Of a stretch of DNA of 55,544 nt, positions 1 through 55,544 are shown in pieces. The stretch covers positions 1-55,544 of the forward strand of contig CADEDO010000014.1 of NCBI GenBank assembly GCA_902826115.1, given 5' to 3'. The DNA is from an uncultured Nitrosomonas sp. (lineage in GTDB: Bacteria; Pseudomonadota; Gammaproteobacteria; Burkholderiales; Nitrosomonadaceae). A program made the translations under genes and the position numbers. Every line of letters begins with the position of its first letter. Positions within the stretch are counted from its first letter, which is position 1. The notes beneath the pieces are model-generated. The model had not been told where the DNA came from and made no database searches. It saw only the letters and a list, made by a program, of their open reading frames with translations.

Positions 1-264
1 TGGTGTTTGGTAAGGCGTCCGGTTTCAGTGCGACGATGGATTTGTCCAGTCTCGACGGCAGCAATGGTTTTCGTTTGGAACATCAAAATCAGCACTTTAA
101 CTTTGACTCTGTGAGTAGCGCAGGAGATATGAATGGCGATGGTTTTAGTGATGTAATTATCGGAGATCAAGAAGCTAATTCCAGCTATGTGGTGTTTGGT
201 AAGGCATCCGGTTTCAGTGCGACGATGGATTTGTCCAGTCTCGATGGCAATAGTGGTTTTCGTG
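1..264 (+). repeat. Near-identical 74-bp segments, 189 bp apart
   Basis: Bases 1-74 and 190-263 match at 69 of 74 positions, with only one difference in the first 54. The 189-bp offset is 63 codons, one FG-GAP blade, so this is a recent in-frame duplication or conversion between blades. Confidence 0.85.
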
Positions 265-1115
265 TGGATGGAGAGTTGAGCGGTGATCATTCAGGAAGAC
301 TAGTAAAAAGTGCAGGGGATTTCAACGGCGACGGATTTGATGATGTGATTATTGATGGAGACGGTCTCCACTACGTGGTGTATGGGAAAGCAACGGGGTT
401 CGATGCTGTGATAAATCTTTTGGATTTAAATGGGGACAACGGCTTTCGTCTGGATGGCATGAATGGAGTAGCAGGTGAATATTCTAGTTCATTGAATGGT
501 GTTGGTGATATCAATAATGATGGTTTTGATGATTTATTTTTTGTTGAGCTTTCCTCTCCTCGTTACGATAGCAGTTCCAGCTACGTAATATTTGGCAAAA
601 GTGACTTTGCTGATGAAGTGGATTTCCCAGGTACGCCTGGAAATGACATTTTAACCGGCACTTCCGCCGCAGAAAGCTTTGAAGGCGGTGATGGCAACGA
701 CCGGATGATCGGTCGGGGTGGTTCGGATGAGTTGCATGGTGAAGCGGGCGATGATTATATCCGGGTGTCCGATCTCAATTTCCAGTTAGTGGATGGCGGC
801 GATGGCAGAGATACGCTGGGATTGGGCGGCAATGGCCTAAATCTGGATCTAACCGGGGTAAATGGCAGGATCAGCGACATTGAAACCATCTATCTGTATG
901 GCACGGGCGACAATACGCTGACTTTGACCGCGCTGGATGTGGTCAATTTGTCGAGTACCAGCAATGTCCTGAGAGTCAATGGCAATGAGGGCGATCGCAT
1001 TGTTGGACTCGGCAGCGGATGGGACGATGGCGGGGTTCACGGGAAGTTTCACACCTATACTCAGGGCGAGGCAGTGCTGCTGGTGGGCGTAAATGTGGCG
1101 ACGGATTTTGTTTAG
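1..1115 (+). CDS. FG-GAP / RTX-repeat surface or secreted protein, 3' part only
   Basis: The reading frame is open at the left edge, so only the C-terminal part (about 370 residues) is visible. It contains three FG-GAP-like (integrin alpha beta-propeller) blades, each with a calcium-loop motif such as NGDGFSDV, NGDGFDDV or NNDGFDDL and a YVVFGK strand. A glycine/aspartate-rich stretch follows (GTPGNDILTG, GGDGNDRMIG, GEAGDDYI) that resembles RTX calcium-binding nonapeptides. The family is typically extracellular and often exported by type I secretion. No catalytic domain is visible here. Two blades are almost identical at DNA level, about 189 bp apart. The downstream gene is convergent. The repeat-family call is firm; the biological role is not known. 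Confidence 0.8.
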   Translation, partial: VFGKASGFSATMDLSSLDGSNGFRLEHQNQHFNFDSVSSAGDMNGDGFSDVIIGDQEANSSYVVFGKASGFSATMDLSSLDGNSGFRVDGELSGDHSGRLVKSAGDFNGDGFDDVIIDGDGLHYVVYGKATGFDAVINLLDLNGDNGFRLDGMNGVAGEYSSSLNGVGDINNDGFDDLFFVELSSPRYDSSSSYVIFGKSDFADEVDFPGTPGNDILTGTSAAESFEGGDGNDRMIGRGGSDELHGEAGDDYIRVSDLNFQLVDGGDGRDTLGLGGNGLNLDLTGVNGRISDIETIYLYGTGDNTLTLTALDVVNLSSTSNVLRVNGNEGDRIVGLGSGWDDGGVHGKFHTYTQGEAVLLVGVNVATDFV

Positions 1116-1243
1116 CATTGGTTTATGCCCATGATTGAATAAATCGGGATGCAGCTTAAACCGGTAACAGCATAATATTTAAATCAAGCCGACAGCCAGA
1201 AGCATCGCAATGCTCTGAGCTAGTACATATCAACTGTATTTGA

Positions 1244-3175
1244 TTACATTCTATTTTTTTTATAAAACCTAGGAGAATAATCTTCGGATATGATGATTTC
1301 TTCTTTTACATATTCTTCATCAACTTGCTGAATATTCGCACTTAAAACCATTCGATTTCGAGAATGCTCTGCGGCGGCAATTTCTGCTCGTATCCTTGCA
1401 GCGGCTGCAGCGGTTGCTTCTTTGTCAGCTTGAGAGCGCGCAACCAGGGCTTCCTTAGCCATGACTTCAACGGCTTCTCTTTCCGTTGCATCTTCCAGCG
1501 CCTTGGATTCCAAAGCAATACGTTCTTGCATAGCAACCAGAGCATCTGATTCCGCTCTAGCTTTCTCTAGCGCAATTCTAGTGGCTGCCTTTTCTGCTTC
1601 CAGTTGCGCTTTGGCTTTGTTGGTGGCGATAATTTTCGCTTGCGCTCTGGTAATCGCCAGTCCTGTGATTTTCTGCTCAATCTCCAGACGCTCTGCTGCC
1701 GCTTGTTTTGCATCGATCATGGCCTTGGCACGAATTTCAGCGTCTTCCAATAGACGTTGCTCCAAATCCGCTTTCGTGTTCGCTTCTTGTACTGCCAATG
1801 CATCCATCTGTGCTTTGGCCTCTGCTGTAGCTTTCAATCGCATGTCTGCTTCTGCTCGATTAGTCGCAGCATGCTTGGCGGCGACCTCAGCCTCTGCTCG
1901 TGCTTCGGCTTCCTCAATGGCCACCGCATCTTCCTTGAGACGGTTTTGATATTCCTGGATCGCGTTGTTTTCCGCTTTTTTCCTTTCCTCGGCGACGGCA
2001 GCCGCTGCTCTCTCAGCCTGCACAGCGGCCTCTGCTGCAGCCAAGGCTTCTGTTTCCAATTGCATCCGTTTATTGACTTCGTTGAGTAACTCAGATTCTG
2101 CAATCAGTCGAGCTTTGATAGCCTCAGCCGCTGCATTTTCTTTTTCAAGAATGGATTCCGCCAACTCTGCCGCAACTTTCTCTGCATCCGCTTTATTTCG
2201 CGCTGCAGTAGCCGCACAGGCATCTGATTCCGTTCTTTTTCTGGCCTGCTCAGCTGCCAAAGCCTCGGTCTTAATTTTTTCCTCTGCCGCTTGAACAGCC
2301 GCAATCTCAGCTTGCATTCTATCTTCTTGCGCTTCCCTGGCTTGCCTCTCAATCTCCAATCGTCGGGTTGCCTCTGCCAGCGTTTGCGCTTCAATTCGCG
2401 TACGGGCTTGCACTTCTTCGATAGCCTGTTTTTCGGCTTCCTCACGCGCCTTGGCCAGAGCAATCGCTCTTTGCTCTTCGTGAATCTTGGCATTAGCCAA
2501 CATTGTTGCACTGGTTTCTGCCTCGATAGCAGCCATTGCAATCATGCGAGCCTCTTCGGCTACTTTTGCTCTATGAAAGGCGGCTTCAGCCACTTCATTT
2601 TCTTTCAGCGCAGCCGCATGAGCCAGATCTAAAGCCGCCGCTTCTTGCTCAACACGCTTCTGCATTTTTTCAACGATAGAAGCTTCTGCTTTAATCTTGG
2701 CTTCCAGTAAAGCACTCAAAGCTTTCTCAGACTTAAACTTCTCTTCAGCAAGATGCCTGGCCTTAACTTCAAGCTCGCGACGGGCATCCGCTTCTTTGAT
2801 AGCAAGTGCCTCGGCTCTCGCTTTGTTTCGGGCTTGTTCGGTTGCCAGAGCTTCCGTTTGAATTCTAGTTTCTGCCGCCATTCTGGCATTGGCTTCAGCG
2901 CGTGCCCTTGCCTCTGCAGTAACTCTCGCTATATTCTCTGCCTCAATCCGCTTATGAGCTTCTTTAATCGCCTGATCTTCAGCGATAAGTCGTTCATGAT
3001 AGGCTGTTTCAAGTTGTTGTTTGATCCCGTTCTCCAATAAAGACTGCTGATCGGAATCAGGCATATCATCTGCCGGTAACTCATCATCCAGAAAGCCAAT
3101 TGCTTCATCATGAGAAGACTCTGGCGACGAAGAATTTTTGCGTAATGAACTAAATAAACGTGACTTGAATGTCAT
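1244..3175 (-). CDS. Long alanine/glutamate-rich helical protein with forty 14-residue repeats
   Basis: This 643-residue protein has a basic N-terminus (MTFKSRLFSSLRKN), an acidic linker to about residue 50, and then residues 51-610 divide exactly into forty consecutive 14-residue units with no insertion or deletion. Unit position 2 is acidic in 36 of 40 units and position 12 is Arg or Lys in 35 of 40. Typical units are AEDQAIKEAHKRIE and AESDALVAMQERIA. The C-terminus (about 33 residues) is non-repetitive and ends YKKNRM. No signal peptide, membrane segment or known catalytic motif is visible. It resembles TolA-like helical rods only in composition. It lies downstream of fliR in the same direction, with a 239-bp gap. 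Its function is unknown; a cytoplasmic rod or spacer is an inference. Confidence 0.85.
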   Translation of the reverse strand: MTFKSRLFSSLRKNSSSPESSHDEAIGFLDDELPADDMPDSDQQSLLENGIKQQLETAYHERLIAEDQAIKEAHKRIEAENIARVTAEARARAEANARMAAETRIQTEALATEQARNKARAEALAIKEADARRELEVKARHLAEEKFKSEKALSALLEAKIKAEASIVEKMQKRVEQEAAALDLAHAAALKENEVAEAAFHRAKVAEEARMIAMAAIEAETSATMLANAKIHEEQRAIALAKAREEAEKQAIEEVQARTRIEAQTLAEATRRLEIERQAREAQEDRMQAEIAAVQAAEEKIKTEALAAEQARKRTESDACAATAARNKADAEKVAAELAESILEKENAAAEAIKARLIAESELLNEVNKRMQLETEALAAAEAAVQAERAAAAVAEERKKAENNAIQEYQNRLKEDAVAIEEAEARAEAEVAAKHAATNRAEADMRLKATAEAKAQMDALAVQEANTKADLEQRLLEDAEIRAKAMIDAKQAAAERLEIEQKITGLAITRAQAKIIATNKAKAQLEAEKAATRIALEKARAESDALVAMQERIALESKALEDATEREAVEVMAKEALVARSQADKEATAAAAARIRAEIAAAEHSRNRMVLSANIQQVDEEYVKEEIIISEDYSPRFYKKNRM

Positions 3176-3414
3176 AATTTTTAACCAAACTAGCGATTAT
3201 TCGAGTTGCTAATTTTAATAAATAGTTTCAGATATCAATGAAAATAACTTTAACAGCTTTACGTAAAAAGCTTATATCGGAAAAGAAGGGGAATATCGCC
3301 TGTTTATGCAAGAATAACCAAGTTACTTCTATAAAACATGGACATGACTCTTTTACCAAATTAAAGCCTATGGAACTTATCTGAATCAATTTGCACTCCA
3401 TATTAAAAAAACCG

Positions 3415-4212
3415 TTATGGCATATTGATTTTGCTGATATTAAGAATTCCCATCATTAAATTCAGACCGTCATATACCATGCGCTCCAGGATAGGCACAT
3501 AAAAAGGCATACTGAGTGCCATAACGAAGAGACCGATGGATAACGTAAGCGGAAAACCAACTGCAAAAATATTCAATTGCGGCGCAGCTCGCGTCAAAAT
3601 GCCTAAAGCAAGATTGGTAATCAGTAAAGCCGTTAAAACGGGCAGCGACAATTGCAAGCCAGATTTGAAGATCTCTCCACCCCAATTAGCTAGCGTAGTA
3701 AATGTCACATTAGTAATCCCGTCAGGACCAACGGGCAGGGTAGTAAAACTTTGAGATATCAAAGCAATCATAATCAGGTGACCGTCCATAGCGAGAAATG
3801 CCAGGCTAGCAATCACACCCAAGAAACGTCCGATGATATCGATCTGACCAGAATTTTGTGGATCAAAGAAAATTGCAAAACCTAGACCCATTTGCAAACC
3901 AATCAATTCCCCCGCCATTTCCACCGCCACAAAAACGATACGCATAACCAATCCCATGGCGATACCGATGATTAGCTGTTGCAATAGAATCACTAGCCCG
4001 ATACCGGTCGAAGGATCGATTTGTGGTAATGTTTTTTCTACCGTGGGGGCCACCAGGATTGTGATCATAACTGCCAATCCCAGTTTGGCTCTAACCGGAA
4101 TACTTGGGTTTCCAAGAATGGGCGCTGTTGCCACCAACGCAAGAATCCTGCTGAGTGGCCAAATGAATGTAGCCAGTAATGTATTTAACTCGGCGGTGGT
4201 TATACTGATCAT
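3415..4212 (-). CDS. fliR: Flagellar export apparatus protein FliR
   Basis: FliR is a membrane component of the flagellar type III export gate with FliP and FliQ. The 265 residues match the family length and are almost entirely hydrophobic, with about six membrane segments. The conserved block GFAIFFDPQNSGQ near residue 111 and the C-terminal segment MPFYVPILERMVYDGLN are typical. It is the last gene of the fliL-R group and starts 90 bp after fliQ. No strong ribosome binding site is visible before the ATG, so translation may depend on upstream reading. Confidence 0.96.
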   Translation of the reverse strand: MISITTAELNTLLATFIWPLSRILALVATAPILGNPSIPVRAKLGLAVMITILVAPTVEKTLPQIDPSTGIGLVILLQQLIIGIAMGLVMRIVFVAVEMAGELIGLQMGLGFAIFFDPQNSGQIDIIGRFLGVIASLAFLAMDGHLIMIALISQSFTTLPVGPDGITNVTFTTLANWGGEIFKSGLQLSLPVLTALLITNLALGILTRAAPQLNIFAVGFPLTLSIGLFVMALSMPFYVPILERMVYDGLNLMMGILNISKINMP

Positions 4213-4302
4213 TATGCTTGTTTACTCAGTTGATCAGCGGTTTCTTATAGCTGGTCACATCAATGAAATAGTGCGCTCGGGACAAACAGCCGTTCTAGGA
4301 CA

Positions 4303-4575
4303 CTAACCAATTGCCAACCACGGAATACTGGAAAAGAGTCGCTGCATATAATCGGTCATGAGATTAATCATCCAGGGCCCAGCCAGCACCATGACCAAAA
4401 ACATGACTAATAATTTAGGTATAAAGGACAACGTCATTTCATTAATTTGTGTCGCCGCCTGAAAAATACTGACCAACAAACCAGTCGCCAAGGCTGAAAG
4501 CAGTAAAGGCGCAGAAACCATGAATGTGATTTCAAGGGCTTGTCGACCAATAGTCATTGCGCTTTCTGGAGTCAT
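4303..4575 (-). CDS. fliQ: Flagellar export apparatus protein FliQ
   Basis: FliQ is a small two-helix membrane protein of the flagellar export gate. The 90 residues equal the family length. The start MTPESAMTIGRQALE and the conserved block ATQINEMTLSFIPK are diagnostic. The sequence AAAGGA sits 8 bases before the ATG as a ribosome binding site. The gene begins 13 bases after fliP and belongs to the same transcription unit. Confidence 0.96.
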   Translation of the reverse strand: MTPESAMTIGRQALEITFMVSAPLLLSALATGLLVSIFQAATQINEMTLSFIPKLLVMFLVMVLAGPWMINLMTDYMQRLFSSIPWLAIG

Positions 4576-4588
4576 GATTGAATTCCTT

Positions 4589-5434
4589 TCAGGTATAGAA
4601 GCTTTGAGTCAATGAACCGATGATTAAATGCCAGCCGTCAACCAGCACAAAAAGCATTAATTTAAATGGCAGAGAAATAATCATAGGAGATAACATCATC
4701 ATACCCATGGCCATCAATACACTGGAAACAACCAAGTCAATGATTAGAAACGGAATGAATATCACAAAACCAATCTGGAATGCGGTCTTCAGCTCACTGG
4801 TGATATAAGCTGGAACCAGTATCTTGAGCGGCACTTTATCTCGACTCTCAATTTCTTCGCTGCCCGAGATTTGCACAAATAACGCCAGATCAGTTTCTCT
4901 AGTCTGCTGCAGCATGAATGCTTTCACAGGCACGCTCGCTTTATCGGCAGCTTCCATAATGCTGATTTTATCTTCGGAAAAAGGCACATACGCTTCCGTG
5001 TAAACCCGATCAATCACCGGTGACATGATAAAAAAGGTCAGAAATAGCGCCAACCCGAGCAACACCTGATTAGGCGGCGAGGATTGCGTGCCCAGTGCCA
5101 ATCTTAACAGTGATAAGACAATGATAATGCGAGTAAAACTTGACATCATCAATACCACCGCAGGCAAAAAAGTGAGCGAAGTCAGCAATAACAGTGTCTG
5201 CAAACTCAGCGCATAAGATGTGCTGCCATTGGCATTGGGTGAACTGGTAAAGGCCGGGAAACCGGATTTCTGTGCAAACACCGGCAATGCAATGAATCCT
5301 ATCAAGAGAAGTATCGCTTGGAGTAAATGGCGCCTTTTGCAATAAGCCAAACAGCGGAAAATATTTACCCTGAGCCAACTCATCATTGTAGACCGAAAGC
5401 TTTTTTGGACTCTCAATGCCGATTGATTAAGCAT
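4589..5434 (-). CDS. fliP: Flagellar export apparatus protein FliP
   Basis: FliP forms the core of the flagellar export gate. I chose the ATG at 5434, which overlaps the fliO stop by 8 bases (ATGCTTAA) and gives 281 residues. A longer frame back to 5509 would run well into fliO and has no supporting family match. A cleavable signal-like segment ([13 protein letters not shown]) is followed by conserved FliP blocks such as [32 protein letters not shown] and the C-terminal [11 protein letters not shown]. The family is usually about 245-250 residues, so the N-terminus is somewhat long; an internal start at the MMSW pair is possible. Confidence 0.95.
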
Positions 5435-5864
5435 TATTTTTATGGATACTCTCATTAAGTTGCGTGGCAAATGTTTCAACCGGAGGAGGATTCTGTGTTT
5501 TGTCGCCAATATCGGCTGCAGGCTTATCCAAAGTATGTAATGTATTAACCCGGCCTGGCGCCACCCCCAGAACTAACCAAGTATTGTCAATCTCAACGAT
5601 AACAACCCGTTCTCTCTGACCGACCCCGGTAGCGGCAACCACCTTAAGCTTGCCTGTAGCTGTCGTTGGTATCAGGGAAAAGCGTTTCAGCAACCATGAA
5701 ATACCCCCTATGACCACCAACACCAGCAACAACCCTCCCATCATCTGCAGCGTGCTCTCGGTCGATATCGCTGGAGCAGGAGGCACATAACCTGGCTTTC
5801 CCGTTTCAGAAAAAACAGAAAGCGGGAACATCAATATCAAAATTATCCAATAGCGTTTGATCAT
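5427..5864 (-). CDS. fliO: Flagellar biosynthesis protein FliO
   Basis: FliO is a small membrane protein that assists assembly of the FliP ring. The 145 residues have an N-terminal hydrophobic signal ([14 protein letters not shown]), one transmembrane segment ([20 protein letters not shown]), and the cytoplasmic FliO domain including [22 protein letters not shown]. It lies between fliN and fliP as in most flagellar operons, and its end overlaps the fliP start. Confidence 0.93.
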
Positions 5865-5873
5865 GAATGCACG

Positions 5874-6425
5874 CTAGCGATTAAGCTTACGAATACGCTC
5901 ACTCGGCGTAATAATGTCAGTTAATCTGATACCAAACTTATCATTCACCACGACCACCTCACCCTGTGCAATCAAGCAACCATTCACCAGCACATCCATG
6001 GGCTCACCCGCCATACCCTCCAACTCGACCACCGAACCTTGGGCTAATTGCAGTAAGCTTTTGATAGCAATCTTGGTACGCCCCAACTCAACCGTCAGTT
6101 GAACGGGAATATCCAGAATCATATCGATGTCATGGCGTGTATTTTGTAGCGCACCATCTTTTGAAAATTCCTCGAATACTGGTGCTGTCTTCGCATTCGA
6201 CATGACATTGCTATTTTTTCCTGGTTCAGTCGCAGTCAATGTGTTTGCTTTGGCTCCATCCGAGCTATTTTGTGTCGATGTTGTTTGCTCTGCCATAGCC
6301 GCAGCCCAGTCATCGGCTCCCGATTCCTCTTGTATGGCGTCATTCTGAGTAGCAGCCGTTTGCTCCGCCATGGCGGCGGCCCAATCGTCTGTCTCAGTTT
6401 GATTGTTTTCTGTAGGCTCTGACAT
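5874..6425 (-). CDS. fliN: Flagellar motor switch protein FliN
   Basis: FliN forms part of the C-ring switch with FliG and FliM. I chose the ATG at 6425, because TGGAG lies 6-7 bases upstream; the longer frame starts at a TTG inside that binding site. The protein is 183 residues. The C-terminal SpoA domain is clear (DIPVQLTVELGRTKI, LLQLAQGSVVELEG, GEVVVVNDKFGIRLTDI). The N-terminal part contains the segment DDWAAAMAEQT twice, about 26 residues apart. Family members usually have this segment once. The position between fliM and fliO is standard. Confidence 0.95.
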   Translation of the reverse strand: MSEPTENNQTETDDWAAAMAEQTAATQNDAIQEESGADDWAAAMAEQTTSTQNSSDGAKANTLTATEPGKNSNVMSNAKTAPVFEEFSKDGALQNTRHDIDMILDIPVQLTVELGRTKIAIKSLLQLAQGSVVELEGMAGEPMDVLVNGCLIAQGEVVVVNDKFGIRLTDIITPSERIRKLNR

Positions 6426-6441
6426 AGTAATCTCCAATAAA

Positions 6442-7419
6442 TTAATCAGCTTCCGACGGAGAGATCATTGCATCGACTCTAAGGGCATAACGCCCATTAA
6501 TGATGCCATAGCGACAATCCATCACTGGCACGCCGTCCACATGCGCTTTAATGGTTTTAGGAATTTCCAAGGGGATGATATCTCCCGCTTGCATACTAAG
6601 AATTTGATCAAATGTCACTTTGGTGTGTCCAAGATTTGCGATCAATTCCACTTCAGCACCCTGCACTTGTTGCTGCAATAGTGAAACCCAGCGTTTATCA
6701 ACTTCCATATGATCGCCTTGCAATGCACTGGACAAAACATCCCTGATAGGCTCAATCATCGAGTAGGGAATGCAAACATGCAGCGCCCCTCCTTTGTTAC
6801 CCAAATCAATATCGTAAGTAACGATTACAACCACTTCATTGGGAGTGGCAATCGTGGCAAATTGAGGATTCATCTCAGATCGAATATATTCAAATTTGAG
6901 GGGATAAACCGATTGCCATGTTTTCTCATAATTCTCAAATACGACACTAATCAAGCGCTGGATAATACGCTGCTCAGTTTGTGTAAAATCTCTTCCCTCA
7001 ACGCGGGTATGGTATCTACCATCACCGCCAAATAAAGTATCGACAATCAAGAAAATCAGATTGGGATCAAACACGAATAATGCCGTACCTCGTAGCGGCT
7101 TCATCTGAACCATATTAAGATTGGTGGGCACCACCAAATTACGCACAAATTCACTAAACTTGATGATCTTAACGGGGCCGACCGAGATATCTACCGTACG
7201 GCGCATGAAATTGAACAATCCCATACGCAATAGGCGCGCAAATCGCTCATTGAGGATTTCGTAAGTCGGCATACGTCCACGAACAATGCGCTCTTGCGTT
7301 GCAAGATCGTAGGACCGCACGCCATCCTTAACTTCTTCTTTTGGCGCTTCATCAACCTCACCGATGGCGCCTTTGAGAAGTGCATCAACTTCGTCCTGTG
7401 AGAGAAAGTCTTCAGCCAT
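6442..7419 (-). CDS. fliM: Flagellar motor switch protein FliM
   Basis: FliM is the CheY-binding subunit of the C-ring. The 325 residues match the family. The N-terminus MAEDFLSQDEVDALL is the CheY-P binding helix (LSQDEIDALL type). The middle domain carries the GGxG-type motif in FGGDGRYHTRVEGRDFT, and the C-terminal SpoA domain includes LGHTKVTFDQILSMQAGDIIPL. The start is 6 bases from the fliL stop with no good ribosome binding site of its own, which suggests translational coupling. Confidence 0.97.
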   Translation of the reverse strand: MAEDFLSQDEVDALLKGAIGEVDEAPKEEVKDGVRSYDLATQERIVRGRMPTYEILNERFARLLRMGLFNFMRRTVDISVGPVKIIKFSEFVRNLVVPTNLNMVQMKPLRGTALFVFDPNLIFLIVDTLFGGDGRYHTRVEGRDFTQTEQRIIQRLISVVFENYEKTWQSVYPLKFEYIRSEMNPQFATIATPNEVVVIVTYDIDLGNKGGALHVCIPYSMIEPIRDVLSSALQGDHMEVDKRWVSLLQQQVQGAEVELIANLGHTKVTFDQILSMQAGDIIPLEIPKTIKAHVDGVPVMDCRYGIINGRYALRVDAMISPSEAD

Positions 7420-7425
7420 GTTTTT

Positions 7426-7914
7426 TTACTGGATCACAAATGATGTGAATAATACTTCCAGTACATCCTCTTTCAGTTCATCCGAACCCATTGATTGTTT
7501 GATTTCTTCAGTAATTTGCTGACTCAATTGTTGCTTTCCTACAATGCCGGCAACATCCGCTGCCTTCTTGCTGGAAAGCAACATTAAAATTCGATTGCGG
7601 ATTTCCGGCATTTGTTTGGCAATTGCCGCTCCCACTGGAGATTCTCTGGTTTTTACGGTTAATCCAACTTGTAAGAATTGACCGCTATCTTCAGGTTGAA
7701 GATTAACGGTAAACATCTCAAGATTCACAAATGCGGTTGGTTTTTCTTTTGGTTTTGGAGGTTCTGCACCTTCATCACCCGACATCTTCATTGCATACCA
7801 GGTACCGCCTGCACCCGCACCAATGGCGAGCACTGCGATGAGGATAATGATTAATAATCTTTTCTTACTTTTCTTGCCATCTGCTGGAGATGGTTCTTCA
7901 GTGGGTTTTGACAT
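7426..7914 (-). CDS. fliL: Flagellar basal body-associated protein FliL
   Basis: FliL is a single-pass inner-membrane protein near the stator. I chose the ATG at 7914 (MSKPTEEPSP), preceded by AAGGAG with 9 bases of spacing; this gives 162 residues. After a lysine-rich stretch (KKSKKR) there is one membrane segment (LLIIILIAVLAIGAGAGG) and a periplasmic domain containing FVNLEMFTVNLQPED and MPEIRNRILMLLSSK, both typical of FliL. It is the first gene of the fliLMNOPQR group, and a sigma-54-type motif lies upstream. Confidence 0.94.
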   Translation of the reverse strand: MSKPTEEPSPADGKKSKKRLLIIILIAVLAIGAGAGGTWYAMKMSGDEGAEPPKPKEKPTAFVNLEMFTVNLQPEDSGQFLQVGLTVKTRESPVGAAIAKQMPEIRNRILMLLSSKKAADVAGIVGKQQLSQQITEEIKQSMGSDELKEDVLEVLFTSFVIQ

Positions 7915-8076
7915 TCTGCTCAGCTCCTTAATCGATGAGATCAATTATCTTGGATGAAGCCGCAAACTGATATGTCAAATAACAGTGAAATAATGTCCCT
8001 ATTTTCAGATACAAAAACTAAACAGGAATTTAGTCAGGATTCATGCAGTGTATCTACTGCTTAATACATCGCATCG

Positions 8077-8091
8077 GCAAACTGAGATCCA
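8077..8091 (-). promoter_or_regulatory. Candidate sigma-54 promoter of fliL
   Basis: On the minus strand the sequence TGGATCTCAGTTTGC has TGG, then TTTGC at the spacing of the -24/-12 class (GG, 10 bases, GC). It fits the consensus less well than the fliK site, because the bases after GG are AT rather than CA. It would start transcription about 150 bp upstream of fliL. Confidence 0.5.
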
Positions 8092-8196
8092 TTCATTATG
8101 CTTCGTGAGCAACACGATGGAGAAAGAGAGTATATGGGATCATCACGCTACCGAATCTGATAACGTGACTGTTAACTAAGACAAACTCAACAATAA

Positions 8197-9723
8197 TCAA
8201 GCATAAGTATTCACAATCCCATTGTGCCTATTGAGTGAAATAGTCGTTTCAATTTTACTCACTCCCCCGTTACCAGCATCCAGTGAGTGTGTTGAGCCTG
8301 CACCTGCTTCAGATTGAAATGCCTGTTGCTGTTTATTTTGTTGCTGAAATGAATCAGCACCCACCATGACATTGCCCAATTGAATACCGCTCTCCGCCAT
8401 CATTTCCCTCAACCTGGGCAAAGCGGCTTCAATGGCCTCACGCACGGCTAAATGCGGTGATGAGAATTGAGCAGTAGCCTGATCTTGTGTAATGCTTAGC
8501 ATAACTTCGACGGGACCCAAATGAGCTGGATTCAAACGAATTTCAGCGACTTGATTCTGTTGATTGGTCAGCCAAATCACTTTCTGTGCAAAATCACCTT
8601 CCCACTTTGGTTGACCCACCGGAGTATTCACATGAATACTCTGCGAACCTGCTGAGCTCAGATTAGTGGTTGAAGCAGCACTGCTTAAGCCATAGGTTTG
8701 TGTTGCCGCAGACTCATCTGGAATAGAAAATACCGAATCAACTGCATTCATTGGAATTGCTTCGCTCATTTCTGAAGCAAACGGCAAGAACTCGCCATAT
8801 GCGGCAGAATTTGCCACACTCAGTGATTGCCAGAAATCACTCGCTGTATGATCAATATTGCCTGCTACTGAAGTGGCCTGCACGAATCTTTGCTGCAACA
8901 TTTCATTGACCGACAAAAGCGTTGAGCTTGTTATTGATTTACCATCCTGAGGCATCAATACATTCTGAGACAATGCCTGAGATGCGGCCGGTAAATTCGC
9001 GATTGCCATCAACATGCTTGGATTAGATATTGAATCAACTGAAGTGTTGATTGCCTGCCCGCCGCCATCTTGAAGCAGCATCGCGTTCTGAAGCACTACC
9101 GGCGATGCTGGTATCACCGGCAAAGCAGATGGAGTCATCGACGGCGACACCAAGTCAGACAAAGAGTCGTCAGTTTGCTGCATGTCTCGAGGAATCAGCG
9201 TGCTCTGCAGCAGCTCCGGCGATGTTCCGGATAGGGCCGATGTTGCAACCGTAGTGCTTGGATTTGATGTTGGGTCATGTGAGGCTAATGAGTGAGCGAT
9301 CTGGTGTGCATTGCCTACATCATTCAACAAGCGACTGGCTAAGTTACTGTCGCCCTTGTTGTCGCCCGATGCATCCACATTGCCGGATGCCACCTTCTTA
9401 TCACTGTTTGCTTTTAGTGATGCCTGCTCAGAAGATTCGGACGTCGACGCAGCATGACTGGTTTCATGTTTATGTAATGCTTTCTTATTCGTTTCTTCCT
9501 TGCTGATTGCTTCTTTACCCACGGTATCTTTATTCGTTATTTTCTCACTTGTCGATTCTTTGTTAGCCGCTTCCTTACGCGCTATCCCAGAAACTTCACT
9601 CGCTAGGACTTTACCAAACTCCTTGGTGGCAGGATTCTTGGTTTCGACAGAACCTAAGCTGGGTATGGCTGCTACATTACCCGCTGGTGATTTGATTTTT
9701 GATGCCATAGAAATATCTAACAT
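8197..9723 (-). CDS. fliK: Flagellar hook-length control protein FliK
   Basis: FliK measures hook length and switches export specificity. The 508-residue protein has a long low-complexity, Ser/Ala/Thr-rich N-terminal and central region, rich in Gln and Asn, as expected for the molecular ruler. Near the C-terminus is the conserved Flg_hook domain (VAEIRLNPAHLGPVEVML, then LPRLREMMAESGIQLGNV). A Q-rich tail (QQQNKQQQ) follows. The gene lies between fliJ and fliL. A well-matched sigma-54 promoter motif lies 45 bp upstream of the ATG. Confidence 0.92.
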   Translation of the reverse strand: MLDISMASKIKSPAGNVAAIPSLGSVETKNPATKEFGKVLASEVSGIARKEAANKESTSEKITNKDTVGKEAISKEETNKKALHKHETSHAASTSESSEQASLKANSDKKVASGNVDASGDNKGDSNLASRLLNDVGNAHQIAHSLASHDPTSNPSTTVATSALSGTSPELLQSTLIPRDMQQTDDSLSDLVSPSMTPSALPVIPASPVVLQNAMLLQDGGGQAINTSVDSISNPSMLMAIANLPAASQALSQNVLMPQDGKSITSSTLLSVNEMLQQRFVQATSVAGNIDHTASDFWQSLSVANSAAYGEFLPFASEMSEAIPMNAVDSVFSIPDESAATQTYGLSSAASTTNLSSAGSQSIHVNTPVGQPKWEGDFAQKVIWLTNQQNQVAEIRLNPAHLGPVEVMLSITQDQATAQFSSPHLAVREAIEAALPRLREMMAESGIQLGNVMVGADSFQQQNKQQQAFQSEAGAGSTHSLDAGNGGVSKIETTISLNRHNGIVNTYA

Positions 9724-9767
9724 ACGCTTTTAGCCTCACACAATGGTTATCGCACTACTGATAGATA

Positions 9768-9783
9768 AGCAATCTTCATGCCA
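9768..9783 (-). promoter_or_regulatory. Candidate sigma-54 promoter of fliK
   Basis: The minus strand reads TGGCATGAAGATTGCT, which fits the -24/-12 consensus TGGCACGrNNNTTGCW at nearly every defined position. The predicted start of transcription is near 9757, and fliK begins at 9723. The FleR-type sigma-54 activator encoded at 16744 is the natural partner. Confidence 0.75.
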
Positions 9784-9803
9784 TTCAAGCTTCCACTGAC
9801 GTA

Positions 9804-10271
9804 TTACTCATCGTTTTTGGATGAAAATGAGTCGTGGCGTGAAGCATTTGCAGAAAATTCATCCTGCAACTTTTGCTCTTGTTTTATTTGATGCTTGTTT
9901 TCTGCATCTTGATGGCGTTGCGACAGTGTTTCGTAGGATTTGAGCTTACGCTGATAAGACATGAATTCATTACTGCCTACAATCTTTTTATTATGAGCAT
10001 GCAAAACGACTTGCCGCTGTTCATTGACAGCAGCATCGAGTTTAGCCATAAAAGCCATAAAGTTATGCCATTCGATATGATCGATTCCTTTTGCTTTAGA
10101 ATCCTGAAAATGGGATTGATAGCTCTGGCGGTATTGCATGAGCAAATTTAGTTTTTTCTCTGCTTCCTGATGTTGAAAGTTTAATTTTCCCAATCTCTTG
10201 GCAGAAGCGTCCGTTTGCTGTTGAACCAAATCCAACAACAATTTTAAAGATGGCTTTTTGGGCATAACCAT
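9804..10271 (-). CDS. fliJ: Flagellar export chaperone FliJ
   Basis: FliJ is a coiled-coil protein that works with the FliI ATPase and recycles export chaperones. The 155 residues are helical, charged and Gln-rich, beginning KPSLKLLLDLVQQQTD, as in betaproteobacterial FliJ. The start is uncertain: an ATG at 10271 or one two codons later at 10265 (MPKKPS). AAGGA lies nearer the optimum for the second. The gene starts 14 bases after the fliI stop. Confidence 0.88.
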   Translation of the reverse strand: MVMPKKPSLKLLLDLVQQQTDASAKRLGKLNFQHQEAEKKLNLLMQYRQSYQSHFQDSKAKGIDHIEWHNFMAFMAKLDAAVNEQRQVVLHAHNKKIVGSNEFMSYQRKLKSYETLSQRHQDAENKHQIKQEQKLQDEFSANASRHDSFSSKNDE

Positions 10272-10285
10272 TCCATCCTTGCAAA

Positions 10286-11689
10286 CTAAATTACTTCGTT
10301 GCCCAACAGTCTTGTGAGCTTCTCAAGACTGTTATCAAAGTTCTCCTGTTGAGACATATTCTGATTCAAAAATCTTTCCAACTCAGGATAAAGCCTGATC
10401 GCCCGATCCAGCTCCGGATCTGTGCCAGCAACATAAGCACCCACGCTGATCAAATCATGGCTGCGCTGATAACGTGAATATAAGCTTTTAAATTTTCTCG
10501 ACATATCCACTTGTTTTTGCGAAACCACACTGGTCATAATGCGACTGATTGAGGCTTCGATGTCAATGGCAGGATAATGCCCGGATTCAGCCAATCTGCG
10601 CGACAGAACGATATGACCATCGAGAATCGCTCGGGCACTGTCTGCGATAGGATCATTTTGATCGTCCCCTTCCGTCAGAACCGTATAAAAAGCTGTAATT
10701 GAGCCATTCACTTGGTTACCATTACCTGCACGTTCTACCAACTGCGGTAATTTGGCAAATACAGAAGGCGGATAGCCTTTGGTCGCAGGAGGCTCACCGA
10801 TCGCCAAAGCAATTTCCCTTTGTGCCATCGCGTAGCGTGTGAGCGAGTCCATGATGAGCAATACATGCTTGCCAGTGTCGCGAAAATATTCGGCAATTGC
10901 CGTTGCATAAGCCGCACCTTGCAAACGTAACAATGGGGAGGTGTCAGCCGGTGCTGCAACCACTACCGAGCGTGCAAGCCCCTCTTCGCCAAGGATATGC
11001 TCAATAAATTCTTTGACCTCACGACCACGTTCCCCGATGAGACCGACAACAATTACATCAGCGGTGGTATAGCGTGCCATCATGCCGAGTAACACGCTTT
11101 TGCCGACGCCACTGCCGGCAAACAATCCCATCCGCTGCCCTCGCCCAACCGTCAACAACGTGTTAATTGCTCGCACCCCAACATCCAATGGGACTGTGAC
11201 TGGAATTCGCTCCAATGGATTATAAGGTCGACTGTACAACGGTACGTTATGTTCTGTACGAGTAGGCCCGAGTCGATCAAGAGGCTCACCAACACCATTC
11301 AGAACACGTCCCAGCAGCTCTGGCCCAACGGCAATATGCTTGGCTCGATCGGCCGCACGTCTTCTTGGGTGCTGTACACTGCCCACTTTAGGATGATCGC
11401 AAACAAGCTCAGTGGGCACGACTTTTGCCCCTGGTGCCAATCCATAGACATCCGTCGTTGGCATTAAAAACAGACGCTCTCCGGAAAACCCTACTACTTC
11501 AGCGGAAACACTGTGTCCATTGGATAGAAAAATGGTGCAACTGCTGCCAACAGCCATTTTGAGCCCTACCGCCTCCATCACCAGCCCCGCCACCCGTGTA
11601 ACCGTGCCGCTTAATGAGAAAGGATTAGTGGGAGCAATCAGTTGGGTACAATTGTGTAGAAAACTATCCCATTGTTGATAGCGAGTCAT
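10286..11689 (-). CDS. fliI: Flagellum-specific ATPase FliI
   Basis: FliI energises and orders flagellar type III export. The 467 residues match the family. The P-loop [11 protein letters not shown] is at residues 188-198, and the Walker B region [16 protein letters not shown] and the motif [20 protein letters not shown] are all intact. The N-terminal beta-barrel contains [15 protein letters not shown]. The ATG is one base after the fliH stop, so the two genes are tightly coupled. Confidence 0.97.
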
Positions 11690-11690
11690 T

Positions 11691-12404
11691 TCAGTCTTTT
11701 TTCTCTAGCCAACTATCATCCCGACCAATCGTTGCCAGAATCTTGTGCCAGCGTACTTCTATGCTGCCATCGATTTCACTGCCGCTGGCCTCGATGCGAC
11801 ACCCTCCCCGGGACAATCGCTCATCTTCACGAATGGACCAACTATCCTGCGCCAACGGCTTCTCCAAGTGTAAATGAACCAGCTTCGCATCCTCTGGATG
11901 CAAATAAAGACGAGGATGTTGCTTGGTATTCGGCAAATTCCGGATCGCCTCCTGCACAATGGGTATGATCAACTCAGGTTTGATGATCAACGCCTGGGTA
12001 ATCATCTTTTGGGCCAATGCAATCGCCAGATCCAGCAGACCACCAGCAACCTGCTGATCCATCTGATGTAAATCCTCATCCAGACTGGATAATAGCGCAT
12101 GCATACGATTCACTTCAGTTTGTACCTCAACTTCAGCTGCTTGCCTGCCTTCTGCATACCCCGCAGTATTGCCTGCTTGATAGCCTGCGGCATATCCTGT
12201 TTCCTTAGCATCCTGAAAAACCGCGGCAATTTCCTCTTCTGTCGGCCATTTAATCTGATCGCGTCCATCTTCTTGACCGTTATTTTCAGGCACCAAGTCC
12301 ACTTTGGGCTCTTGCCTGATCGAATCCAGCGTTTCCAGCGAATCCATTTCCCAGCGCTGATAGGCACTGAACTTTTCTTTGGGGATAATTTCGCTTGTCA
12401 TCAT
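11691..12404 (-). CDS. fliH: Flagellar assembly protein FliH
   Basis: FliH binds FliI and tethers it to the export gate. The 237 residues have an acidic N-terminus, a helical middle with small-residue repeats ([20 protein letters not shown], the GxxxG-type pattern of FliH), and a C-terminal domain with [16 protein letters not shown] and [21 protein letters not shown]. It lies between fliG and fliI. The exact start is uncertain because two ATG codons are adjacent and the binding site (AAAGG) is weak. Confidence 0.93.
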
Positions 12405-12485
12405 AAGTAAGCCTTTGTTTCAACCATAAATAACCAAACAGCCGTTACCACAGGCGATTAAGCCAACTTCATCAGCCCCTATTCG

Positions 12486-13481
12486 CTAAATGAAATTGTC
12501 TTCACCTTTTCCACCCAGCACGATTTGTCCGTCATCCGCAAGCTGGCGCACCACCTTCAGAATTTCTTTTTGTTCCGCTTCTACTTCCGATACACGCACT
12601 GGCCCCTTGCTTTCAAGATCTTCTCTCAATGCTTCAGCCGCACGTTGCGACATATTTTTGAAAATTTTCTTACGCAATTCTTCCTGAGCCCCTTTCAAAG
12701 CAATAATCAGCGACTCTGACTGCACTTCTCTGAGGAGCAATTGAATACCATGATCATCAATATCCAACAGGTTATCGAACACAAACATCTCGTCCATAAT
12801 CTTTTGCGCCAATTCTTCATCAAACTGCTTAATGTTATCAATGACACTGGTTTCCTGAGCCGTCGGTACATAATTTAAAATTTCAGCAGCCGTGCGTACC
12901 CCACCCAAAGCTGCTTTACGGATGTTATCGCTACCCGATAATAATTTTGTCAGCACATCATTCAGTTCACGCAAAGCAATCGGTTGGATACTATCCAGCG
13001 TAGCAATACGCAACAAGGTATCGTTACGCAATCGCTCAGTAAATAAACTCAGTATTTCACTTGCCTGATCACGCTCAAGATGGACCAAAATCGTAGCAAT
13101 GATTTGAGGATGCTCATTCTTAATAAGCTCAGCCGCTGCCGGCGCATCCATCCACTTCAATCCCTCAATCCCACTGGTGTCATCACCATGTAAAATTCGG
13201 TCGATGATGTTGGAGGCTTTCTCATCACCCAACGCATTGGTCATCACTTTGCGAATATATTCAGCTGAGCCATGGCCCAACGTCGTTCTTCCTTGCGCAT
13301 CATTGCAGAAATCTTTCAGTACGCCTTCGACCTCTTCACAAGTGATGTTCGACAAGGCAGACATGGCTTCGCCCAATTTCTGCACTTCTTTGGGACCGAG
13401 CAACTTGATGACTGATGCAGCCTCTTGCTCACCAAGTGTCATCAGCAGAATTGCACTTTTTTTAATTCCATCATCATCCAT
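12486..13481 (-). CDS. fliG: Flagellar motor switch protein FliG
   Basis: FliG is the rotor protein that contacts the stator and sits on the MS ring. I chose the ATG at 13481 (MDDDGIKKSAILL), which overlaps the fliF stop by 8 bases and gives 331 residues, the family length. A frame back to 13517 would extend into fliF. The conserved EHPQIIATIL block is present, as is the C-terminal domain with FVFDNLLDIDDHGIQLLLREV and the torque-helix region LIIALKGAQEELRKKIFKNMS. Confidence 0.96.
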   Translation of the reverse strand: MDDDGIKKSAILLMTLGEQEAASVIKLLGPKEVQKLGEAMSALSNITCEEVEGVLKDFCNDAQGRTTLGHGSAEYIRKVMTNALGDEKASNIIDRILHGDDTSGIEGLKWMDAPAAAELIKNEHPQIIATILVHLERDQASEILSLFTERLRNDTLLRIATLDSIQPIALRELNDVLTKLLSGSDNIRKAALGGVRTAAEILNYVPTAQETSVIDNIKQFDEELAQKIMDEMFVFDNLLDIDDHGIQLLLREVQSESLIIALKGAQEELRKKIFKNMSQRAAEALREDLESKGPVRVSEVEAEQKEILKVVRQLADDGQIVLGGKGEDNFI

Positions 13482-15159
13482 TTCCAGACACCCATTCTTT
13501 AACAACACTGGCGACAATCGCAGGCTGATCTACAGCCAGCTGCTTAGCTTTCTTAAGATTTTCCTCATACTCTTGTTTTTGCATAGTCTCCTCAAGTGCC
13601 CTTTGCTCCATTGCTCTTTTTTCTTCGATGCTTTCTGCTAATTGACCTACGACGACTTCACCAACTGCCGGCCCAGGCAATGCTGGAACTGGTGGTGGCA
13701 TTAAACTTTTTAAGAACGGCCGCAGGATCTTAAGCAAGAAAAACAAAACCAGAGCACCAATTAATAGTTGTTTGACGATTTCTTTCGCCAACATAATATT
13801 TTCTGGATCTTTCCAAAATTCTGTATCCAATACGCTCACATTCTCCGCAGTAAACAAACTGTTGGTTACTGTCAGCGAATCACCTCTTTTCTCGTTGTAA
13901 CCCATGGCTTCTTTCACAAGGCTATTGATTTCCTTGATCTCTTCGGCAGTTAACGGTTCGTTCGTCACTTCACCGTTCTCATTTATTTTCTTGCGATAGT
14001 TCACGACCACTGCCGCAGTGATCCGTTTGATATTGCCCGTGGCTTGTTGGGTATGCTGTACCGTTTTATCGACTTCATAGTTTGTCGTCGATTCTTTCTT
14101 CTGATCAGTCGGTATAACCGGCTTTTTATCACCCTCTTCCTTGTTAGCCTCGATTGGTGCCGCAGCAGGATCGGGTGGACGGTTTGATAATGCTCCCGGA
14201 ATACCGCCATCCATTTTTGAACCGACAGAAGTCGCTTCAGAAGTTTGCTGACTTCGAATAGCCGCTGCATCCGTTTCGGTATTATTGGGGCGGTAAATTT
14301 CTTCTGCACGCTCGATGCGGGAGAAATCCAAATCTGCAGTCACCTGAGCACGTACATTGGCGGCACCGGTGATTGGAGTCAGAATAGCTTCGATACGACG
14401 AATATAGCTATCTTCAAGCTCTTGCAGATATTGCAATTGCTTAACATCAAGTCCTTTGTCCTGCTTATTGTCATTCTGCGTGCTGAGTAAGTTGCCATTT
14501 TGATCAACAACAGTCACATTTTTGGTGGGTAGATTAGGCACGCTGCTAGACATCAAATGTACGATCGCGCTCACCTGATCAACACTGAGCACCCTACCTG
14601 GATGTAAATTCAGTAACACAGACACACTGGGTTGCTGTTTCTCCCTCGAGAAAACCGAAGGCTTAGCAATGGCCAAATGTACACGCGCACTCTGAACTGC
14701 CGACAGTGATTGCACTGAACGCGCTAACTCACCCTCCAGCGCACGCTGATAATTGACTTGCTCAAGGAATTGACTGGAGCCAAATTTCTGATTCTCCATG
14801 AGTTCAAAGCCGGGTAATCCACCTTTAGGCAATCCTTGACCAGCCAGTTTGAGACGTACTTCGTGCACTTGTTTGTCAGGAATCAGAATGGAACCACCAT
14901 TGTCAGAAAACTTATAGGGCACATTCATTTGTTGCAGAGAACTGATGATGGCAGCACCATCCTGATCGGATACGTTATTGTAGAGAACACGATAGTCAGG
15001 TGTCTGGCTCCACAACATAGCACCGACTAATAAAGCAATGACGGCCGCCGCTGCCAGGATCAGTCCCAGTTTTTTCTGATTAGAAAGCTGACTAAGGTGC
15101 TCTAATCGAAATGCTGTTGTAGGTGCTGTCGTATTGGATCCGCTAGGTACTGTTGCCAC
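13474..15159 (-). CDS. fliF: Flagellar MS-ring protein FliF
   Basis: FliF forms the MS ring, the base on which the flagellum is built. I chose the GTG at 15159 because AGGAGAGAG lies just upstream at correct spacing, giving 561 residues; an upstream GTG at 15189 has no binding site. There is an N-terminal membrane segment (LILAAAAVIALLVGAMLW), the YscJ/FliF domain with PDYRVLYNNVSDQDGAAI and LPGFELMENQKFGSSQFLEQ, a low-complexity middle, and a second membrane segment (QLLIGALVLFFLLKIL). The extreme C-terminus carries the FliG-binding tail. A sigma-54-type motif lies about 75-90 bp upstream. Confidence 0.96.
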   Translation of the reverse strand: MATVPSGSNTTAPTTAFRLEHLSQLSNQKKLGLILAAAAVIALLVGAMLWSQTPDYRVLYNNVSDQDGAAIISSLQQMNVPYKFSDNGGSILIPDKQVHEVRLKLAGQGLPKGGLPGFELMENQKFGSSQFLEQVNYQRALEGELARSVQSLSAVQSARVHLAIAKPSVFSREKQQPSVSVLLNLHPGRVLSVDQVSAIVHLMSSSVPNLPTKNVTVVDQNGNLLSTQNDNKQDKGLDVKQLQYLQELEDSYIRRIEAILTPITGAANVRAQVTADLDFSRIERAEEIYRPNNTETDAAAIRSQQTSEATSVGSKMDGGIPGALSNRPPDPAAAPIEANKEEGDKKPVIPTDQKKESTTNYEVDKTVQHTQQATGNIKRITAAVVVNYRKKINENGEVTNEPLTAEEIKEINSLVKEAMGYNEKRGDSLTVTNSLFTAENVSVLDTEFWKDPENIMLAKEIVKQLLIGALVLFFLLKILRPFLKSLMPPPVPALPGPAVGEVVVGQLAESIEEKRAMEQRALEETMQKQEYEENLKKAKQLAVDQPAIVASVVKEWVSGNG

Positions 15160-15235
15160 GAACTCTCTCCTGCTAAAATTCCTGAACACTCATCAATCAA
15201 TATTAGTAATCCGCCAGAATTTGCACGACACAGTA

Positions 15236-15251
15236 AGCAATATTTTTGCCC
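15236..15251 (-). promoter_or_regulatory. Candidate sigma-54 promoter of fliF
   Basis: The minus strand reads GGGCAAAAATATTGCT. GGCA and TTGCT are at the exact -24/-12 spacing (GG, 10 bases, GC); only the first T of the consensus is changed. Predicted start of transcription is near 15225, upstream of the fliF GTG at 15159. The rest of the 388-bp divergent region to 15548 shows no comparable plus-strand motif for fleS. Confidence 0.65.
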
Positions 15252-15548
15252 GGATTAAAAATACCCATTCCTTCTTAATACCCAATTAACTATCGTTAAT
15301 CACAGTAAGTGAATCTCTCAAAGCGATATGTACTATTTGTTCGCCCATTCAATTTATAAGCATTCCTGCCGTAAACACACTTACTCACTTCGATAGGGAA
15401 CAGAATCTTTTTTGATGTGATGATTATCGATAAATTTATAAAATACGAATGCTCAAATAGAAGAGATTTGCCCGCCTTATTCAGACCATTAAGCAGACAG
15501 ATACAAATGTATGCTACCCATCATTCATAACCACTGTCACTCAATCCA

Positions 15549-16739
15549 GTGCAAACAAACAAACTCATTGAAGTTAAATCGGTTCCGGCAGATCAGGCGC
15601 AGCTTCAGCTTGCATTTGCGGCCTTTAATCAGGCTTCGGAGCAACTTTCAGGTGTGTATCAAGAATTACAACATCAAGTTGCCCAATTAACTCGTGAACT
15701 TGCATTAGCCAATGGTGAGTTACACCGACAATTAATTGCCAAGGAGGATTTGTCCCGGCAGTTGAGTTTCTTGTTGAATGCACTGCCCGGCGGGGTTGTA
15801 GCGCTCAATGCTCAGGAATGTATCGAGCAAGTGAATCCAGCCGCTATTGCAATACTCGGCCAGCCATTACTTGGATTAACCTGGCACCAACTTATTCAGG
15901 AACGGTTATCGCCCGCCGCACTCACAAATGAATGGCATGTGAAACCACAGAATGCAGGCGAGCAACGCCGTATCCGTGTTGAAAGCAGCACAACGGATTC
16001 AGCAGGCAGGCGTATTCTGCTGGTGAATGATATTACTGAAGCCTATGCAATCCAGGAGCAGATAAGACGCAATCAACGCCTGACTTCAATGGGTGAAATG
16101 GCCGCCAATCTCGCTCATCAATTGCGTACCCCGCTTTCCACGGCATTACTGTATGCCAACCATCTCGGCAGTGACACATTGACTCCCGATGAGCGTCGTA
16201 AATTTGCAACAAAAACCATTGAGCGCTTGCACCACTTAGAACACTTAACAAAAGATATGTTGCGCTTCGTAAAAGGCGAAACGACGCAACTTGAAAAAGT
16301 CGTCATCAGTGATTTGTTAGCAGAGCTACAACAAGTGATTGAACCCCAGATGGCTCCGCTTAATTTGCAATTCATCATACGTGATCATAGTTACGCAGAA
16401 AGCTTGATGACTAATCATCAGGCATTATGCGGCGCCATGATTAATCTGCTTGAGAATGCGATTCAAGCATCCTCTCCGGGAGATCAAATCGTTTTATCCA
16501 GTAATCTGGAAGCAGAAAATATTGTGCTGAGTGTGCATGATGATGGACCTGGTATCGATAGCGCATTACAAGAAAGATTATTCGAGCCTTTTTTTACCAC
16601 ACGCTCAGAAGGTACGGGCCTGGGCTTAGCCATTGTGCGAGGAGTCATTCAATCAATGGGAGGTAGCGTGCACATTCATTCACTCCCCAATGCGGGCAGT
16701 GAATTTGTTGTCCGACTGCCAAGAAACAAAGGAGGTTGA
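15549..16739 (+). CDS. fleS: Flagellar sensor histidine kinase FleS/FlrB
   Basis: This is a soluble sensor kinase of the flagellar regulatory pair, expected to phosphorylate the next gene product. The 396 residues have no membrane segment. A coiled coil at about 35-75 is followed by a PAS-like region (LLNALPGGVVALNAQECIEQ), then the phosphoacceptor motif AHQLRTPLS with His190. The ATPase N box (NLLENAIQAS) and G boxes (DDGPGI, GTGLGLAI) are intact. The start is GTG. It reads divergently from fliF and overlaps no other gene. Confidence 0.9.
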   Translation: MQTNKLIEVKSVPADQAQLQLAFAAFNQASEQLSGVYQELQHQVAQLTRELALANGELHRQLIAKEDLSRQLSFLLNALPGGVVALNAQECIEQVNPAAIAILGQPLLGLTWHQLIQERLSPAALTNEWHVKPQNAGEQRRIRVESSTTDSAGRRILLVNDITEAYAIQEQIRRNQRLTSMGEMAANLAHQLRTPLSTALLYANHLGSDTLTPDERRKFATKTIERLHHLEHLTKDMLRFVKGETTQLEKVVISDLLAELQQVIEPQMAPLNLQFIIRDHSYAESLMTNHQALCGAMINLLENAIQASSPGDQIVLSSNLEAENIVLSVHDDGPGIDSALQERLFEPFFTTRSEGTGLGLAIVRGVIQSMGGSVHIHSLPNAGSEFVVRLPRNKGG

Positions 16740-16743
16740 AGCA

Positions 16744-18057
16744 ATGAAACCATTACCTATTCTGGTGGTTGAAGATGATCTGGATCTGCTGGAAGCAATT
16801 TGTGCCACCATGCAATTGGCTGGTTATCAAACACTGGCTGCCTCCAATGGAGATGATGCCATGACTTTCTTGCAGGGCTGCCCGATTGGAATGGTTGTCA
16901 GCGATGTGCAAATGAAGCCCATCGATGGATTGACGCTTTTGAAAAAAATCAAAGCATTCAATCCAGAACTTCCCGTTTTATTGATGACTGCCTATCGAGA
17001 AGTCGATAAGGCGGTGATTGCCATGCGCTCAGGCGCCTGTGACTATTTGTTGAAGCCATTTGATCCCGATAGCTTGTTGGCGTATATCAAACAATATGCG
17101 CTGTCTGAATCTGAGCAAGATGGTCAGATTATTGCCAAGGATCCACGGACACGAGCGCTATTATCCCTAGCCAAGCGTGTTGCAAAATCTCCAGCAACCG
17201 TCATGCTGACTGGTGAGAGCGGATGTGGCAAGGAGGTATTCTCGCGCTATATTCATCAACACTCATTGCGCGCGAATAAACCATTTGTAGCCATCAATTG
17301 CGCGGCTATTCCAGAAAACCTGCTAGAAGCGACTTTATTTGGTTACGAAAAAGGAGCTTTCACCGGTGCAGCTCATGCCCAAGCTGGAAAATTTGAGCAA
17401 GCGGAGGGCGGCACATTACTATTGGATGAAATTTCCGAGATGCCACTCGAGTTACAAGCGAAGCTATTGAGGGTATTGCAAGAAAGGGAAGTGGAAAGAG
17501 TGGGAGGGCATAAAACGATCAAATTGGATATTCGGGTGCTAGCCACTTCTAACCGCGATATGTTAGCGCTGGTTAAAAGTGGTCGATTCCGTGAAGATTT
17601 GTACTATCGACTGAACGTATTTCCGATAGAAATCCCCCCTCTGCGTGAACGCCCACAGGATATTGAGCCTCTCGCGCACAAAATTATAGAAACCGCCATG
17701 GCCGAATCAGGACTGTTACCTCGAAAATTGACACCGATGGCCATTTCTAAACTGACTCAATACGCTTGGCCAGGAAATATCAGAGAACTGGAGAACGTCA
17801 TGCAGCGTGCCATGATTCTGGCAACAGATACGATTGATGCAGAGCATATCAGTTTACCGGTAGCTATTCCCAGTCCAGAGACTGATCAGCAAGGCCCGGA
17901 ATCGTCGACACAAGATATGAAAACATTGGAACGCAACCATATTTTGGAAACGCTTGCAGCGGTTAATGGTTCACGTAAATTAGCCGTTAAAAGATTAGGC
18001 ATTTCTGAACGAACCTTGCGCTATAAGCTACAGCAATATCGAACGATGAATTCATAG
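16744..18057 (+). CDS. fleR: Sigma-54-dependent flagellar response regulator FleR/FlrC
   Basis: This NtrC-type activator is expected to drive sigma-54 flagellar promoters. I chose the ATG at 16744, which has AAAGGAGG 8 bases upstream, giving 437 residues. The receiver domain has the phosphorylation site Asp54 (VVSDVQM) and KPFD. The AAA+ domain has the Walker A motif GESGCGKE (157-164) and the sigma-54 contact loop GAFTGA (204-209). The C-terminal Fis-type helix-turn-helix contains SRKLAVKRLGISERTLRYKL. It starts 4 bases after the fleS stop. Three sigma-54-type motifs upstream of fliF, fliK and fliL are plausible targets. Confidence 0.93.
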   Translation: MKPLPILVVEDDLDLLEAICATMQLAGYQTLAASNGDDAMTFLQGCPIGMVVSDVQMKPIDGLTLLKKIKAFNPELPVLLMTAYREVDKAVIAMRSGACDYLLKPFDPDSLLAYIKQYALSESEQDGQIIAKDPRTRALLSLAKRVAKSPATVMLTGESGCGKEVFSRYIHQHSLRANKPFVAINCAAIPENLLEATLFGYEKGAFTGAAHAQAGKFEQAEGGTLLLDEISEMPLELQAKLLRVLQEREVERVGGHKTIKLDIRVLATSNRDMLALVKSGRFREDLYYRLNVFPIEIPPLRERPQDIEPLAHKIIETAMAESGLLPRKLTPMAISKLTQYAWPGNIRELENVMQRAMILATDTIDAEHISLPVAIPSPETDQQGPESSTQDMKTLERNHILETLAAVNGSRKLAVKRLGISERTLRYKLQQYRTMNS

Positions 18058-18119
18058 AAAATATTTGAATATTTTGACTTTTAATAGATACTTGATATCA
18101 AACTATGTTGGAGTAGGTC

Positions 18120-18443
18120 ATGGATACACCTGGAATAGATAACATTCTGCAGCAACTGCAGGCAGCCTCAGCCTTAGCATCTGGCGCAAAAAAACCATCG
18201 GCACCTGATGAAATAGTCGGTGTTGATTTTAGCGAGAAGCTAAAAGCTGCCGTCGATCAGGTCAATAATGCGCATCAGGTAGCTGACAAGCTAAGCGCAC
18301 AATTTGTCAGTGGTGAGTCCAATGTTGATCTGCATGAAGTGATGATTTCACTTCAAAAAGCAAATGTATCCTTTCAATCCATGATACAGGTACGAAACAA
18401 ACTGGTAACCGCTTATCAAGAAATCATGAACATGCAGGTTTAA
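18120..18443 (+). CDS. fliE: Flagellar hook-basal body protein FliE
   Basis: FliE joins the MS ring to the proximal rod. The 107 residues match the family, with the conserved C-terminus [28 protein letters not shown] ribosome binding site (TTGGAG) precedes the ATG. It follows fleR after 62 bp in the same direction, so it may be expressed with the two-component system; no separate sigma-54 motif was seen in the gap. Confidence 0.95.
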
Positions 18444-18667
18444 AAAATGCTCAATTGTGATAATTCCATCTTCATCCCCCATTTCGTTCTCATTTTATGA
18501 AACTTCGAATCCATGGGAATTAGCATACCTCAATATTTTCTATGCCAGGAATCTAAAAAGTATTTACATTATTTATCAGCGAGTTATATATTTATTGCCT
18601 AATGCACAAATATCTAACCGATCATCTGGTTTTCATGCTAATTGAAAAGGAATGCAATCACCTTTAG

Positions 18668-19693
18668 ATGCTTCCTGTGTTTGACACTCAATCCGGCATA
18701 CAGTACATTCAATTTCAAGAGAGAAACAGCTTTTCCCCTTTATATCTTGCCTTTTATCAAAAGCTTGTAGTCCTATGCATGTATAAAATTCCAATTGTAA
18801 TAGTAGGTATCAATCCTCGTAGTGGTACCAATTATCTGTATCAATTACTGGCATTACATCCCAATTGCGTTGGCTCCAAACATCATGGGGAGGATTATTT
18901 GCTATATGGATCAGATAAATATTTGGATTTTTACCGTACTGTCACTATGCATTGGTATCCCCACTGGAAAAATAGCCATCTTGATTTCAAGCGGGCTTTG
19001 GAAGTTGGATTACTCAATTATTTGGATCCTGGCACCGGTGAGGCCAAGTATATGATTACAAAAACTCCATCGGCAATTAATTCTAGAAATTTTCTGGATG
19101 TATTCTCTGAAGGTTACATGATCATTATCACTAGGCGCGGACAAGATCTAGTAGAGTCGTTTACGAAATCCTTTCATGCAAGGTTTGAAGATGCAGTCAG
19201 AGGATGGAAAAAGGGAGCGGCTGCAGTTCATGAGGTTATTAACAATCCTGAGATTATGAATTCAGGCAGGGTTATTGTTATTAAGTATGAAGATCTCTAT
19301 CAGAAGAATGGCGAAGTTATGACTCAAATATTAGATTTCCTGAAGCTGGACAAGACCCAGTTTGATTTTGATAAAAGTGAGAAACTCGATGTTATGGGCT
19401 CTTCCATCTTTAAAGGAGATTCTGGAAAGGTTACTTGGAACCCTATACCAAAAGATGAAACATTTAATCCATTAATCAGGTCTAGTCACTGGGGACGTTT
19501 TAAGCATTACAGATACAACTGGATAGCTGGAAAATATTCGCAAGAATTAGGATATGAGTTGTATTACAACTCAAAAAATCCAATATATTGCATTTACAAT
19601 ATATTGTTGACTATGTATGACTTTCTTTTTCGATTGGCAAAACGGATTTTTAGCCCGCTTAAAACGCGCGAAAAAACTCAAACTAAAATATGA
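18668..19693 (+). CDS. Sulfotransferase-family protein
   Basis: The protein carries the PAPS-binding signatures of sulfotransferases. The 5'-phosphosulfate loop is VGINPRSGTNYLYQLL (residues 46-61) and the 3'-phosphate site is TRRGQDLVESF. It would transfer sulfate from PAPS to an unknown acceptor such as a glycan or lipid. The start is uncertain: ATG 18668 gives 341 residues with a poor binding site, and an ATG at 18779 (MYKIPIVIVG) begins right at the catalytic fold. The C-terminus is basic with a hydrophobic stretch (NPIYCIYNILLTMYDFLFRLA) and may touch the membrane. No PAPS synthesis or glycosyltransferase genes are adjacent. The sequence is AT-rich compared with the flagellar genes, and transfer is possible. 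Confidence 0.8.
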   Translation: MLPVFDTQSGIQYIQFQERNSFSPLYLAFYQKLVVLCMYKIPIVIVGINPRSGTNYLYQLLALHPNCVGSKHHGEDYLLYGSDKYLDFYRTVTMHWYPHWKNSHLDFKRALEVGLLNYLDPGTGEAKYMITKTPSAINSRNFLDVFSEGYMIIITRRGQDLVESFTKSFHARFEDAVRGWKKGAAAVHEVINNPEIMNSGRVIVIKYEDLYQKNGEVMTQILDFLKLDKTQFDFDKSEKLDVMGSSIFKGDSGKVTWNPIPKDETFNPLIRSSHWGRFKHYRYNWIAGKYSQELGYELYYNSKNPIYCIYNILLTMYDFLFRLAKRIFSPLKTREKTQTKI

Positions 19694-19720
19694 GAAACTC
19701 GGAATCTAAGAATAGATTAA

Positions 19721-19876
19721 TTATTTCAAACTTTGCATCTTTCCCGAAGATGCATGTAGCGTTGGTGTTGTAGTAATCAAAAAGTGAATGAGTGTGAAAG
19801 AGATGGCAATAAATGCTGACCAGAATTTAACCTGCAAAAACTCCCTCAAATCTTTGATGCTATTGCTGGTTTGCAT
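19721..19876 (-). CDS. Possible small membrane protein, 51 residues
   Basis: A short frame begins at ATG 19876 (MQTSNSIKDLREFLQVKF) with AGGA four bases upstream and ends at 19721. It contains one plausible membrane segment (FWSAFIAISFTLIHFLITTT). I do not recognise it. The predicted hairpin at 19920-19958 lies just upstream on its strand. Without homologs this could be chance. Confidence 0.3.
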   Translation of the reverse strand: MQTSNSIKDLREFLQVKFWSAFIAISFTLIHFLITTTPTLHASSGKMQSLK

Positions 19877-19919
19877 GATTCCTAACTTACTGTTCTAAGT
19901 CAAACATAAATCAACAATC

Positions 19920-19958
19920 AAAATGCACTTAAAGATCGAATCTCTAAGTGCATTTTTT
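19920..19958. terminator. Intrinsic terminator
   Basis: A perfect 12-bp stem (AAAATGCACTTA with TAAGTGCATTTT) has a 13-base loop and is followed on the plus strand by T residues. It lies about 230 bp after the sulfotransferase stop and about 95 bp after the end of the minus-strand gene at 20053, and could serve both. Confidence 0.75.
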
Positions 19959-20052
19959 GTATCGCAAGAGTGACATCATTAAACTGTGCTTTATTGATTA
20001 GCATGAATTGTATACATACAATCAATATAAAATTCTGCTCAAAGAACGGTGC

Positions 20053-20328
20053 TTACCTACGGTTTGACCCAGTAGGAATGTTTGAATTCCTTGGCGAAGG
20101 GTCATAGGGATTAACTCCGGAAGGGAGTTGCAACTCTTCTTGTGCAGTTTTTACTTTTGCAGCCTTATCTTTATCAATAACCAAATCGGTCTTGAAATTC
20201 GGCCCAATACTTTCTCTGTCAACAAATTGATGATTGGGATGAAAAGACTTGTCAAAAGCAAGTGCACTGCCTGAGAAAGCAGCTGCGCATAGAGTGATTA
20301 CTAATGTTAAAGTTTTTCCTTGATTCAT
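20053..20328 (-). CDS. Small secreted hypothetical protein
   Basis: The 91-residue product has a clear signal peptide (MNQGKTLTLVITLCAAAFSG, cleavage likely after SALA). The mature part of about 65 residues is hydrophilic and proline/asparagine-rich at its end (PYDPSPRNSNIPTGSNRR). AAAAGGAGG sits 6-7 bases before the ATG, a strong ribosome binding site, so I judge it real. No known domain is recognised. It is probably periplasmic; its function is unknown. Confidence 0.7.
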   Translation of the reverse strand: MNQGKTLTLVITLCAAAFSGSALAFDKSFHPNHQFVDRESIGPNFKTDLVIDKDKAAKVKTAQEELQLPSGVNPYDPSPRNSNIPTGSNRR

Positions 20329-20974
20329 GACGATCCTCCTTTTATTTCATTTAGGAACATTAATGATACCTCTACATCCTTATGCAGGTCCATATGCTTG
20401 TACTTATAATTAAGCATGCTACATTTGATTGGTTTTGTCTTGGTACATTCAGAATCTATGTTCCCGACAAATATAAGACATAAAGAACATTTTTACTTAT
20501 TTCCAATAACTTGCCATTTACATTGCTTTAGTTACGCTGAATTGATCTGTGCATCAACCCAACCGGGTAATCAATATCTGGATATTTGTCATCTACAGTT
20601 GATCGGACGACAATAAATGCTTGGCAATATGAGTTTAGGAGTAATCGCAATCTTTCTTTGCCGCTTCTGGAATTCAGGTGAAAACCAAGATTTTTCAAAA
20701 AATCCGCGATAAAAACACATAGTTGGTTATTGAAATGAATGTAAAAGCGGTTAGTTCTTGAGCAAAGAAATCAATTCTTGTGCGATCGCCTCATTTAAAA
20801 TACGGCATGTTTCTTTGATAACGCACGATTGCTATCAAGGACTCTGCGGGAAAACTTTCCTAATGATGATGAACTGTTATTGTAGCAAGGCTAATCTAAT
20901 ACTTCGCCTCAAGCTTATTCAGTTCTACGCGATTGCAGGCTTTTAACTGTATATTATAAATTTATTAAGGTGTT
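20329..20974. other. Intergenic stretch without a supported gene
   Basis: About 646 bp lie between the small secreted protein and the ABC-F gene. The short frames here (for example 20416-20616 and 20758-20946) lack ribosome binding sites, domains and convincing codon use. No tRNA, clear hairpin terminator or repeat was seen. The stretch before 20975 should contain the promoter of the ABC-F gene. Confidence 0.5.
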
Positions 20975-22828
20975 ATGCTAAATATTCGTGGCTTGACCTA
21001 TCTGCAAGGTGGAATCCCGTTACTGGAAAACAGTAACTTGCAGATTTTTGCTAATCAGCGCATCGGGTTGGTGGGTAAGAATGGTTGTGGTAAATCTACT
21101 TTGTTTCGTTTGATTCGTGGCGTAATCAAACCGGATAGCGGAGAGGTCAGCTTACAGCCCGGAAAAACTATCGCTTTTGTTGAACAAGAAATTGTCAATT
21201 CAAATCAACCAGCCAGTGAGTTTGTACTAGATGGTGATGTTGAGTTGCGTCGACTAGAGAAAATTTTGGCGCAAGCCGAACACGATGCAGCCTGGTTCGA
21301 AGCACAGCAGCATTATGAGGCAATCGATGGTTATACCGCCCGGGCAAGGGCAGCACAGCTATTAAAAGGATTGGGGTTTGCCAATTCTTCACTGGACTTG
21401 CCAGTCAACCATTTTTCAGGAGGCTGGCGCATGCGCTTAAATCTAGCCCGAGCTTTGATGCATCGGGCAGATTTATTATTGCTGGATGAACCCACCAATC
21501 ACTTGGATCTTGAAGCGATTCTCTGGCTGGAGCAGTATTTGGCGCGCTATCCAGGTAGTTTGATTGTGGTGTCACATGATCGTGAGTTTCTGAATGTGTG
21601 TGTCAATCGCATTGCTCATATAAATAATCACCACATTGATGAGTATAGCGGCAACTATGATGATTTCGAGCGTGCGCGTGCTGAACGCCTGATGCAACAT
21701 GAGCAGGCTTTTCAGCAACAGCAGAAAAAGATTGCTCATATGGAGGATTTCGTGCGACGTTTCCGTGCGAAAGCAACCAAAGCAAAGCAAGCGCAGAGCC
21801 GCATCAAGGCGCTGGAACGTTTGGCACGTATTGCGCCGGTTCATGTTGAGGATGGGCATTTTGAGTTGCAGATTGAAGCGCCCGAGCGCAGCCCGGATGT
21901 TTTGTTGCGTGTAAAGGACATGAGCTTTGGCTATGATCAGCATTTGTTGTTTGAACATGTCCACCTGATTCTGCAGGCTGGTGCCAGAATTGCTTTACTG
22001 GGTCCTAACGGCGCGGGTAAATCTACTCTGATCAAACTCCTCATCGGAGAAATTCAACCCACCTCGGGTATCTTGGAGCGTACACCCAATATACGCATTG
22101 GTTACTTTGCACAACATCAGCTGGAAAACCTGGATGGTGCAGCAACTCCCTTGCAGCATATGAGACGGTTGGCACCTACACAAACAGACCTGGATCTGCG
22201 AAAGTTCTTGGGACGATTTGGTCTGGGGGGAGATGGCGAAGACCGTCCGATCGCGAGTTTCTCAGGAGGTGAAAAGAGTCGCTTGGCATTGGCACTATTG
22301 GCATGGCAAAAACCTCATTTGTTGTTGCTGGATGAACCAACCAATCATCTTGATTTGGATATGCGTGATGCATTGACGCTTGCACTGGAAGCCTATGAGG
22401 GGGCAGTGGTGCTGGTTTCGCATGATCGGAGCTTGGTACGGACAGTGGCGGATGAATTATGGCTGGTGGCTGACGGCAAGGCGCAATTGCTTGAGGGTGA
22501 TTTGGAGGATTATAAGAATTGGATAGAAGCCCGGCGTTCCAGTGAAGCTGCTGAAACACGCTCCTCTACACAAAAAACGCAACTCAAAGCAGCGGCCAAA
22601 CCAAACAAAAAGGCATTGCTTTCCAAGCAATCGAAGCTTGAAGCGGCCTTGGCAATTGCACAAAAAGAATTGAATGAAGCCAGCCGCCAGTTGGCTGATC
22701 CAGCGACTTATGCGAATCGCTCGAGGGATGACATTGATCGACTGAGCGCTATTCACGCAACACTACAAGAAAAAGTAGCTGAGCTGGAGGAAAGTTGGTT
22801 GGAGCTGGAAATGGCGATAGAAGAGTAA
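20975..22828 (+). CDS. ABC-F family ATPase (YheS-like)
   Basis: ABC-F proteins are soluble twin-ATPase proteins that act on the ribosome or in DNA-repair-related roles, not in transport. The 617 residues contain two nucleotide-binding domains. The first has Walker A GLVGKNGCGKST, signature FSGGWRMRLNLARAL and LLLDEPTNHLD. The second has GPNGAGKST, FSGGEKSRLALALL and a second LLLDEPTNHLD. Between them is the helical linker with FVRRFRAKATKAKQAQSR, typical of the family. The C-terminal helical extension fits the YheS/Uup branch. AAGG precedes the ATG. It appears to be a single-gene unit. Confidence 0.93.
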   Translation: MLNIRGLTYLQGGIPLLENSNLQIFANQRIGLVGKNGCGKSTLFRLIRGVIKPDSGEVSLQPGKTIAFVEQEIVNSNQPASEFVLDGDVELRRLEKILAQAEHDAAWFEAQQHYEAIDGYTARARAAQLLKGLGFANSSLDLPVNHFSGGWRMRLNLARALMHRADLLLLDEPTNHLDLEAILWLEQYLARYPGSLIVVSHDREFLNVCVNRIAHINNHHIDEYSGNYDDFERARAERLMQHEQAFQQQQKKIAHMEDFVRRFRAKATKAKQAQSRIKALERLARIAPVHVEDGHFELQIEAPERSPDVLLRVKDMSFGYDQHLLFEHVHLILQAGARIALLGPNGAGKSTLIKLLIGEIQPTSGILERTPNIRIGYFAQHQLENLDGAATPLQHMRRLAPTQTDLDLRKFLGRFGLGGDGEDRPIASFSGGEKSRLALALLAWQKPHLLLLDEPTNHLDLDMRDALTLALEAYEGAVVLVSHDRSLVRTVADELWLVADGKAQLLEGDLEDYKNWIEARRSSEAAETRSSTQKTQLKAAAKPNKKALLSKQSKLEAALAIAQKELNEASRQLADPATYANRSRDDIDRLSAIHATLQEKVAELEESWLELEMAIEE

Positions 22829-22962
22829 ATCAAACAGGTTATGTAGGTTTCAGCTGTACTACAACTAAATTGAGTTGGCAATAAAAAGGAACTTCACTAC
22901 ATTAGCTTTTTAGGTTTCAACACCCACATCAAACTCGGTAACGCTCTCGATTTCAAGCGCTC

Positions 22963-23001
22963 CAAACGACAGATCCTCCTAATCGGAGGATCTGTCGTTT
23001 G
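22963..23001. repeat. Perfect 17-bp inverted repeat with 5-base loop
   Basis: The left arm CAAACGACAGATCCTCC at 22963-22979 pairs perfectly with 22985-23001 around TAATC. It lies between the convergent abc-F and chemoreceptor genes. Neither strand has a T-tract after the stem (the plus strand continues GAAAAAAC), so it is not a standard intrinsic terminator. It may be a shared 3'-end structure or part of a dispersed palindromic repeat. Confidence 0.85.
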
Positions 23002-23051
23002 AAAAAACTTATAAACTTTCTAGACTGAGATTTTTCCTACTACTATGCAGA

Positions 23052-24770
23052 TTAAAATTCTTCCCAATCATCTCCGCCACCTGCTGCCACTTTACGTGAC
23101 TGAGGCGGTGTAATGGTGACACTTGGATTGGCTACTGCTTTTTTAGCAGCCGGAGCACGATTTGGCAGCTTAGCAACAGTGTCTGCACGATTATTTCTTT
23201 TTGCAGGTGCTGAAGCCACATGACTGCCACCGGACAGTTTGAATCGAGTAACCGCTTGCGTTAGCGCCTGAGCCTGCTCTTGCATCGATTCTGCCGCAGC
23301 TGCCGCTTCTTCCACCAACGCTGCGTTTTGTTGCGTGACTTCGTCCATCTGAGTTACCGCTTGATTGATTTGTTCAATACCCGAGCTTTGTTCTTGTGAA
23401 GCCGCAGAAATCTCACTCATGATGTCTGTAACCCGCTTAACGGCAATCACAATCTCATTCATCGTCGAACCGGCCTCATCCACCAAGCGGGTACCATCTT
23501 CCACTTTGCTCACAGAATCATTGATCAATTCCTTGATCTCTTTGGCAGCTGCGGCGGAACGTTGTGCCAGTGTACGCACTTCGGTGGCTACGACTGCAAA
23601 TCCACGACCTTGCTCACCAGCACGGGCAGCCTCGACTGCTGCATTCAGCGCCAGAATATTGGTCTGGAATGCAATGCCATCAATGACACTGATAATGTCG
23701 ACTATCTTCTTGGAGCTTTCATTGATTGAACTCATGGTTTCCACCACTTGACCAACCACAGTACCACCTTTGGCTGCAATTTCAGAAGCGCCCGATGCCA
23801 ATTGATTGGCTTGACGTGCGTTATCCGCATTTTGTTTCACAGTAGATGTTAATTCTTCCATCGAAGATGCAGTTTCTTCCAGACTGGAAGCTTGTTCTTC
23901 TGTGCGTTGGCTGAGATCAGAATTGCCGGTAGCAATTTCACCCGATGCGGTTGAAATTTGGTCTGTACTCAGGCGCACTTTACCCACCAAATCCTGCAGA
24001 TTTTCGTTCATCGTTTTCAGGGCTTGTAACAAGCGGCCGGTTTCATTGGTTGAATTCACTTCAATCCGGCTGGTAAGGTCACCCGATGCCACCGCATTAG
24101 CCACTGTAATTGCTTCATCCAGGGGATTAACAATCGCACGCATCAACAAGAACCCGGCGATTGCCGCCAGCAATACTCCCAGTGCAATCATGATCATGCT
24201 AGTCATACGAATGCTCTCATATGCCACATGGGAAGCTTGGTACTCAGCCGCTCCCAATACACGTTGCAAATCCAGTAATTTGAACATGGTGGCATGTGCC
24301 GCATCAAATTTAGCAAACAGATCAGCATGCAGATTCAATTGCGCTGCTTTGAAATCCTTGGCAATTGCCAAACCCATGGAACGATCGACCGATTCCAATA
24401 AAGCCTTCCATTGCTGGGCAAAATCTTCAGCCAACTTTGCTTCTTCAGATGTCAGCTTTGTAGCCATATATTTAGGCCACAGCATGGCAATCTCAGAAGA
24501 TCTATGATCATTTAAAGACTTGCGCTCAACTGCCATAGCAGGATCCTCAGAATAACTGGCTATTACCGTATTGAAACGTATGCGCTGCACTCGATCAAGC
24601 ACAACACCCAGATCACCAAGCGGGAGAACGCGGTCATCATAAACACCTTTGAAAGCACCGCTCATCTGATTCATCCCGTAGATACCTACACTACCTACAC
24701 CTATCAATAGTATTGACAATAAACCAATCACAGATATCAATCGAGATTTGATGGTCATATCTTTTAACAT
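23052..24770 (-). CDS. Methyl-accepting chemotaxis protein
   Basis: This is a membrane chemoreceptor. The 572 residues have an N-terminal membrane helix ([22 protein letters not shown]), a periplasmic four-helix-type sensor (about 30-185), a second membrane helix ([22 protein letters not shown]), a HAMP domain, and a long signalling domain. The signalling tip ([20 protein letters not shown] followed by [12 protein letters not shown]) is perfectly conserved. The tail ends DWEEF, matching the pentapeptide that tethers CheR in receptors such as Tar, after a Pro/Ala/Lys-rich flexible linker. AGGAG precedes the ATG. The gap to cheW is 43 bp, so the two are very likely co-transcribed. Confidence 0.96.
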
Positions 24771-24813
24771 TTGAGTCTCCTTAAAATTGGAATTTCTAAA
24801 AAATCATCATTAA

Positions 24814-25326
24814 TTAGTTAATGCTTTGATCAATCAGGCCCATATCGCTGCTTCCCATGAGTTTCTCGATATCCACCAATATCAGCATCCGTTCATCTAC
24901 CGTTCCCAACCCCATGATATATTCGGTATCAATCACTGAACCAAATTCTGGTGTCGGGCGCATTTGATCTGTTTCGAGACTGATGACATCGGATACGCCA
25001 TCCACCACAATCCCCATAACTCGATCAGCGACATTCAAAATAATCACCACCGTAAATTGATCATAATCTGCGCTACTCAATCGGAATTTGATCCTCATAT
25101 CGATAATTGGAACGATAATTCCACGCAGATTGACCACCCCTTTGATAAACTCCGGCGCATTCGCAATTTGCGTGATCGAATCGTAACCACGGATCTCTTG
25201 TACTTTGAGTATTTCAATCCCGTATTCTTCCTCTCCCAAGCGGAAAGTCAGAAATTCATTGCTATTTTGGCTGAGTGATAATCCATGCGATTCACTGGCT
25301 TTATCTGCTGTCTGGTCTCGTAACAT
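24814..25326 (-). CDS. cheW: Chemotaxis coupling protein CheW
   Basis: CheW couples receptors to the CheA kinase. The 170 residues contain the CheW domain: [46 protein letters not shown] and ILVDIEKLM. The binding site AGGAGG precedes the ATG. It lies immediately upstream of the chemoreceptor gene. CheA, CheY, CheR and CheB genes are not in this window. Confidence 0.95.
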
Positions 25327-25415
25327 ATTGATAGCCTCCTGTGTTTACAATTAAAACTGATTCATTGATAACTAATGAGTGTCTGGCTAGGTATACCGCT
25401 GGATCAGCGCAGCCT

Positions 25416-25952
25416 CTATACACTCCATGCTTTAGCTGGGATGTTGTTTCTAGTTTTGTTCAGATACCGCGCATCTTCGGTTCTGGATAACAAGCTCATA
25501 TAAAGCCATTTGTGACTATCTTCATCGTCAGTGCTTATGCCTGAATCTGGATGGTTCTCAGCGTAATCAAGTTTGATATGGGGAAAATCGGACAGTAAAA
25601 GCTCGCGAACTTTGCTACTTAAAATGAAGCTATAACTGTAGACGACCTCTTTGCCGATTTCATCGTCTTGGCTATCTACCGGCGACACCAGCATATTGAT
25701 ACCATTTCTCAGGCAGCGAATCGAATTTGCTCCCAGACGCATATCATTGGATACCGCACTAATTCTCAATGTGTTGAGAATGCTTTCATCCAGGACTTCA
25801 AAGTACAAACCATACAAATTGCTCATGATGCCGCCCATTTGTTTGACTTTGAAAAACAGAGAACCACCATCCATTTCCTCAATGGTGACCCAAGCCATTG
25901 GTTTGGTTTGATCAACTATTACACCGTTAACCATAAATGAAATTGTCGCCAT
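25416..25952 (-). CDS. Hypothetical protein of unknown family beside chemotaxis genes
   Basis: The 178-residue product begins MATISFMVNGVIVDQTK and is predicted to be soluble and mixed alpha/beta, with no signal peptide or membrane segment. I do not recognise any domain. The N-terminal half looks like a beta-rich fold (AWVTIEEMDGGSLFFKVKQM); the C-terminal part is acidic (STDDEDSH). The ribosome binding site GGAGGTGCAAAT before the ATG is strong. It lies 89 bp upstream of cheW in the same direction and could be part of the same unit. Its function is not assigned. Confidence 0.75.
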   Translation of the reverse strand: MATISFMVNGVIVDQTKPMAWVTIEEMDGGSLFFKVKQMGGIMSNLYGLYFEVLDESILNTLRISAVSNDMRLGANSIRCLRNGINMLVSPVDSQDDEIGKEVVYSYSFILSSKVRELLLSDFPHIKLDYAENHPDSGISTDDEDSHKWLYMSLLSRTEDARYLNKTRNNIPAKAWSV

Positions 25953-26350
25953 ATTTGCACCTCCTGAATTAAGCCAATAGTTGCTATTTTGGTAGAGCAG
26001 AAATTGCCTCTGTCTCAGGGTGAACTATAGGGCGCAAACGCAGCTGAATTGTGGCGTAAATGTAAACTCTTTGTTAAATGTTAGATACATTTGCATATGC
26101 ATCTGTTTAAGAACGATATTTTCCCATTATATTCATACCCGATGAAGGATAATTGATGATAAATCTTAAGAATGAAATGACTGTTTCTGATGCAATCCAG
26201 CACATATTTTGATGTTCATGCTTACAGCATGCCCTCATTCTTCTGTTAGAATCAAAACATGGGATACACACCAAAATTATGAACCGGTCCTACAGTTCTT
26301 TTTGTCAATTCATTAAGCAATAAATCTCCTTTGGTATAAAACCATTCGTA
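25953..26350. other. Divergent intergenic region
   Basis: This 398-bp AT-rich region separates the unknown minus-strand gene from trmJ on the plus strand and should hold both promoters. I see the short palindrome TGCATATGCA near 26091, but no convincing sigma-54 or sigma-28 motif, RNA gene or short coding frame. Confidence 0.45.
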
Positions 26351-27082
26351 ATGACTACGCCTTGTCCGCTCGATAATGTTCGTATCGTTCTCAGTCACAC
26401 CAGTCACCCTGGCAATATCGGTGCGACCGCACGTGCCATGAAAACAATGGGACTAAGTTCACTGTATTTGATTAATCCGAGACTTTTTCCCGATAGGGAA
26501 GCGGATGCGCGCGCCGTCAGTGCGCGTGATATCCTGGATAAGATAAAAATTTGCACTGAGCTCGATGAGGCGCTGGAAAACACTGTACTAGCTGCTGCGA
26601 TTACAGCTCGAACACGTATGCTCTCGCATGATGTTTTCGATGCTCGACAAGGAGCACATGAATTATTGCGTTACGCACAACAAAAACCGGTTGCGTTGCT
26701 ATTTGGTGCTGAAACTTCCGGCTTAACTACGGCAGAAGTTAATAAGTGTCAGATCATCATTCATATTCCCACCAATCCAGAATTCGCTTCGCTAAACTTG
26801 GCCAGTGCAGTACAAGTGATGGCTTATGAATTACGTATGGCGCTAACGGAAACGAGCCATCAGGAAACACAATCCATGATTGGATCGCCCGCTAATTTTA
26901 ATGATCTTGAATTATTTTATGCCCATCTTGAGCAAATGATGATTGCGAGTGATTTTCTTGATCCGGAAAAACCCAAGCTATTAATGCAACGTCTACGTCG
27001 TTTGTTTGCACGTGCGCGACTGGAAAAGGAAGAAGTTCAAATTTTGCGGGGCATTTTGACAGCACTCGGGAAACGTTGGTAG
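26351..27082 (+). CDS. trmJ: tRNA (cytidine/uridine-2'-O-)-methyltransferase TrmJ
   Basis: TrmJ is a SPOUT-class enzyme that 2'-O-methylates position 32 of tRNAs using S-adenosylmethionine. The 243 residues match the family. Motif 1 is SHPGNIGATARAMKTMG, motif 2 is LLFGAETSGL and motif 3 is IPTNPEFASLNLASAVQVMAYE, the knotted-fold signature. The gene stands alone on the plus strand and ends in a hairpin that includes its stop codon. Confidence 0.92.
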   Translation: MTTPCPLDNVRIVLSHTSHPGNIGATARAMKTMGLSSLYLINPRLFPDREADARAVSARDILDKIKICTELDEALENTVLAAAITARTRMLSHDVFDARQGAHELLRYAQQKPVALLFGAETSGLTTAEVNKCQIIIHIPTNPEFASLNLASAVQVMAYELRMALTETSHQETQSMIGSPANFNDLELFYAHLEQMMIASDFLDPEKPKLLMQRLRRLFARARLEKEEVQILRGILTALGKRW

Positions 27083-27115
27083 ATATGAAGCGCTCATTTG
27101 AGTGTTCGATATCTA
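27080..27115. terminator. Hairpin at the trmJ / argB convergence
   Basis: A 16-bp stem with two mismatches and two G-T pairs runs from TAGATATG (including the trmJ TAG stop) to GATATCTA, with loop ATTT. A T-rich stretch ending ATATTTTTCT follows about 15 bases later on the plus strand. The genes converge here, so it may end transcription from the trmJ side. Confidence 0.5.
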
Positions 27116-27131
27116 CCTTATCAATATTTTT

Positions 27132-28016
<885 letters not shown>

Positions 28017-28076
28017 TCAGATTCTCTCAATCACTTTAATTGCAAATTATCTTCAAAAACCATGCGTTATCACACA

Positions 28077-28610
28077 TCATTCACGAGCTATTTGCAAAAA
28101 CTTTTCTTCACTCATCAATTGCAATAAACTTAATTCTCGCCATAGTCGATCCTCAGAATCTTTATACTGTCTGTTGCTCATCACTTTAACTTGTTTCTTC
28201 TTAGCCGATTGAACAGGAACGAATTCGGATAGATTTCTGATTCCCAGCATGCTGTGTACGATGAAACCGCCATAAATTTTGTTACCGGCAGAAACCAACA
28301 ATATTCGTGACTTCAAAGTAAAGGGCATCTGATGACTACCAAGATATACAGCCAAATCAGTAACTCCATAGAGATTACCACGCACATTTGCCAAACCAAG
28401 AAACCAAGGTTGTGTAAGTGGGACTCGCGCTAATTTAGGTATTTGTATTACTTCACTGACTTCATTCATCGGTATCAGATACCTCTCTTCACCTACTGCT
28501 ACACCCAGCACGGTTGGCGAAGTTTCAGTATCTGCTGCATTCTTGATTTGCTCGGTCAGCGTATGTTGATACGCTTCTATGCTGATACTGCCAGTCGAAT
28601 TAGACGTCAT
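28077..28610 (-). CDS. CheW-domain protein, PilI-like
   Basis: The 177-residue protein has a single CheW-like domain (TVLGVAVGEERYLIPMNEVSEVIQIP, then PWFLGLANVRGNLYGVTDL). Proteins of this type (PilI) couple the twitching-motility receptor to ChpA in the Pil-Chp system. No pilG, pilH, pilJ or chpA gene is in the window, so the link to type IV pili is by family similarity only. It ends 60 bp upstream of argB in the same direction. A general CheW role is the alternative. Confidence 0.8.
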   Translation of the reverse strand: MTSNSTGSISIEAYQHTLTEQIKNAADTETSPTVLGVAVGEERYLIPMNEVSEVIQIPKLARVPLTQPWFLGLANVRGNLYGVTDLAVYLGSHQMPFTLKSRILLVSAGNKIYGGFIVHSMLGIRNLSEFVPVQSAKKKQVKVMSNRQYKDSEDRLWRELSLLQLMSEEKFLQIARE

Positions 28611-28853
28611 GATAGATAACCATATTGGATGATGATTATTATATTAATTCACATATAGTTTTCATCAATATATACTCTTGAATTACTTTAGAACATTGTA
28701 TTTTTTACTAAACGCTAACTGATTCTCAAAAAGTCATTCAAAAGGCCACACTTCCAGTTGATGCTTAACGTACTTTAAGCAATTGTTTATTCGTTACCAA
28801 CTTATTTTACTGTATTATCAGCCATAAAATTTTGAATTTTGTGGAGCAATCAC

Positions 28854-29432
28854 ATGAAATATTACACTCCCTTTTGGTTGTCAATTATTATTGCCACTCC
28901 TTTCCTGGTTGGCTGTGTTCCTATGTTTGCAGTTGGCACAGCAGCTGGAACTGGAGCATATATCTCAGAAGATCGTAGAACCAGTGGCATGTTTATTGAA
29001 GATGAAGGAATTGAGCTCAAAGGCGCACGTCGTATTCATCAGCAATATGGTGATCATGTACACATCAATGTGACCAGTTACAACCGCATTGTGCTTTTAT
29101 CCGGTGAAGTACCGACCGCAGCTATCAGAGCTGATGTAGAAAAGTTAATGATGGGTGTTGAAAATGTACGAAAAATTTACAACGAGCTTGTCATTGCGGC
29201 AAATACTACGCTAGCCTCACGTAGTAATGACACTTTAATTACATCCAAAGTCAAAGCGCGCTTTCTTGCTGAACGTAAATTTCAAATCAATCACATAAAA
29301 ATTGTTACTGAAAACGAGGTGGTATTCCTGCTTGGTGTCGTCACTCGCCAAGAAGCCGATAACGCTGCTCAAATTGCAAGCTCTACAGCTGGTGTAAAAA
29401 AGGTAGTAAAAGCTTTTGAATATCTGAATTAA
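28854..29432 (+). CDS. BON-domain outer-membrane lipoprotein, DolP/YraP-like
   Basis: The product has a lipoprotein signal ending at the lipobox LVGC and two BON domains. The first BON block contains VHINVTSYNRIVLLSGEVPTAA and the second DTLITSKVKARFLAE then VFLLGVVTRQEADNAAQIA. DolP-type two-BON lipoproteins act at the outer membrane in envelope maintenance. I chose the ATG at 28854, with GTGGAGC upstream; the longer frame begins with TTG. Length is 192 residues, close to the family. The downstream flavoprotein gene follows after 20 bp. Confidence 0.88.
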   Translation: MKYYTPFWLSIIIATPFLVGCVPMFAVGTAAGTGAYISEDRRTSGMFIEDEGIELKGARRIHQQYGDHVHINVTSYNRIVLLSGEVPTAAIRADVEKLMMGVENVRKIYNELVIAANTTLASRSNDTLITSKVKARFLAERKFQINHIKIVTENEVVFLLGVVTRQEADNAAQIASSTAGVKKVVKAFEYLN

Positions 29433-29452
29433 ATTCTTTTAGTTAATTCCAG

Positions 29453-30820
29453 ATGATGCCAGTTGACTTAATCGCTGATTTGCGGAAAAGATTTCCTCCA
29501 GACAGCTTTTATACTGATGCGACTGATTGTTATGCATATGCTTATGACAACAGTCGCAAAATTTTCCCTCCTGATGCTGTTCTATTTCCTATAACTACTG
29601 ATGATGTCAAATACATTGTCACGTTGTGCAATCATTACAAGGTTCCACTGATTCCTAGGGGGCGGGGGACTGGTACAGCTGGAGGAAGTTTGCCAGAACT
29701 TGGTGGCATTGCTCTATCCATGGAGCGAATGCTAAGAATCATCACGGTTGATCCTGCGAATCGAGTGATAGTGGCAGAACCAGGTGTACTGAATCAATCT
29801 GTACAAGATGCTGCCAAGCCACACGGTTTTTTTTGGCCTCCAGATCCTTCTAGCGCCATGTTCTCCAGCATTGGCGGGAACATTGCAACCAGCGCAGGCG
29901 GGCCTCACGCTGTAAAGTACGGCACGACTCGTGATCATGTTTTAGGACTAAAAGCCATAACTGGCAAGGGTGATCTCATAACAACCGGCTGTTACACCAC
30001 CAAAGGTGTTGTCGGTTATGACCTTACTCGCCTCTTAATTGGCTCAGAAGGCACACTGGCTGTAATCACTGAAGCAACTCTAAAACTTACAGCACTACCG
30101 AGTGCAGTTACTGGAATGACCGCTCATTTTAGCGACCTAGTGAGTTGTACCTCAGCTATTGTTAATATTATGGCCTTGCCGCACTTACCAAGCGCCTTAG
30201 AATTTCTTGATACCGGATCCTTAGATTTGATACGCAATCGATTTCCAAGCATGCTACCGTCACATTCTAGTGCTATGCTTATGATTGAAATCGATGGATC
30301 ACAGAGTGAAATTCAAGATTCTATAAATGACATACTGTCTGCTTGCAAAACTGCTGGATTAATTTGTGCAAATCAAGTCGATAATTCAGCTGCATTATGG
30401 AAAGCGCGAAAGGCTCTATCTCCATTATTGCGTGAGATTGCGCCTAAGAAAATTAACGAGGATATTGTAGTTCCCGTAACTTCTCTACCTGAGTTTCTCG
30501 ACAGCCTTACACGCTTGTGTGCTCATTATCACATTGCCAATGTTAATTTTGGTCATGCAGGCAACGGTAATATCCATGTAAATTTACTGATTGATCCTGA
30601 TGATACTAGTCAGGCTATTCGAGCTGAACAGTGCTTGGACGAAATTTTTAATCTGGTGATCAAACTCAGAGGCACTTTATCTGGTGAACATGGAATCGGT
30701 TGCGAAAAACGCGCTTTCCTCACAAAAGAAATAGACGATAACACATTGAATTTAATGAAAAATGTTAAACACCTTTTTGACCCCAATAATATACTCAATC
30801 CGGGAAAGATATTTCCATAA
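29453..30820 (+). CDS. FAD-linked oxidase, GlcD / D-lactate dehydrogenase type
   Basis: This is a flavoprotein oxidising a 2-hydroxy acid such as glycolate or D-lactate. The 455 residues contain the FAD-binding PP-loop region (VPLIPRGRGTGTAGGSLP), the GGNIATSAGGPHAVKYGTTR block, and the C-terminal FAD-oxidase domain with NFGHAGNGNIHVNLL and GTLSGEHGIGCEKR. The spacing of 20 bp after the BON lipoprotein gene suggests a shared transcript. No GlcE or GlcF gene follows, so the electron acceptor and substrate are uncertain. In an autotroph, glycolate oxidation by this protein would fit photorespiratory salvage, but that is inference. Confidence 0.88.
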   Translation: MMPVDLIADLRKRFPPDSFYTDATDCYAYAYDNSRKIFPPDAVLFPITTDDVKYIVTLCNHYKVPLIPRGRGTGTAGGSLPELGGIALSMERMLRIITVDPANRVIVAEPGVLNQSVQDAAKPHGFFWPPDPSSAMFSSIGGNIATSAGGPHAVKYGTTRDHVLGLKAITGKGDLITTGCYTTKGVVGYDLTRLLIGSEGTLAVITEATLKLTALPSAVTGMTAHFSDLVSCTSAIVNIMALPHLPSALEFLDTGSLDLIRNRFPSMLPSHSSAMLMIEIDGSQSEIQDSINDILSACKTAGLICANQVDNSAALWKARKALSPLLREIAPKKINEDIVVPVTSLPEFLDSLTRLCAHYHIANVNFGHAGNGNIHVNLLIDPDDTSQAIRAEQCLDEIFNLVIKLRGTLSGEHGIGCEKRAFLTKEIDDNTLNLMKNVKHLFDPNNILNPGKIFP

Positions 30821-30830
30821 ACTTGCGATT

Positions 30831-30859
30831 CCCCGTGATCTTGCCACGGGGTCGTTTAT
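30831..30859 (+). terminator. Terminator-like hairpin after the FAD-oxidase gene
   Basis: The stem CCCCGTG / CACGGGG with 7-base loop ATCTTGC lies 10 bp after the stop and is followed by TCGTTTATT. The T-tract is imperfect. It separates the plus-strand gene from the convergent cox cluster. Confidence 0.6.
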
Positions 30860-30963
30860 TAACTGAAATTCTTAAGCTAATTTTTAACTATGCGCTTGTA
30901 ATATTTTTAATAAGTTATTAGAAATATATTACAAGCGACTTTATATTGCTTCTCGGATCGCAT

Positions 30964-31857
30964 TTAAAAGAAGAAATAATGATCAATTAATAATGCAACA
31001 AACAACAATGCAAGATATAAGATTGAGTATCGGAATGCTTCTCGCGCCAATTGATCACTATAATTCCGATATATTTCAATGGCATAGTACATAAAAATAC
31101 TATTCAACAGTATTGCACTGACTAAATAAATTAATCCACTCATCTGTGTAATGTAAGGCAGGATTGTTACAATACACAGGATCACTGTATACAGCAAAAC
31201 ATGTAAGCGCGTAAATTGATCTCCATGCGTCACAGGAAGCATAGGCATACCAATTGATGCATATTCATTTTTCCTATAGAGTGCAAGAGCCCAGAAATGA
31301 GGTGGTGTCCAAGCAAAAATGATCAAAAATAACAGTAGCGAGTCTGCAGCAATATCACCTGTAACTGCTGTCCAGCCTAGAACTGGAGGCATTGCGCCAG
31401 AAGCTCCGCCAATTACAATATTTTGAGGCGTGAGTGGTTTCAAGATTACCGTGTATATAATGGCGTAACCAACAAATGTAGCCAGAGTCAACCACATAGT
31501 CAGCTCATTAACCCATTCATATAAAATAAACAAACCTAAACCACCAACAATCAACAGAAAAAAAGTGGTTTCTGGCACGCTCACTTTCCCTTGTGGCAGC
31601 GGTCGCCCCTTCGTGCGGGCCATAACAGCGTCCATCTTTTGTTCGACAAGACAATTCAGAGCTGCAGCTGCTCCGGCTACAAGAGCAATGCCCACAGTAC
31701 CTAAAATTAGAATATCCATGGGAACTGCACCCGGTACTGCCATGAACATCCCTATCACTGCAGTAAAAACAATTAGTGATACAACTCGAGGCTTAGTTAG
31801 GCGATAAAACTGATTAATTCTCGATGCTGTTTCATGCCAAACCACACTAGTAGTCAT
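30964..31857 (-). CDS. ctaB: Protoheme IX farnesyltransferase CtaB/CyoE (heme O synthase)
   Basis: CtaB converts heme B to heme O, the first step toward heme A for cytochrome aa3 oxidase. The 297 residues form about eight to nine membrane segments. The prenyl-diphosphate binding motifs are [38 protein letters not shown] and the second aspartate-containing region in [18 protein letters not shown]. It is the last gene of the cox cluster on the minus strand. The usual upstream neighbour, ctaA (heme A synthase), is absent between this gene and the SCO-like gene. Confidence 0.96.
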
Positions 31858-31934
31858 GCCATTGCTCTCCTCTATTCATTTCAATCAATTGTTTTTATTG
31901 AAGCATACTCTGTTGCTTCAATAAAAGTATGTAA

Positions 31935-32516
31935 TTAATGTTCTAATTGCGAAACATGTAGCAATCTTTTAATATCTTGCCCCATCTTGGTTCCATCAAT
32001 TTTTTCTGGGAATTTCATCATCAGATTGCCTATCGGATCTATTAAATAGATATGCTTTGATTGAATATCATCGTTCTCAATGTAACTGAGAATCTCGCTA
32101 TCTTTTGCATTGATGAAGAATGTTCCCTCATATTGCTTAACTAATTCTGGATCTGGAGCAACACCATCATTAATTAACCACAACCTCTCAATACGATGCT
32201 TTTCTTTATTTTGCACTAGACGTACTTGACGCATAAAATACAATTTATTTTTACATGCATCGTCACAGCGCCCTGAATCTACTGTTAGTAAAACCCACTT
32301 ACCGTGCAGATCTTTCAGTCTCAGTATCGTATTATCACTAAAATTTGTACCAGATCCTGCCACTTTTACAATTGGTAACAATTCACCATAATGTGTACTT
32401 GCTGGTCTATATTCAAAAAAATAGAGCGCATATGAAACCAATACTGGCGCGCACATCAGTGCTAAAAGAAGTAAAAATTTTCTTCTATTTGATTTTTGAA
32501 TTTTTTCGTTTGACAT
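31935..32516 (-). CDS. SCO1/SenC-like cytochrome oxidase assembly protein
   Basis: The 193-residue protein has one N-terminal membrane helix (FLLLLALMCAPVLVSYALYFF) and a thioredoxin-like periplasmic domain. It has the pair Cys84/Cys88 (GRCDDAC), the CxxxC spacing of SCO copper-delivery proteins, and a later His near HIYLIDPIGNLMMKF. Betaproteobacterial cox clusters commonly encode such a protein between surf1 and ctaA. The start at 32516 lies inside the end of surf1 (32-bp overlap). The role in Cu(A) or redox chemistry is inferred from context and the cysteine motif. Confidence 0.8.
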   Translation of the reverse strand: MSNEKIQKSNRRKFLLLLALMCAPVLVSYALYFFEYRPASTHYGELLPIVKVAGSGTNFSDNTILRLKDLHGKWVLLTVDSGRCDDACKNKLYFMRQVRLVQNKEKHRIERLWLINDGVAPDPELVKQYEGTFFINAKDSEILSYIENDDIQSKHIYLIDPIGNLMMKFPEKIDGTKMGQDIKRLLHVSQLEH

Positions 32517-33207
32517 TCAATGCTAAGAAAATGATTATTGTTGTGACCGCCAATGAAAACCATTGAACAGCATACCCTATATTTTTGCTTGCGCCTGATT
32601 CTGGTCTACTCCATTCACGAATTAGCCCATCTTCTACTTTATTTTTCTGCAGTACCAATAATGGCTGCATTTCTAAACCCGTTACTTTCTGATATTGTTG
32701 TAAACTGAAATTATTCCATACAACACTAGTTGGACTGTCATCCGAGAGCTTAAAAGTTTTTATTTCTGGCGATATTACAGTGCCAGTGATTCTAATTTTT
32801 TCCTTTATCTCTGGTATCGCAGGTAATATAGTTCTGTCATACCCTGTCGCAATCCACCCTCTATTAATAACAACGCTCATCTGACTGTTGACAATTTTCA
32901 GTGGTGTAATTATGTGATATCCGGCACGACCTAAGTGGATTTTATTGTCCAGAAAGATAGTATGTTCATTTTGAAACTCACCTTCAACTTCTATCTCGCG
33001 GTACTGAAACTCTTCAAACTTTACTAAAGCATCTGGTAGTTTTATGGCGGGCTGATTCGAATACTGTTCTAGTAGCTCGTGTCGTATGTTTTTTTCATCA
33101 GCACGCGACAATTGCCATTTACCCAATTCTACAAAAATGAGAAAAGATATCATTGTAACGATAGTCGTCCACATTTTTGGTTCGAAGCGATATCCAAATG
33201 CAACCAT
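32485..33207 (-). CDS. SURF1-family cytochrome oxidase assembly protein
   Basis: SURF1 proteins help insert heme A into CoxA. The 240 residues have the two terminal membrane helices of the family (MWTTIVTMISFLIFVELGKWQLSRADEK and a C-terminal NIGYAVQWFSLAVTTIIIFLAL) and the conserved NRGWIATGYDR and DNKIHLGRAGYHIITPL motifs between them. It follows coxC after 196 bp, a gap that contains a long inverted repeat. Its end overlaps the SCO-like gene by 32 bp. Confidence 0.93.
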   Translation of the reverse strand: MVAFGYRFEPKMWTTIVTMISFLIFVELGKWQLSRADEKNIRHELLEQYSNQPAIKLPDALVKFEEFQYREIEVEGEFQNEHTIFLDNKIHLGRAGYHIITPLKIVNSQMSVVINRGWIATGYDRTILPAIPEIKEKIRITGTVISPEIKTFKLSDDSPTSVVWNNFSLQQYQKVTGLEMQPLLVLQKNKVEDGLIREWSRPESGASKNIGYAVQWFSLAVTTIIIFLALNVKRKNSKIK

Positions 33208-33322
33208 TTAGCTTTTTATTTCCGATTTGAATTGGGACTTGCTTATTTTAGGAAAGTTCTCCTAAGATGAAAGTCTAATTTCTAGGTAGAAAGGTGTAAT
33301 CATCGATTTCTTATATTTCTTA

Positions 33323-33390
33323 GGACTCTAGATTTCCTGTCACTTGATAAATATTTTACATTCCATCAAGTGGCAAAAATTCTAGAGTCC
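33323..33390. repeat. 26-base inverted repeat between coxC and surf1
   Basis: The left arm at 33323-33348 (GGACTCTAGA ... CACTTGAT) and right arm at 33365-33390 (ATCAAGTG ... TCTAGAGTCC) pair at their outer 10 and inner 8 bases, with an 8-base mismatched middle of equal length and a 16-base loop. It lies 14 bp after the coxC stop. No T-tract follows on the minus strand, so it is more likely an mRNA 3'-end structure, a processing site or a small mobile element remnant than a plain terminator. Confidence 0.8.
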
Positions 33391-33403
33391 ACTTTCGCTA
33401 TTT

Positions 33404-34261
33404 TTACATCAAATACACAAATATAAACAATCCTAACCAAACCACATCAACAAAGTGCCAATACCATGCCACGCCTTCAAATCCAAAATGATGCTCTGGT
33501 GTGAAATGACCAGCAGCACTACGGAAATAGATAACTAACAACATGATTGTACCTATTGTCACATGGAAGCCATGGAAACCCGTCAACATAAAAAATGTTG
33601 AACCATATGCCCCTGATGTCAATTTCAAATTGAGATCATTGTAAGCGTGTACATACTCATATGCCTGGCATGCAATAAATAGAGCTCCTAAAAATACAGT
33701 TGCAAGTAGCCATTTCTTGAGGCCATCGCGTCTATTTTCTTTCAACGCCCAGTGAGCTAAAGTACAAGTCACGCCTGATGTCAATAGTAGCATTGTATTA
33801 AATGCGGGCAATCCCCATGCTCCCATCGGGGTAAATTCCTCATGCACACCTGGTCCAGCTGTTGGCCATGCACCAGCATAGGATGACCAAAAATTCGCAC
33901 CTAGCACTGTACTTTCTTCAGCCAACCACGGTATTGACAAGTTGCGCATATAGAACAATGCACCAAAAAATGCACAGAAAAACATTACCTCAGAGAAAAT
34001 AAACCAACTCATTCCCCAACGAAATGAGACATCGACTTGTGCATTATATTTACCACTTTCGCTTTCTCTTGCTACCGTTCCAAACCACCCAAACATCATG
34101 TAAATAAGAATAGCAAATCCTATTCCTAATAGACCATAACCTAATTCAATTTTATTCATAGTCAAAGCCGCGCCTGAACCCATGAATAATAATGCTGTTG
34201 ATCCAATGATTGGATATGTCGATGGAGCTGGGACGTAATAATGTCCGGATTCTTGACTCAT
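33404..34261 (-). CDS. coxC: Cytochrome c oxidase subunit III
   Basis: CoxC is a core membrane subunit of aa3 cytochrome c oxidase. The 285 residues have about seven membrane helices. Conserved blocks include FRWGMSWFIFSEVMFFCAFFG with the family glutamate, AFNTMLLLTSGVTCTLAHWAL, FHGFHVTIGTIML and a C-terminal WYWHFVDVVWLGLFIFVYLM. AGGAGGAG lies upstream of the ATG. It follows the DUF2970 gene. Confidence 0.97.
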   Translation of the reverse strand: MSQESGHYYVPAPSTYPIIGSTALLFMGSGAALTMNKIELGYGLLGIGFAILIYMMFGWFGTVARESESGKYNAQVDVSFRWGMSWFIFSEVMFFCAFFGALFYMRNLSIPWLAEESTVLGANFWSSYAGAWPTAGPGVHEEFTPMGAWGLPAFNTMLLLTSGVTCTLAHWALKENRRDGLKKWLLATVFLGALFIACQAYEYVHAYNDLNLKLTSGAYGSTFFMLTGFHGFHVTIGTIMLLVIYFRSAAGHFTPEHHFGFEGVAWYWHFVDVVWLGLFIFVYLM

Positions 34262-34295
34262 TCTTATCTCCTCCTACTTATGATTTATTCAATTT

Positions 34296-34505
34296 CTAAC
34301 TAACAACCAATTTAACTAATAACAGAACACAGATTACAAAAAGCATGCCGCCTACCAATCCGCCAATAATTACTTGTACCGGCTTAAGATTTTCTGCGTC
34401 ATATTCAAGATCGCTTTTTTTTCTTATCCCCATAAAAGCTGATAATACTGCCTTAGCAATTTGCCATACGCTCGCATTTGCTTTTTTCTCTGTTATCTTC
34501 TCCAA
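34296..34505 (-). CDS. DUF2970-family small membrane protein
   Basis: The 69-residue protein has the family pattern of a charged N-terminus (VWQIAKAVLSAFMGIRKKSDLEYDAENLKPVQVI) and one membrane segment (IIGGLVGGMLFVICVLLLVKLVV). Genes of this family sit between ctaG and coxC in betaproteobacterial cox clusters, as here. The function is unknown; an oxidase assembly or stability role is inferred from synteny. Confidence 0.88.
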   Translation of the reverse strand: MEKITEKKANASVWQIAKAVLSAFMGIRKKSDLEYDAENLKPVQVIIGGLVGGMLFVICVLLLVKLVVS

Positions 34506-34517
34506 TTTTCCAATCCT

Positions 34518-35063
34518 TTATTTTTTGACCGCACTCGTATTACCTGGCAATTCAAAAAAAGTATATGAAATAGTTACCGTATGTATATCTGCAGGCAATT
34601 CTGGTTCGATAACAAATTGCACTGGCATCTGCCTAGTTTCATTTGGCTTAAGCACCTGTTTTGTAAAACAAAAACATTCAAATTTCTTCAAATGTTTATC
34701 TAGAAACCGTGGACTATAACTCGGTATTGCTTGTCCGTTTATTTCACGATCTGATGTATTTACTACTTCGTATGTCACACTAACTGGCTCACCAGGGTGT
34801 ATACGAACACTAGTTTGTAGTGGCTTGAATTTCCAAGGCAATCCTCTTGTATTGGCATCAAATTCTACAGTTATCCAGCGTTCTGTATCCACTCTGTTTT
34901 CCTCAGCCAAAACATCTGGTTGTAGCAAATTATTGATTCCAGTTACTTCACAAAATTTTTCATAAAATGGAACCAGAGCGTAACCAAAAGCAAACATTAT
35001 CAACGTGAAAACCAACAGCTTTTTCATCATTAATAGATTTGCTTTTGAATTATTTTTTACCAT
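34518..35063 (-). CDS. ctaG: Cytochrome c oxidase assembly protein CtaG (Cox11)
   Basis: CtaG delivers copper to the Cu(B) site of CoxA. The 181-residue protein has an N-terminal membrane helix (LLVFTLIMFAFGYALVPFYEKFCEVTG) and a periplasmic Cox11 domain with the copper-binding motif FECFCF and the following LKPNETRQMPVQFVIEPELP. The ATG overlaps the stop of the small assembly gene, so the two are translationally coupled. Confidence 0.96.
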   Translation of the reverse strand: MVKNNSKANLLMMKKLLVFTLIMFAFGYALVPFYEKFCEVTGINNLLQPDVLAEENRVDTERWITVEFDANTRGLPWKFKPLQTSVRIHPGEPVSVTYEVVNTSDREINGQAIPSYSPRFLDKHLKKFECFCFTKQVLKPNETRQMPVQFVIEPELPADIHTVTISYTFFELPGNTSAVKK

Positions 35064-35161
35064 TCTTTTATGATTACTACTAAATAGAGTGAAACAATCG
35101 TAATCAATAGAAACATCGCAGTTCTAAACTTCTTTCGCTTTAAATCAGTTTCATGTGACAT
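35057..35161 (-). CDS. Cytochrome oxidase small assembly protein, 34 residues
   Basis: A short frame from ATG 35161 to TAA 35057 encodes a 34-residue membrane protein, with MSHETDLKRKKFRTAM, a membrane segment and the end IIKEW. AGGAG lies 6 bases before its ATG, and its stop region overlaps the ctaG start. A tiny single-helix protein at this position, between coxA and ctaG, is the pattern of the betaproteobacterial oxidase small assembly family. The name is assigned from position and shape, not from a search. Confidence 0.8.
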   Translation of the reverse strand: MSHETDLKRKKFRTAMFLLITIVSLYLVVIIKEW

Positions 35162-35181
35162 ACATTTCTCCTATTGTTTTT

Positions 35182-36768
35182 TTAATTAACAATAGGTGGT
35201 TTCTCAAAACTGTGGTATGGAGCTGGAGTGGGCAAATGAGTCCATTCCAGAGTTGTTGCGCCATCCCATGGTTTCTGCGGTGCTTTTTCTCCACTACGAA
35301 TACAACTAATCATAATATAGAGGAAAAGAAGTTGCGTTGTACCAAATCCGAATGCACCAATACTAGAAATCATATTGAAATCTGCGAATTGTAGCGCATA
35401 GTCAGGAATTCTACGTGGCATCCCTGCGAGACCCAAGAAATGCTGCACGAAGAAAGTTAAATTAAAGAAGAACATTGACAACCAAAAATGCCATTTACCT
35501 AGTGTTTCGTTGTACATACGTCCAGTCCATTTAGGTATCCAGTAGTATGCACCTGCAAATAAAGCAAACAGTGATCCAGATACAAGAACATAGTGAAAAT
35601 GTGCAATCACATAATAAGTATCTTGAACTTGTATATCAATTGGTACAATTGCACAGATCACGCCACTAAATCCGCCGATGACAAACAGGAAAATAAATCC
35701 TATCGAAAACAACATCGGTGTCTCAAATGTCATTGATCCACGCCACATCGTGGCTGTCCAGTTGAATACCTTAACTCCTGTTGGAACAGCAATCAACATT
35801 GTGGCATACATAAAAAACAATTGACCTACTGTTGGCATACCAGCCGTGAACATATGATGTGCCCATACGAAACAAGACAGTATAGCAATTGAAGCAGTTG
35901 CATAAACCATGGATGAATACCCGAACAATGGTTTACGTGAAAATGTAGGTATTACTTCTGAAACAATACCAAATGATGGCAAAATCATGATGTAAACTTC
36001 TGGATGACCAAAGAACCAGAAAATATGTTGAAACATCACTGGATCACCACCACCCGCCGCATTAAAGAAGCTTGTACCAAAGTGCCGATCTGTCAACAAC
36101 ATTGTTACTGTGCCAGCTAGAACAGGCATAACTAAAACCAGCAAATATGCAGTAATCAACCATGTCCATACAAACATTGGCATTTTCATTAATGTCATGC
36201 CAGGCGCACGCATATTTAAAATTGTTGTGATGATGTTGATTGAGCCCATAATTGAGGACGCACCCAAAATATGAACTGCAAAAATCATCAAATCCACACC
36301 AAGACCTCCTTGGGTAGAAAGGGGTGGATAAAATGTCCAACCACCCGCCGCCGCTCCGCCAGGAACAAAGAATGAACCAACTAATAGAGTTGCTGCAACT
36401 GGTAGCAACCAAAAGCTCCAGTTATTCATTCTAGCAAATGCCATATCGGGAGCACCAATCATCATGGGGACTTGCCAGTTAGCAAAACCCACAAAGGCCG
36501 GCATAATTGCACCAAAAACCATTATCAGTCCGTGCAATGTTGTAAATTGATTAAACAATTCTGGTTCTAATATTTGAATACCAGGTTGATATAATTCTGC
36601 TCGAATTCCCATTGCCAATGTTCCACCAACCAGGAACATAGCAAAGCTAAACCACAGATACATCGTACCAATATCTTTATGATTTGTCGTTGTAACCCAA
36701 CGCATTATCCCGCTGGGATGATGATCATCATGTCCATGACCGTGCGCATCACCATGTACTGCTGCCAT
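35182..36768 (-). CDS. coxA: Cytochrome c oxidase subunit I
   Basis: CoxA is the catalytic subunit, with heme a and the heme a3/Cu(B) centre. The 528 residues have twelve membrane helices. The heme and copper ligands are visible in FTTLHGLIMVFGA, the HPEVYIMILPSFG region with the His-Tyr pair, ILSCFVWAHHMFTAGM with the two His ligands, and YYVIAHFHYVLVSGS near the C-terminus. The N-terminus carries a His/Asp-rich stretch (HGDAHGHGHDDHH). AAAAGGAGA precedes the ATG. It follows coxB after 12 bp. Confidence 0.98.
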   Translation of the reverse strand: MAAVHGDAHGHGHDDHHPSGIMRWVTTTNHKDIGTMYLWFSFAMFLVGGTLAMGIRAELYQPGIQILEPELFNQFTTLHGLIMVFGAIMPAFVGFANWQVPMMIGAPDMAFARMNNWSFWLLPVAATLLVGSFFVPGGAAAGGWTFYPPLSTQGGLGVDLMIFAVHILGASSIMGSINIITTILNMRAPGMTLMKMPMFVWTWLITAYLLVLVMPVLAGTVTMLLTDRHFGTSFFNAAGGGDPVMFQHIFWFFGHPEVYIMILPSFGIVSEVIPTFSRKPLFGYSSMVYATASIAILSCFVWAHHMFTAGMPTVGQLFFMYATMLIAVPTGVKVFNWTATMWRGSMTFETPMLFSIGFIFLFVIGGFSGVICAIVPIDIQVQDTYYVIAHFHYVLVSGSLFALFAGAYYWIPKWTGRMYNETLGKWHFWLSMFFFNLTFFVQHFLGLAGMPRRIPDYALQFADFNMISSIGAFGFGTTQLLFLYIMISCIRSGEKAPQKPWDGATTLEWTHLPTPAPYHSFEKPPIVN

Positions 36769-36780
36769 AGTTATCTCCTT

Positions 36781-37599
36781 TTACTTATCTGTATGCATTG
36801 ATGTTTTAACTGCAGATGCACTTAACTGAGCAGCCACCCATTTGGCATAATCATCTGCCGCCATCACTTCCACCACAATCGGCATAAACCCGTGATCTTT
36901 ACCACATAATTCTGCACACTGCCCACGATATATACCTGGAGCATCTGCCTGGAACCATGTGTCGCGAATAAAACCAGGAATAGCATCCTGCTTAATACCC
37001 AGTGCTGGTACCCACCAAGCATGCAGCACATCGTTTGCTGTCAAAATAACACGTACTTTCTTGCCTACGGGCACAACCACACGATTATCCACCTCTAGCA
37101 AATAATTCTCACCTTTAGGTGCTTTATTCTCAATCTGAGCTCTTGGTGTCGATAATTTACTATAAAAACTAATCCCTTCACCTTCGCCTTGAAGATATTC
37201 ATAGCCCCACATCCATTGATAACCAGTAGCTTTGATCGTCATATCAGGACTTGAAGTATCTTTCATTGCTATAACGGTTTTCGTTGCCGGCCATGCCATA
37301 ACAATAAGAATGAGACATGGTATTACTGTCCAGATTATCTCAACAGATGTACTATGATGAAAATTAGCCGCCTTATAACCTAAAGATTTACGGTGCTTGA
37401 GTACGGAATAAAACATTACCCCAAATACACCAATAAAAATAACCAAGCAAATCCACATAAGCCAAATATGCTGATCGTAGATATCTTTTGCTATGATACT
37501 CTGCGGCTCGGGTAAATTATATTTAGACCCTACCGCCATGCTTGAGTACAAAGCGAGAGCGGACACCCCCGCCAGGGTTACTACTGATTTACTTCTCAT
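36781..37599 (-). CDS. coxB: Cytochrome c oxidase subunit II
   Basis: CoxB carries the Cu(A) centre that accepts electrons from cytochrome c. I chose the ATG at 37599 (MRSKSVVTLAG), preceded by GGGGGGA, for a 272-residue precursor with a signal peptide. Two membrane helices follow (IWLMWICLVIFIGVFGVMFY and VEIIWTVIPCLILIVMAWP). The aromatic patch ATGYQWMWGYEY and the Cu(A) ligands GQCAELCGKDHGFM with DVLHAWWVP are complete. The tail after KWVAAQ is short and there is no fused cytochrome c domain. It is the first gene of the oxidase cluster. Confidence 0.97.
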   Translation of the reverse strand: MRSKSVVTLAGVSALALYSSMAVGSKYNLPEPQSIIAKDIYDQHIWLMWICLVIFIGVFGVMFYSVLKHRKSLGYKAANFHHSTSVEIIWTVIPCLILIVMAWPATKTVIAMKDTSSPDMTIKATGYQWMWGYEYLQGEGEGISFYSKLSTPRAQIENKAPKGENYLLEVDNRVVVPVGKKVRVILTANDVLHAWWVPALGIKQDAIPGFIRDTWFQADAPGIYRGQCAELCGKDHGFMPIVVEVMAADDYAKWVAAQLSASAVKTSMHTDK

Positions 37600-37644
37600 A
37601 TTTTCCCCCCACATGATTACTAATTTTACAGATTCCAAGTACAA

Positions 37645-38047
37645 CTAAGAACGCGTTACACACCTGAATTTTTCGACTCAGTCAGCTTACGGAGATCATA
37701 CATCAGAATCTTGTTTTTTAAGAACAACTCCATGATTGACGATAAATACGTTTCCTAGGTTGAATTCCCTTTTTATCCGCAACTTAGATTTTATTAGTTA
37801 TAGATACCTTCTACATGCTAATCAATCGAATGGAAATTCTAGCATGCCGCTCTTGCCCTAACAAGGAAAAATCATGATTTTTATAGCAATATTCCCCTAT
37901 TTATGAAATGGTATTCATGCCTTATGCTTTTCAAAATCACTTTTTTTTATTTAAAATTCTTTCCGATCTATTTAAGTAATTGCGTTTTTATTCAGGATTC
38001 TCAAATTTTATCGACCTCACTCTCACAGTCATCTAACTTAATTTAAT
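37645..38047. other. AT-rich region upstream of coxB
   Basis: About 400 bp between coxB and the insertion sequence contain no supported gene. There is a perfect 16-bp palindrome, AAAAATCATGATTTTT, at 37867-37882. The rest is AT-rich sequence likely to contain the coxB promoter; I could not fix a -35/-10 pair with confidence. Confidence 0.5.
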
Positions 38048-38757
38048 GGGCTGTAGTAGATCAGATTAAATTTGAGTCCAATTTTTCAGTATTTTTAGTT
38101 GATGCTTAGGTGTTCCATAATTAAACCTGAATTCACTCTCTTTAAGAAATAATGGAAATGATTCTTTGGGAATTCCATTATATTTTCTTAAAACACGTTT
38201 GGCCTGATTCCAAAAATTCTCAATCCCGTTAATGTGATTCTTGCCTTGCGCAAATAGCGTGGAGTGATTAATCCGTTCATGGTAGAAGTGGCTCACATCA
38301 AGTGTATTGTAACTGCGATAACAATCTGTATAAACTACGCTGTCAGGTGATATTTTTCTTGTTATCAGCGGCATGAGTGTTTCTGATTTAGTGTCACCTA
38401 CAACCTTTGTGTATACCTTACCACCGCGCTTCAATATGCCGAACACAGCAACCTTACCAGCAGCACCACGGCCACGTTTACCTTTACGTACACCACCAAA
38501 ATAGCTCTCATCCAACTCCACTATACCATCAAAGATTTTGTGAGATTCCTGCTCCAAATGATAAGCAATAACTTCACGTATTTTGCGATAAAACAGCGCT
38601 GCGCTATTGGGCTGAATTCCGAGTATATTGGCCGCTGATCTTGCTGTAACTTCCAGCACAAAAAATTCCAGTAACTTTAACTGTACTTTCCTCAATAATC
38701 TACAATGGCTTATCTTCATTTGATTAGCTTAACAACTACGCTAATCTACTGCAGCCC
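38048..38757. mobile_element. IS1595-family insertion sequence (IS1016-like)
   Basis: One transposase gene is bounded by imperfect terminal inverted repeats: GGGCTGTAGTAGATCAG on the left (38048) and the complement of CTAATCTACTGCAGCCC on the right (ending 38757), matching at 15 of 17 bases. The element is about 710 bp. I could not find a clear 8-bp target duplication in the flanks, which suggests decay or an old insertion. It lies between the cox and suf clusters. Confidence 0.85.
38066..38719 (-). CDS. IS1595-family transposase
   Basis: The 217-residue DDE transposase appears intact. The acidic residues are Asp70 (VELDESYFGG), Asp132 (VYTDCYRSY) and Glu167 (NHINGIENFW), followed by KRVLRKYNGI, as in the IS1016-like group. 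The N-terminal half is helical and likely DNA-binding (LEVTARSAANILGIQPNSAA). No frameshift is seen, so the element may still be mobile. Confidence 0.93.
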   Translation of the reverse strand: MKISHCRLLRKVQLKLLEFFVLEVTARSAANILGIQPNSAALFYRKIREVIAYHLEQESHKIFDGIVELDESYFGGVRKGKRGRGAAGKVAVFGILKRGGKVYTKVVGDTKSETLMPLITRKISPDSVVYTDCYRSYNTLDVSHFYHERINHSTLFAQGKNHINGIENFWNQAKRVLRKYNGIPKESFPLFLKESEFRFNYGTPKHQLKILKNWTQI

Positions 38758-38918
38758 CAAAAAATCAGTTCATCACTAAAGAATCTAAGTTAGCTATATA
38801 AAAATGATCATTAAATCATATGATCAAATTACATTTACGTTTAATCTGACAAGCCTACCCCCATTAGCTAATCTTAATTGTTTCAACAATTATTCTGCAC
38901 ACACTTAATCTGAATTAT

Positions 38919-38943
38919 ATAGTTGACTAAATCAATCGGGTAT
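38919..38943 (+). promoter_or_regulatory. Type 1 IscR operator, copy 1
   Basis: The 25-bp site fits the type 1 [2Fe-2S]-IscR consensus as I know it from E. coli (ATASYYGACTRWWWYAGTCRR then STAT) at 24 of 25 positions; only the G of AGTC is changed to A. It overlaps the -35 of the predicted iscR promoter. Confidence 0.8.
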
Positions 38944-38951
38944 TGTATAGT
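38923..38951 (+). promoter_or_regulatory. Sigma-70 promoter of the iscR-suf operon
   Basis: TTGACT (38923-38928) and TATAGT (38946-38951) are separated by 17 bp. The -10 box is created by the start of the second repeat copy, so the duplication itself builds the promoter between two IscR sites. Autorepression by [2Fe-2S]-IscR is expected. Confidence 0.75.
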
Positions 38952-38971
38952 TGACTAAATCAATCGGGTAT
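38947..38971 (+). promoter_or_regulatory. Type 1 IscR operator, copy 2
   Basis: This is an identical 25-bp site, 28 bp downstream of copy 1. It covers the -10 and the likely transcription start. Its own TTGACT has no good -10 at 17 bp (TTAATC). Confidence 0.8.
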
Positions 38972-39031
38972 TATTAATCCATGCGCTTAATTCTTACCAT
39001 CAACCAGCCCGATCTTAAAAAGGAGCCAACT

Positions 39032-39493
39032 ATGAGATTGACAACAAAAGGTAGATTTGCAGTGACAGCGCTGCTTGATCTTGCTCTTCAACAAAGCAAT
39101 CACCCAGTAACCCTAGCTGATATCAGTCAGCGACAAAAAATCTCACTGTCATATCTGGAACAACTGTTTGCAAAGCTTCGTCAGTCTGAGCTTGTAGGCA
39201 GCGTGCGCGGCCCTGGAGGCGGCTATTGCCTTGCAAAAGATCTAGATCAAGTATCTATCGCTGATATCATTCTTGCAGTTGATGAACCCATCGATGCCAC
39301 TCAGTGTGGCGGCAAGGAAAACTGTCACAATGATGGAAAGTGTATGACACACGATTTATGGGCAAAACTAAACGAACTCATTTTTGAATATCTTGGCGCA
39401 GTAACACTCAAAGAACTTGTTGATAACCAGAGAAATCAGCAGCATAGTGAAATTATGCCACTAATTGATATGCGGGAAACTACCGCTGCATAA
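39032..39493 (+). CDS. iscR: Fe-S cluster-sensing regulator IscR
   Basis: IscR is an Rrf2-family repressor that reads cellular Fe-S status. I chose the ATG at 39032, with AAGGAG at 6-base spacing, giving 153 residues; an upstream ATG at 38981 lacks a site. The N-terminal winged helix (MRLTTKGRFAVTALLDLALQ) is followed by cluster ligands Cys92, Cys98, Cys104 and His107, the same numbering as E. coli IscR. It heads the suf operon and is preceded by two type 1 IscR sites, so it probably represses its own operon when Fe-S is sufficient. Confidence 0.96.
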   Translation: MRLTTKGRFAVTALLDLALQQSNHPVTLADISQRQKISLSYLEQLFAKLRQSELVGSVRGPGGGYCLAKDLDQVSIADIILAVDEPIDATQCGGKENCHNDGKCMTHDLWAKLNELIFEYLGAVTLKELVDNQRNQQHSEIMPLIDMRETTAA

Positions 39494-39690
39494 GTATCAA
39501 TATGCAGCATCAATTGGTAATAAGAGTGCTAAGGAGCTTTCAGCAATTTCACAAATAACGATCATAGAACAATTTTATTAGGCTTGTGTCTAATTAAATT
39601 GAAAATACTATCTATCAGTCAGTGTTTTTGATTAAAAAGTGCAGGAATGATAATTCTATTAATTGAGATATCGGGAGTTGAGTGAACGTT

Positions 39691-40032
39691 ATGCCAATTA
39701 CTTTAACTGAAAACGCCGCAAAACACATCCAGCAACAACTCGAAAAACGCGGAAGAGGACTTGCATTCCGAGTTGGGATTAAGAAAACCGGCTGTTCAGG
39801 ATTCTCTTATACTTTCGATTACGCAGATGAAATAAAGTCTGACGATCGGTTATTTGAGTCTTATAAAACCAAGATTGTTGTTGATACCGATAGTTTGCCC
39901 TACCTGGATGGCTCTCGTATTGATTTTGCCAAGGAAGGGCTTAACAGCTCTTTTAAGTTCATCAACCCTAACATTGATAACACATGCGGCTGTGGCGATA
40001 GTTTCAGTGTAAAAGAATCAACCAAGATCTAG
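39691..40032 (+). CDS. iscA: A-type Fe-S carrier, IscA-like
   Basis: A-type carriers shuttle Fe-S clusters from scaffolds to targets. From the ATG at 39691 the three cluster-ligand cysteines fall at 35 (TGCSG), 99 and 101 (CGCG), the same numbers as E. coli IscA, which supports this start. A GTG at 39682 is the other choice. The block LDGSRIDFAKEGLNSSFKF is closer to IscA than to ErpA. It is the second gene of the iscR-suf operon, where SufA is the usual name. Confidence 0.9.
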   Translation: MPITLTENAAKHIQQQLEKRGRGLAFRVGIKKTGCSGFSYTFDYADEIKSDDRLFESYKTKIVVDTDSLPYLDGSRIDFAKEGLNSSFKFINPNIDNTCGCGDSFSVKESTKI

Positions 40033-40145
40033 TGTAAGAAATGCTTTAATATCAATTTGTCTGCTTTTAACGTATTACCGACTACCAGACAAATTCAAAT
40101 ATCTGTTGCGAACAGAAGATACTTAAAAATAAAGGAATAAACCAA

Positions 40146-41582
40146 ATGAGTGCAGTATTGCAAAGTCTGGTTAATCAGCCGTATAAACATGGCTTCGTCA
40201 CCGAAATTGAGTCCGATATTGCACCCAAAGGACTGAATGAAGATACTATTCGATTAATCTCTGCCAAAAAGAATGAGCCGGAATGGCTTTTGTCATTCCG
40301 CTTAAAAGCCTATCAAAAATGGCTGACAATGACCGAACCTGATTGGCAAAACGTCCAATACCCAAAAATTGATTTTCAAGCAATCAGTTATTACTCGGCA
40401 CCCAAGCCAAAGAAAAAATTAGCCAGCATGGATGAGGTGGATCCCGAACTATTACGCACATTTGAAAAGCTCGGGGTGCCTATGCACGAACGAGCAGCTC
40501 TGGCAGGCGTAGCTGTCGATGTCATCTTTGACAGTGTCTCAGTGGCGACTACATATAAGCAAAAACTGGCAGAAGTGGGAATTATTTTCTGTTCGATTTC
40601 TGAAGCGGTGCATAATCACCCTGAACTTATTCAGAAATATCTTGGATCTGTCGTTCCCGTCGGCGATAACTACTTCGCTGCGCTCAATTCCGCAGTATTT
40701 ACTGATGGTTCGTTCTGCTTTATCCCTAAAGGAGTGAAGTGCCCGATGGATCTATCAACTTACTTTCGGATCAATACTGAATCATCCGGCCAGTTTGAAC
40801 GAACCTTGATCGTCGCAGAGGAAGGCGCGTCAGTCTCTTATCTTGAGGGTTGCACAGCTCCAAAATTCGATACTAATCAACTCCATGCAGCAGTCGTTGA
40901 GCTGATTGCATTGGATGATGCTGATATTAAATATTCAACAGTACAAAACTGGTATGCAGGTGATGAAAATGGTGTCGGCGGCATCTACAATTTTGTTACT
41001 AAACGTGGCCTCGCAAAGGGTAGAAACTCACGTATTTCCTGGACACAAGTAGAAACTGGCTCCGCAATCACTTGGAAATATCCATCCTGTATTTTGCGCG
41101 GCGACAACTCTGTCGGTGAATTTTATTCGGTAGCCGTCACTAACAATTATCAACAGGCTGATACCGGAACCAAAATGATCCATCTCGGCAAAAACACACG
41201 TAGCACAATCGTCAGCAAAGGCATTTCAGCTGGTCACTCGAACAGCAGTTACCGCGGTCTTGTACGTATTGCGCCAACAGCGGATGGTGCGCGCAACTAC
41301 TCGCAATGTGACTCTATGCTGATCGGTGATCAGTGTGGCGCGCATACTTTTCCTTACATTCAAGTACGCAATAACAGCGCAAAAGTTGAACATGAAGCTT
41401 CGACCTCTAAAATTGGCGAAGATCAACTTTTTTATTTTTCTCAACGTGGTATTGATGCAGAAGAAGCCGTTTCAATGATTATCAATGGTTTTTGCAAAGA
41501 TGTATTTCAACAATTGCCGATGGAATTTGCTGTTGAAGCCACCAAACTTTTGAGCTTCAAACTAGAGGGAAGCGTCGGATGA
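40146..41582 (+). CDS. sufB: Fe-S scaffold complex subunit SufB
   Basis: SufB is the main scaffold of the SufBCD complex. The 478 residues match the family, with [37 protein letters not shown], the C-terminal [16 protein letters not shown] and the [20 protein letters not shown] block. AAAGGA precedes the ATG. The TGA stop overlaps the sufC ATG (ATGA), coupling the two genes. Confidence 0.97.
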
Positions 41583-42373
41583 TTTACGAAAACAGTACAA
41601 CTATTCTTTCAGTACAAGGATTACATGCCAGTATTAATGGCACTGAGATACTTAAAGGCATGGATCTCACCGTCAAGAGTGGAGAAATTCATGCAATTAT
41701 GGGTTTAAACGGTTCGGGTAAAAGTACCTTCGCGAAAGTTTTGGCAGGTCATTCAGCTTATGAGGTCACCGCTGGATCTGTTCAATTTGAAGGCAAGAAC
41801 TTACTAGAACTGCCACCTGAGGAACGTGCTCGTGCCGGAGTCTTTTTGGCTTTCCAATATCCTATTGAAATTCCAGGCGTAGCCAATACACAATTCCTGC
41901 GTCTTGCTTACAACACGGTACAAACACAACGTGGAAGAGAAGAACTGGATCCGCTCGAATTTGATGATTTCGTTCGTGAAAAAATGAAATTACTGGATAT
42001 GAAACCTGATTTCCTGGATCGCAGTGTCAATGAAGGTTTCTCCGGTGGAGAAAAAAAGCGTAATGAAATTTTACAAATGGCATTACTGGAACCTAAATTA
42101 AGTATTTTGGATGAAACAGATTCAGGGCTTGATATTGACGCACTTAAAATCGTAGCCAATGGTGTTAATCAACTCACCAATAAAAATAATGCAACGATTT
42201 TAGTCACCCATTACCAACGCCTGCTTGATTATATCGTGCCAGATTATGTTCATGTCATGCAGGCAGGCCGCATCGTAATGACCGGTGGTAAAGAATTGGC
42301 ATTGGAATTGGAAACACGCGGATACGATTGGATAAGTACCAACAAGCACTCAATTGCGGGAGAAGTCGCATGA
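41579..42373 (+). CDS. sufC: Suf complex ATPase SufC
   Basis: SufC is the ABC-type ATPase of the SufBCD complex. The 264 residues carry Walker [10 protein letters not shown], the signature [19 protein letters not shown], Walker B region [17 protein letters not shown] and the switch His in [11 protein letters not shown]. The Q-loop region [13 protein letters not shown] is typical of SufC. It overlaps both sufB and sufD by 4 bases. Confidence 0.97.
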
Positions 42374-43671
42374 GTGAAATAGCCAGCAATGATTATCTTG
42401 AGTGCTTACTCAAATCATGGTCTATTAAACCTACTGAATCACAATCCTGGCTCAATCAATTGCGATCGCAAGCAATTGATCGCGTCAGCGCTCAGAAATT
42501 GCCAACCAAGCGCGATGAAGAGTGGCGCTTCACTGATATTTCGTCTTTAACTCACCTGCCCTACCGGCCATCGCAATCTGAATGTGCTTTACAGGCGAGC
42601 GATATTGAGCATCTGTACTTAAATGAAGCAGAAAATAGCCTGGTATTTGTAGATGGCCACTATTCTCCAGAATTATCAAAAATAGTTGACCAAGCGGCAC
42701 TCGTGATTGGAAATTTACCAGAATTCTTATCCACGCACTCGGCCACTCTGGAGTGCCACTTGGGGCAATACGCCACATTTGAGAATAACGTATTTTCAGC
42801 ATTAAACACTGCTTTCCTGCGCGATGCTGCACTGATATTGGTTCCGAAAAATGTGTCGGTCACCAGACCCATCCACCTATTATTTATTGCCACTCAGCAG
42901 GAAGTCACCAGTTATCCGCGTTGTCTATTGATCGGTGAAACAGGTAGCAATGTAACGATCATCGAAGATTACGTCGCTCTTCAGGACGCAACTTATATCA
43001 CCAATTCGGTCACAGAAATCAGTTTGGCTGCCAATGCACACGCCCGACACATTCGAGTTCAGCGTGAAAATACTCACGCCTTTCATTTTGCAAACTGCGC
43101 AGTTTCATTGGCGCACGCCAGTCATTATCAATCCGCCAGTATTTCTCTGGGTTCTCATATTTCGCGTTATAACCTGGACGTCCGGTTATTGGATGAAGCA
43201 GCAGAATGTATCATCGACGGTTTGACTTTGATCTCTGACCGCCAACTGGCGGATACGCATACCTGCATCGATCATGTTAAGCCCAGTGGGACTAGTCATC
43301 AGCAACATAAATGTATCGTTGATGACTCAGCTCATGCCGTGTTTAACGGAAAAATCATAGTACGCCCGCACGCGCAACGCACCAATTCATCACAATCGAG
43401 CCGGAACTTACTACTCAGTAGTGCTGCACAAATCGACACTAAACCACAACTCGAAATTTTTGCTGATGACGTTAAATGCGCACACGGCGCAACAGTTGGC
43501 CAACTTGAACAAGAAGAAATTTTCTATTTGGAAAGTCGTGGTTTATCGGAACTGGCTGCTCGTAATTTACTAACCTACGCATTTGGAGCAGAAATTATCA
43601 GTCGCATTCCAGTCACTTCGCTCAGGCAACAATTAGAGCAGGCGGTGCTTAACCAAACGCAGGGTAAATGA
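42370..43671 (+). CDS. sufD: Fe-S assembly protein SufD
   Basis: SufD pairs with SufB in the SufBCD complex. I chose the ATG at 42370 within the sufC stop (ATGA), giving 433 residues. The beta-helix core ([24 protein letters not shown]) and C-terminal region with [25 protein letters not shown] and [25 protein letters not shown] are present. It is less conserved than SufB, as expected. The stop overlaps the sufS start. Confidence 0.95.
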
Positions 43672-44933
43672 TTATGAATTTGACCAATGCTTCTTTAAAA
43701 GCTGAAGCTGCCTCTGCTTTCGATCTGGAAAAAATCCGCACTGATTTTCCGATTCTAAAACTTAAAATTGATGGCAAGCCGCTTATTTATCTTGATAACG
43801 CAGCTTCCAGCCAAATGCCGCAACAAGTCATTGACCGTTTGGTACGGTACCAGACAACTCAGCATGCCAATATCAACCGTGCCGTCCACTATCTATCTGA
43901 AGTGGCCACCATGGAATATCACAATGCACGTTGCAAATTGCAACAATTCGTCAATGCGCGTGAGGATAGAGAAATTATTTTTACCAGCGGCACGACCGAT
44001 TCCATTAATTTGGTCATGCATGGTTATGGGCGTAAATTTATCAAAGCAGGCGATGAAATTATCCTCACCACATTAGAGCATCATTCCAATATCGTTCCCT
44101 GGCAAATGCTAGCCAATGAGAAAGGCGCAAAAATCCGCGTCGTTCCCATTAATAACAACGGTGAGTTAGAGGTAGACGAATATGAAAAATTGTTCAATGA
44201 ACGTACCAAGTTTGTTGGCTTGATTCATGTATCGAATGCTCTCGGCACAATCAATCCCATTAAGAGAATGATTGATTTCGCTCATCAACATGGTGTGCCC
44301 GTACTGATTGACGGAGCACAAGCAGCACCGCATATCACCGTCGACGTACAAGCGCTCGATTGCGATTTCTACGCTTTTTCAGCGCATAAACTCTGCGGTC
44401 CAACGGGTGTAGGCATATTGTATGGCAAAGCTGCCTTACTAGAAGCCATGCAACCCTTTAAGGGAGGCGGCGATATGATTGCTTCCGTCACTTTTGAAGA
44501 AACTATTTACAATACCATTCCGCATAAATTTGAAGCCGGCACTCCTCCGATTGCCGCGGCAATCGGTTTTGGCGCTGCCATTGATTATTTGACGACAATT
44601 GGCATTGAGTCTATTGCGGCCTACGAATTATCCTTATTGAATTATGCGACTGAATGTTTAAATAATATTCCAGGTGTCAAGATTATTGGCACAGCAGCTG
44701 AAAAAACGGCTGTTCTATCGTTCACGATCGACGGTATTCATCCCCATGATATCGGCACTATCCTGAATCAGGATGGCATTGCTGTTCGTACTGGGCACCA
44801 TTGTGCACAACCCGTCATGCAGCGATTTAATGTACCGGCCACTTCGCGCGCCTCATTTGCTTTCTATAATAAAAAAACAGATGTAGACGCTTTGGCAGCT
44901 GGTATCAAAACTGTACAAAAGGTTTTTTTATAA
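43668..44933 (+). CDS. sufS: Cysteine desulfurase SufS
   Basis: SufS is the PLP-dependent enzyme that removes sulfur from cysteine. The 421 residues contain LDNAASSQMPQQV, the PLP lysine Lys241 (SAHKLCGPTGVG) and the active-site Cys379 in RTGHHCAQPVM, the group II type. ATGA overlap with sufD and direct overlap with sufU show tight coupling. Confidence 0.97.
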   Translation: MIMNLTNASLKAEAASAFDLEKIRTDFPILKLKIDGKPLIYLDNAASSQMPQQVIDRLVRYQTTQHANINRAVHYLSEVATMEYHNARCKLQQFVNAREDREIIFTSGTTDSINLVMHGYGRKFIKAGDEIILTTLEHHSNIVPWQMLANEKGAKIRVVPINNNGELEVDEYEKLFNERTKFVGLIHVSNALGTINPIKRMIDFAHQHGVPVLIDGAQAAPHITVDVQALDCDFYAFSAHKLCGPTGVGILYGKAALLEAMQPFKGGGDMIASVTFEETIYNTIPHKFEAGTPPIAAAIGFGAAIDYLTTIGIESIAAYELSLLNYATECLNNIPGVKIIGTAAEKTAVLSFTIDGIHPHDIGTILNQDGIAVRTGHHCAQPVMQRFNVPATSRASFAFYNKKTDVDALAAGIKTVQKVFL

Positions 44934-45412
44934 TGCACACAAATTCACTTTACCAAGAAGTCATACTCGACCATAACCGGAAGCCTCGCAATTATGGCAA
45001 GCTCGATCACGCCAGTCATCATGCAGTGGGACATAACCCTTTATGCGGAGATCGCCTTAATATTGCGCTGCAACTTGACAATGATCAAATCAATGACATT
45101 GCATTTGAAGGCGAGTCCTGCGCAATTTGCAAGGCTTCTGCATCCATGATGACAGCTGCCGTCAAAGGTAAATCCCGCTCGGATGCTGAAACACTCATCC
45201 ATGAATTTAGAGAATTAGCCACCGGTAAGCTGGATGCCAATCACCCCAATCACCTTGGACGACTGACAGTTTTTTCGGGTATCCGTGATTTACCGACTCG
45301 CGTTAAATGTGCAATTTTGCCTTGGCACACACTGCATGCCGCGCTCAACTCACTGGATAACGCATCAACTGAATCAAATAATGACTCGGCGCAAACTACT
45401 GCATCTGATTAG
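44933..45412 (+). CDS. sufU: Sulfur-transfer protein SufU
   Basis: SufU takes persulfide sulfur from SufS; in Bacillus it is a zinc protein, not an Fe-S scaffold. The 159 residues have the ligand residues Cys38 and Asp40 (NPLCGD), Cys63 and Cys66 (GESCAICKAS) and Cys125 (RVKCAILPWHTL), matching the SufU pattern. The insert typical of SufU versus IscU is present. The operon uses SufU instead of SufE. The Ser/Asn-rich C-terminal tail (STESNNDSAQTTASD) is unusual. Confidence 0.92.
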   Translation: MHTNSLYQEVILDHNRKPRNYGKLDHASHHAVGHNPLCGDRLNIALQLDNDQINDIAFEGESCAICKASASMMTAAVKGKSRSDAETLIHEFRELATGKLDANHPNHLGRLTVFSGIRDLPTRVKCAILPWHTLHAALNSLDNASTESNNDSAQTTASD

Positions 45413-45551
45413 TCTTATTCGATCAACGACATTCAATGTGATATCTGCTACAGATACATTCATTCAAAAGAGAACTGCAGCAGCCTTTTGTGATAGATCG
45501 CAACAATTGTGCACAATAATAATTAAAAACTCAGTATAGATAAAAACTAAC

Positions 45552-46112
45552 ATGCCAAAAATTGCTGATATTGAAGGAACCCCAAACAAAAATGCGTTGA
45601 AATTTATCCTCAAAGAACCTTTAACTTGGGGAGTAGCGCGATCCTATGATAACGCCGAAGCTGCGAAGGATGATCCATTGGCTTCTGCATTATTTGACAT
45701 TGATCATGTCACCAACGTTTTCTACATTGATCAATGGATCACCGTTACCCAAGACGGTGAAGCCAATTGGCAAGATCTGGCGCGTGAAATTGCCGACCCG
45801 ATTCGGGCGGCGCCTGCCGCTTCTGCTCAATCCGCTGAAGCAGTGGCTGCAGCCAGCAGTGTACTATCTGAGTTAAGCCCGGAAGATCAATTACGATTGG
45901 AAAGAATCAATGTTCTACTGGATGAAGAAATTCGCCCCTATCTACAACACGACGGAGGTGATTTGCATGTATTGGGACTAGAGGGCAATATTTTGCGCAT
46001 CCACTACCAGGGAGCTTGTGGTACCTGCCCCAGCTCGATCTCCGGCACGCTTAGAGGAATTGAAAATATGCTTAAAACTATTGAGCCTGATATACAAGTC
46101 ATTGCTAGCTAG
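45552..46112 (+). CDS. Nfu-type Fe-S carrier with N-terminal Nfu domain
   Basis: The 186-residue protein has an Nfu N-terminal domain (about 10-85; FILKEPLTWGVARSYDN), an Ala-rich linker (85-105), and a NifU C-terminal domain with the cluster motif Cys156-Gly-Thr-Cys159 (GACGTCPSSISGTLRGIEN) and the block VLLDEEIRPYLQHDGGDLHV. It is 139 bp after sufU and ends the operon. A carrier role for Fe-S clusters is expected. Confidence 0.93.
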   Translation: MPKIADIEGTPNKNALKFILKEPLTWGVARSYDNAEAAKDDPLASALFDIDHVTNVFYIDQWITVTQDGEANWQDLAREIADPIRAAPAASAQSAEAVAAASSVLSELSPEDQLRLERINVLLDEEIRPYLQHDGGDLHVLGLEGNILRIHYQGACGTCPSSISGTLRGIENMLKTIEPDIQVIAS

Positions 46113-46151
46113 TTTTCTCGCGTTCTATTTCTAGCATTTTGATCAAACAAT

Positions 46152-46179
46152 AAAAAAGGTGGCTTCGCGCCACCTTTTT
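46152..46179. terminator. Bidirectional terminator between nfu and efp
   Basis: The stem AAAAAAGGTGGC / GCCACCTTTTT has a five-base loop (TTCGC). T-tracts follow it on the plus strand and, through the A-tract, on the minus strand, so it can end both the suf and efp transcripts. Confidence 0.9.
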
Positions 46180-46202
46180 CAATTTAATTTACTGATCTAC
46201 TA

Positions 46203-46766
46203 TCAAACACGTTTTCTGAATTCATTGTTATGCGGATCAATTTCAATCTTGTCGCCTATTTCCACAAAAGCAGCCACGGGGATTTCATAACCAGTTCCTA
46301 CAAGACGCGCAGGTTTCATAATTTTACCCGTTGTATCGCCTCTTACCGCTGGTTCAGTATATTCAACTTCACGGACAATCGTGTTGGGTAATTCAACAGA
46401 AATCGCTTTGCCTTCATAAAAAGTTACCTGACAAATATCTTGCATACCGTCTATAAGGTAATTGAGTACGTCTGACATATTGTCAGCTTCGACCTCTATC
46501 TGGTTGTAGTCAGCATCCATAAATACATAGAGCGGATCTGCAAAATAACTGTAAGTACATTCCTTTTTATCCAGAACAACCAGATCAAATTTCTCATCCG
46601 CTTTATAAACGGTTTCCATCGTAGTACTGGAAAATAAATTTTTCAGTTTCATCTTAACCACAGATGCATTACGACCCGATTTAGTAAATTCAGCACGCTG
46701 CACAACCATAGGGTCAGTACCAACCATTACGACATTACCCGAGCGTAGTTCCATTGCGGTTTTCAT
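46203..46766 (-). CDS. efp: Elongation factor P
   Basis: EF-P relieves ribosome stalling at polyproline. The 187 residues match the family, with three OB-like domains. The residue at the modification loop is Arg32 ([10 protein letters not shown]), not Lys; this is the type rhamnosylated by EarP. The earP gene is 78 bp or so upstream on the same strand. The central region [21 protein letters not shown] and the C-terminal [19 protein letters not shown] are typical. Confidence 0.97.
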
Positions 46767-46843
46767 ATTTCAATTCCAAAATTTAAGTGATTAGCAGATT
46801 AATACTGTTTATCCAGAAAAACAGTTCGTTCTTGAACCGTAAA

Positions 46844-47980
46844 TTATAGCCGATTTCCGACAAACTGCACCAGACTGGTTGCCAAATCATCTTGTTTGAA
46901 TAACTGACTGACCCAGTTTTTATTATGTCGCTGCATTGACTGGTGAAAGCGCAAGAAGTTCATCCAAATGTGTTGATTCATTTCATACTTGCCATTCCAG
47001 CTGTGCCACATGTCACGGACTGCAACAGCCATTTCCAAGGGCATATTGATCGTATATAAATCAAGAAATGCATCCAGTTTTTTCCAATGAGCATCGTCTG
47101 TTTGCGGGTAAATATTCCAAACAAACGGATTGATTGCCCACTGAGCGCGCACAAAAGAATCCTCACCTCTTACAAAATTAACATCACAACTCCAAAGTAA
47201 TTGATCATAATCAGTTTGTTCCATAAACGGGATAATCTGAACAGTAAGTGCGCCCTGACTGAACTGGCTCTCAGATTGCGATATTTCATTTTTGAGAAAT
47301 GCCGCAATACTTTCGGTTGCCTCACCCTGGGGAACGATTAGCAGAATCGGTATTGAAGATAGTGTTAATACCTGGATGAGCTTTTCTACAGGCGCATCGG
47401 CATAGCAAAATAATGAAATGCGTATTTCACCCGATTTGCGCGCAGGTAACTTCTTACGCTGCAAAAATGCCTGTTCGGCTGCTGCGTCGAAAGCATTTCT
47501 TTGCACCACCAAACCTTTCTCGCGCAGCAATCCACCAGTACCTGGCGCAAATCCGGGGAAAAAACATGTTTTGGTCAAGGAAAAGCGAGGATGAGGTGAA
47601 GGCAAGCCATGAAATTGCATCACCCACGGTTCTGCACTGAGATATTCCAGATTAATCCAAACAGGAGGTTTCGTTTGCTGCGACATCGCCGTCACATACG
47701 CTTCAGGCAAATCACAAGCGAATGCTTCAATGACCACATCAGCAGGTGCCACTTCTGCAAATGCCGGATGCCATTGATAAATATCGACACCCTGCACGAC
47801 CTGACGTTGATGATGAGGATCAAGATCCGGTGCTATACGGGCAAAACTGATCAGATCATCGACCCATAGTCTTACGACCTGCCGATGCTCCTGCGTCAAT
47901 TGGCGTGCTAACCGCCAGCAGACCCCGATATCGCCAAAGTTATCGATAACCTTGCAAAAAATATCCCATCTGTGCTGCAT
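46844..47980 (-). CDS. earP: EF-P arginine rhamnosyltransferase EarP
   Basis: EarP transfers rhamnose from dTDP-rhamnose to Arg32 of EF-P. I chose the ATG at 47980 (MQHRWDIFCKVIDNFGDIG) because it puts the catalytic aspartates at 13 and 17, as in characterised EarP. A TTG start at 48034 would overlap rimO. The conserved motifs WINLEYLSAEPWV, FFPGFAPGTGGLLRE and NFVRGEDSFVRAQWAINPFVW are intact. The gene is 378 residues and adjacent to its substrate gene, as expected. Confidence 0.94.
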   Translation of the reverse strand: MQHRWDIFCKVIDNFGDIGVCWRLARQLTQEHRQVVRLWVDDLISFARIAPDLDPHHQRQVVQGVDIYQWHPAFAEVAPADVVIEAFACDLPEAYVTAMSQQTKPPVWINLEYLSAEPWVMQFHGLPSPHPRFSLTKTCFFPGFAPGTGGLLREKGLVVQRNAFDAAAEQAFLQRKKLPARKSGEIRISLFCYADAPVEKLIQVLTLSSIPILLIVPQGEATESIAAFLKNEISQSESQFSQGALTVQIIPFMEQTDYDQLLWSCDVNFVRGEDSFVRAQWAINPFVWNIYPQTDDAHWKKLDAFLDLYTINMPLEMAVAVRDMWHSWNGKYEMNQHIWMNFLRFHQSMQRHNKNWVSQLFKQDDLATSLVQFVGNRL

Positions 47981-48023
47981 ATTGCATAGTTGGGGAGGGA
48001 TGTGAGACTTAAAGGTAAACGAT

Positions 48024-49361
48024 TTATTCGTCAATTCTTACGGCAAATAAATCATGCGCATCTGCATCGGTGATCTCAACCTCAATGAAATCCCCAGGTT
48101 GCCCATGGGTAGTGCTTTCCACGTAGACCAATCCGTCAATTTCCGGTGCATCCGCGCTACTTCTGGCAACCATGCCTTCTTCAGTCAACTCGTCAATCAT
48201 CACCGTCATCTTCTGCCCCACTTTGGTTGCCAGGCGTTGGCGGCTGATTTCTTCCTGTAATTGCATAAAGCGCGCACGCCGCTCTTCCTTGACTGCTTCC
48301 GGTACATGGTCCGGCAACTGATTGGCAGTTGCACCTTCCACCGGTGAATAAGCGAAGCACCCCACACGATCCAATTGAGCTTCCTGCAAGAAAGCCAGCA
48401 GTTCTTCAAATTCTGCGTCCGTTTCACCCGGAAAACCGACAATGAAGGTACTGCGCAATGTTATATCGGGACAAACCTTTCGCCATTGCTGGATGCGCGC
48501 CAAATTATTCTCGGCACTGGCTGGCCGTTTCATGGCTTTCAGAATACGAGAATTCGCATGTTGAAACGGCACATCCAGATAAGGCAGTATTTTGCCCTCC
48601 GCCATCAAAGGAATCACTTCATCCACATGGGGATAGGGATACACATAATGCAGGCGTACCCACACGCCCAAGGAACCCAGTGCCTGCGCAAGCTCGGTGA
48701 GACGGGTTTTAACCGGCCTGCCTTGCCAGAAGCCCGTGCGGTATTTCACATCGACTCCGTAAGCGCTGGTGTCCTGTGAAATGATCAAAAGCTCTTTGAC
48801 ACCGGCATCAACCAGGTGCTCCGCTTCCTGCATCACTTGGTGAATCGGCCGACTCACCAAATCACCACGCATGGAGGGAATAATGCAAAAAGTGCAGCGA
48901 TGGTTGCAGCCCTCAGAAATTTTGACATACGCGTAATGTCTGGGCGTTAACCGAATTCCCTGTGGCGGTATCAGGCTGGTATAAGGATCATGCGGTTGGG
49001 GCAAATGCGCATGGATGGCAGACATGACTTCCGGCAGTGCATGCGGCCCCGTAACCGCCAAGACTTGAGGATGTGCTTTCTTAACCACATCCCCTCCCTC
49101 TTTGGCGCCCAAACAGCCCGTGACAATGACTTTACCATTCTCGGCCAAGGCTTCTCCGATGGCATCCAGAGATTCCTCGACGGCGCTATCAATAAACCCA
49201 CAGGTGTTCACCACCACCAGATCGGCATCTTCATACGAAGGCGATATTTCATAACCTTCCGCGCGCAATTGCGTCAAAATCTGCTCAGAATCAACCAATG
49301 CTTTTGGGCAGCCTAATGAAATAAAGCCAACTTTTTGTGAGTTTTGTTTAGATGATGACAT
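48024..49361 (-). CDS. rimO: Ribosomal protein S12 methylthiotransferase RimO
   Basis: RimO is a radical SAM enzyme that methylthiolates an aspartate of ribosomal protein S12. The 445 residues have the N-terminal MTTase domain with cluster cysteines 18, 54 and 83 (GCPK, NTCGF, GCLG), the radical SAM motif Cys152-x3-Cys156-x2-Cys159 ([10 protein letters not shown]) and a C-terminal TRAM domain. The phrase [16 protein letters not shown] identifies RimO rather than MiaB. It ends near the earP start. Confidence 0.96.
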
Positions 49362-49566
49362 GAAATAAAATTAAGTAGGAGTAGAGGCGACAAGTAGTCA
49401 GTAAACATCGAATTTTATCTGATTACAGTCGATTGCGACTTTTTATCTTCGCATGGCTGCGAGCGCATACAAACCTGTAAGGTTGAAAAATTTAAATGAC
49501 TAACTTCAATTGCAGTATTTTATTGATAACAGATACACATCGACTACCTTGCGCAGTTGCAATAAT

Positions 49567-49794
49567 CTACGCGGGTCCGACAAACCGTGCAGCGTCAATA
49601 ATCGACCATAAATGAATCAGGCCGCCGATCACCGCAGGAATAATGAGCACGGCAAAAAAATACCCGATACCGACAACAACGAAAAATAAAAATGCGGGTA
49701 ACAATCGTCCTTGCACCAATTGCCCCAAACCTGGAATAAAGAAACTACAAACCGCAGCTAGCACATTCCCGCCTGATCCCTGCCCTGACATCAT
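49567..49794 (-). CDS. Small two-helix membrane protein (TM2-like)
   Basis: The 75-residue protein from ATG 49794 (MMSGQGSGG; GAGGA just upstream) has two predicted membrane helices. Its pattern SFFIPGLGQLVQGRLLPAF and LIHLWSIIDAARF resembles TM2-type and related small pore-like families, with a Gly-Leu-Gly turn between them. I do not know its role. It lies just downstream of the gene at 49829-50530 on the same strand. Confidence 0.7.
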   Translation of the reverse strand: MMSGQGSGGNVLAAVCSFFIPGLGQLVQGRLLPAFLFFVVVGIGYFFAVLIIPAVIGGLIHLWSIIDAARFVGPA

Positions 49795-49828
49795 GTTTCC
49801 TCTTTCCTCACTGATTATTACCTTAAAA

Positions 49829-50530
49829 TTAATTACTTTTGCTGATAGTACTTTCATTCTTGATCGTATGCTCATAGTCAATGCCGATCATATTGCCTGC
49901 CATTTTTTTCTCACGAATTTCTTCCAAATTACCGAGCTTGTTTATGCGCAACGAGGTATCCTGAATCAATTCATCCAGCTTTTTAATGGATTCGGGTGAC
50001 AATGTTTGGGTTTTATCAATTTCAAGACGAATAAACTGTAAATTGTTCAAAAAATTACCGGTGATATCCTGCACTGTCCGCATGGTAGCTTTTAATACTT
50101 TTAATTTTTCTTCGCGTATCTCAATTTCACGGATAGAGTGCATACTCTGTAAGCGCGCTTGATGTAACGCTTCGGTTTGGCCTTGTTGAATCAACGCCAG
50201 TATTGCCGCGGTCCAGATCGAAGCGACTGCCAAAAGTCGATTTGCAACCGTCTGATAGATGGGTATGTCACTCGGTGGCGATCCCATATATCCAATCCCC
50301 ACTAATAGCGTGCATACCGCGGCAACCACGATGGTAAAACGCTTTACAGGAGATCTTAACGAAAGCAGCACGACCACGATATAAAGAATTCCACTGGCAA
50401 CCCCCAACAGAGTGATCATATCCAGCAACAAAATTAATATTGCGACCAGACCACAAGTGAAATAGACACTTAACTGCGTGGAATTGCCTTGATCGGATGA
50501 GTTTGCATTGAGATAATTCGAATCGCTCAT
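49829..50530 (-). CDS. Four-helix membrane protein with kinase-like helical pair, no kinase domain
   Basis: The 233-residue protein has about four membrane helices in its first 115 residues (LVAILILLLDMITLL, LYIVVVLLSLRS, FTIVVAAVCTLLVGIGYMG, RLLAVASIWTAAILALIQQG), then a coiled coil and two long helices (VLKATMRTVQDITGNFLNNL, TSLRINKLGNLEEIREKKMA). The helical pair looks like a histidine-kinase dimerisation domain, but I see no phosphoacceptor motif or ATPase domain. It could be a sensor or partner of another kinase, or a truncated one. It ends inside the region upstream of the small membrane gene. Function unknown. Confidence 0.65.
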   Translation of the reverse strand: MSDSNYLNANSSDQGNSTQLSVYFTCGLVAILILLLDMITLLGVASGILYIVVVLLSLRSPVKRFTIVVAAVCTLLVGIGYMGSPPSDIPIYQTVANRLLAVASIWTAAILALIQQGQTEALHQARLQSMHSIREIEIREEKLKVLKATMRTVQDITGNFLNNLQFIRLEIDKTQTLSPESIKKLDELIQDTSLRINKLGNLEEIREKKMAGNMIGIDYEHTIKNESTISKSN

Positions 50531-50605
50531 TTTCAGCCTTATCAGACAATTTTCTTAAGACCAGTTCGGCATAACTATATCAAATTACTTTATCTAAAAT
50601 GACAT

Positions 50606-51520
50606 TTATTTTTTTGATTCGAGCATCAGTTTCGCAGCTTCCTTTAATAGAAATTCCCTAAAGGTTTTTGCAACTCCCGATAAGCGTTTGTTCTTTCTAT
50701 TCACCACATGCCAGAAGCGAATAATTGGAAATCCTTGCACATCCAACACCTTGAGACGCTTGGTTTCAAGTTCCAGCTCTGCCGTATGCTGCGACATGAT
50801 GCCTAATCCCATGCCCGCTTGCACTGCCTGCTTGATCGCCTCGGTAGTATCCGTCTCCATGCCTTTATTGATTTTGATTTGATGTTCTGCGAAGAAGCGC
50901 TCCATGGCACTGCGTGTGCCAGAACCTGATTCCCTTACAAGAAAAATCTCTTTGGCTAATCGCTGCACTGGAATGTTATGTTCCTGACATAACGGATGAT
51001 CAGGCGGCGCGATCACCACCAAAGGATTCGCCATAAATGATTCACTATCAATATCCAGATTTTCAGGCGGCTGCCCCATGATCGCCAGATCAATCAGATT
51101 ATCCGAAAGCTGCTTCAATACCGTTTCGCGATTGGAAACAGTCAAGCTGACCGTAACACCGCTATAACGTTGACAAAACTTTGCCAACAAATGCGGCGCA
51201 AAGTAATTCGCGGTGGTCACCACCGAGATATTAAGTTTCCCGCGTTCCATACCTTTCAACTCATCCAATGCAACTTCCATATCAGTCAATTGCTGGGAAA
51301 TTAAACGGCTATATTGATACAACTCGCGTCCTGCCTCAGTCAGATAAATTCGTTTACCTAATTGTTCAAAAAGCGGTAAACTAATATTGTCTTCAAGTTG
51401 CTTAATCTGCATGGAAACAGCAGGTTGAGTCAAGTGAAGTTCATCGGCGGCACGCGAATAGCTCAAGTGTCTGGCAACCGATTCAAACACTTTTAGTTGT
51501 CGCAAAGTAAGATGTAGCAT
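50606..51520 (-). CDS. cbbR: LysR-type regulator CbbR
   Basis: CbbR controls Calvin cycle genes. I chose the ATG at 51520 (MLHLTLRQLKVF), because the longer frame begins with TTG; this gives 304 residues. The LysR helix-turn-helix SYSRAADELHLTQPAVSMQIKQLED is intact, as is the effector domain (GKLNISVVTTANYFAPHLLAKF). It is divergent from cbbL, the normal arrangement, and an inverted repeat in the gap is a plausible binding site. Confidence 0.93.
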   Translation of the reverse strand: MLHLTLRQLKVFESVARHLSYSRAADELHLTQPAVSMQIKQLEDNISLPLFEQLGKRIYLTEAGRELYQYSRLISQQLTDMEVALDELKGMERGKLNISVVTTANYFAPHLLAKFCQRYSGVTVSLTVSNRETVLKQLSDNLIDLAIMGQPPENLDIDSESFMANPLVVIAPPDHPLCQEHNIPVQRLAKEIFLVRESGSGTRSAMERFFAEHQIKINKGMETDTTEAIKQAVQAGMGLGIMSQHTAELELETKRLKVLDVQGFPIIRFWHVVNRKNKRLSGVAKTFREFLLKEAAKLMLESKK

Positions 51521-51543
51521 GCATCGACTCAATAAGTTTCAAT

Positions 51544-51559
51544 ATAAGTACAACCTTAT
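51544..51559. promoter_or_regulatory. Possible CbbR binding site
   Basis: ATAAG TACAAC CTTAT at 51544-51559 is an inverted repeat of the LysR type, about 23 bp upstream of the cbbL -35. The divergent gap is short (about 190 bp), so most of it may be operator. Confidence 0.5.
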
Positions 51560-51581
51560 CATAAATATTAGAATTATTGAT

Positions 51582-51610
51582 TTGTTCTTATAGTTATTTA
51601 ACGCTATAGT
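51582..51610 (+). promoter_or_regulatory. Candidate cbbL promoter
   Basis: TTGTTC (51582-51587) and TATAGT (51605-51610) are separated by 17 bp. The weak -35 fits an activator-dependent promoter. Transcription would begin about 95 bp upstream of cbbL. Confidence 0.55.
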
Positions 51611-51713
51611 TCATTTCATTGATTTGAGTAGTCATGTTCGTAACGCAATATCCTCTCTTTTCTGCCTGCGCTTTTTGGCTGAAGCTGAGTGGAACTTAAC
51701 TGGAGAAGAAACT

Positions 51714-53135
51714 ATGGCAGTAAAAATATATAACGCTGGTGTCAAAGAATATCGACAAACCTACTGGACCCCTGATTACACTCCACTGGATACCGACCTT
51801 CTGGCATGTTTCAAGATTACGCCGCAACCCGGTGTACCGCGCGAAGAAGTAGCCGCTGCCGTGGCTGCAGAGTCTTCCACGGGTACTTGGACTACAGTAT
51901 GGACTGATCTTTTAACCGATTTGGATTACTACAAAGGACGTGCGTACAAGATTGAAGACGTACCTGGAGATGATACCTGCTTCTACGCTTTCGTAGCTTA
52001 TCCTATTGATCTGTTTGAAGAAGGTTCCGTAGTTAACGTACTGACTTCGCTGGTAGGTAACGTATTTGGATTTAAGGCACTACGTGCACTGCGTCTGGAA
52101 GATGTCCGTTTCCCGATTGCCTACGTCAAAACCTGCGGTGGACCTCCTGCAGGTATTCAAGTAGAACGCGATCGTCTGAACAAATATGGCCGCGCACTGT
52201 TAGGTTGCACCATTAAGCCTAAGCTGGGTCTGTCCGCCAAAAATTATGGTCGTGCCGTATACGAATGTCTACGCGGCGGTCTGGATCTGACCAAGGACGA
52301 TGAGAACGTTAACAGTCAACCGTTCATGCGCTGGCGTGATCGCTTCGAATTCGTGGTGGAAGCTTGCCAAAAAGCTGAGCGCGAAACCGGAGAACGTAAA
52401 GGTCACTACTTGAACGTCACCGCGCCAACCCCGGAAGAAATGTACAAACGTGCGGAGTTTGCTAAAGAATTAGGCGCACCGATCATTATGCATGACTACT
52501 TGACCGGCGGTTTAACAGCCAACACAGGATTGGCTAACTGGTGCCGCAACAATGGAATGCTGCTGCATATCCATCGTGCTATGCACGCTGTGCTTGACCG
52601 CAACCCACACCATGGTATTCATTTTCGCGTTTTAACCAAAGTGCTGCGTTTGTCCGGTGGCGATCATCTGCATTCCGGTACCGTGGTCGGCAAGCTAGAA
52701 GGCGACCGTGCAGCAACTCTTGGCTGGATCGATACCATGCGCGATAAGTTCATCAAAGAAGACCGCAGCCGCGGCCTGTTCTTCGATCAAGACTGGGGTT
52801 CCATGCCAGGCGTATTCCCGGTTGCTTCGGGTGGTATTCACGTTTGGCATATGCCAGCACTAGTCGCTATTTTCGGTGATGATGCCTGCTTGCAATTTGG
52901 TGGTGGTACCTTAGGTCACCCATGGGGTAATGCTGCAGGTGCCGCTGCAAACCGTGTGGCATTGGAAGCTTGCGTGGAAGCGCGTAACCAAGGTGTTGAA
53001 ATCGAGAAGGAAGGCAAAGCGATTCTAACCAAAGCTGCTAAGAGCAGTCCCGAACTAAAAATCGCCATGGAAACATGGAAAGAAATCAAGTTCGAGTTTG
53101 ATACGGTTGATAAGCTCGACGTAGCCCACAAGTAA
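51714..53135 (+). CDS. cbbL: RuBisCO large subunit, form IA
   Basis: CbbL fixes CO2 on ribulose bisphosphate. I chose the ATG at 51714 ([18 protein letters not shown]) with GGAG upstream, giving 473 residues; the longer frame from 51624 has no family match. The carbamylation lysine Lys194 with Asp196 and Glu197 is in [14 protein letters not shown], and the catalytic motif [11 protein letters not shown] is intact. The N-terminus and [18 protein letters not shown] are form IA. The lone form IA set with CbbQ and CbbO, and no carboxysome genes after cbbS, fits the IAq type. Confidence 0.98.
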
Positions 53136-53214
53136 GCAATATATGACTAAAGAAGAAGAGTCGATGGTTAACACCGCTTTTCTTCTTCATCTCTCTAAAA
53201 ATGAGGAATAAACA

Positions 53215-53571
53215 ATGAGTGAAGTAATAGACTACAAATCACGTGTCAGTGATCCAGCAAGCCGTAAGTTTGAGACATTCTCCTACCTGCCTGCGATGGC
53301 TGACAAAGATATCAAGAAGCAAGTAGAGTATTTAATTAGTAAAGGCTGGAATCCAGCCATCGAGCATACAGAACCAGAGTATGTAATGGACTCCTACTGG
53401 TATATGTGGAAACTACCTATGTTTGGTGAAACTGATGTAGAACGCGTGCTGGCAGAAGCTGCCGCATGTCATAAAGCCAATCCGAATAATCATGTTCGTT
53501 TAATTGGTTACAACAATTTCAACCAATCACAAGGCACTGCCATGGTGATATACCGCGGCAAGACTGTGTAA
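53215..53571 (+). CDS. cbbS: RuBisCO small subunit, form IA
   Basis: CbbS completes the hexadecamer. The 118 residues match form IA ([58 protein letters not shown]). The GAGGAATAAAC before the ATG contains a ribosome binding site. It is 79 bp after cbbL and ends upstream of a strong terminator-like hairpin. Confidence 0.98.
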
Positions 53572-53595
53572 GATACAACGGGTTTCGTACCCTGG

Positions 53596-53632
53596 AACCC
53601 CCTTCCCTGTAAAAGGATCGGGGGTTTTTTTT
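53596..53632 (+). terminator. Terminator or attenuator between cbbS and cbbQ
   Basis: The stem AACCCCC / GGGGGTT with additional inner pairing (TTCC / GGA) is followed by eight T residues. It lies 25 bp after cbbS. It may end most cbbLS transcripts and let some continue to cbbQ, giving higher RuBisCO than activase. Confidence 0.85.
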
Positions 53633-53677
53633 GCCCCAAATAAAGTACTTTTCAGATAGCTATAACAGGAGTTCATC

Positions 53678-54484
53678 ATGAGCGAAATCATTGATCAATA
53701 CCGTGTAACCACCCAGCCCTATTACCATCCCGTAGCTGATGAGGTGGAATTATATGAAGCCGCCTATTCGGTACGCATGCCGATGATGCTGAAAGGTCCT
53801 ACCGGCTGCGGTAAAACTCGTTTTGTTGAATACATGGCCTGGAAATTAAAAAAACCGCTGATTACCGTGGCTTGTAACGAAGATATGACCGCATCTGACC
53901 TAGTGGGCCGTTTTTTGTTGGATGCCAACGGCACACGCTGGCAAGATGGTCCGTTAGCTGTTGCGGCTCGCTATGGCGCCATCTGCTATCTGGACGAAGT
54001 CGTTGAAGCACGCCAGGATACCACTGTGGTGATTCACCCGCTAACCGACAATCGCCGTGTTCTACCCTTGGAGAAAAAAGGCGAACTCGTTCATGCGCAT
54101 GCTGACTTCCAGATTGTCATTTCCTACAACCCCGGTTATCAAAGTTTGATGAAAGACCTCAAACAATCCACCAAACAGCGTTTTGGCGCACTGGATTTTA
54201 ATTATCCTAACCATGACGTTGAAAGTGAAATTGTGTCGCACGAAACGGGTGTATCCACTGAAATTGCTGAAAAACTGGTATCGATTGCGGAACGTGCACG
54301 TAACCTCAAAGGCCATGGATTGGATGAAGGCATCTCAACGCGTATGCTGATTTATGCAGGTAGTCTCATCGCCAAAAAAGTGGACGCGCATGCTGCTTGC
54401 CGTGTTGCTTTGGTTCGCCCAATCACTGATGATCCGGATATGCGCGATGCACTGGATGCCGCAGTCAGCACTTTCTTTAATTAA
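53678..54484 (+). CDS. cbbQ: RuBisCO activase subunit CbbQ
   Basis: CbbQ is an AAA+ MoxR-type ATPase that with CbbO reactivates inhibited RuBisCO. The 268 residues have Walker A GPTGCGKT at 40-47, Walker B ([13 protein letters not shown]) and a conserved [13 protein letters not shown] sequence. GGAG precedes the ATG. It follows the cbbS terminator and precedes cbbO by about 58 bp. Confidence 0.95.
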
Positions 54485-54541
54485 CAGTTTTTATACTTCA
54501 GAAAATTTTTGATTGTTTTGTGAATATAAACAGGTGCTCCC

Positions 54542-55544
54542 ATGAGTATTAATCTGGATGACTACAAAGAATTACTGGAAGATTTAGAACCGGAATCGAT
54601 TGAATTACTCAAGCATGCATGGCCAGAAGCTGTCAAAATTTTCTCGGCGCGTGGATTGGATAACTACCTGAAAGGCGCTTCGGCAATCCGGGGATTAGGG
54701 CGCGGACGTAGTCTGGTCGATTGTTGGATTGATGAAATCCCATTGGTTGCCAAAGAAATTGGTGAGGACGTTATTAGCGATCTGGCAACTTCTGCACTTT
54801 CACTCGCCTCCAGAACTTCAGGCGCAGTGATTGAATTAATGTTGGCGACTTCCCCCACTGCGGCAAAACGTCTCGGTGATGCGCAGCTATTCCAGAATTA
54901 CCTGCAATTCCTGAATACATTGATTGCACAAGCACCGCGCGGCATGCGTCCGATGCTCAACAAATTGGATATTCTGTTTGGGCAACTGACTCTGGGCGGA
55001 TTGCGCCGCTGGGCTATGTGGGGAGCGCATGCTCATCGCACGAATTATGAAGAGCAAATCAAATATTTTGGATTGGAATCCAAGGAATCACTCGCAGTAC
55101 TGCAAAAAGAACGCAAGGGCACCCTGTTTGTGGATGTGCAGCGCCGCATCAATATGTATCTGCGCGCACTATGGGCACGTGATTTTTTCATGAAACCCAC
55201 CTCCGGCGACTTTGAAACGCGCGAAGGTTACAAACCCTATATTGAAAATTACTTTATTTACCTGCCTGATGCTTATGACAGCCATGCAGGTGTAACCGCC
55301 ACCGAGGTGTATCGTGCCGCCGCCGCTCATGCCGCCGCACATCTGGTGGAAACCAAACAACCGATCTCTGCGGAAGGATTGAATCCGATGCAAATGGCGT
55401 GCATCTCCGTGATCGAAGATGCACGCGTCGAAGCACTTGCCATTCGCCGCTTTCCGGGATTACGCAAAACTTGGGCGGCCTTGCATACGGCCACGCCGGA
55501 TATGGCTGTCACCATGGGCGATTATCTCAATCGCCTGGCACGCG
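54542..55544 (+). CDS. cbbO: RuBisCO activase partner CbbO, truncated by the window edge
   Basis: CbbO is the adaptor that couples CbbQ to RuBisCO through a C-terminal von Willebrand A domain. About 334 residues are visible from ATG 54542 (MSINLDDYKELLEDLEPESIELL). The N-terminal and middle regions are typical of CbbO, with EGYKPYIENYFIYLPDAYDS and CISVIEDARVEALAIRRFPGLR. The frame is open to the last base; the vWA/MIDAS domain lies beyond. AGGTG before the ATG is a modest ribosome binding site. Confidence 0.92.
   Translation, partial: MSINLDDYKELLEDLEPESIELLKHAWPEAVKIFSARGLDNYLKGASAIRGLGRGRSLVDCWIDEIPLVAKEIGEDVISDLATSALSLASRTSGAVIELMLATSPTAAKRLGDAQLFQNYLQFLNTLIAQAPRGMRPMLNKLDILFGQLTLGGLRRWAMWGAHAHRTNYEEQIKYFGLESKESLAVLQKERKGTLFVDVQRRINMYLRALWARDFFMKPTSGDFETREGYKPYIENYFIYLPDAYDSHAGVTATEVYRAAAAHAAAHLVETKQPISAEGLNPMQMACISVIEDARVEALAIRRFPGLRKTWAALHTATPDMAVTMGDYLNRLAR

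Follow-up and report, generated by a model that had tools for sequence, protein, structure and literature searches.

A strictly regular 14-residue-repeat rod protein co-inherited with flagellar genes in Nitrosomonas and in another family of its order

A stretch of 55,544 nucleotides from an uncultured Nitrosomonas sp. (contig CADEDO010000014.1 of GenBank assembly GCA_902826115.1, hereafter the window) carries next to fliR a gene for a 643-aa protein in which a strict 14-residue register extends over 560 residues; the register is kept by selection, and its rare changes are mostly compatible with a coiled coil. The gene is co-inherited with flagellar genes in two families, also where it is not adjacent to them. 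The explanation we prefer, to which we would give roughly an even chance, is that the product is a cytoplasmic alpha-helical rod, forming an alanine-core coiled coil that is most likely antiparallel, and that it is a scaffold used by the flagellum. In the ammonia oxidisers of the genus Nitrosomonas, as in another family of their order, a large conserved protein follows the flagellar genes through repeated losses; if the proposed scaffold role is true, it would be a new coiled-coil element in a machine believed to be well catalogued. A regular and length-constrained rod of this kind is also a test case for how coiled-coil length and register behave over long evolution. The features of the gene and its surroundings are as follows.

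1244..3175, (-) strand: rod gene, 643 aa with an ATG start (open reading frame and orthologs)
3137..3175, (-) strand: N-terminus, residues 1–13 (MTFKSRLFSSLRK), short and basic, a possible membrane-targeting sequence
3026..3136, (-) strand: linker, residues 14–50, acidic and Ser-rich, variable, mostly with pLDDT below 50
1346..3025, (-) strand: rod, residues 51–610, 40 units of 14 residues (register analysis, orthologs and model)
1247..1345, (-) strand: tail, residues 611–643, variable (length variation in orthologs)
3176..3414, (-) strand: intergenic gap between fliR and the rod gene
3415..4212, (-) strand: fliR (PF01311, Pfam)
4303..15189, (-) strand: remaining co-directed flagellar cluster, with FliK, FliI, FliH, FliG and FliF assigned by Pfam, and further genes which, judging by eye from the translations, we take to be fliQ, P, O, N, M and L

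An earlier note on this DNA had described residues 51–610 as exactly 40 units of 14 residues with no phase slip, and a recount gave the same result, with position 2 of the unit occupied by E or D in 36/40 units and position 12 by R or K in 35/40. Alanine occupies position 5 in 31 and position 9 in 29 of the 40 units. Over lags of 1–59 residues, self-identity exceeded 0.20 solely at 14, 28, 42 and 56 (0.24–0.28). The top periodicities of acidic and basic residues, 2.8 and 7.0 residues, are harmonics of 14, as are those of the hydrophobic residues, 4.67 (14/3) followed by 3.5 (14/4). The rod contains no proline, 160 Ala (29%), 110 acidic and 92 basic residues, and would be about 80 nm long if fully helical (560 × 0.15 nm), the value given before. 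Identity between units averages 3.7 of 14 residues, with a maximum of 9; the low mean indicates that the units are old. The view that the units are strongly diverged and their register under selection, rather than recently duplicated, agrees with this unit identity, with the lengths of the orthologs and with the dN/dS values given below.

The suggestion that no named family has this pattern was borne out in the libraries searched. Pfam and NCBIfam yielded no matches to the window protein, the PDB yielded none by sequence or by profile, and the single PHROG entry listed had an E-value of 0.17. A homologous-protein database search at an E-value of 1e-3 with the whole protein, with residues 480–610, and with residues 1–110 of a relative from the second family (f24) returned nothing; since public genomes do hold orthologs, this empty result is uninformative as to absence. 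A term-based search of one open-access library of papers for Nitrosomonas coiled-coil, flagellar and cytoskeletal proteins and for 14-residue repeats found no report of the rod protein. We treat it as a family without a match in these libraries, of which the near-palindromic 14-residue unit and the tie to flagella are distinctive.

In the family-wide search, Nitrosomonas was represented by genus g1 with 85 genomes, of which 72 carry a rod, the copy in G021 being a gutted remnant; outside the genus the same search found it only in G148, a member of genus g28. The dN/dS ratio was 0.11–0.23 in eight hand-chosen ortholog pairs, and the gene is old and constrained. Lengths were counted in 69 full-length orthologs, leaving out the G021 remnant, the contig-cut genes of G003 and G015, and G148. 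The unit length, whose free variation among close relatives had been named in advance as evidence against a selected register, proved stable: the 40-unit rod is kept in 61 of the 69 orthologs, with exactly 560 residues in 55 (among them G009, by way of two compensating single-residue gaps) and a difference of one or two residues, confined to the first or last unit, in six further ones. Three others (G093, G095 and G105) carry four extra residues near residue 370, a stutter-like insertion. Three of the five orthologs with other lengths are altered by whole 14-residue units (48 units in G086 and G103, 56 in G089), while G002 and G026 have 638 and 491 rod residues with a slip. The G073 rod has 560 residues in the alignment, but the phase scan reveals a brief, local change of phase within it. 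Outside the rod, head length ranges from 42 to 68 and tail length from 0 to 152 residues over the 69 orthologs. The series 40/48/56 suggested an 8-unit superperiod, but the window rod showed none; the two longer rods tested (G086 and G089) give a 16-unit lag instead, as from tandem duplication. Over the orthologs, positions 2, 5, 12 and 9 of the unit are the most constrained (entropy 0.64, 0.79, 0.95 and 1.10), and units 2–5 and 31–39 are better conserved (0.60–1.29) than units 11–30 (1.50–1.91).

A fixed length could also be read as the mark of a flagellar export substrate or of a length ruler like FliK, measured by its 560 residues; the constancy in 61 of 69 orthologs, the position after fliR and the lack of a signal peptide, as judged by eye, all suit such a role. 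Nevertheless, we consider it very improbable, because FliK is already encoded in the window, one clade has 48 or 56 units, and the relatives in g28 and f24 have a C-terminal hydrophobic segment that would be odd in an exported protein.

As the earlier note had it, the rod gene ends a flagellar cluster: FliR lies immediately upstream and, beyond it, FliK, FliI, FliH, FliG and FliF are encoded on the same strand. The check proposed there, conservation of the gene beside fliR among relatives, gave fliR as the immediate upstream neighbour, in the same orientation, at 66 of 73 rod loci, with a gap of 91–589 bp (median 203). In G024, G096, G098, G092 and G081 the rod gene has been retained without linkage to fliR; in G096 the two are 337 kb apart on the same contig. 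Scoring of the 73 upstream regions against the sigma-28 consensus gave a mean best score of 10.35 versus 10.17 for letter shuffles, and a sigma-28 promoter was rejected, the window gap having no such site above shuffles.

Among the 85 genomes of the genus, 71 have the rod together with FliR (two of the rods contig-cut) and 12 have neither. Two remain: in G112 FliR is present, but only about 50 bp of contig follow fliR, and in G021 FliR is missing and all that is left of the rod gene is a 167-aa remnant with head, tail and roughly three units. The remnant is located at L111 4848–5351 (-), and its downstream neighbours are the same as in G113. For comparisons corrected for descent, rpoB trees were built from 60 and 59 of the 125 family genomes; the second tree excludes G085 because of its branch of 2.0, and the contrasts exclude G112. 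The rpoB gene of G085 (L149) is far from the genus, possibly reflecting a foreign contig or a gene damaged in the assembly. On the tree of 59 genomes FliR needs seven changes, and in the seven independent contrasts the rod went the same way in six, showed no difference in one and never went the opposite way (p 0.031). Without G021 the agreement was 5/6 (p 0.0625), and within the genus alone 5/5 (p 0.0625). In genus g28 the sole FliR-bearing genome, G148, is also the sole one with the rod. Chemotaxis was considered as the object of the association and disfavoured, since the rod tracks FliR better than CheA: a strong CheA match (PF02895) is absent in five genomes with both FliR and the rod (G025, G101, G015, G104 and G008) and present in G021 and G004, which lack FliR and an intact rod. 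Judged by these mismatches, the rod goes with the flagellum and not with chemotaxis.

The same association was found in f24, which was reached by the window protein through a single genome of another family (G059, E 1.6e-15). A genus profile (A1) searched against 300 genomes of the order at 1e-10 matched in the genus Nitrosomonas only. The f24 protein, searched against the same 300-genome sample at 1e-8, matched 10 genomes belonging to the genus, to f24 and to one weak case (G272); it missed 6 of the 8 Nitrosomonas genomes in the sample and is thus an insensitive probe. Given this low sensitivity, rods may occur in further families of the order. In 100 genomes drawn evenly from the larger number in f24, the G059 protein found relatives in 58; rod and FliR were found together in 56, the rod alone in two (G456, a weak match, and G467), FliR alone in 21 and neither in 21. 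For genus g24 the numbers with both, rod only, FliR only and neither were 20/0/2/5 (Fisher p 2.6e-4), and for g78 17/2/0/6 (p 1.6e-4), both values being uncorrected for descent. In genus g143 FliR was found in 13 of 19 genomes and no rod was detected. Genus g27 has FliR in 22 genomes and the rod in none; together with the 21 of 77 FliR-bearing f24 genomes in which no rod was detected, this indicates that flagella are not generally dependent on the rod. The flagellar link, only guessed at in the earlier note, is backed by this co-inheritance in two families.

Adjacency offers another account of the pattern, in which the rod is lost with the flagellar genes merely by hitch-hiking; fliR is the direct neighbour in 66 of 73 loci, and loss of a whole cluster would remove the rod too. 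This is nevertheless improbable. The association holds in g24 and g78, although rod and fliR are at least 44 kb apart in all of the f24 genomes that have them on one contig (8 of 56, namely G423, G452, G454, G462, G474, G476, G494 and G506), and in G021 the rod was removed from a gene whose two ends and flank are still there. The neighbours of the rod gene in G059 look non-flagellar by eye, with GMP synthase on one side. This distance from fliR in f24 would also suit a cytoskeletal rod with a general role in cell shape or in the envelope, which motile species would retain for reasons of shape or lifestyle and which would make no contact with the flagellum. Known long bacterial coiled-coil proteins do include shape cytoskeletons, such as crescentin and Ccrp in the descriptions given by PMC10873595 and PMC4379086, respectively. 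We regard this explanation as possible but unlikely, in view of the co-directed position just behind fliR at most of the 73 rod loci and of the decay of the rod in G021, where flagellar genes were lost.

The 14-residue pattern itself is shared by the f24 proteins. Twenty of them were read and show self-identity peaks at 14, 28, 42 and 56. An acid occupies position 2 in 0.87 and a base position 12 in 0.82 of the units, frequencies that lean toward the genus profile because the phase scan was built on it. The genus-trained scan scored 161–279 on these 20 proteins and 461 on G148, versus at most 5.0 on shuffled sequences, so the pattern is not due to chance. As regards a possible common descent beyond the shared pattern, genus units 2–7 aligned best to the f24 N-terminus in 20/20 proteins on raw scores, all of which were negative, and in 16/20 after phase correction; in the comparison of G148 with the genus, units 2–7 likewise aligned best at the N-terminus, both raw and phase-corrected. 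In the 20 f24 rods (L202–L221) the pattern drops out about 20.5 units after the rod start and resumes in the same phase, and many of them have their highest self-identity at 56 residues (four units), a possible higher-order repeat.

An AlphaFold2 model built with 17 orthologs predicts helices at residues 3–10, 49–287, 291–295 and 300–613, with a mean pLDDT of 72.9, a pTM of 0.20 and no partner chain; the head, including helix 3–10, and the tail are of low confidence. The break near residues 288–299 is probably not real, as it falls in a low-confidence stretch with no proline or glycine. According to PMC4786415, an insertion of four residues is called a stutter and belongs to the interruptions most easily accommodated by a coiled coil. 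The stutter-like and whole-unit changes are the pattern expected of a coiled coil, and a heptad rod with stutter-type breaks fits the data (560 residues in register, +4 in three orthologs), other slips being found in G002 and G026. Of the two structures put forward earlier, a long coiled coil is likely, given the indels, the long helices of the model and the unit pattern. The other, a single charged alpha helix acting alone as a spacer, finds some agreement in the opposite-charge pairs at i to i+4, which exceed shuffles in both directions. Single alpha helices of this type are dominantly charged and have no hydrophobic positions, whereas the rod has 202 charged residues out of 560 (36%), with Ala at 29%, and 270 of A/I/L/M/V/F/W/Y/C. 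A helix acting alone would also offer no evident explanation for the strict register and the stutter-like insertion, and we consider this structure very improbable.

As regards the coiled coil, on a 3.5-residue wheel the hydrophobic stripe, with Ala included, is centred nearest positions 5/12 and next 2/9, which places E2 and R12 within it alongside A5 and A9; the large hydrophobic residues centre on positions 6/13, off both stripes. This placement, and a top hydrophobic harmonic of 4.67 rather than 3.5, count against the proposed coiled coil. The unit is near-palindromic (E2-A5-A9-R12): under the reflection of x to 14-x, hydrophobicity correlates with r 0.95 and charge with r -0.94, matched by 48 of 20,000 permutations of the 14 positions, each taken at its best reflection. 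Charge matching is -0.112 for in-phase parallel, +0.098 for in-phase antiparallel pairing, and +0.066 when parallel chains are offset by 4 or 10 residues, which argues against a parallel dimer, though not decisively. Together, the palindrome and the charge matching favour an antiparallel alanine-core coiled coil in which E2 would most likely lie opposite R12 and A5 opposite A9. Counting against the antiparallel reading, R(i)-E(i+4) pairs number 50 versus 18 in shuffles (31 versus about 18 in the opposite direction), and such an intrahelical bridge would account for part of the E2/R12 spacing. No in-phase antiparallel overlap is preferred by charge (0.154 for full overlap; mean 0.159, sd 0.011), and a single preferred register was rejected. 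The stronger conservation of units 2–5 and 31–39 would suit an overlap of two rod ends. The Alacoil is defined by Ala at one core position per heptad, and over 54 orthologs the fraction of units with Ala is 0.72 for position 5 and 0.65 for position 9. The rod would share with the Alacoil (Gernert 1995, as reported in PMC6403662) both Ala at core positions and the antiparallel pairing proposed here, but differs in its strict 14-residue unit, in E and R within the core stripe and in its 560 residues.

Attachment to the membrane may take place through the short basic N-terminus in the genus and through a C-terminal hydrophobic segment in the relatives. Residues M1, F3, K4 and L7 are invariant in 17 aligned orthologs. 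The N-terminal amphipathic moment does not stand above its own shuffles (0.12–0.26 of them equally high in ten proteins), so a membrane-targeting role is one that we infer. The f24 proteins have an N-terminal MSA...IRLV motif, and 19 of the 20 reach their highest hydrophobicity in a segment close to the C-terminus that is preceded by basic residues. Its hydropathy is 1.34–2.13 and overlaps that of the Ala-rich helix in the genus rods, which reaches 1.54, so that the call of a membrane segment rests on the pattern too; G148 also has such a segment, at 1.89. By the positive-inside rule, the basic residues and this segment would place the rod in the cytoplasm.

As a scaffold, a rod about 80 nm long, if straight, may for example hold the basal body at the inner membrane, stiffen it or set its position there. 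Against a flagellar scaffold stand G467 of f24, which has the rod and no FliR, the model pTM of 0.20 and the lack of a sigma-28 promoter. One specific form of the idea, which we find decidedly unlikely, is an accessory cytoskeleton of the flagellum, in which the palindromic unit would allow any two tethered rods to pair antiparallel with a shift of any number of whole units, and the rods would self-assemble into a strut or lattice beneath the motor or pole, their length (40, 48 or 56 units) setting a cellular distance.

The rod may work like crescentin-type rods or polar scaffolds, without having all the features that define any of the families compared. Crescentin and intermediate-filament-like proteins, as described in PMC10873595, are likewise long bacterial coiled coils near the membrane with a tolerated stutter, but they are built from parallel dimers and have a different repeat. 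No Pfam or PDB sequence match links the rod to crescentin, and the flagellar co-inheritance is a feature of the rod. Bactofilins are defined by a beta-helix domain, which the rod, with no Pfam match and an all-helical model, does not have. Its N-terminal MTFKSRL, proposed to bind the membrane, resembles in character their membrane-targeting peptide, which is short and N-terminal, with a hydrophobic start followed by Lys (consensus MFSKKKK in the account of PMC12448750). Scaffolds at the cell pole that are connected with flagella, such as TipN and HubP, would be similar in working only, with no sequence relation seen. We know of no 14-residue rod among scaffolds of this type.

Several further genes were noted around the rod gene. 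An ORF at 3–1115 (+), at the window edge and convergent with the rod gene, contains FG-GAP and RTX-type calcium-binding-like repeats, as judged by eye. Behind the rod gene, several relatives carry genes for a secreted-looking protein (L094 7132–8622; cluster c8, 14 loci) and for an ABC-F-like ATPase (L094 8660–10513; cluster c9, 10 loci), both also assigned by eye.
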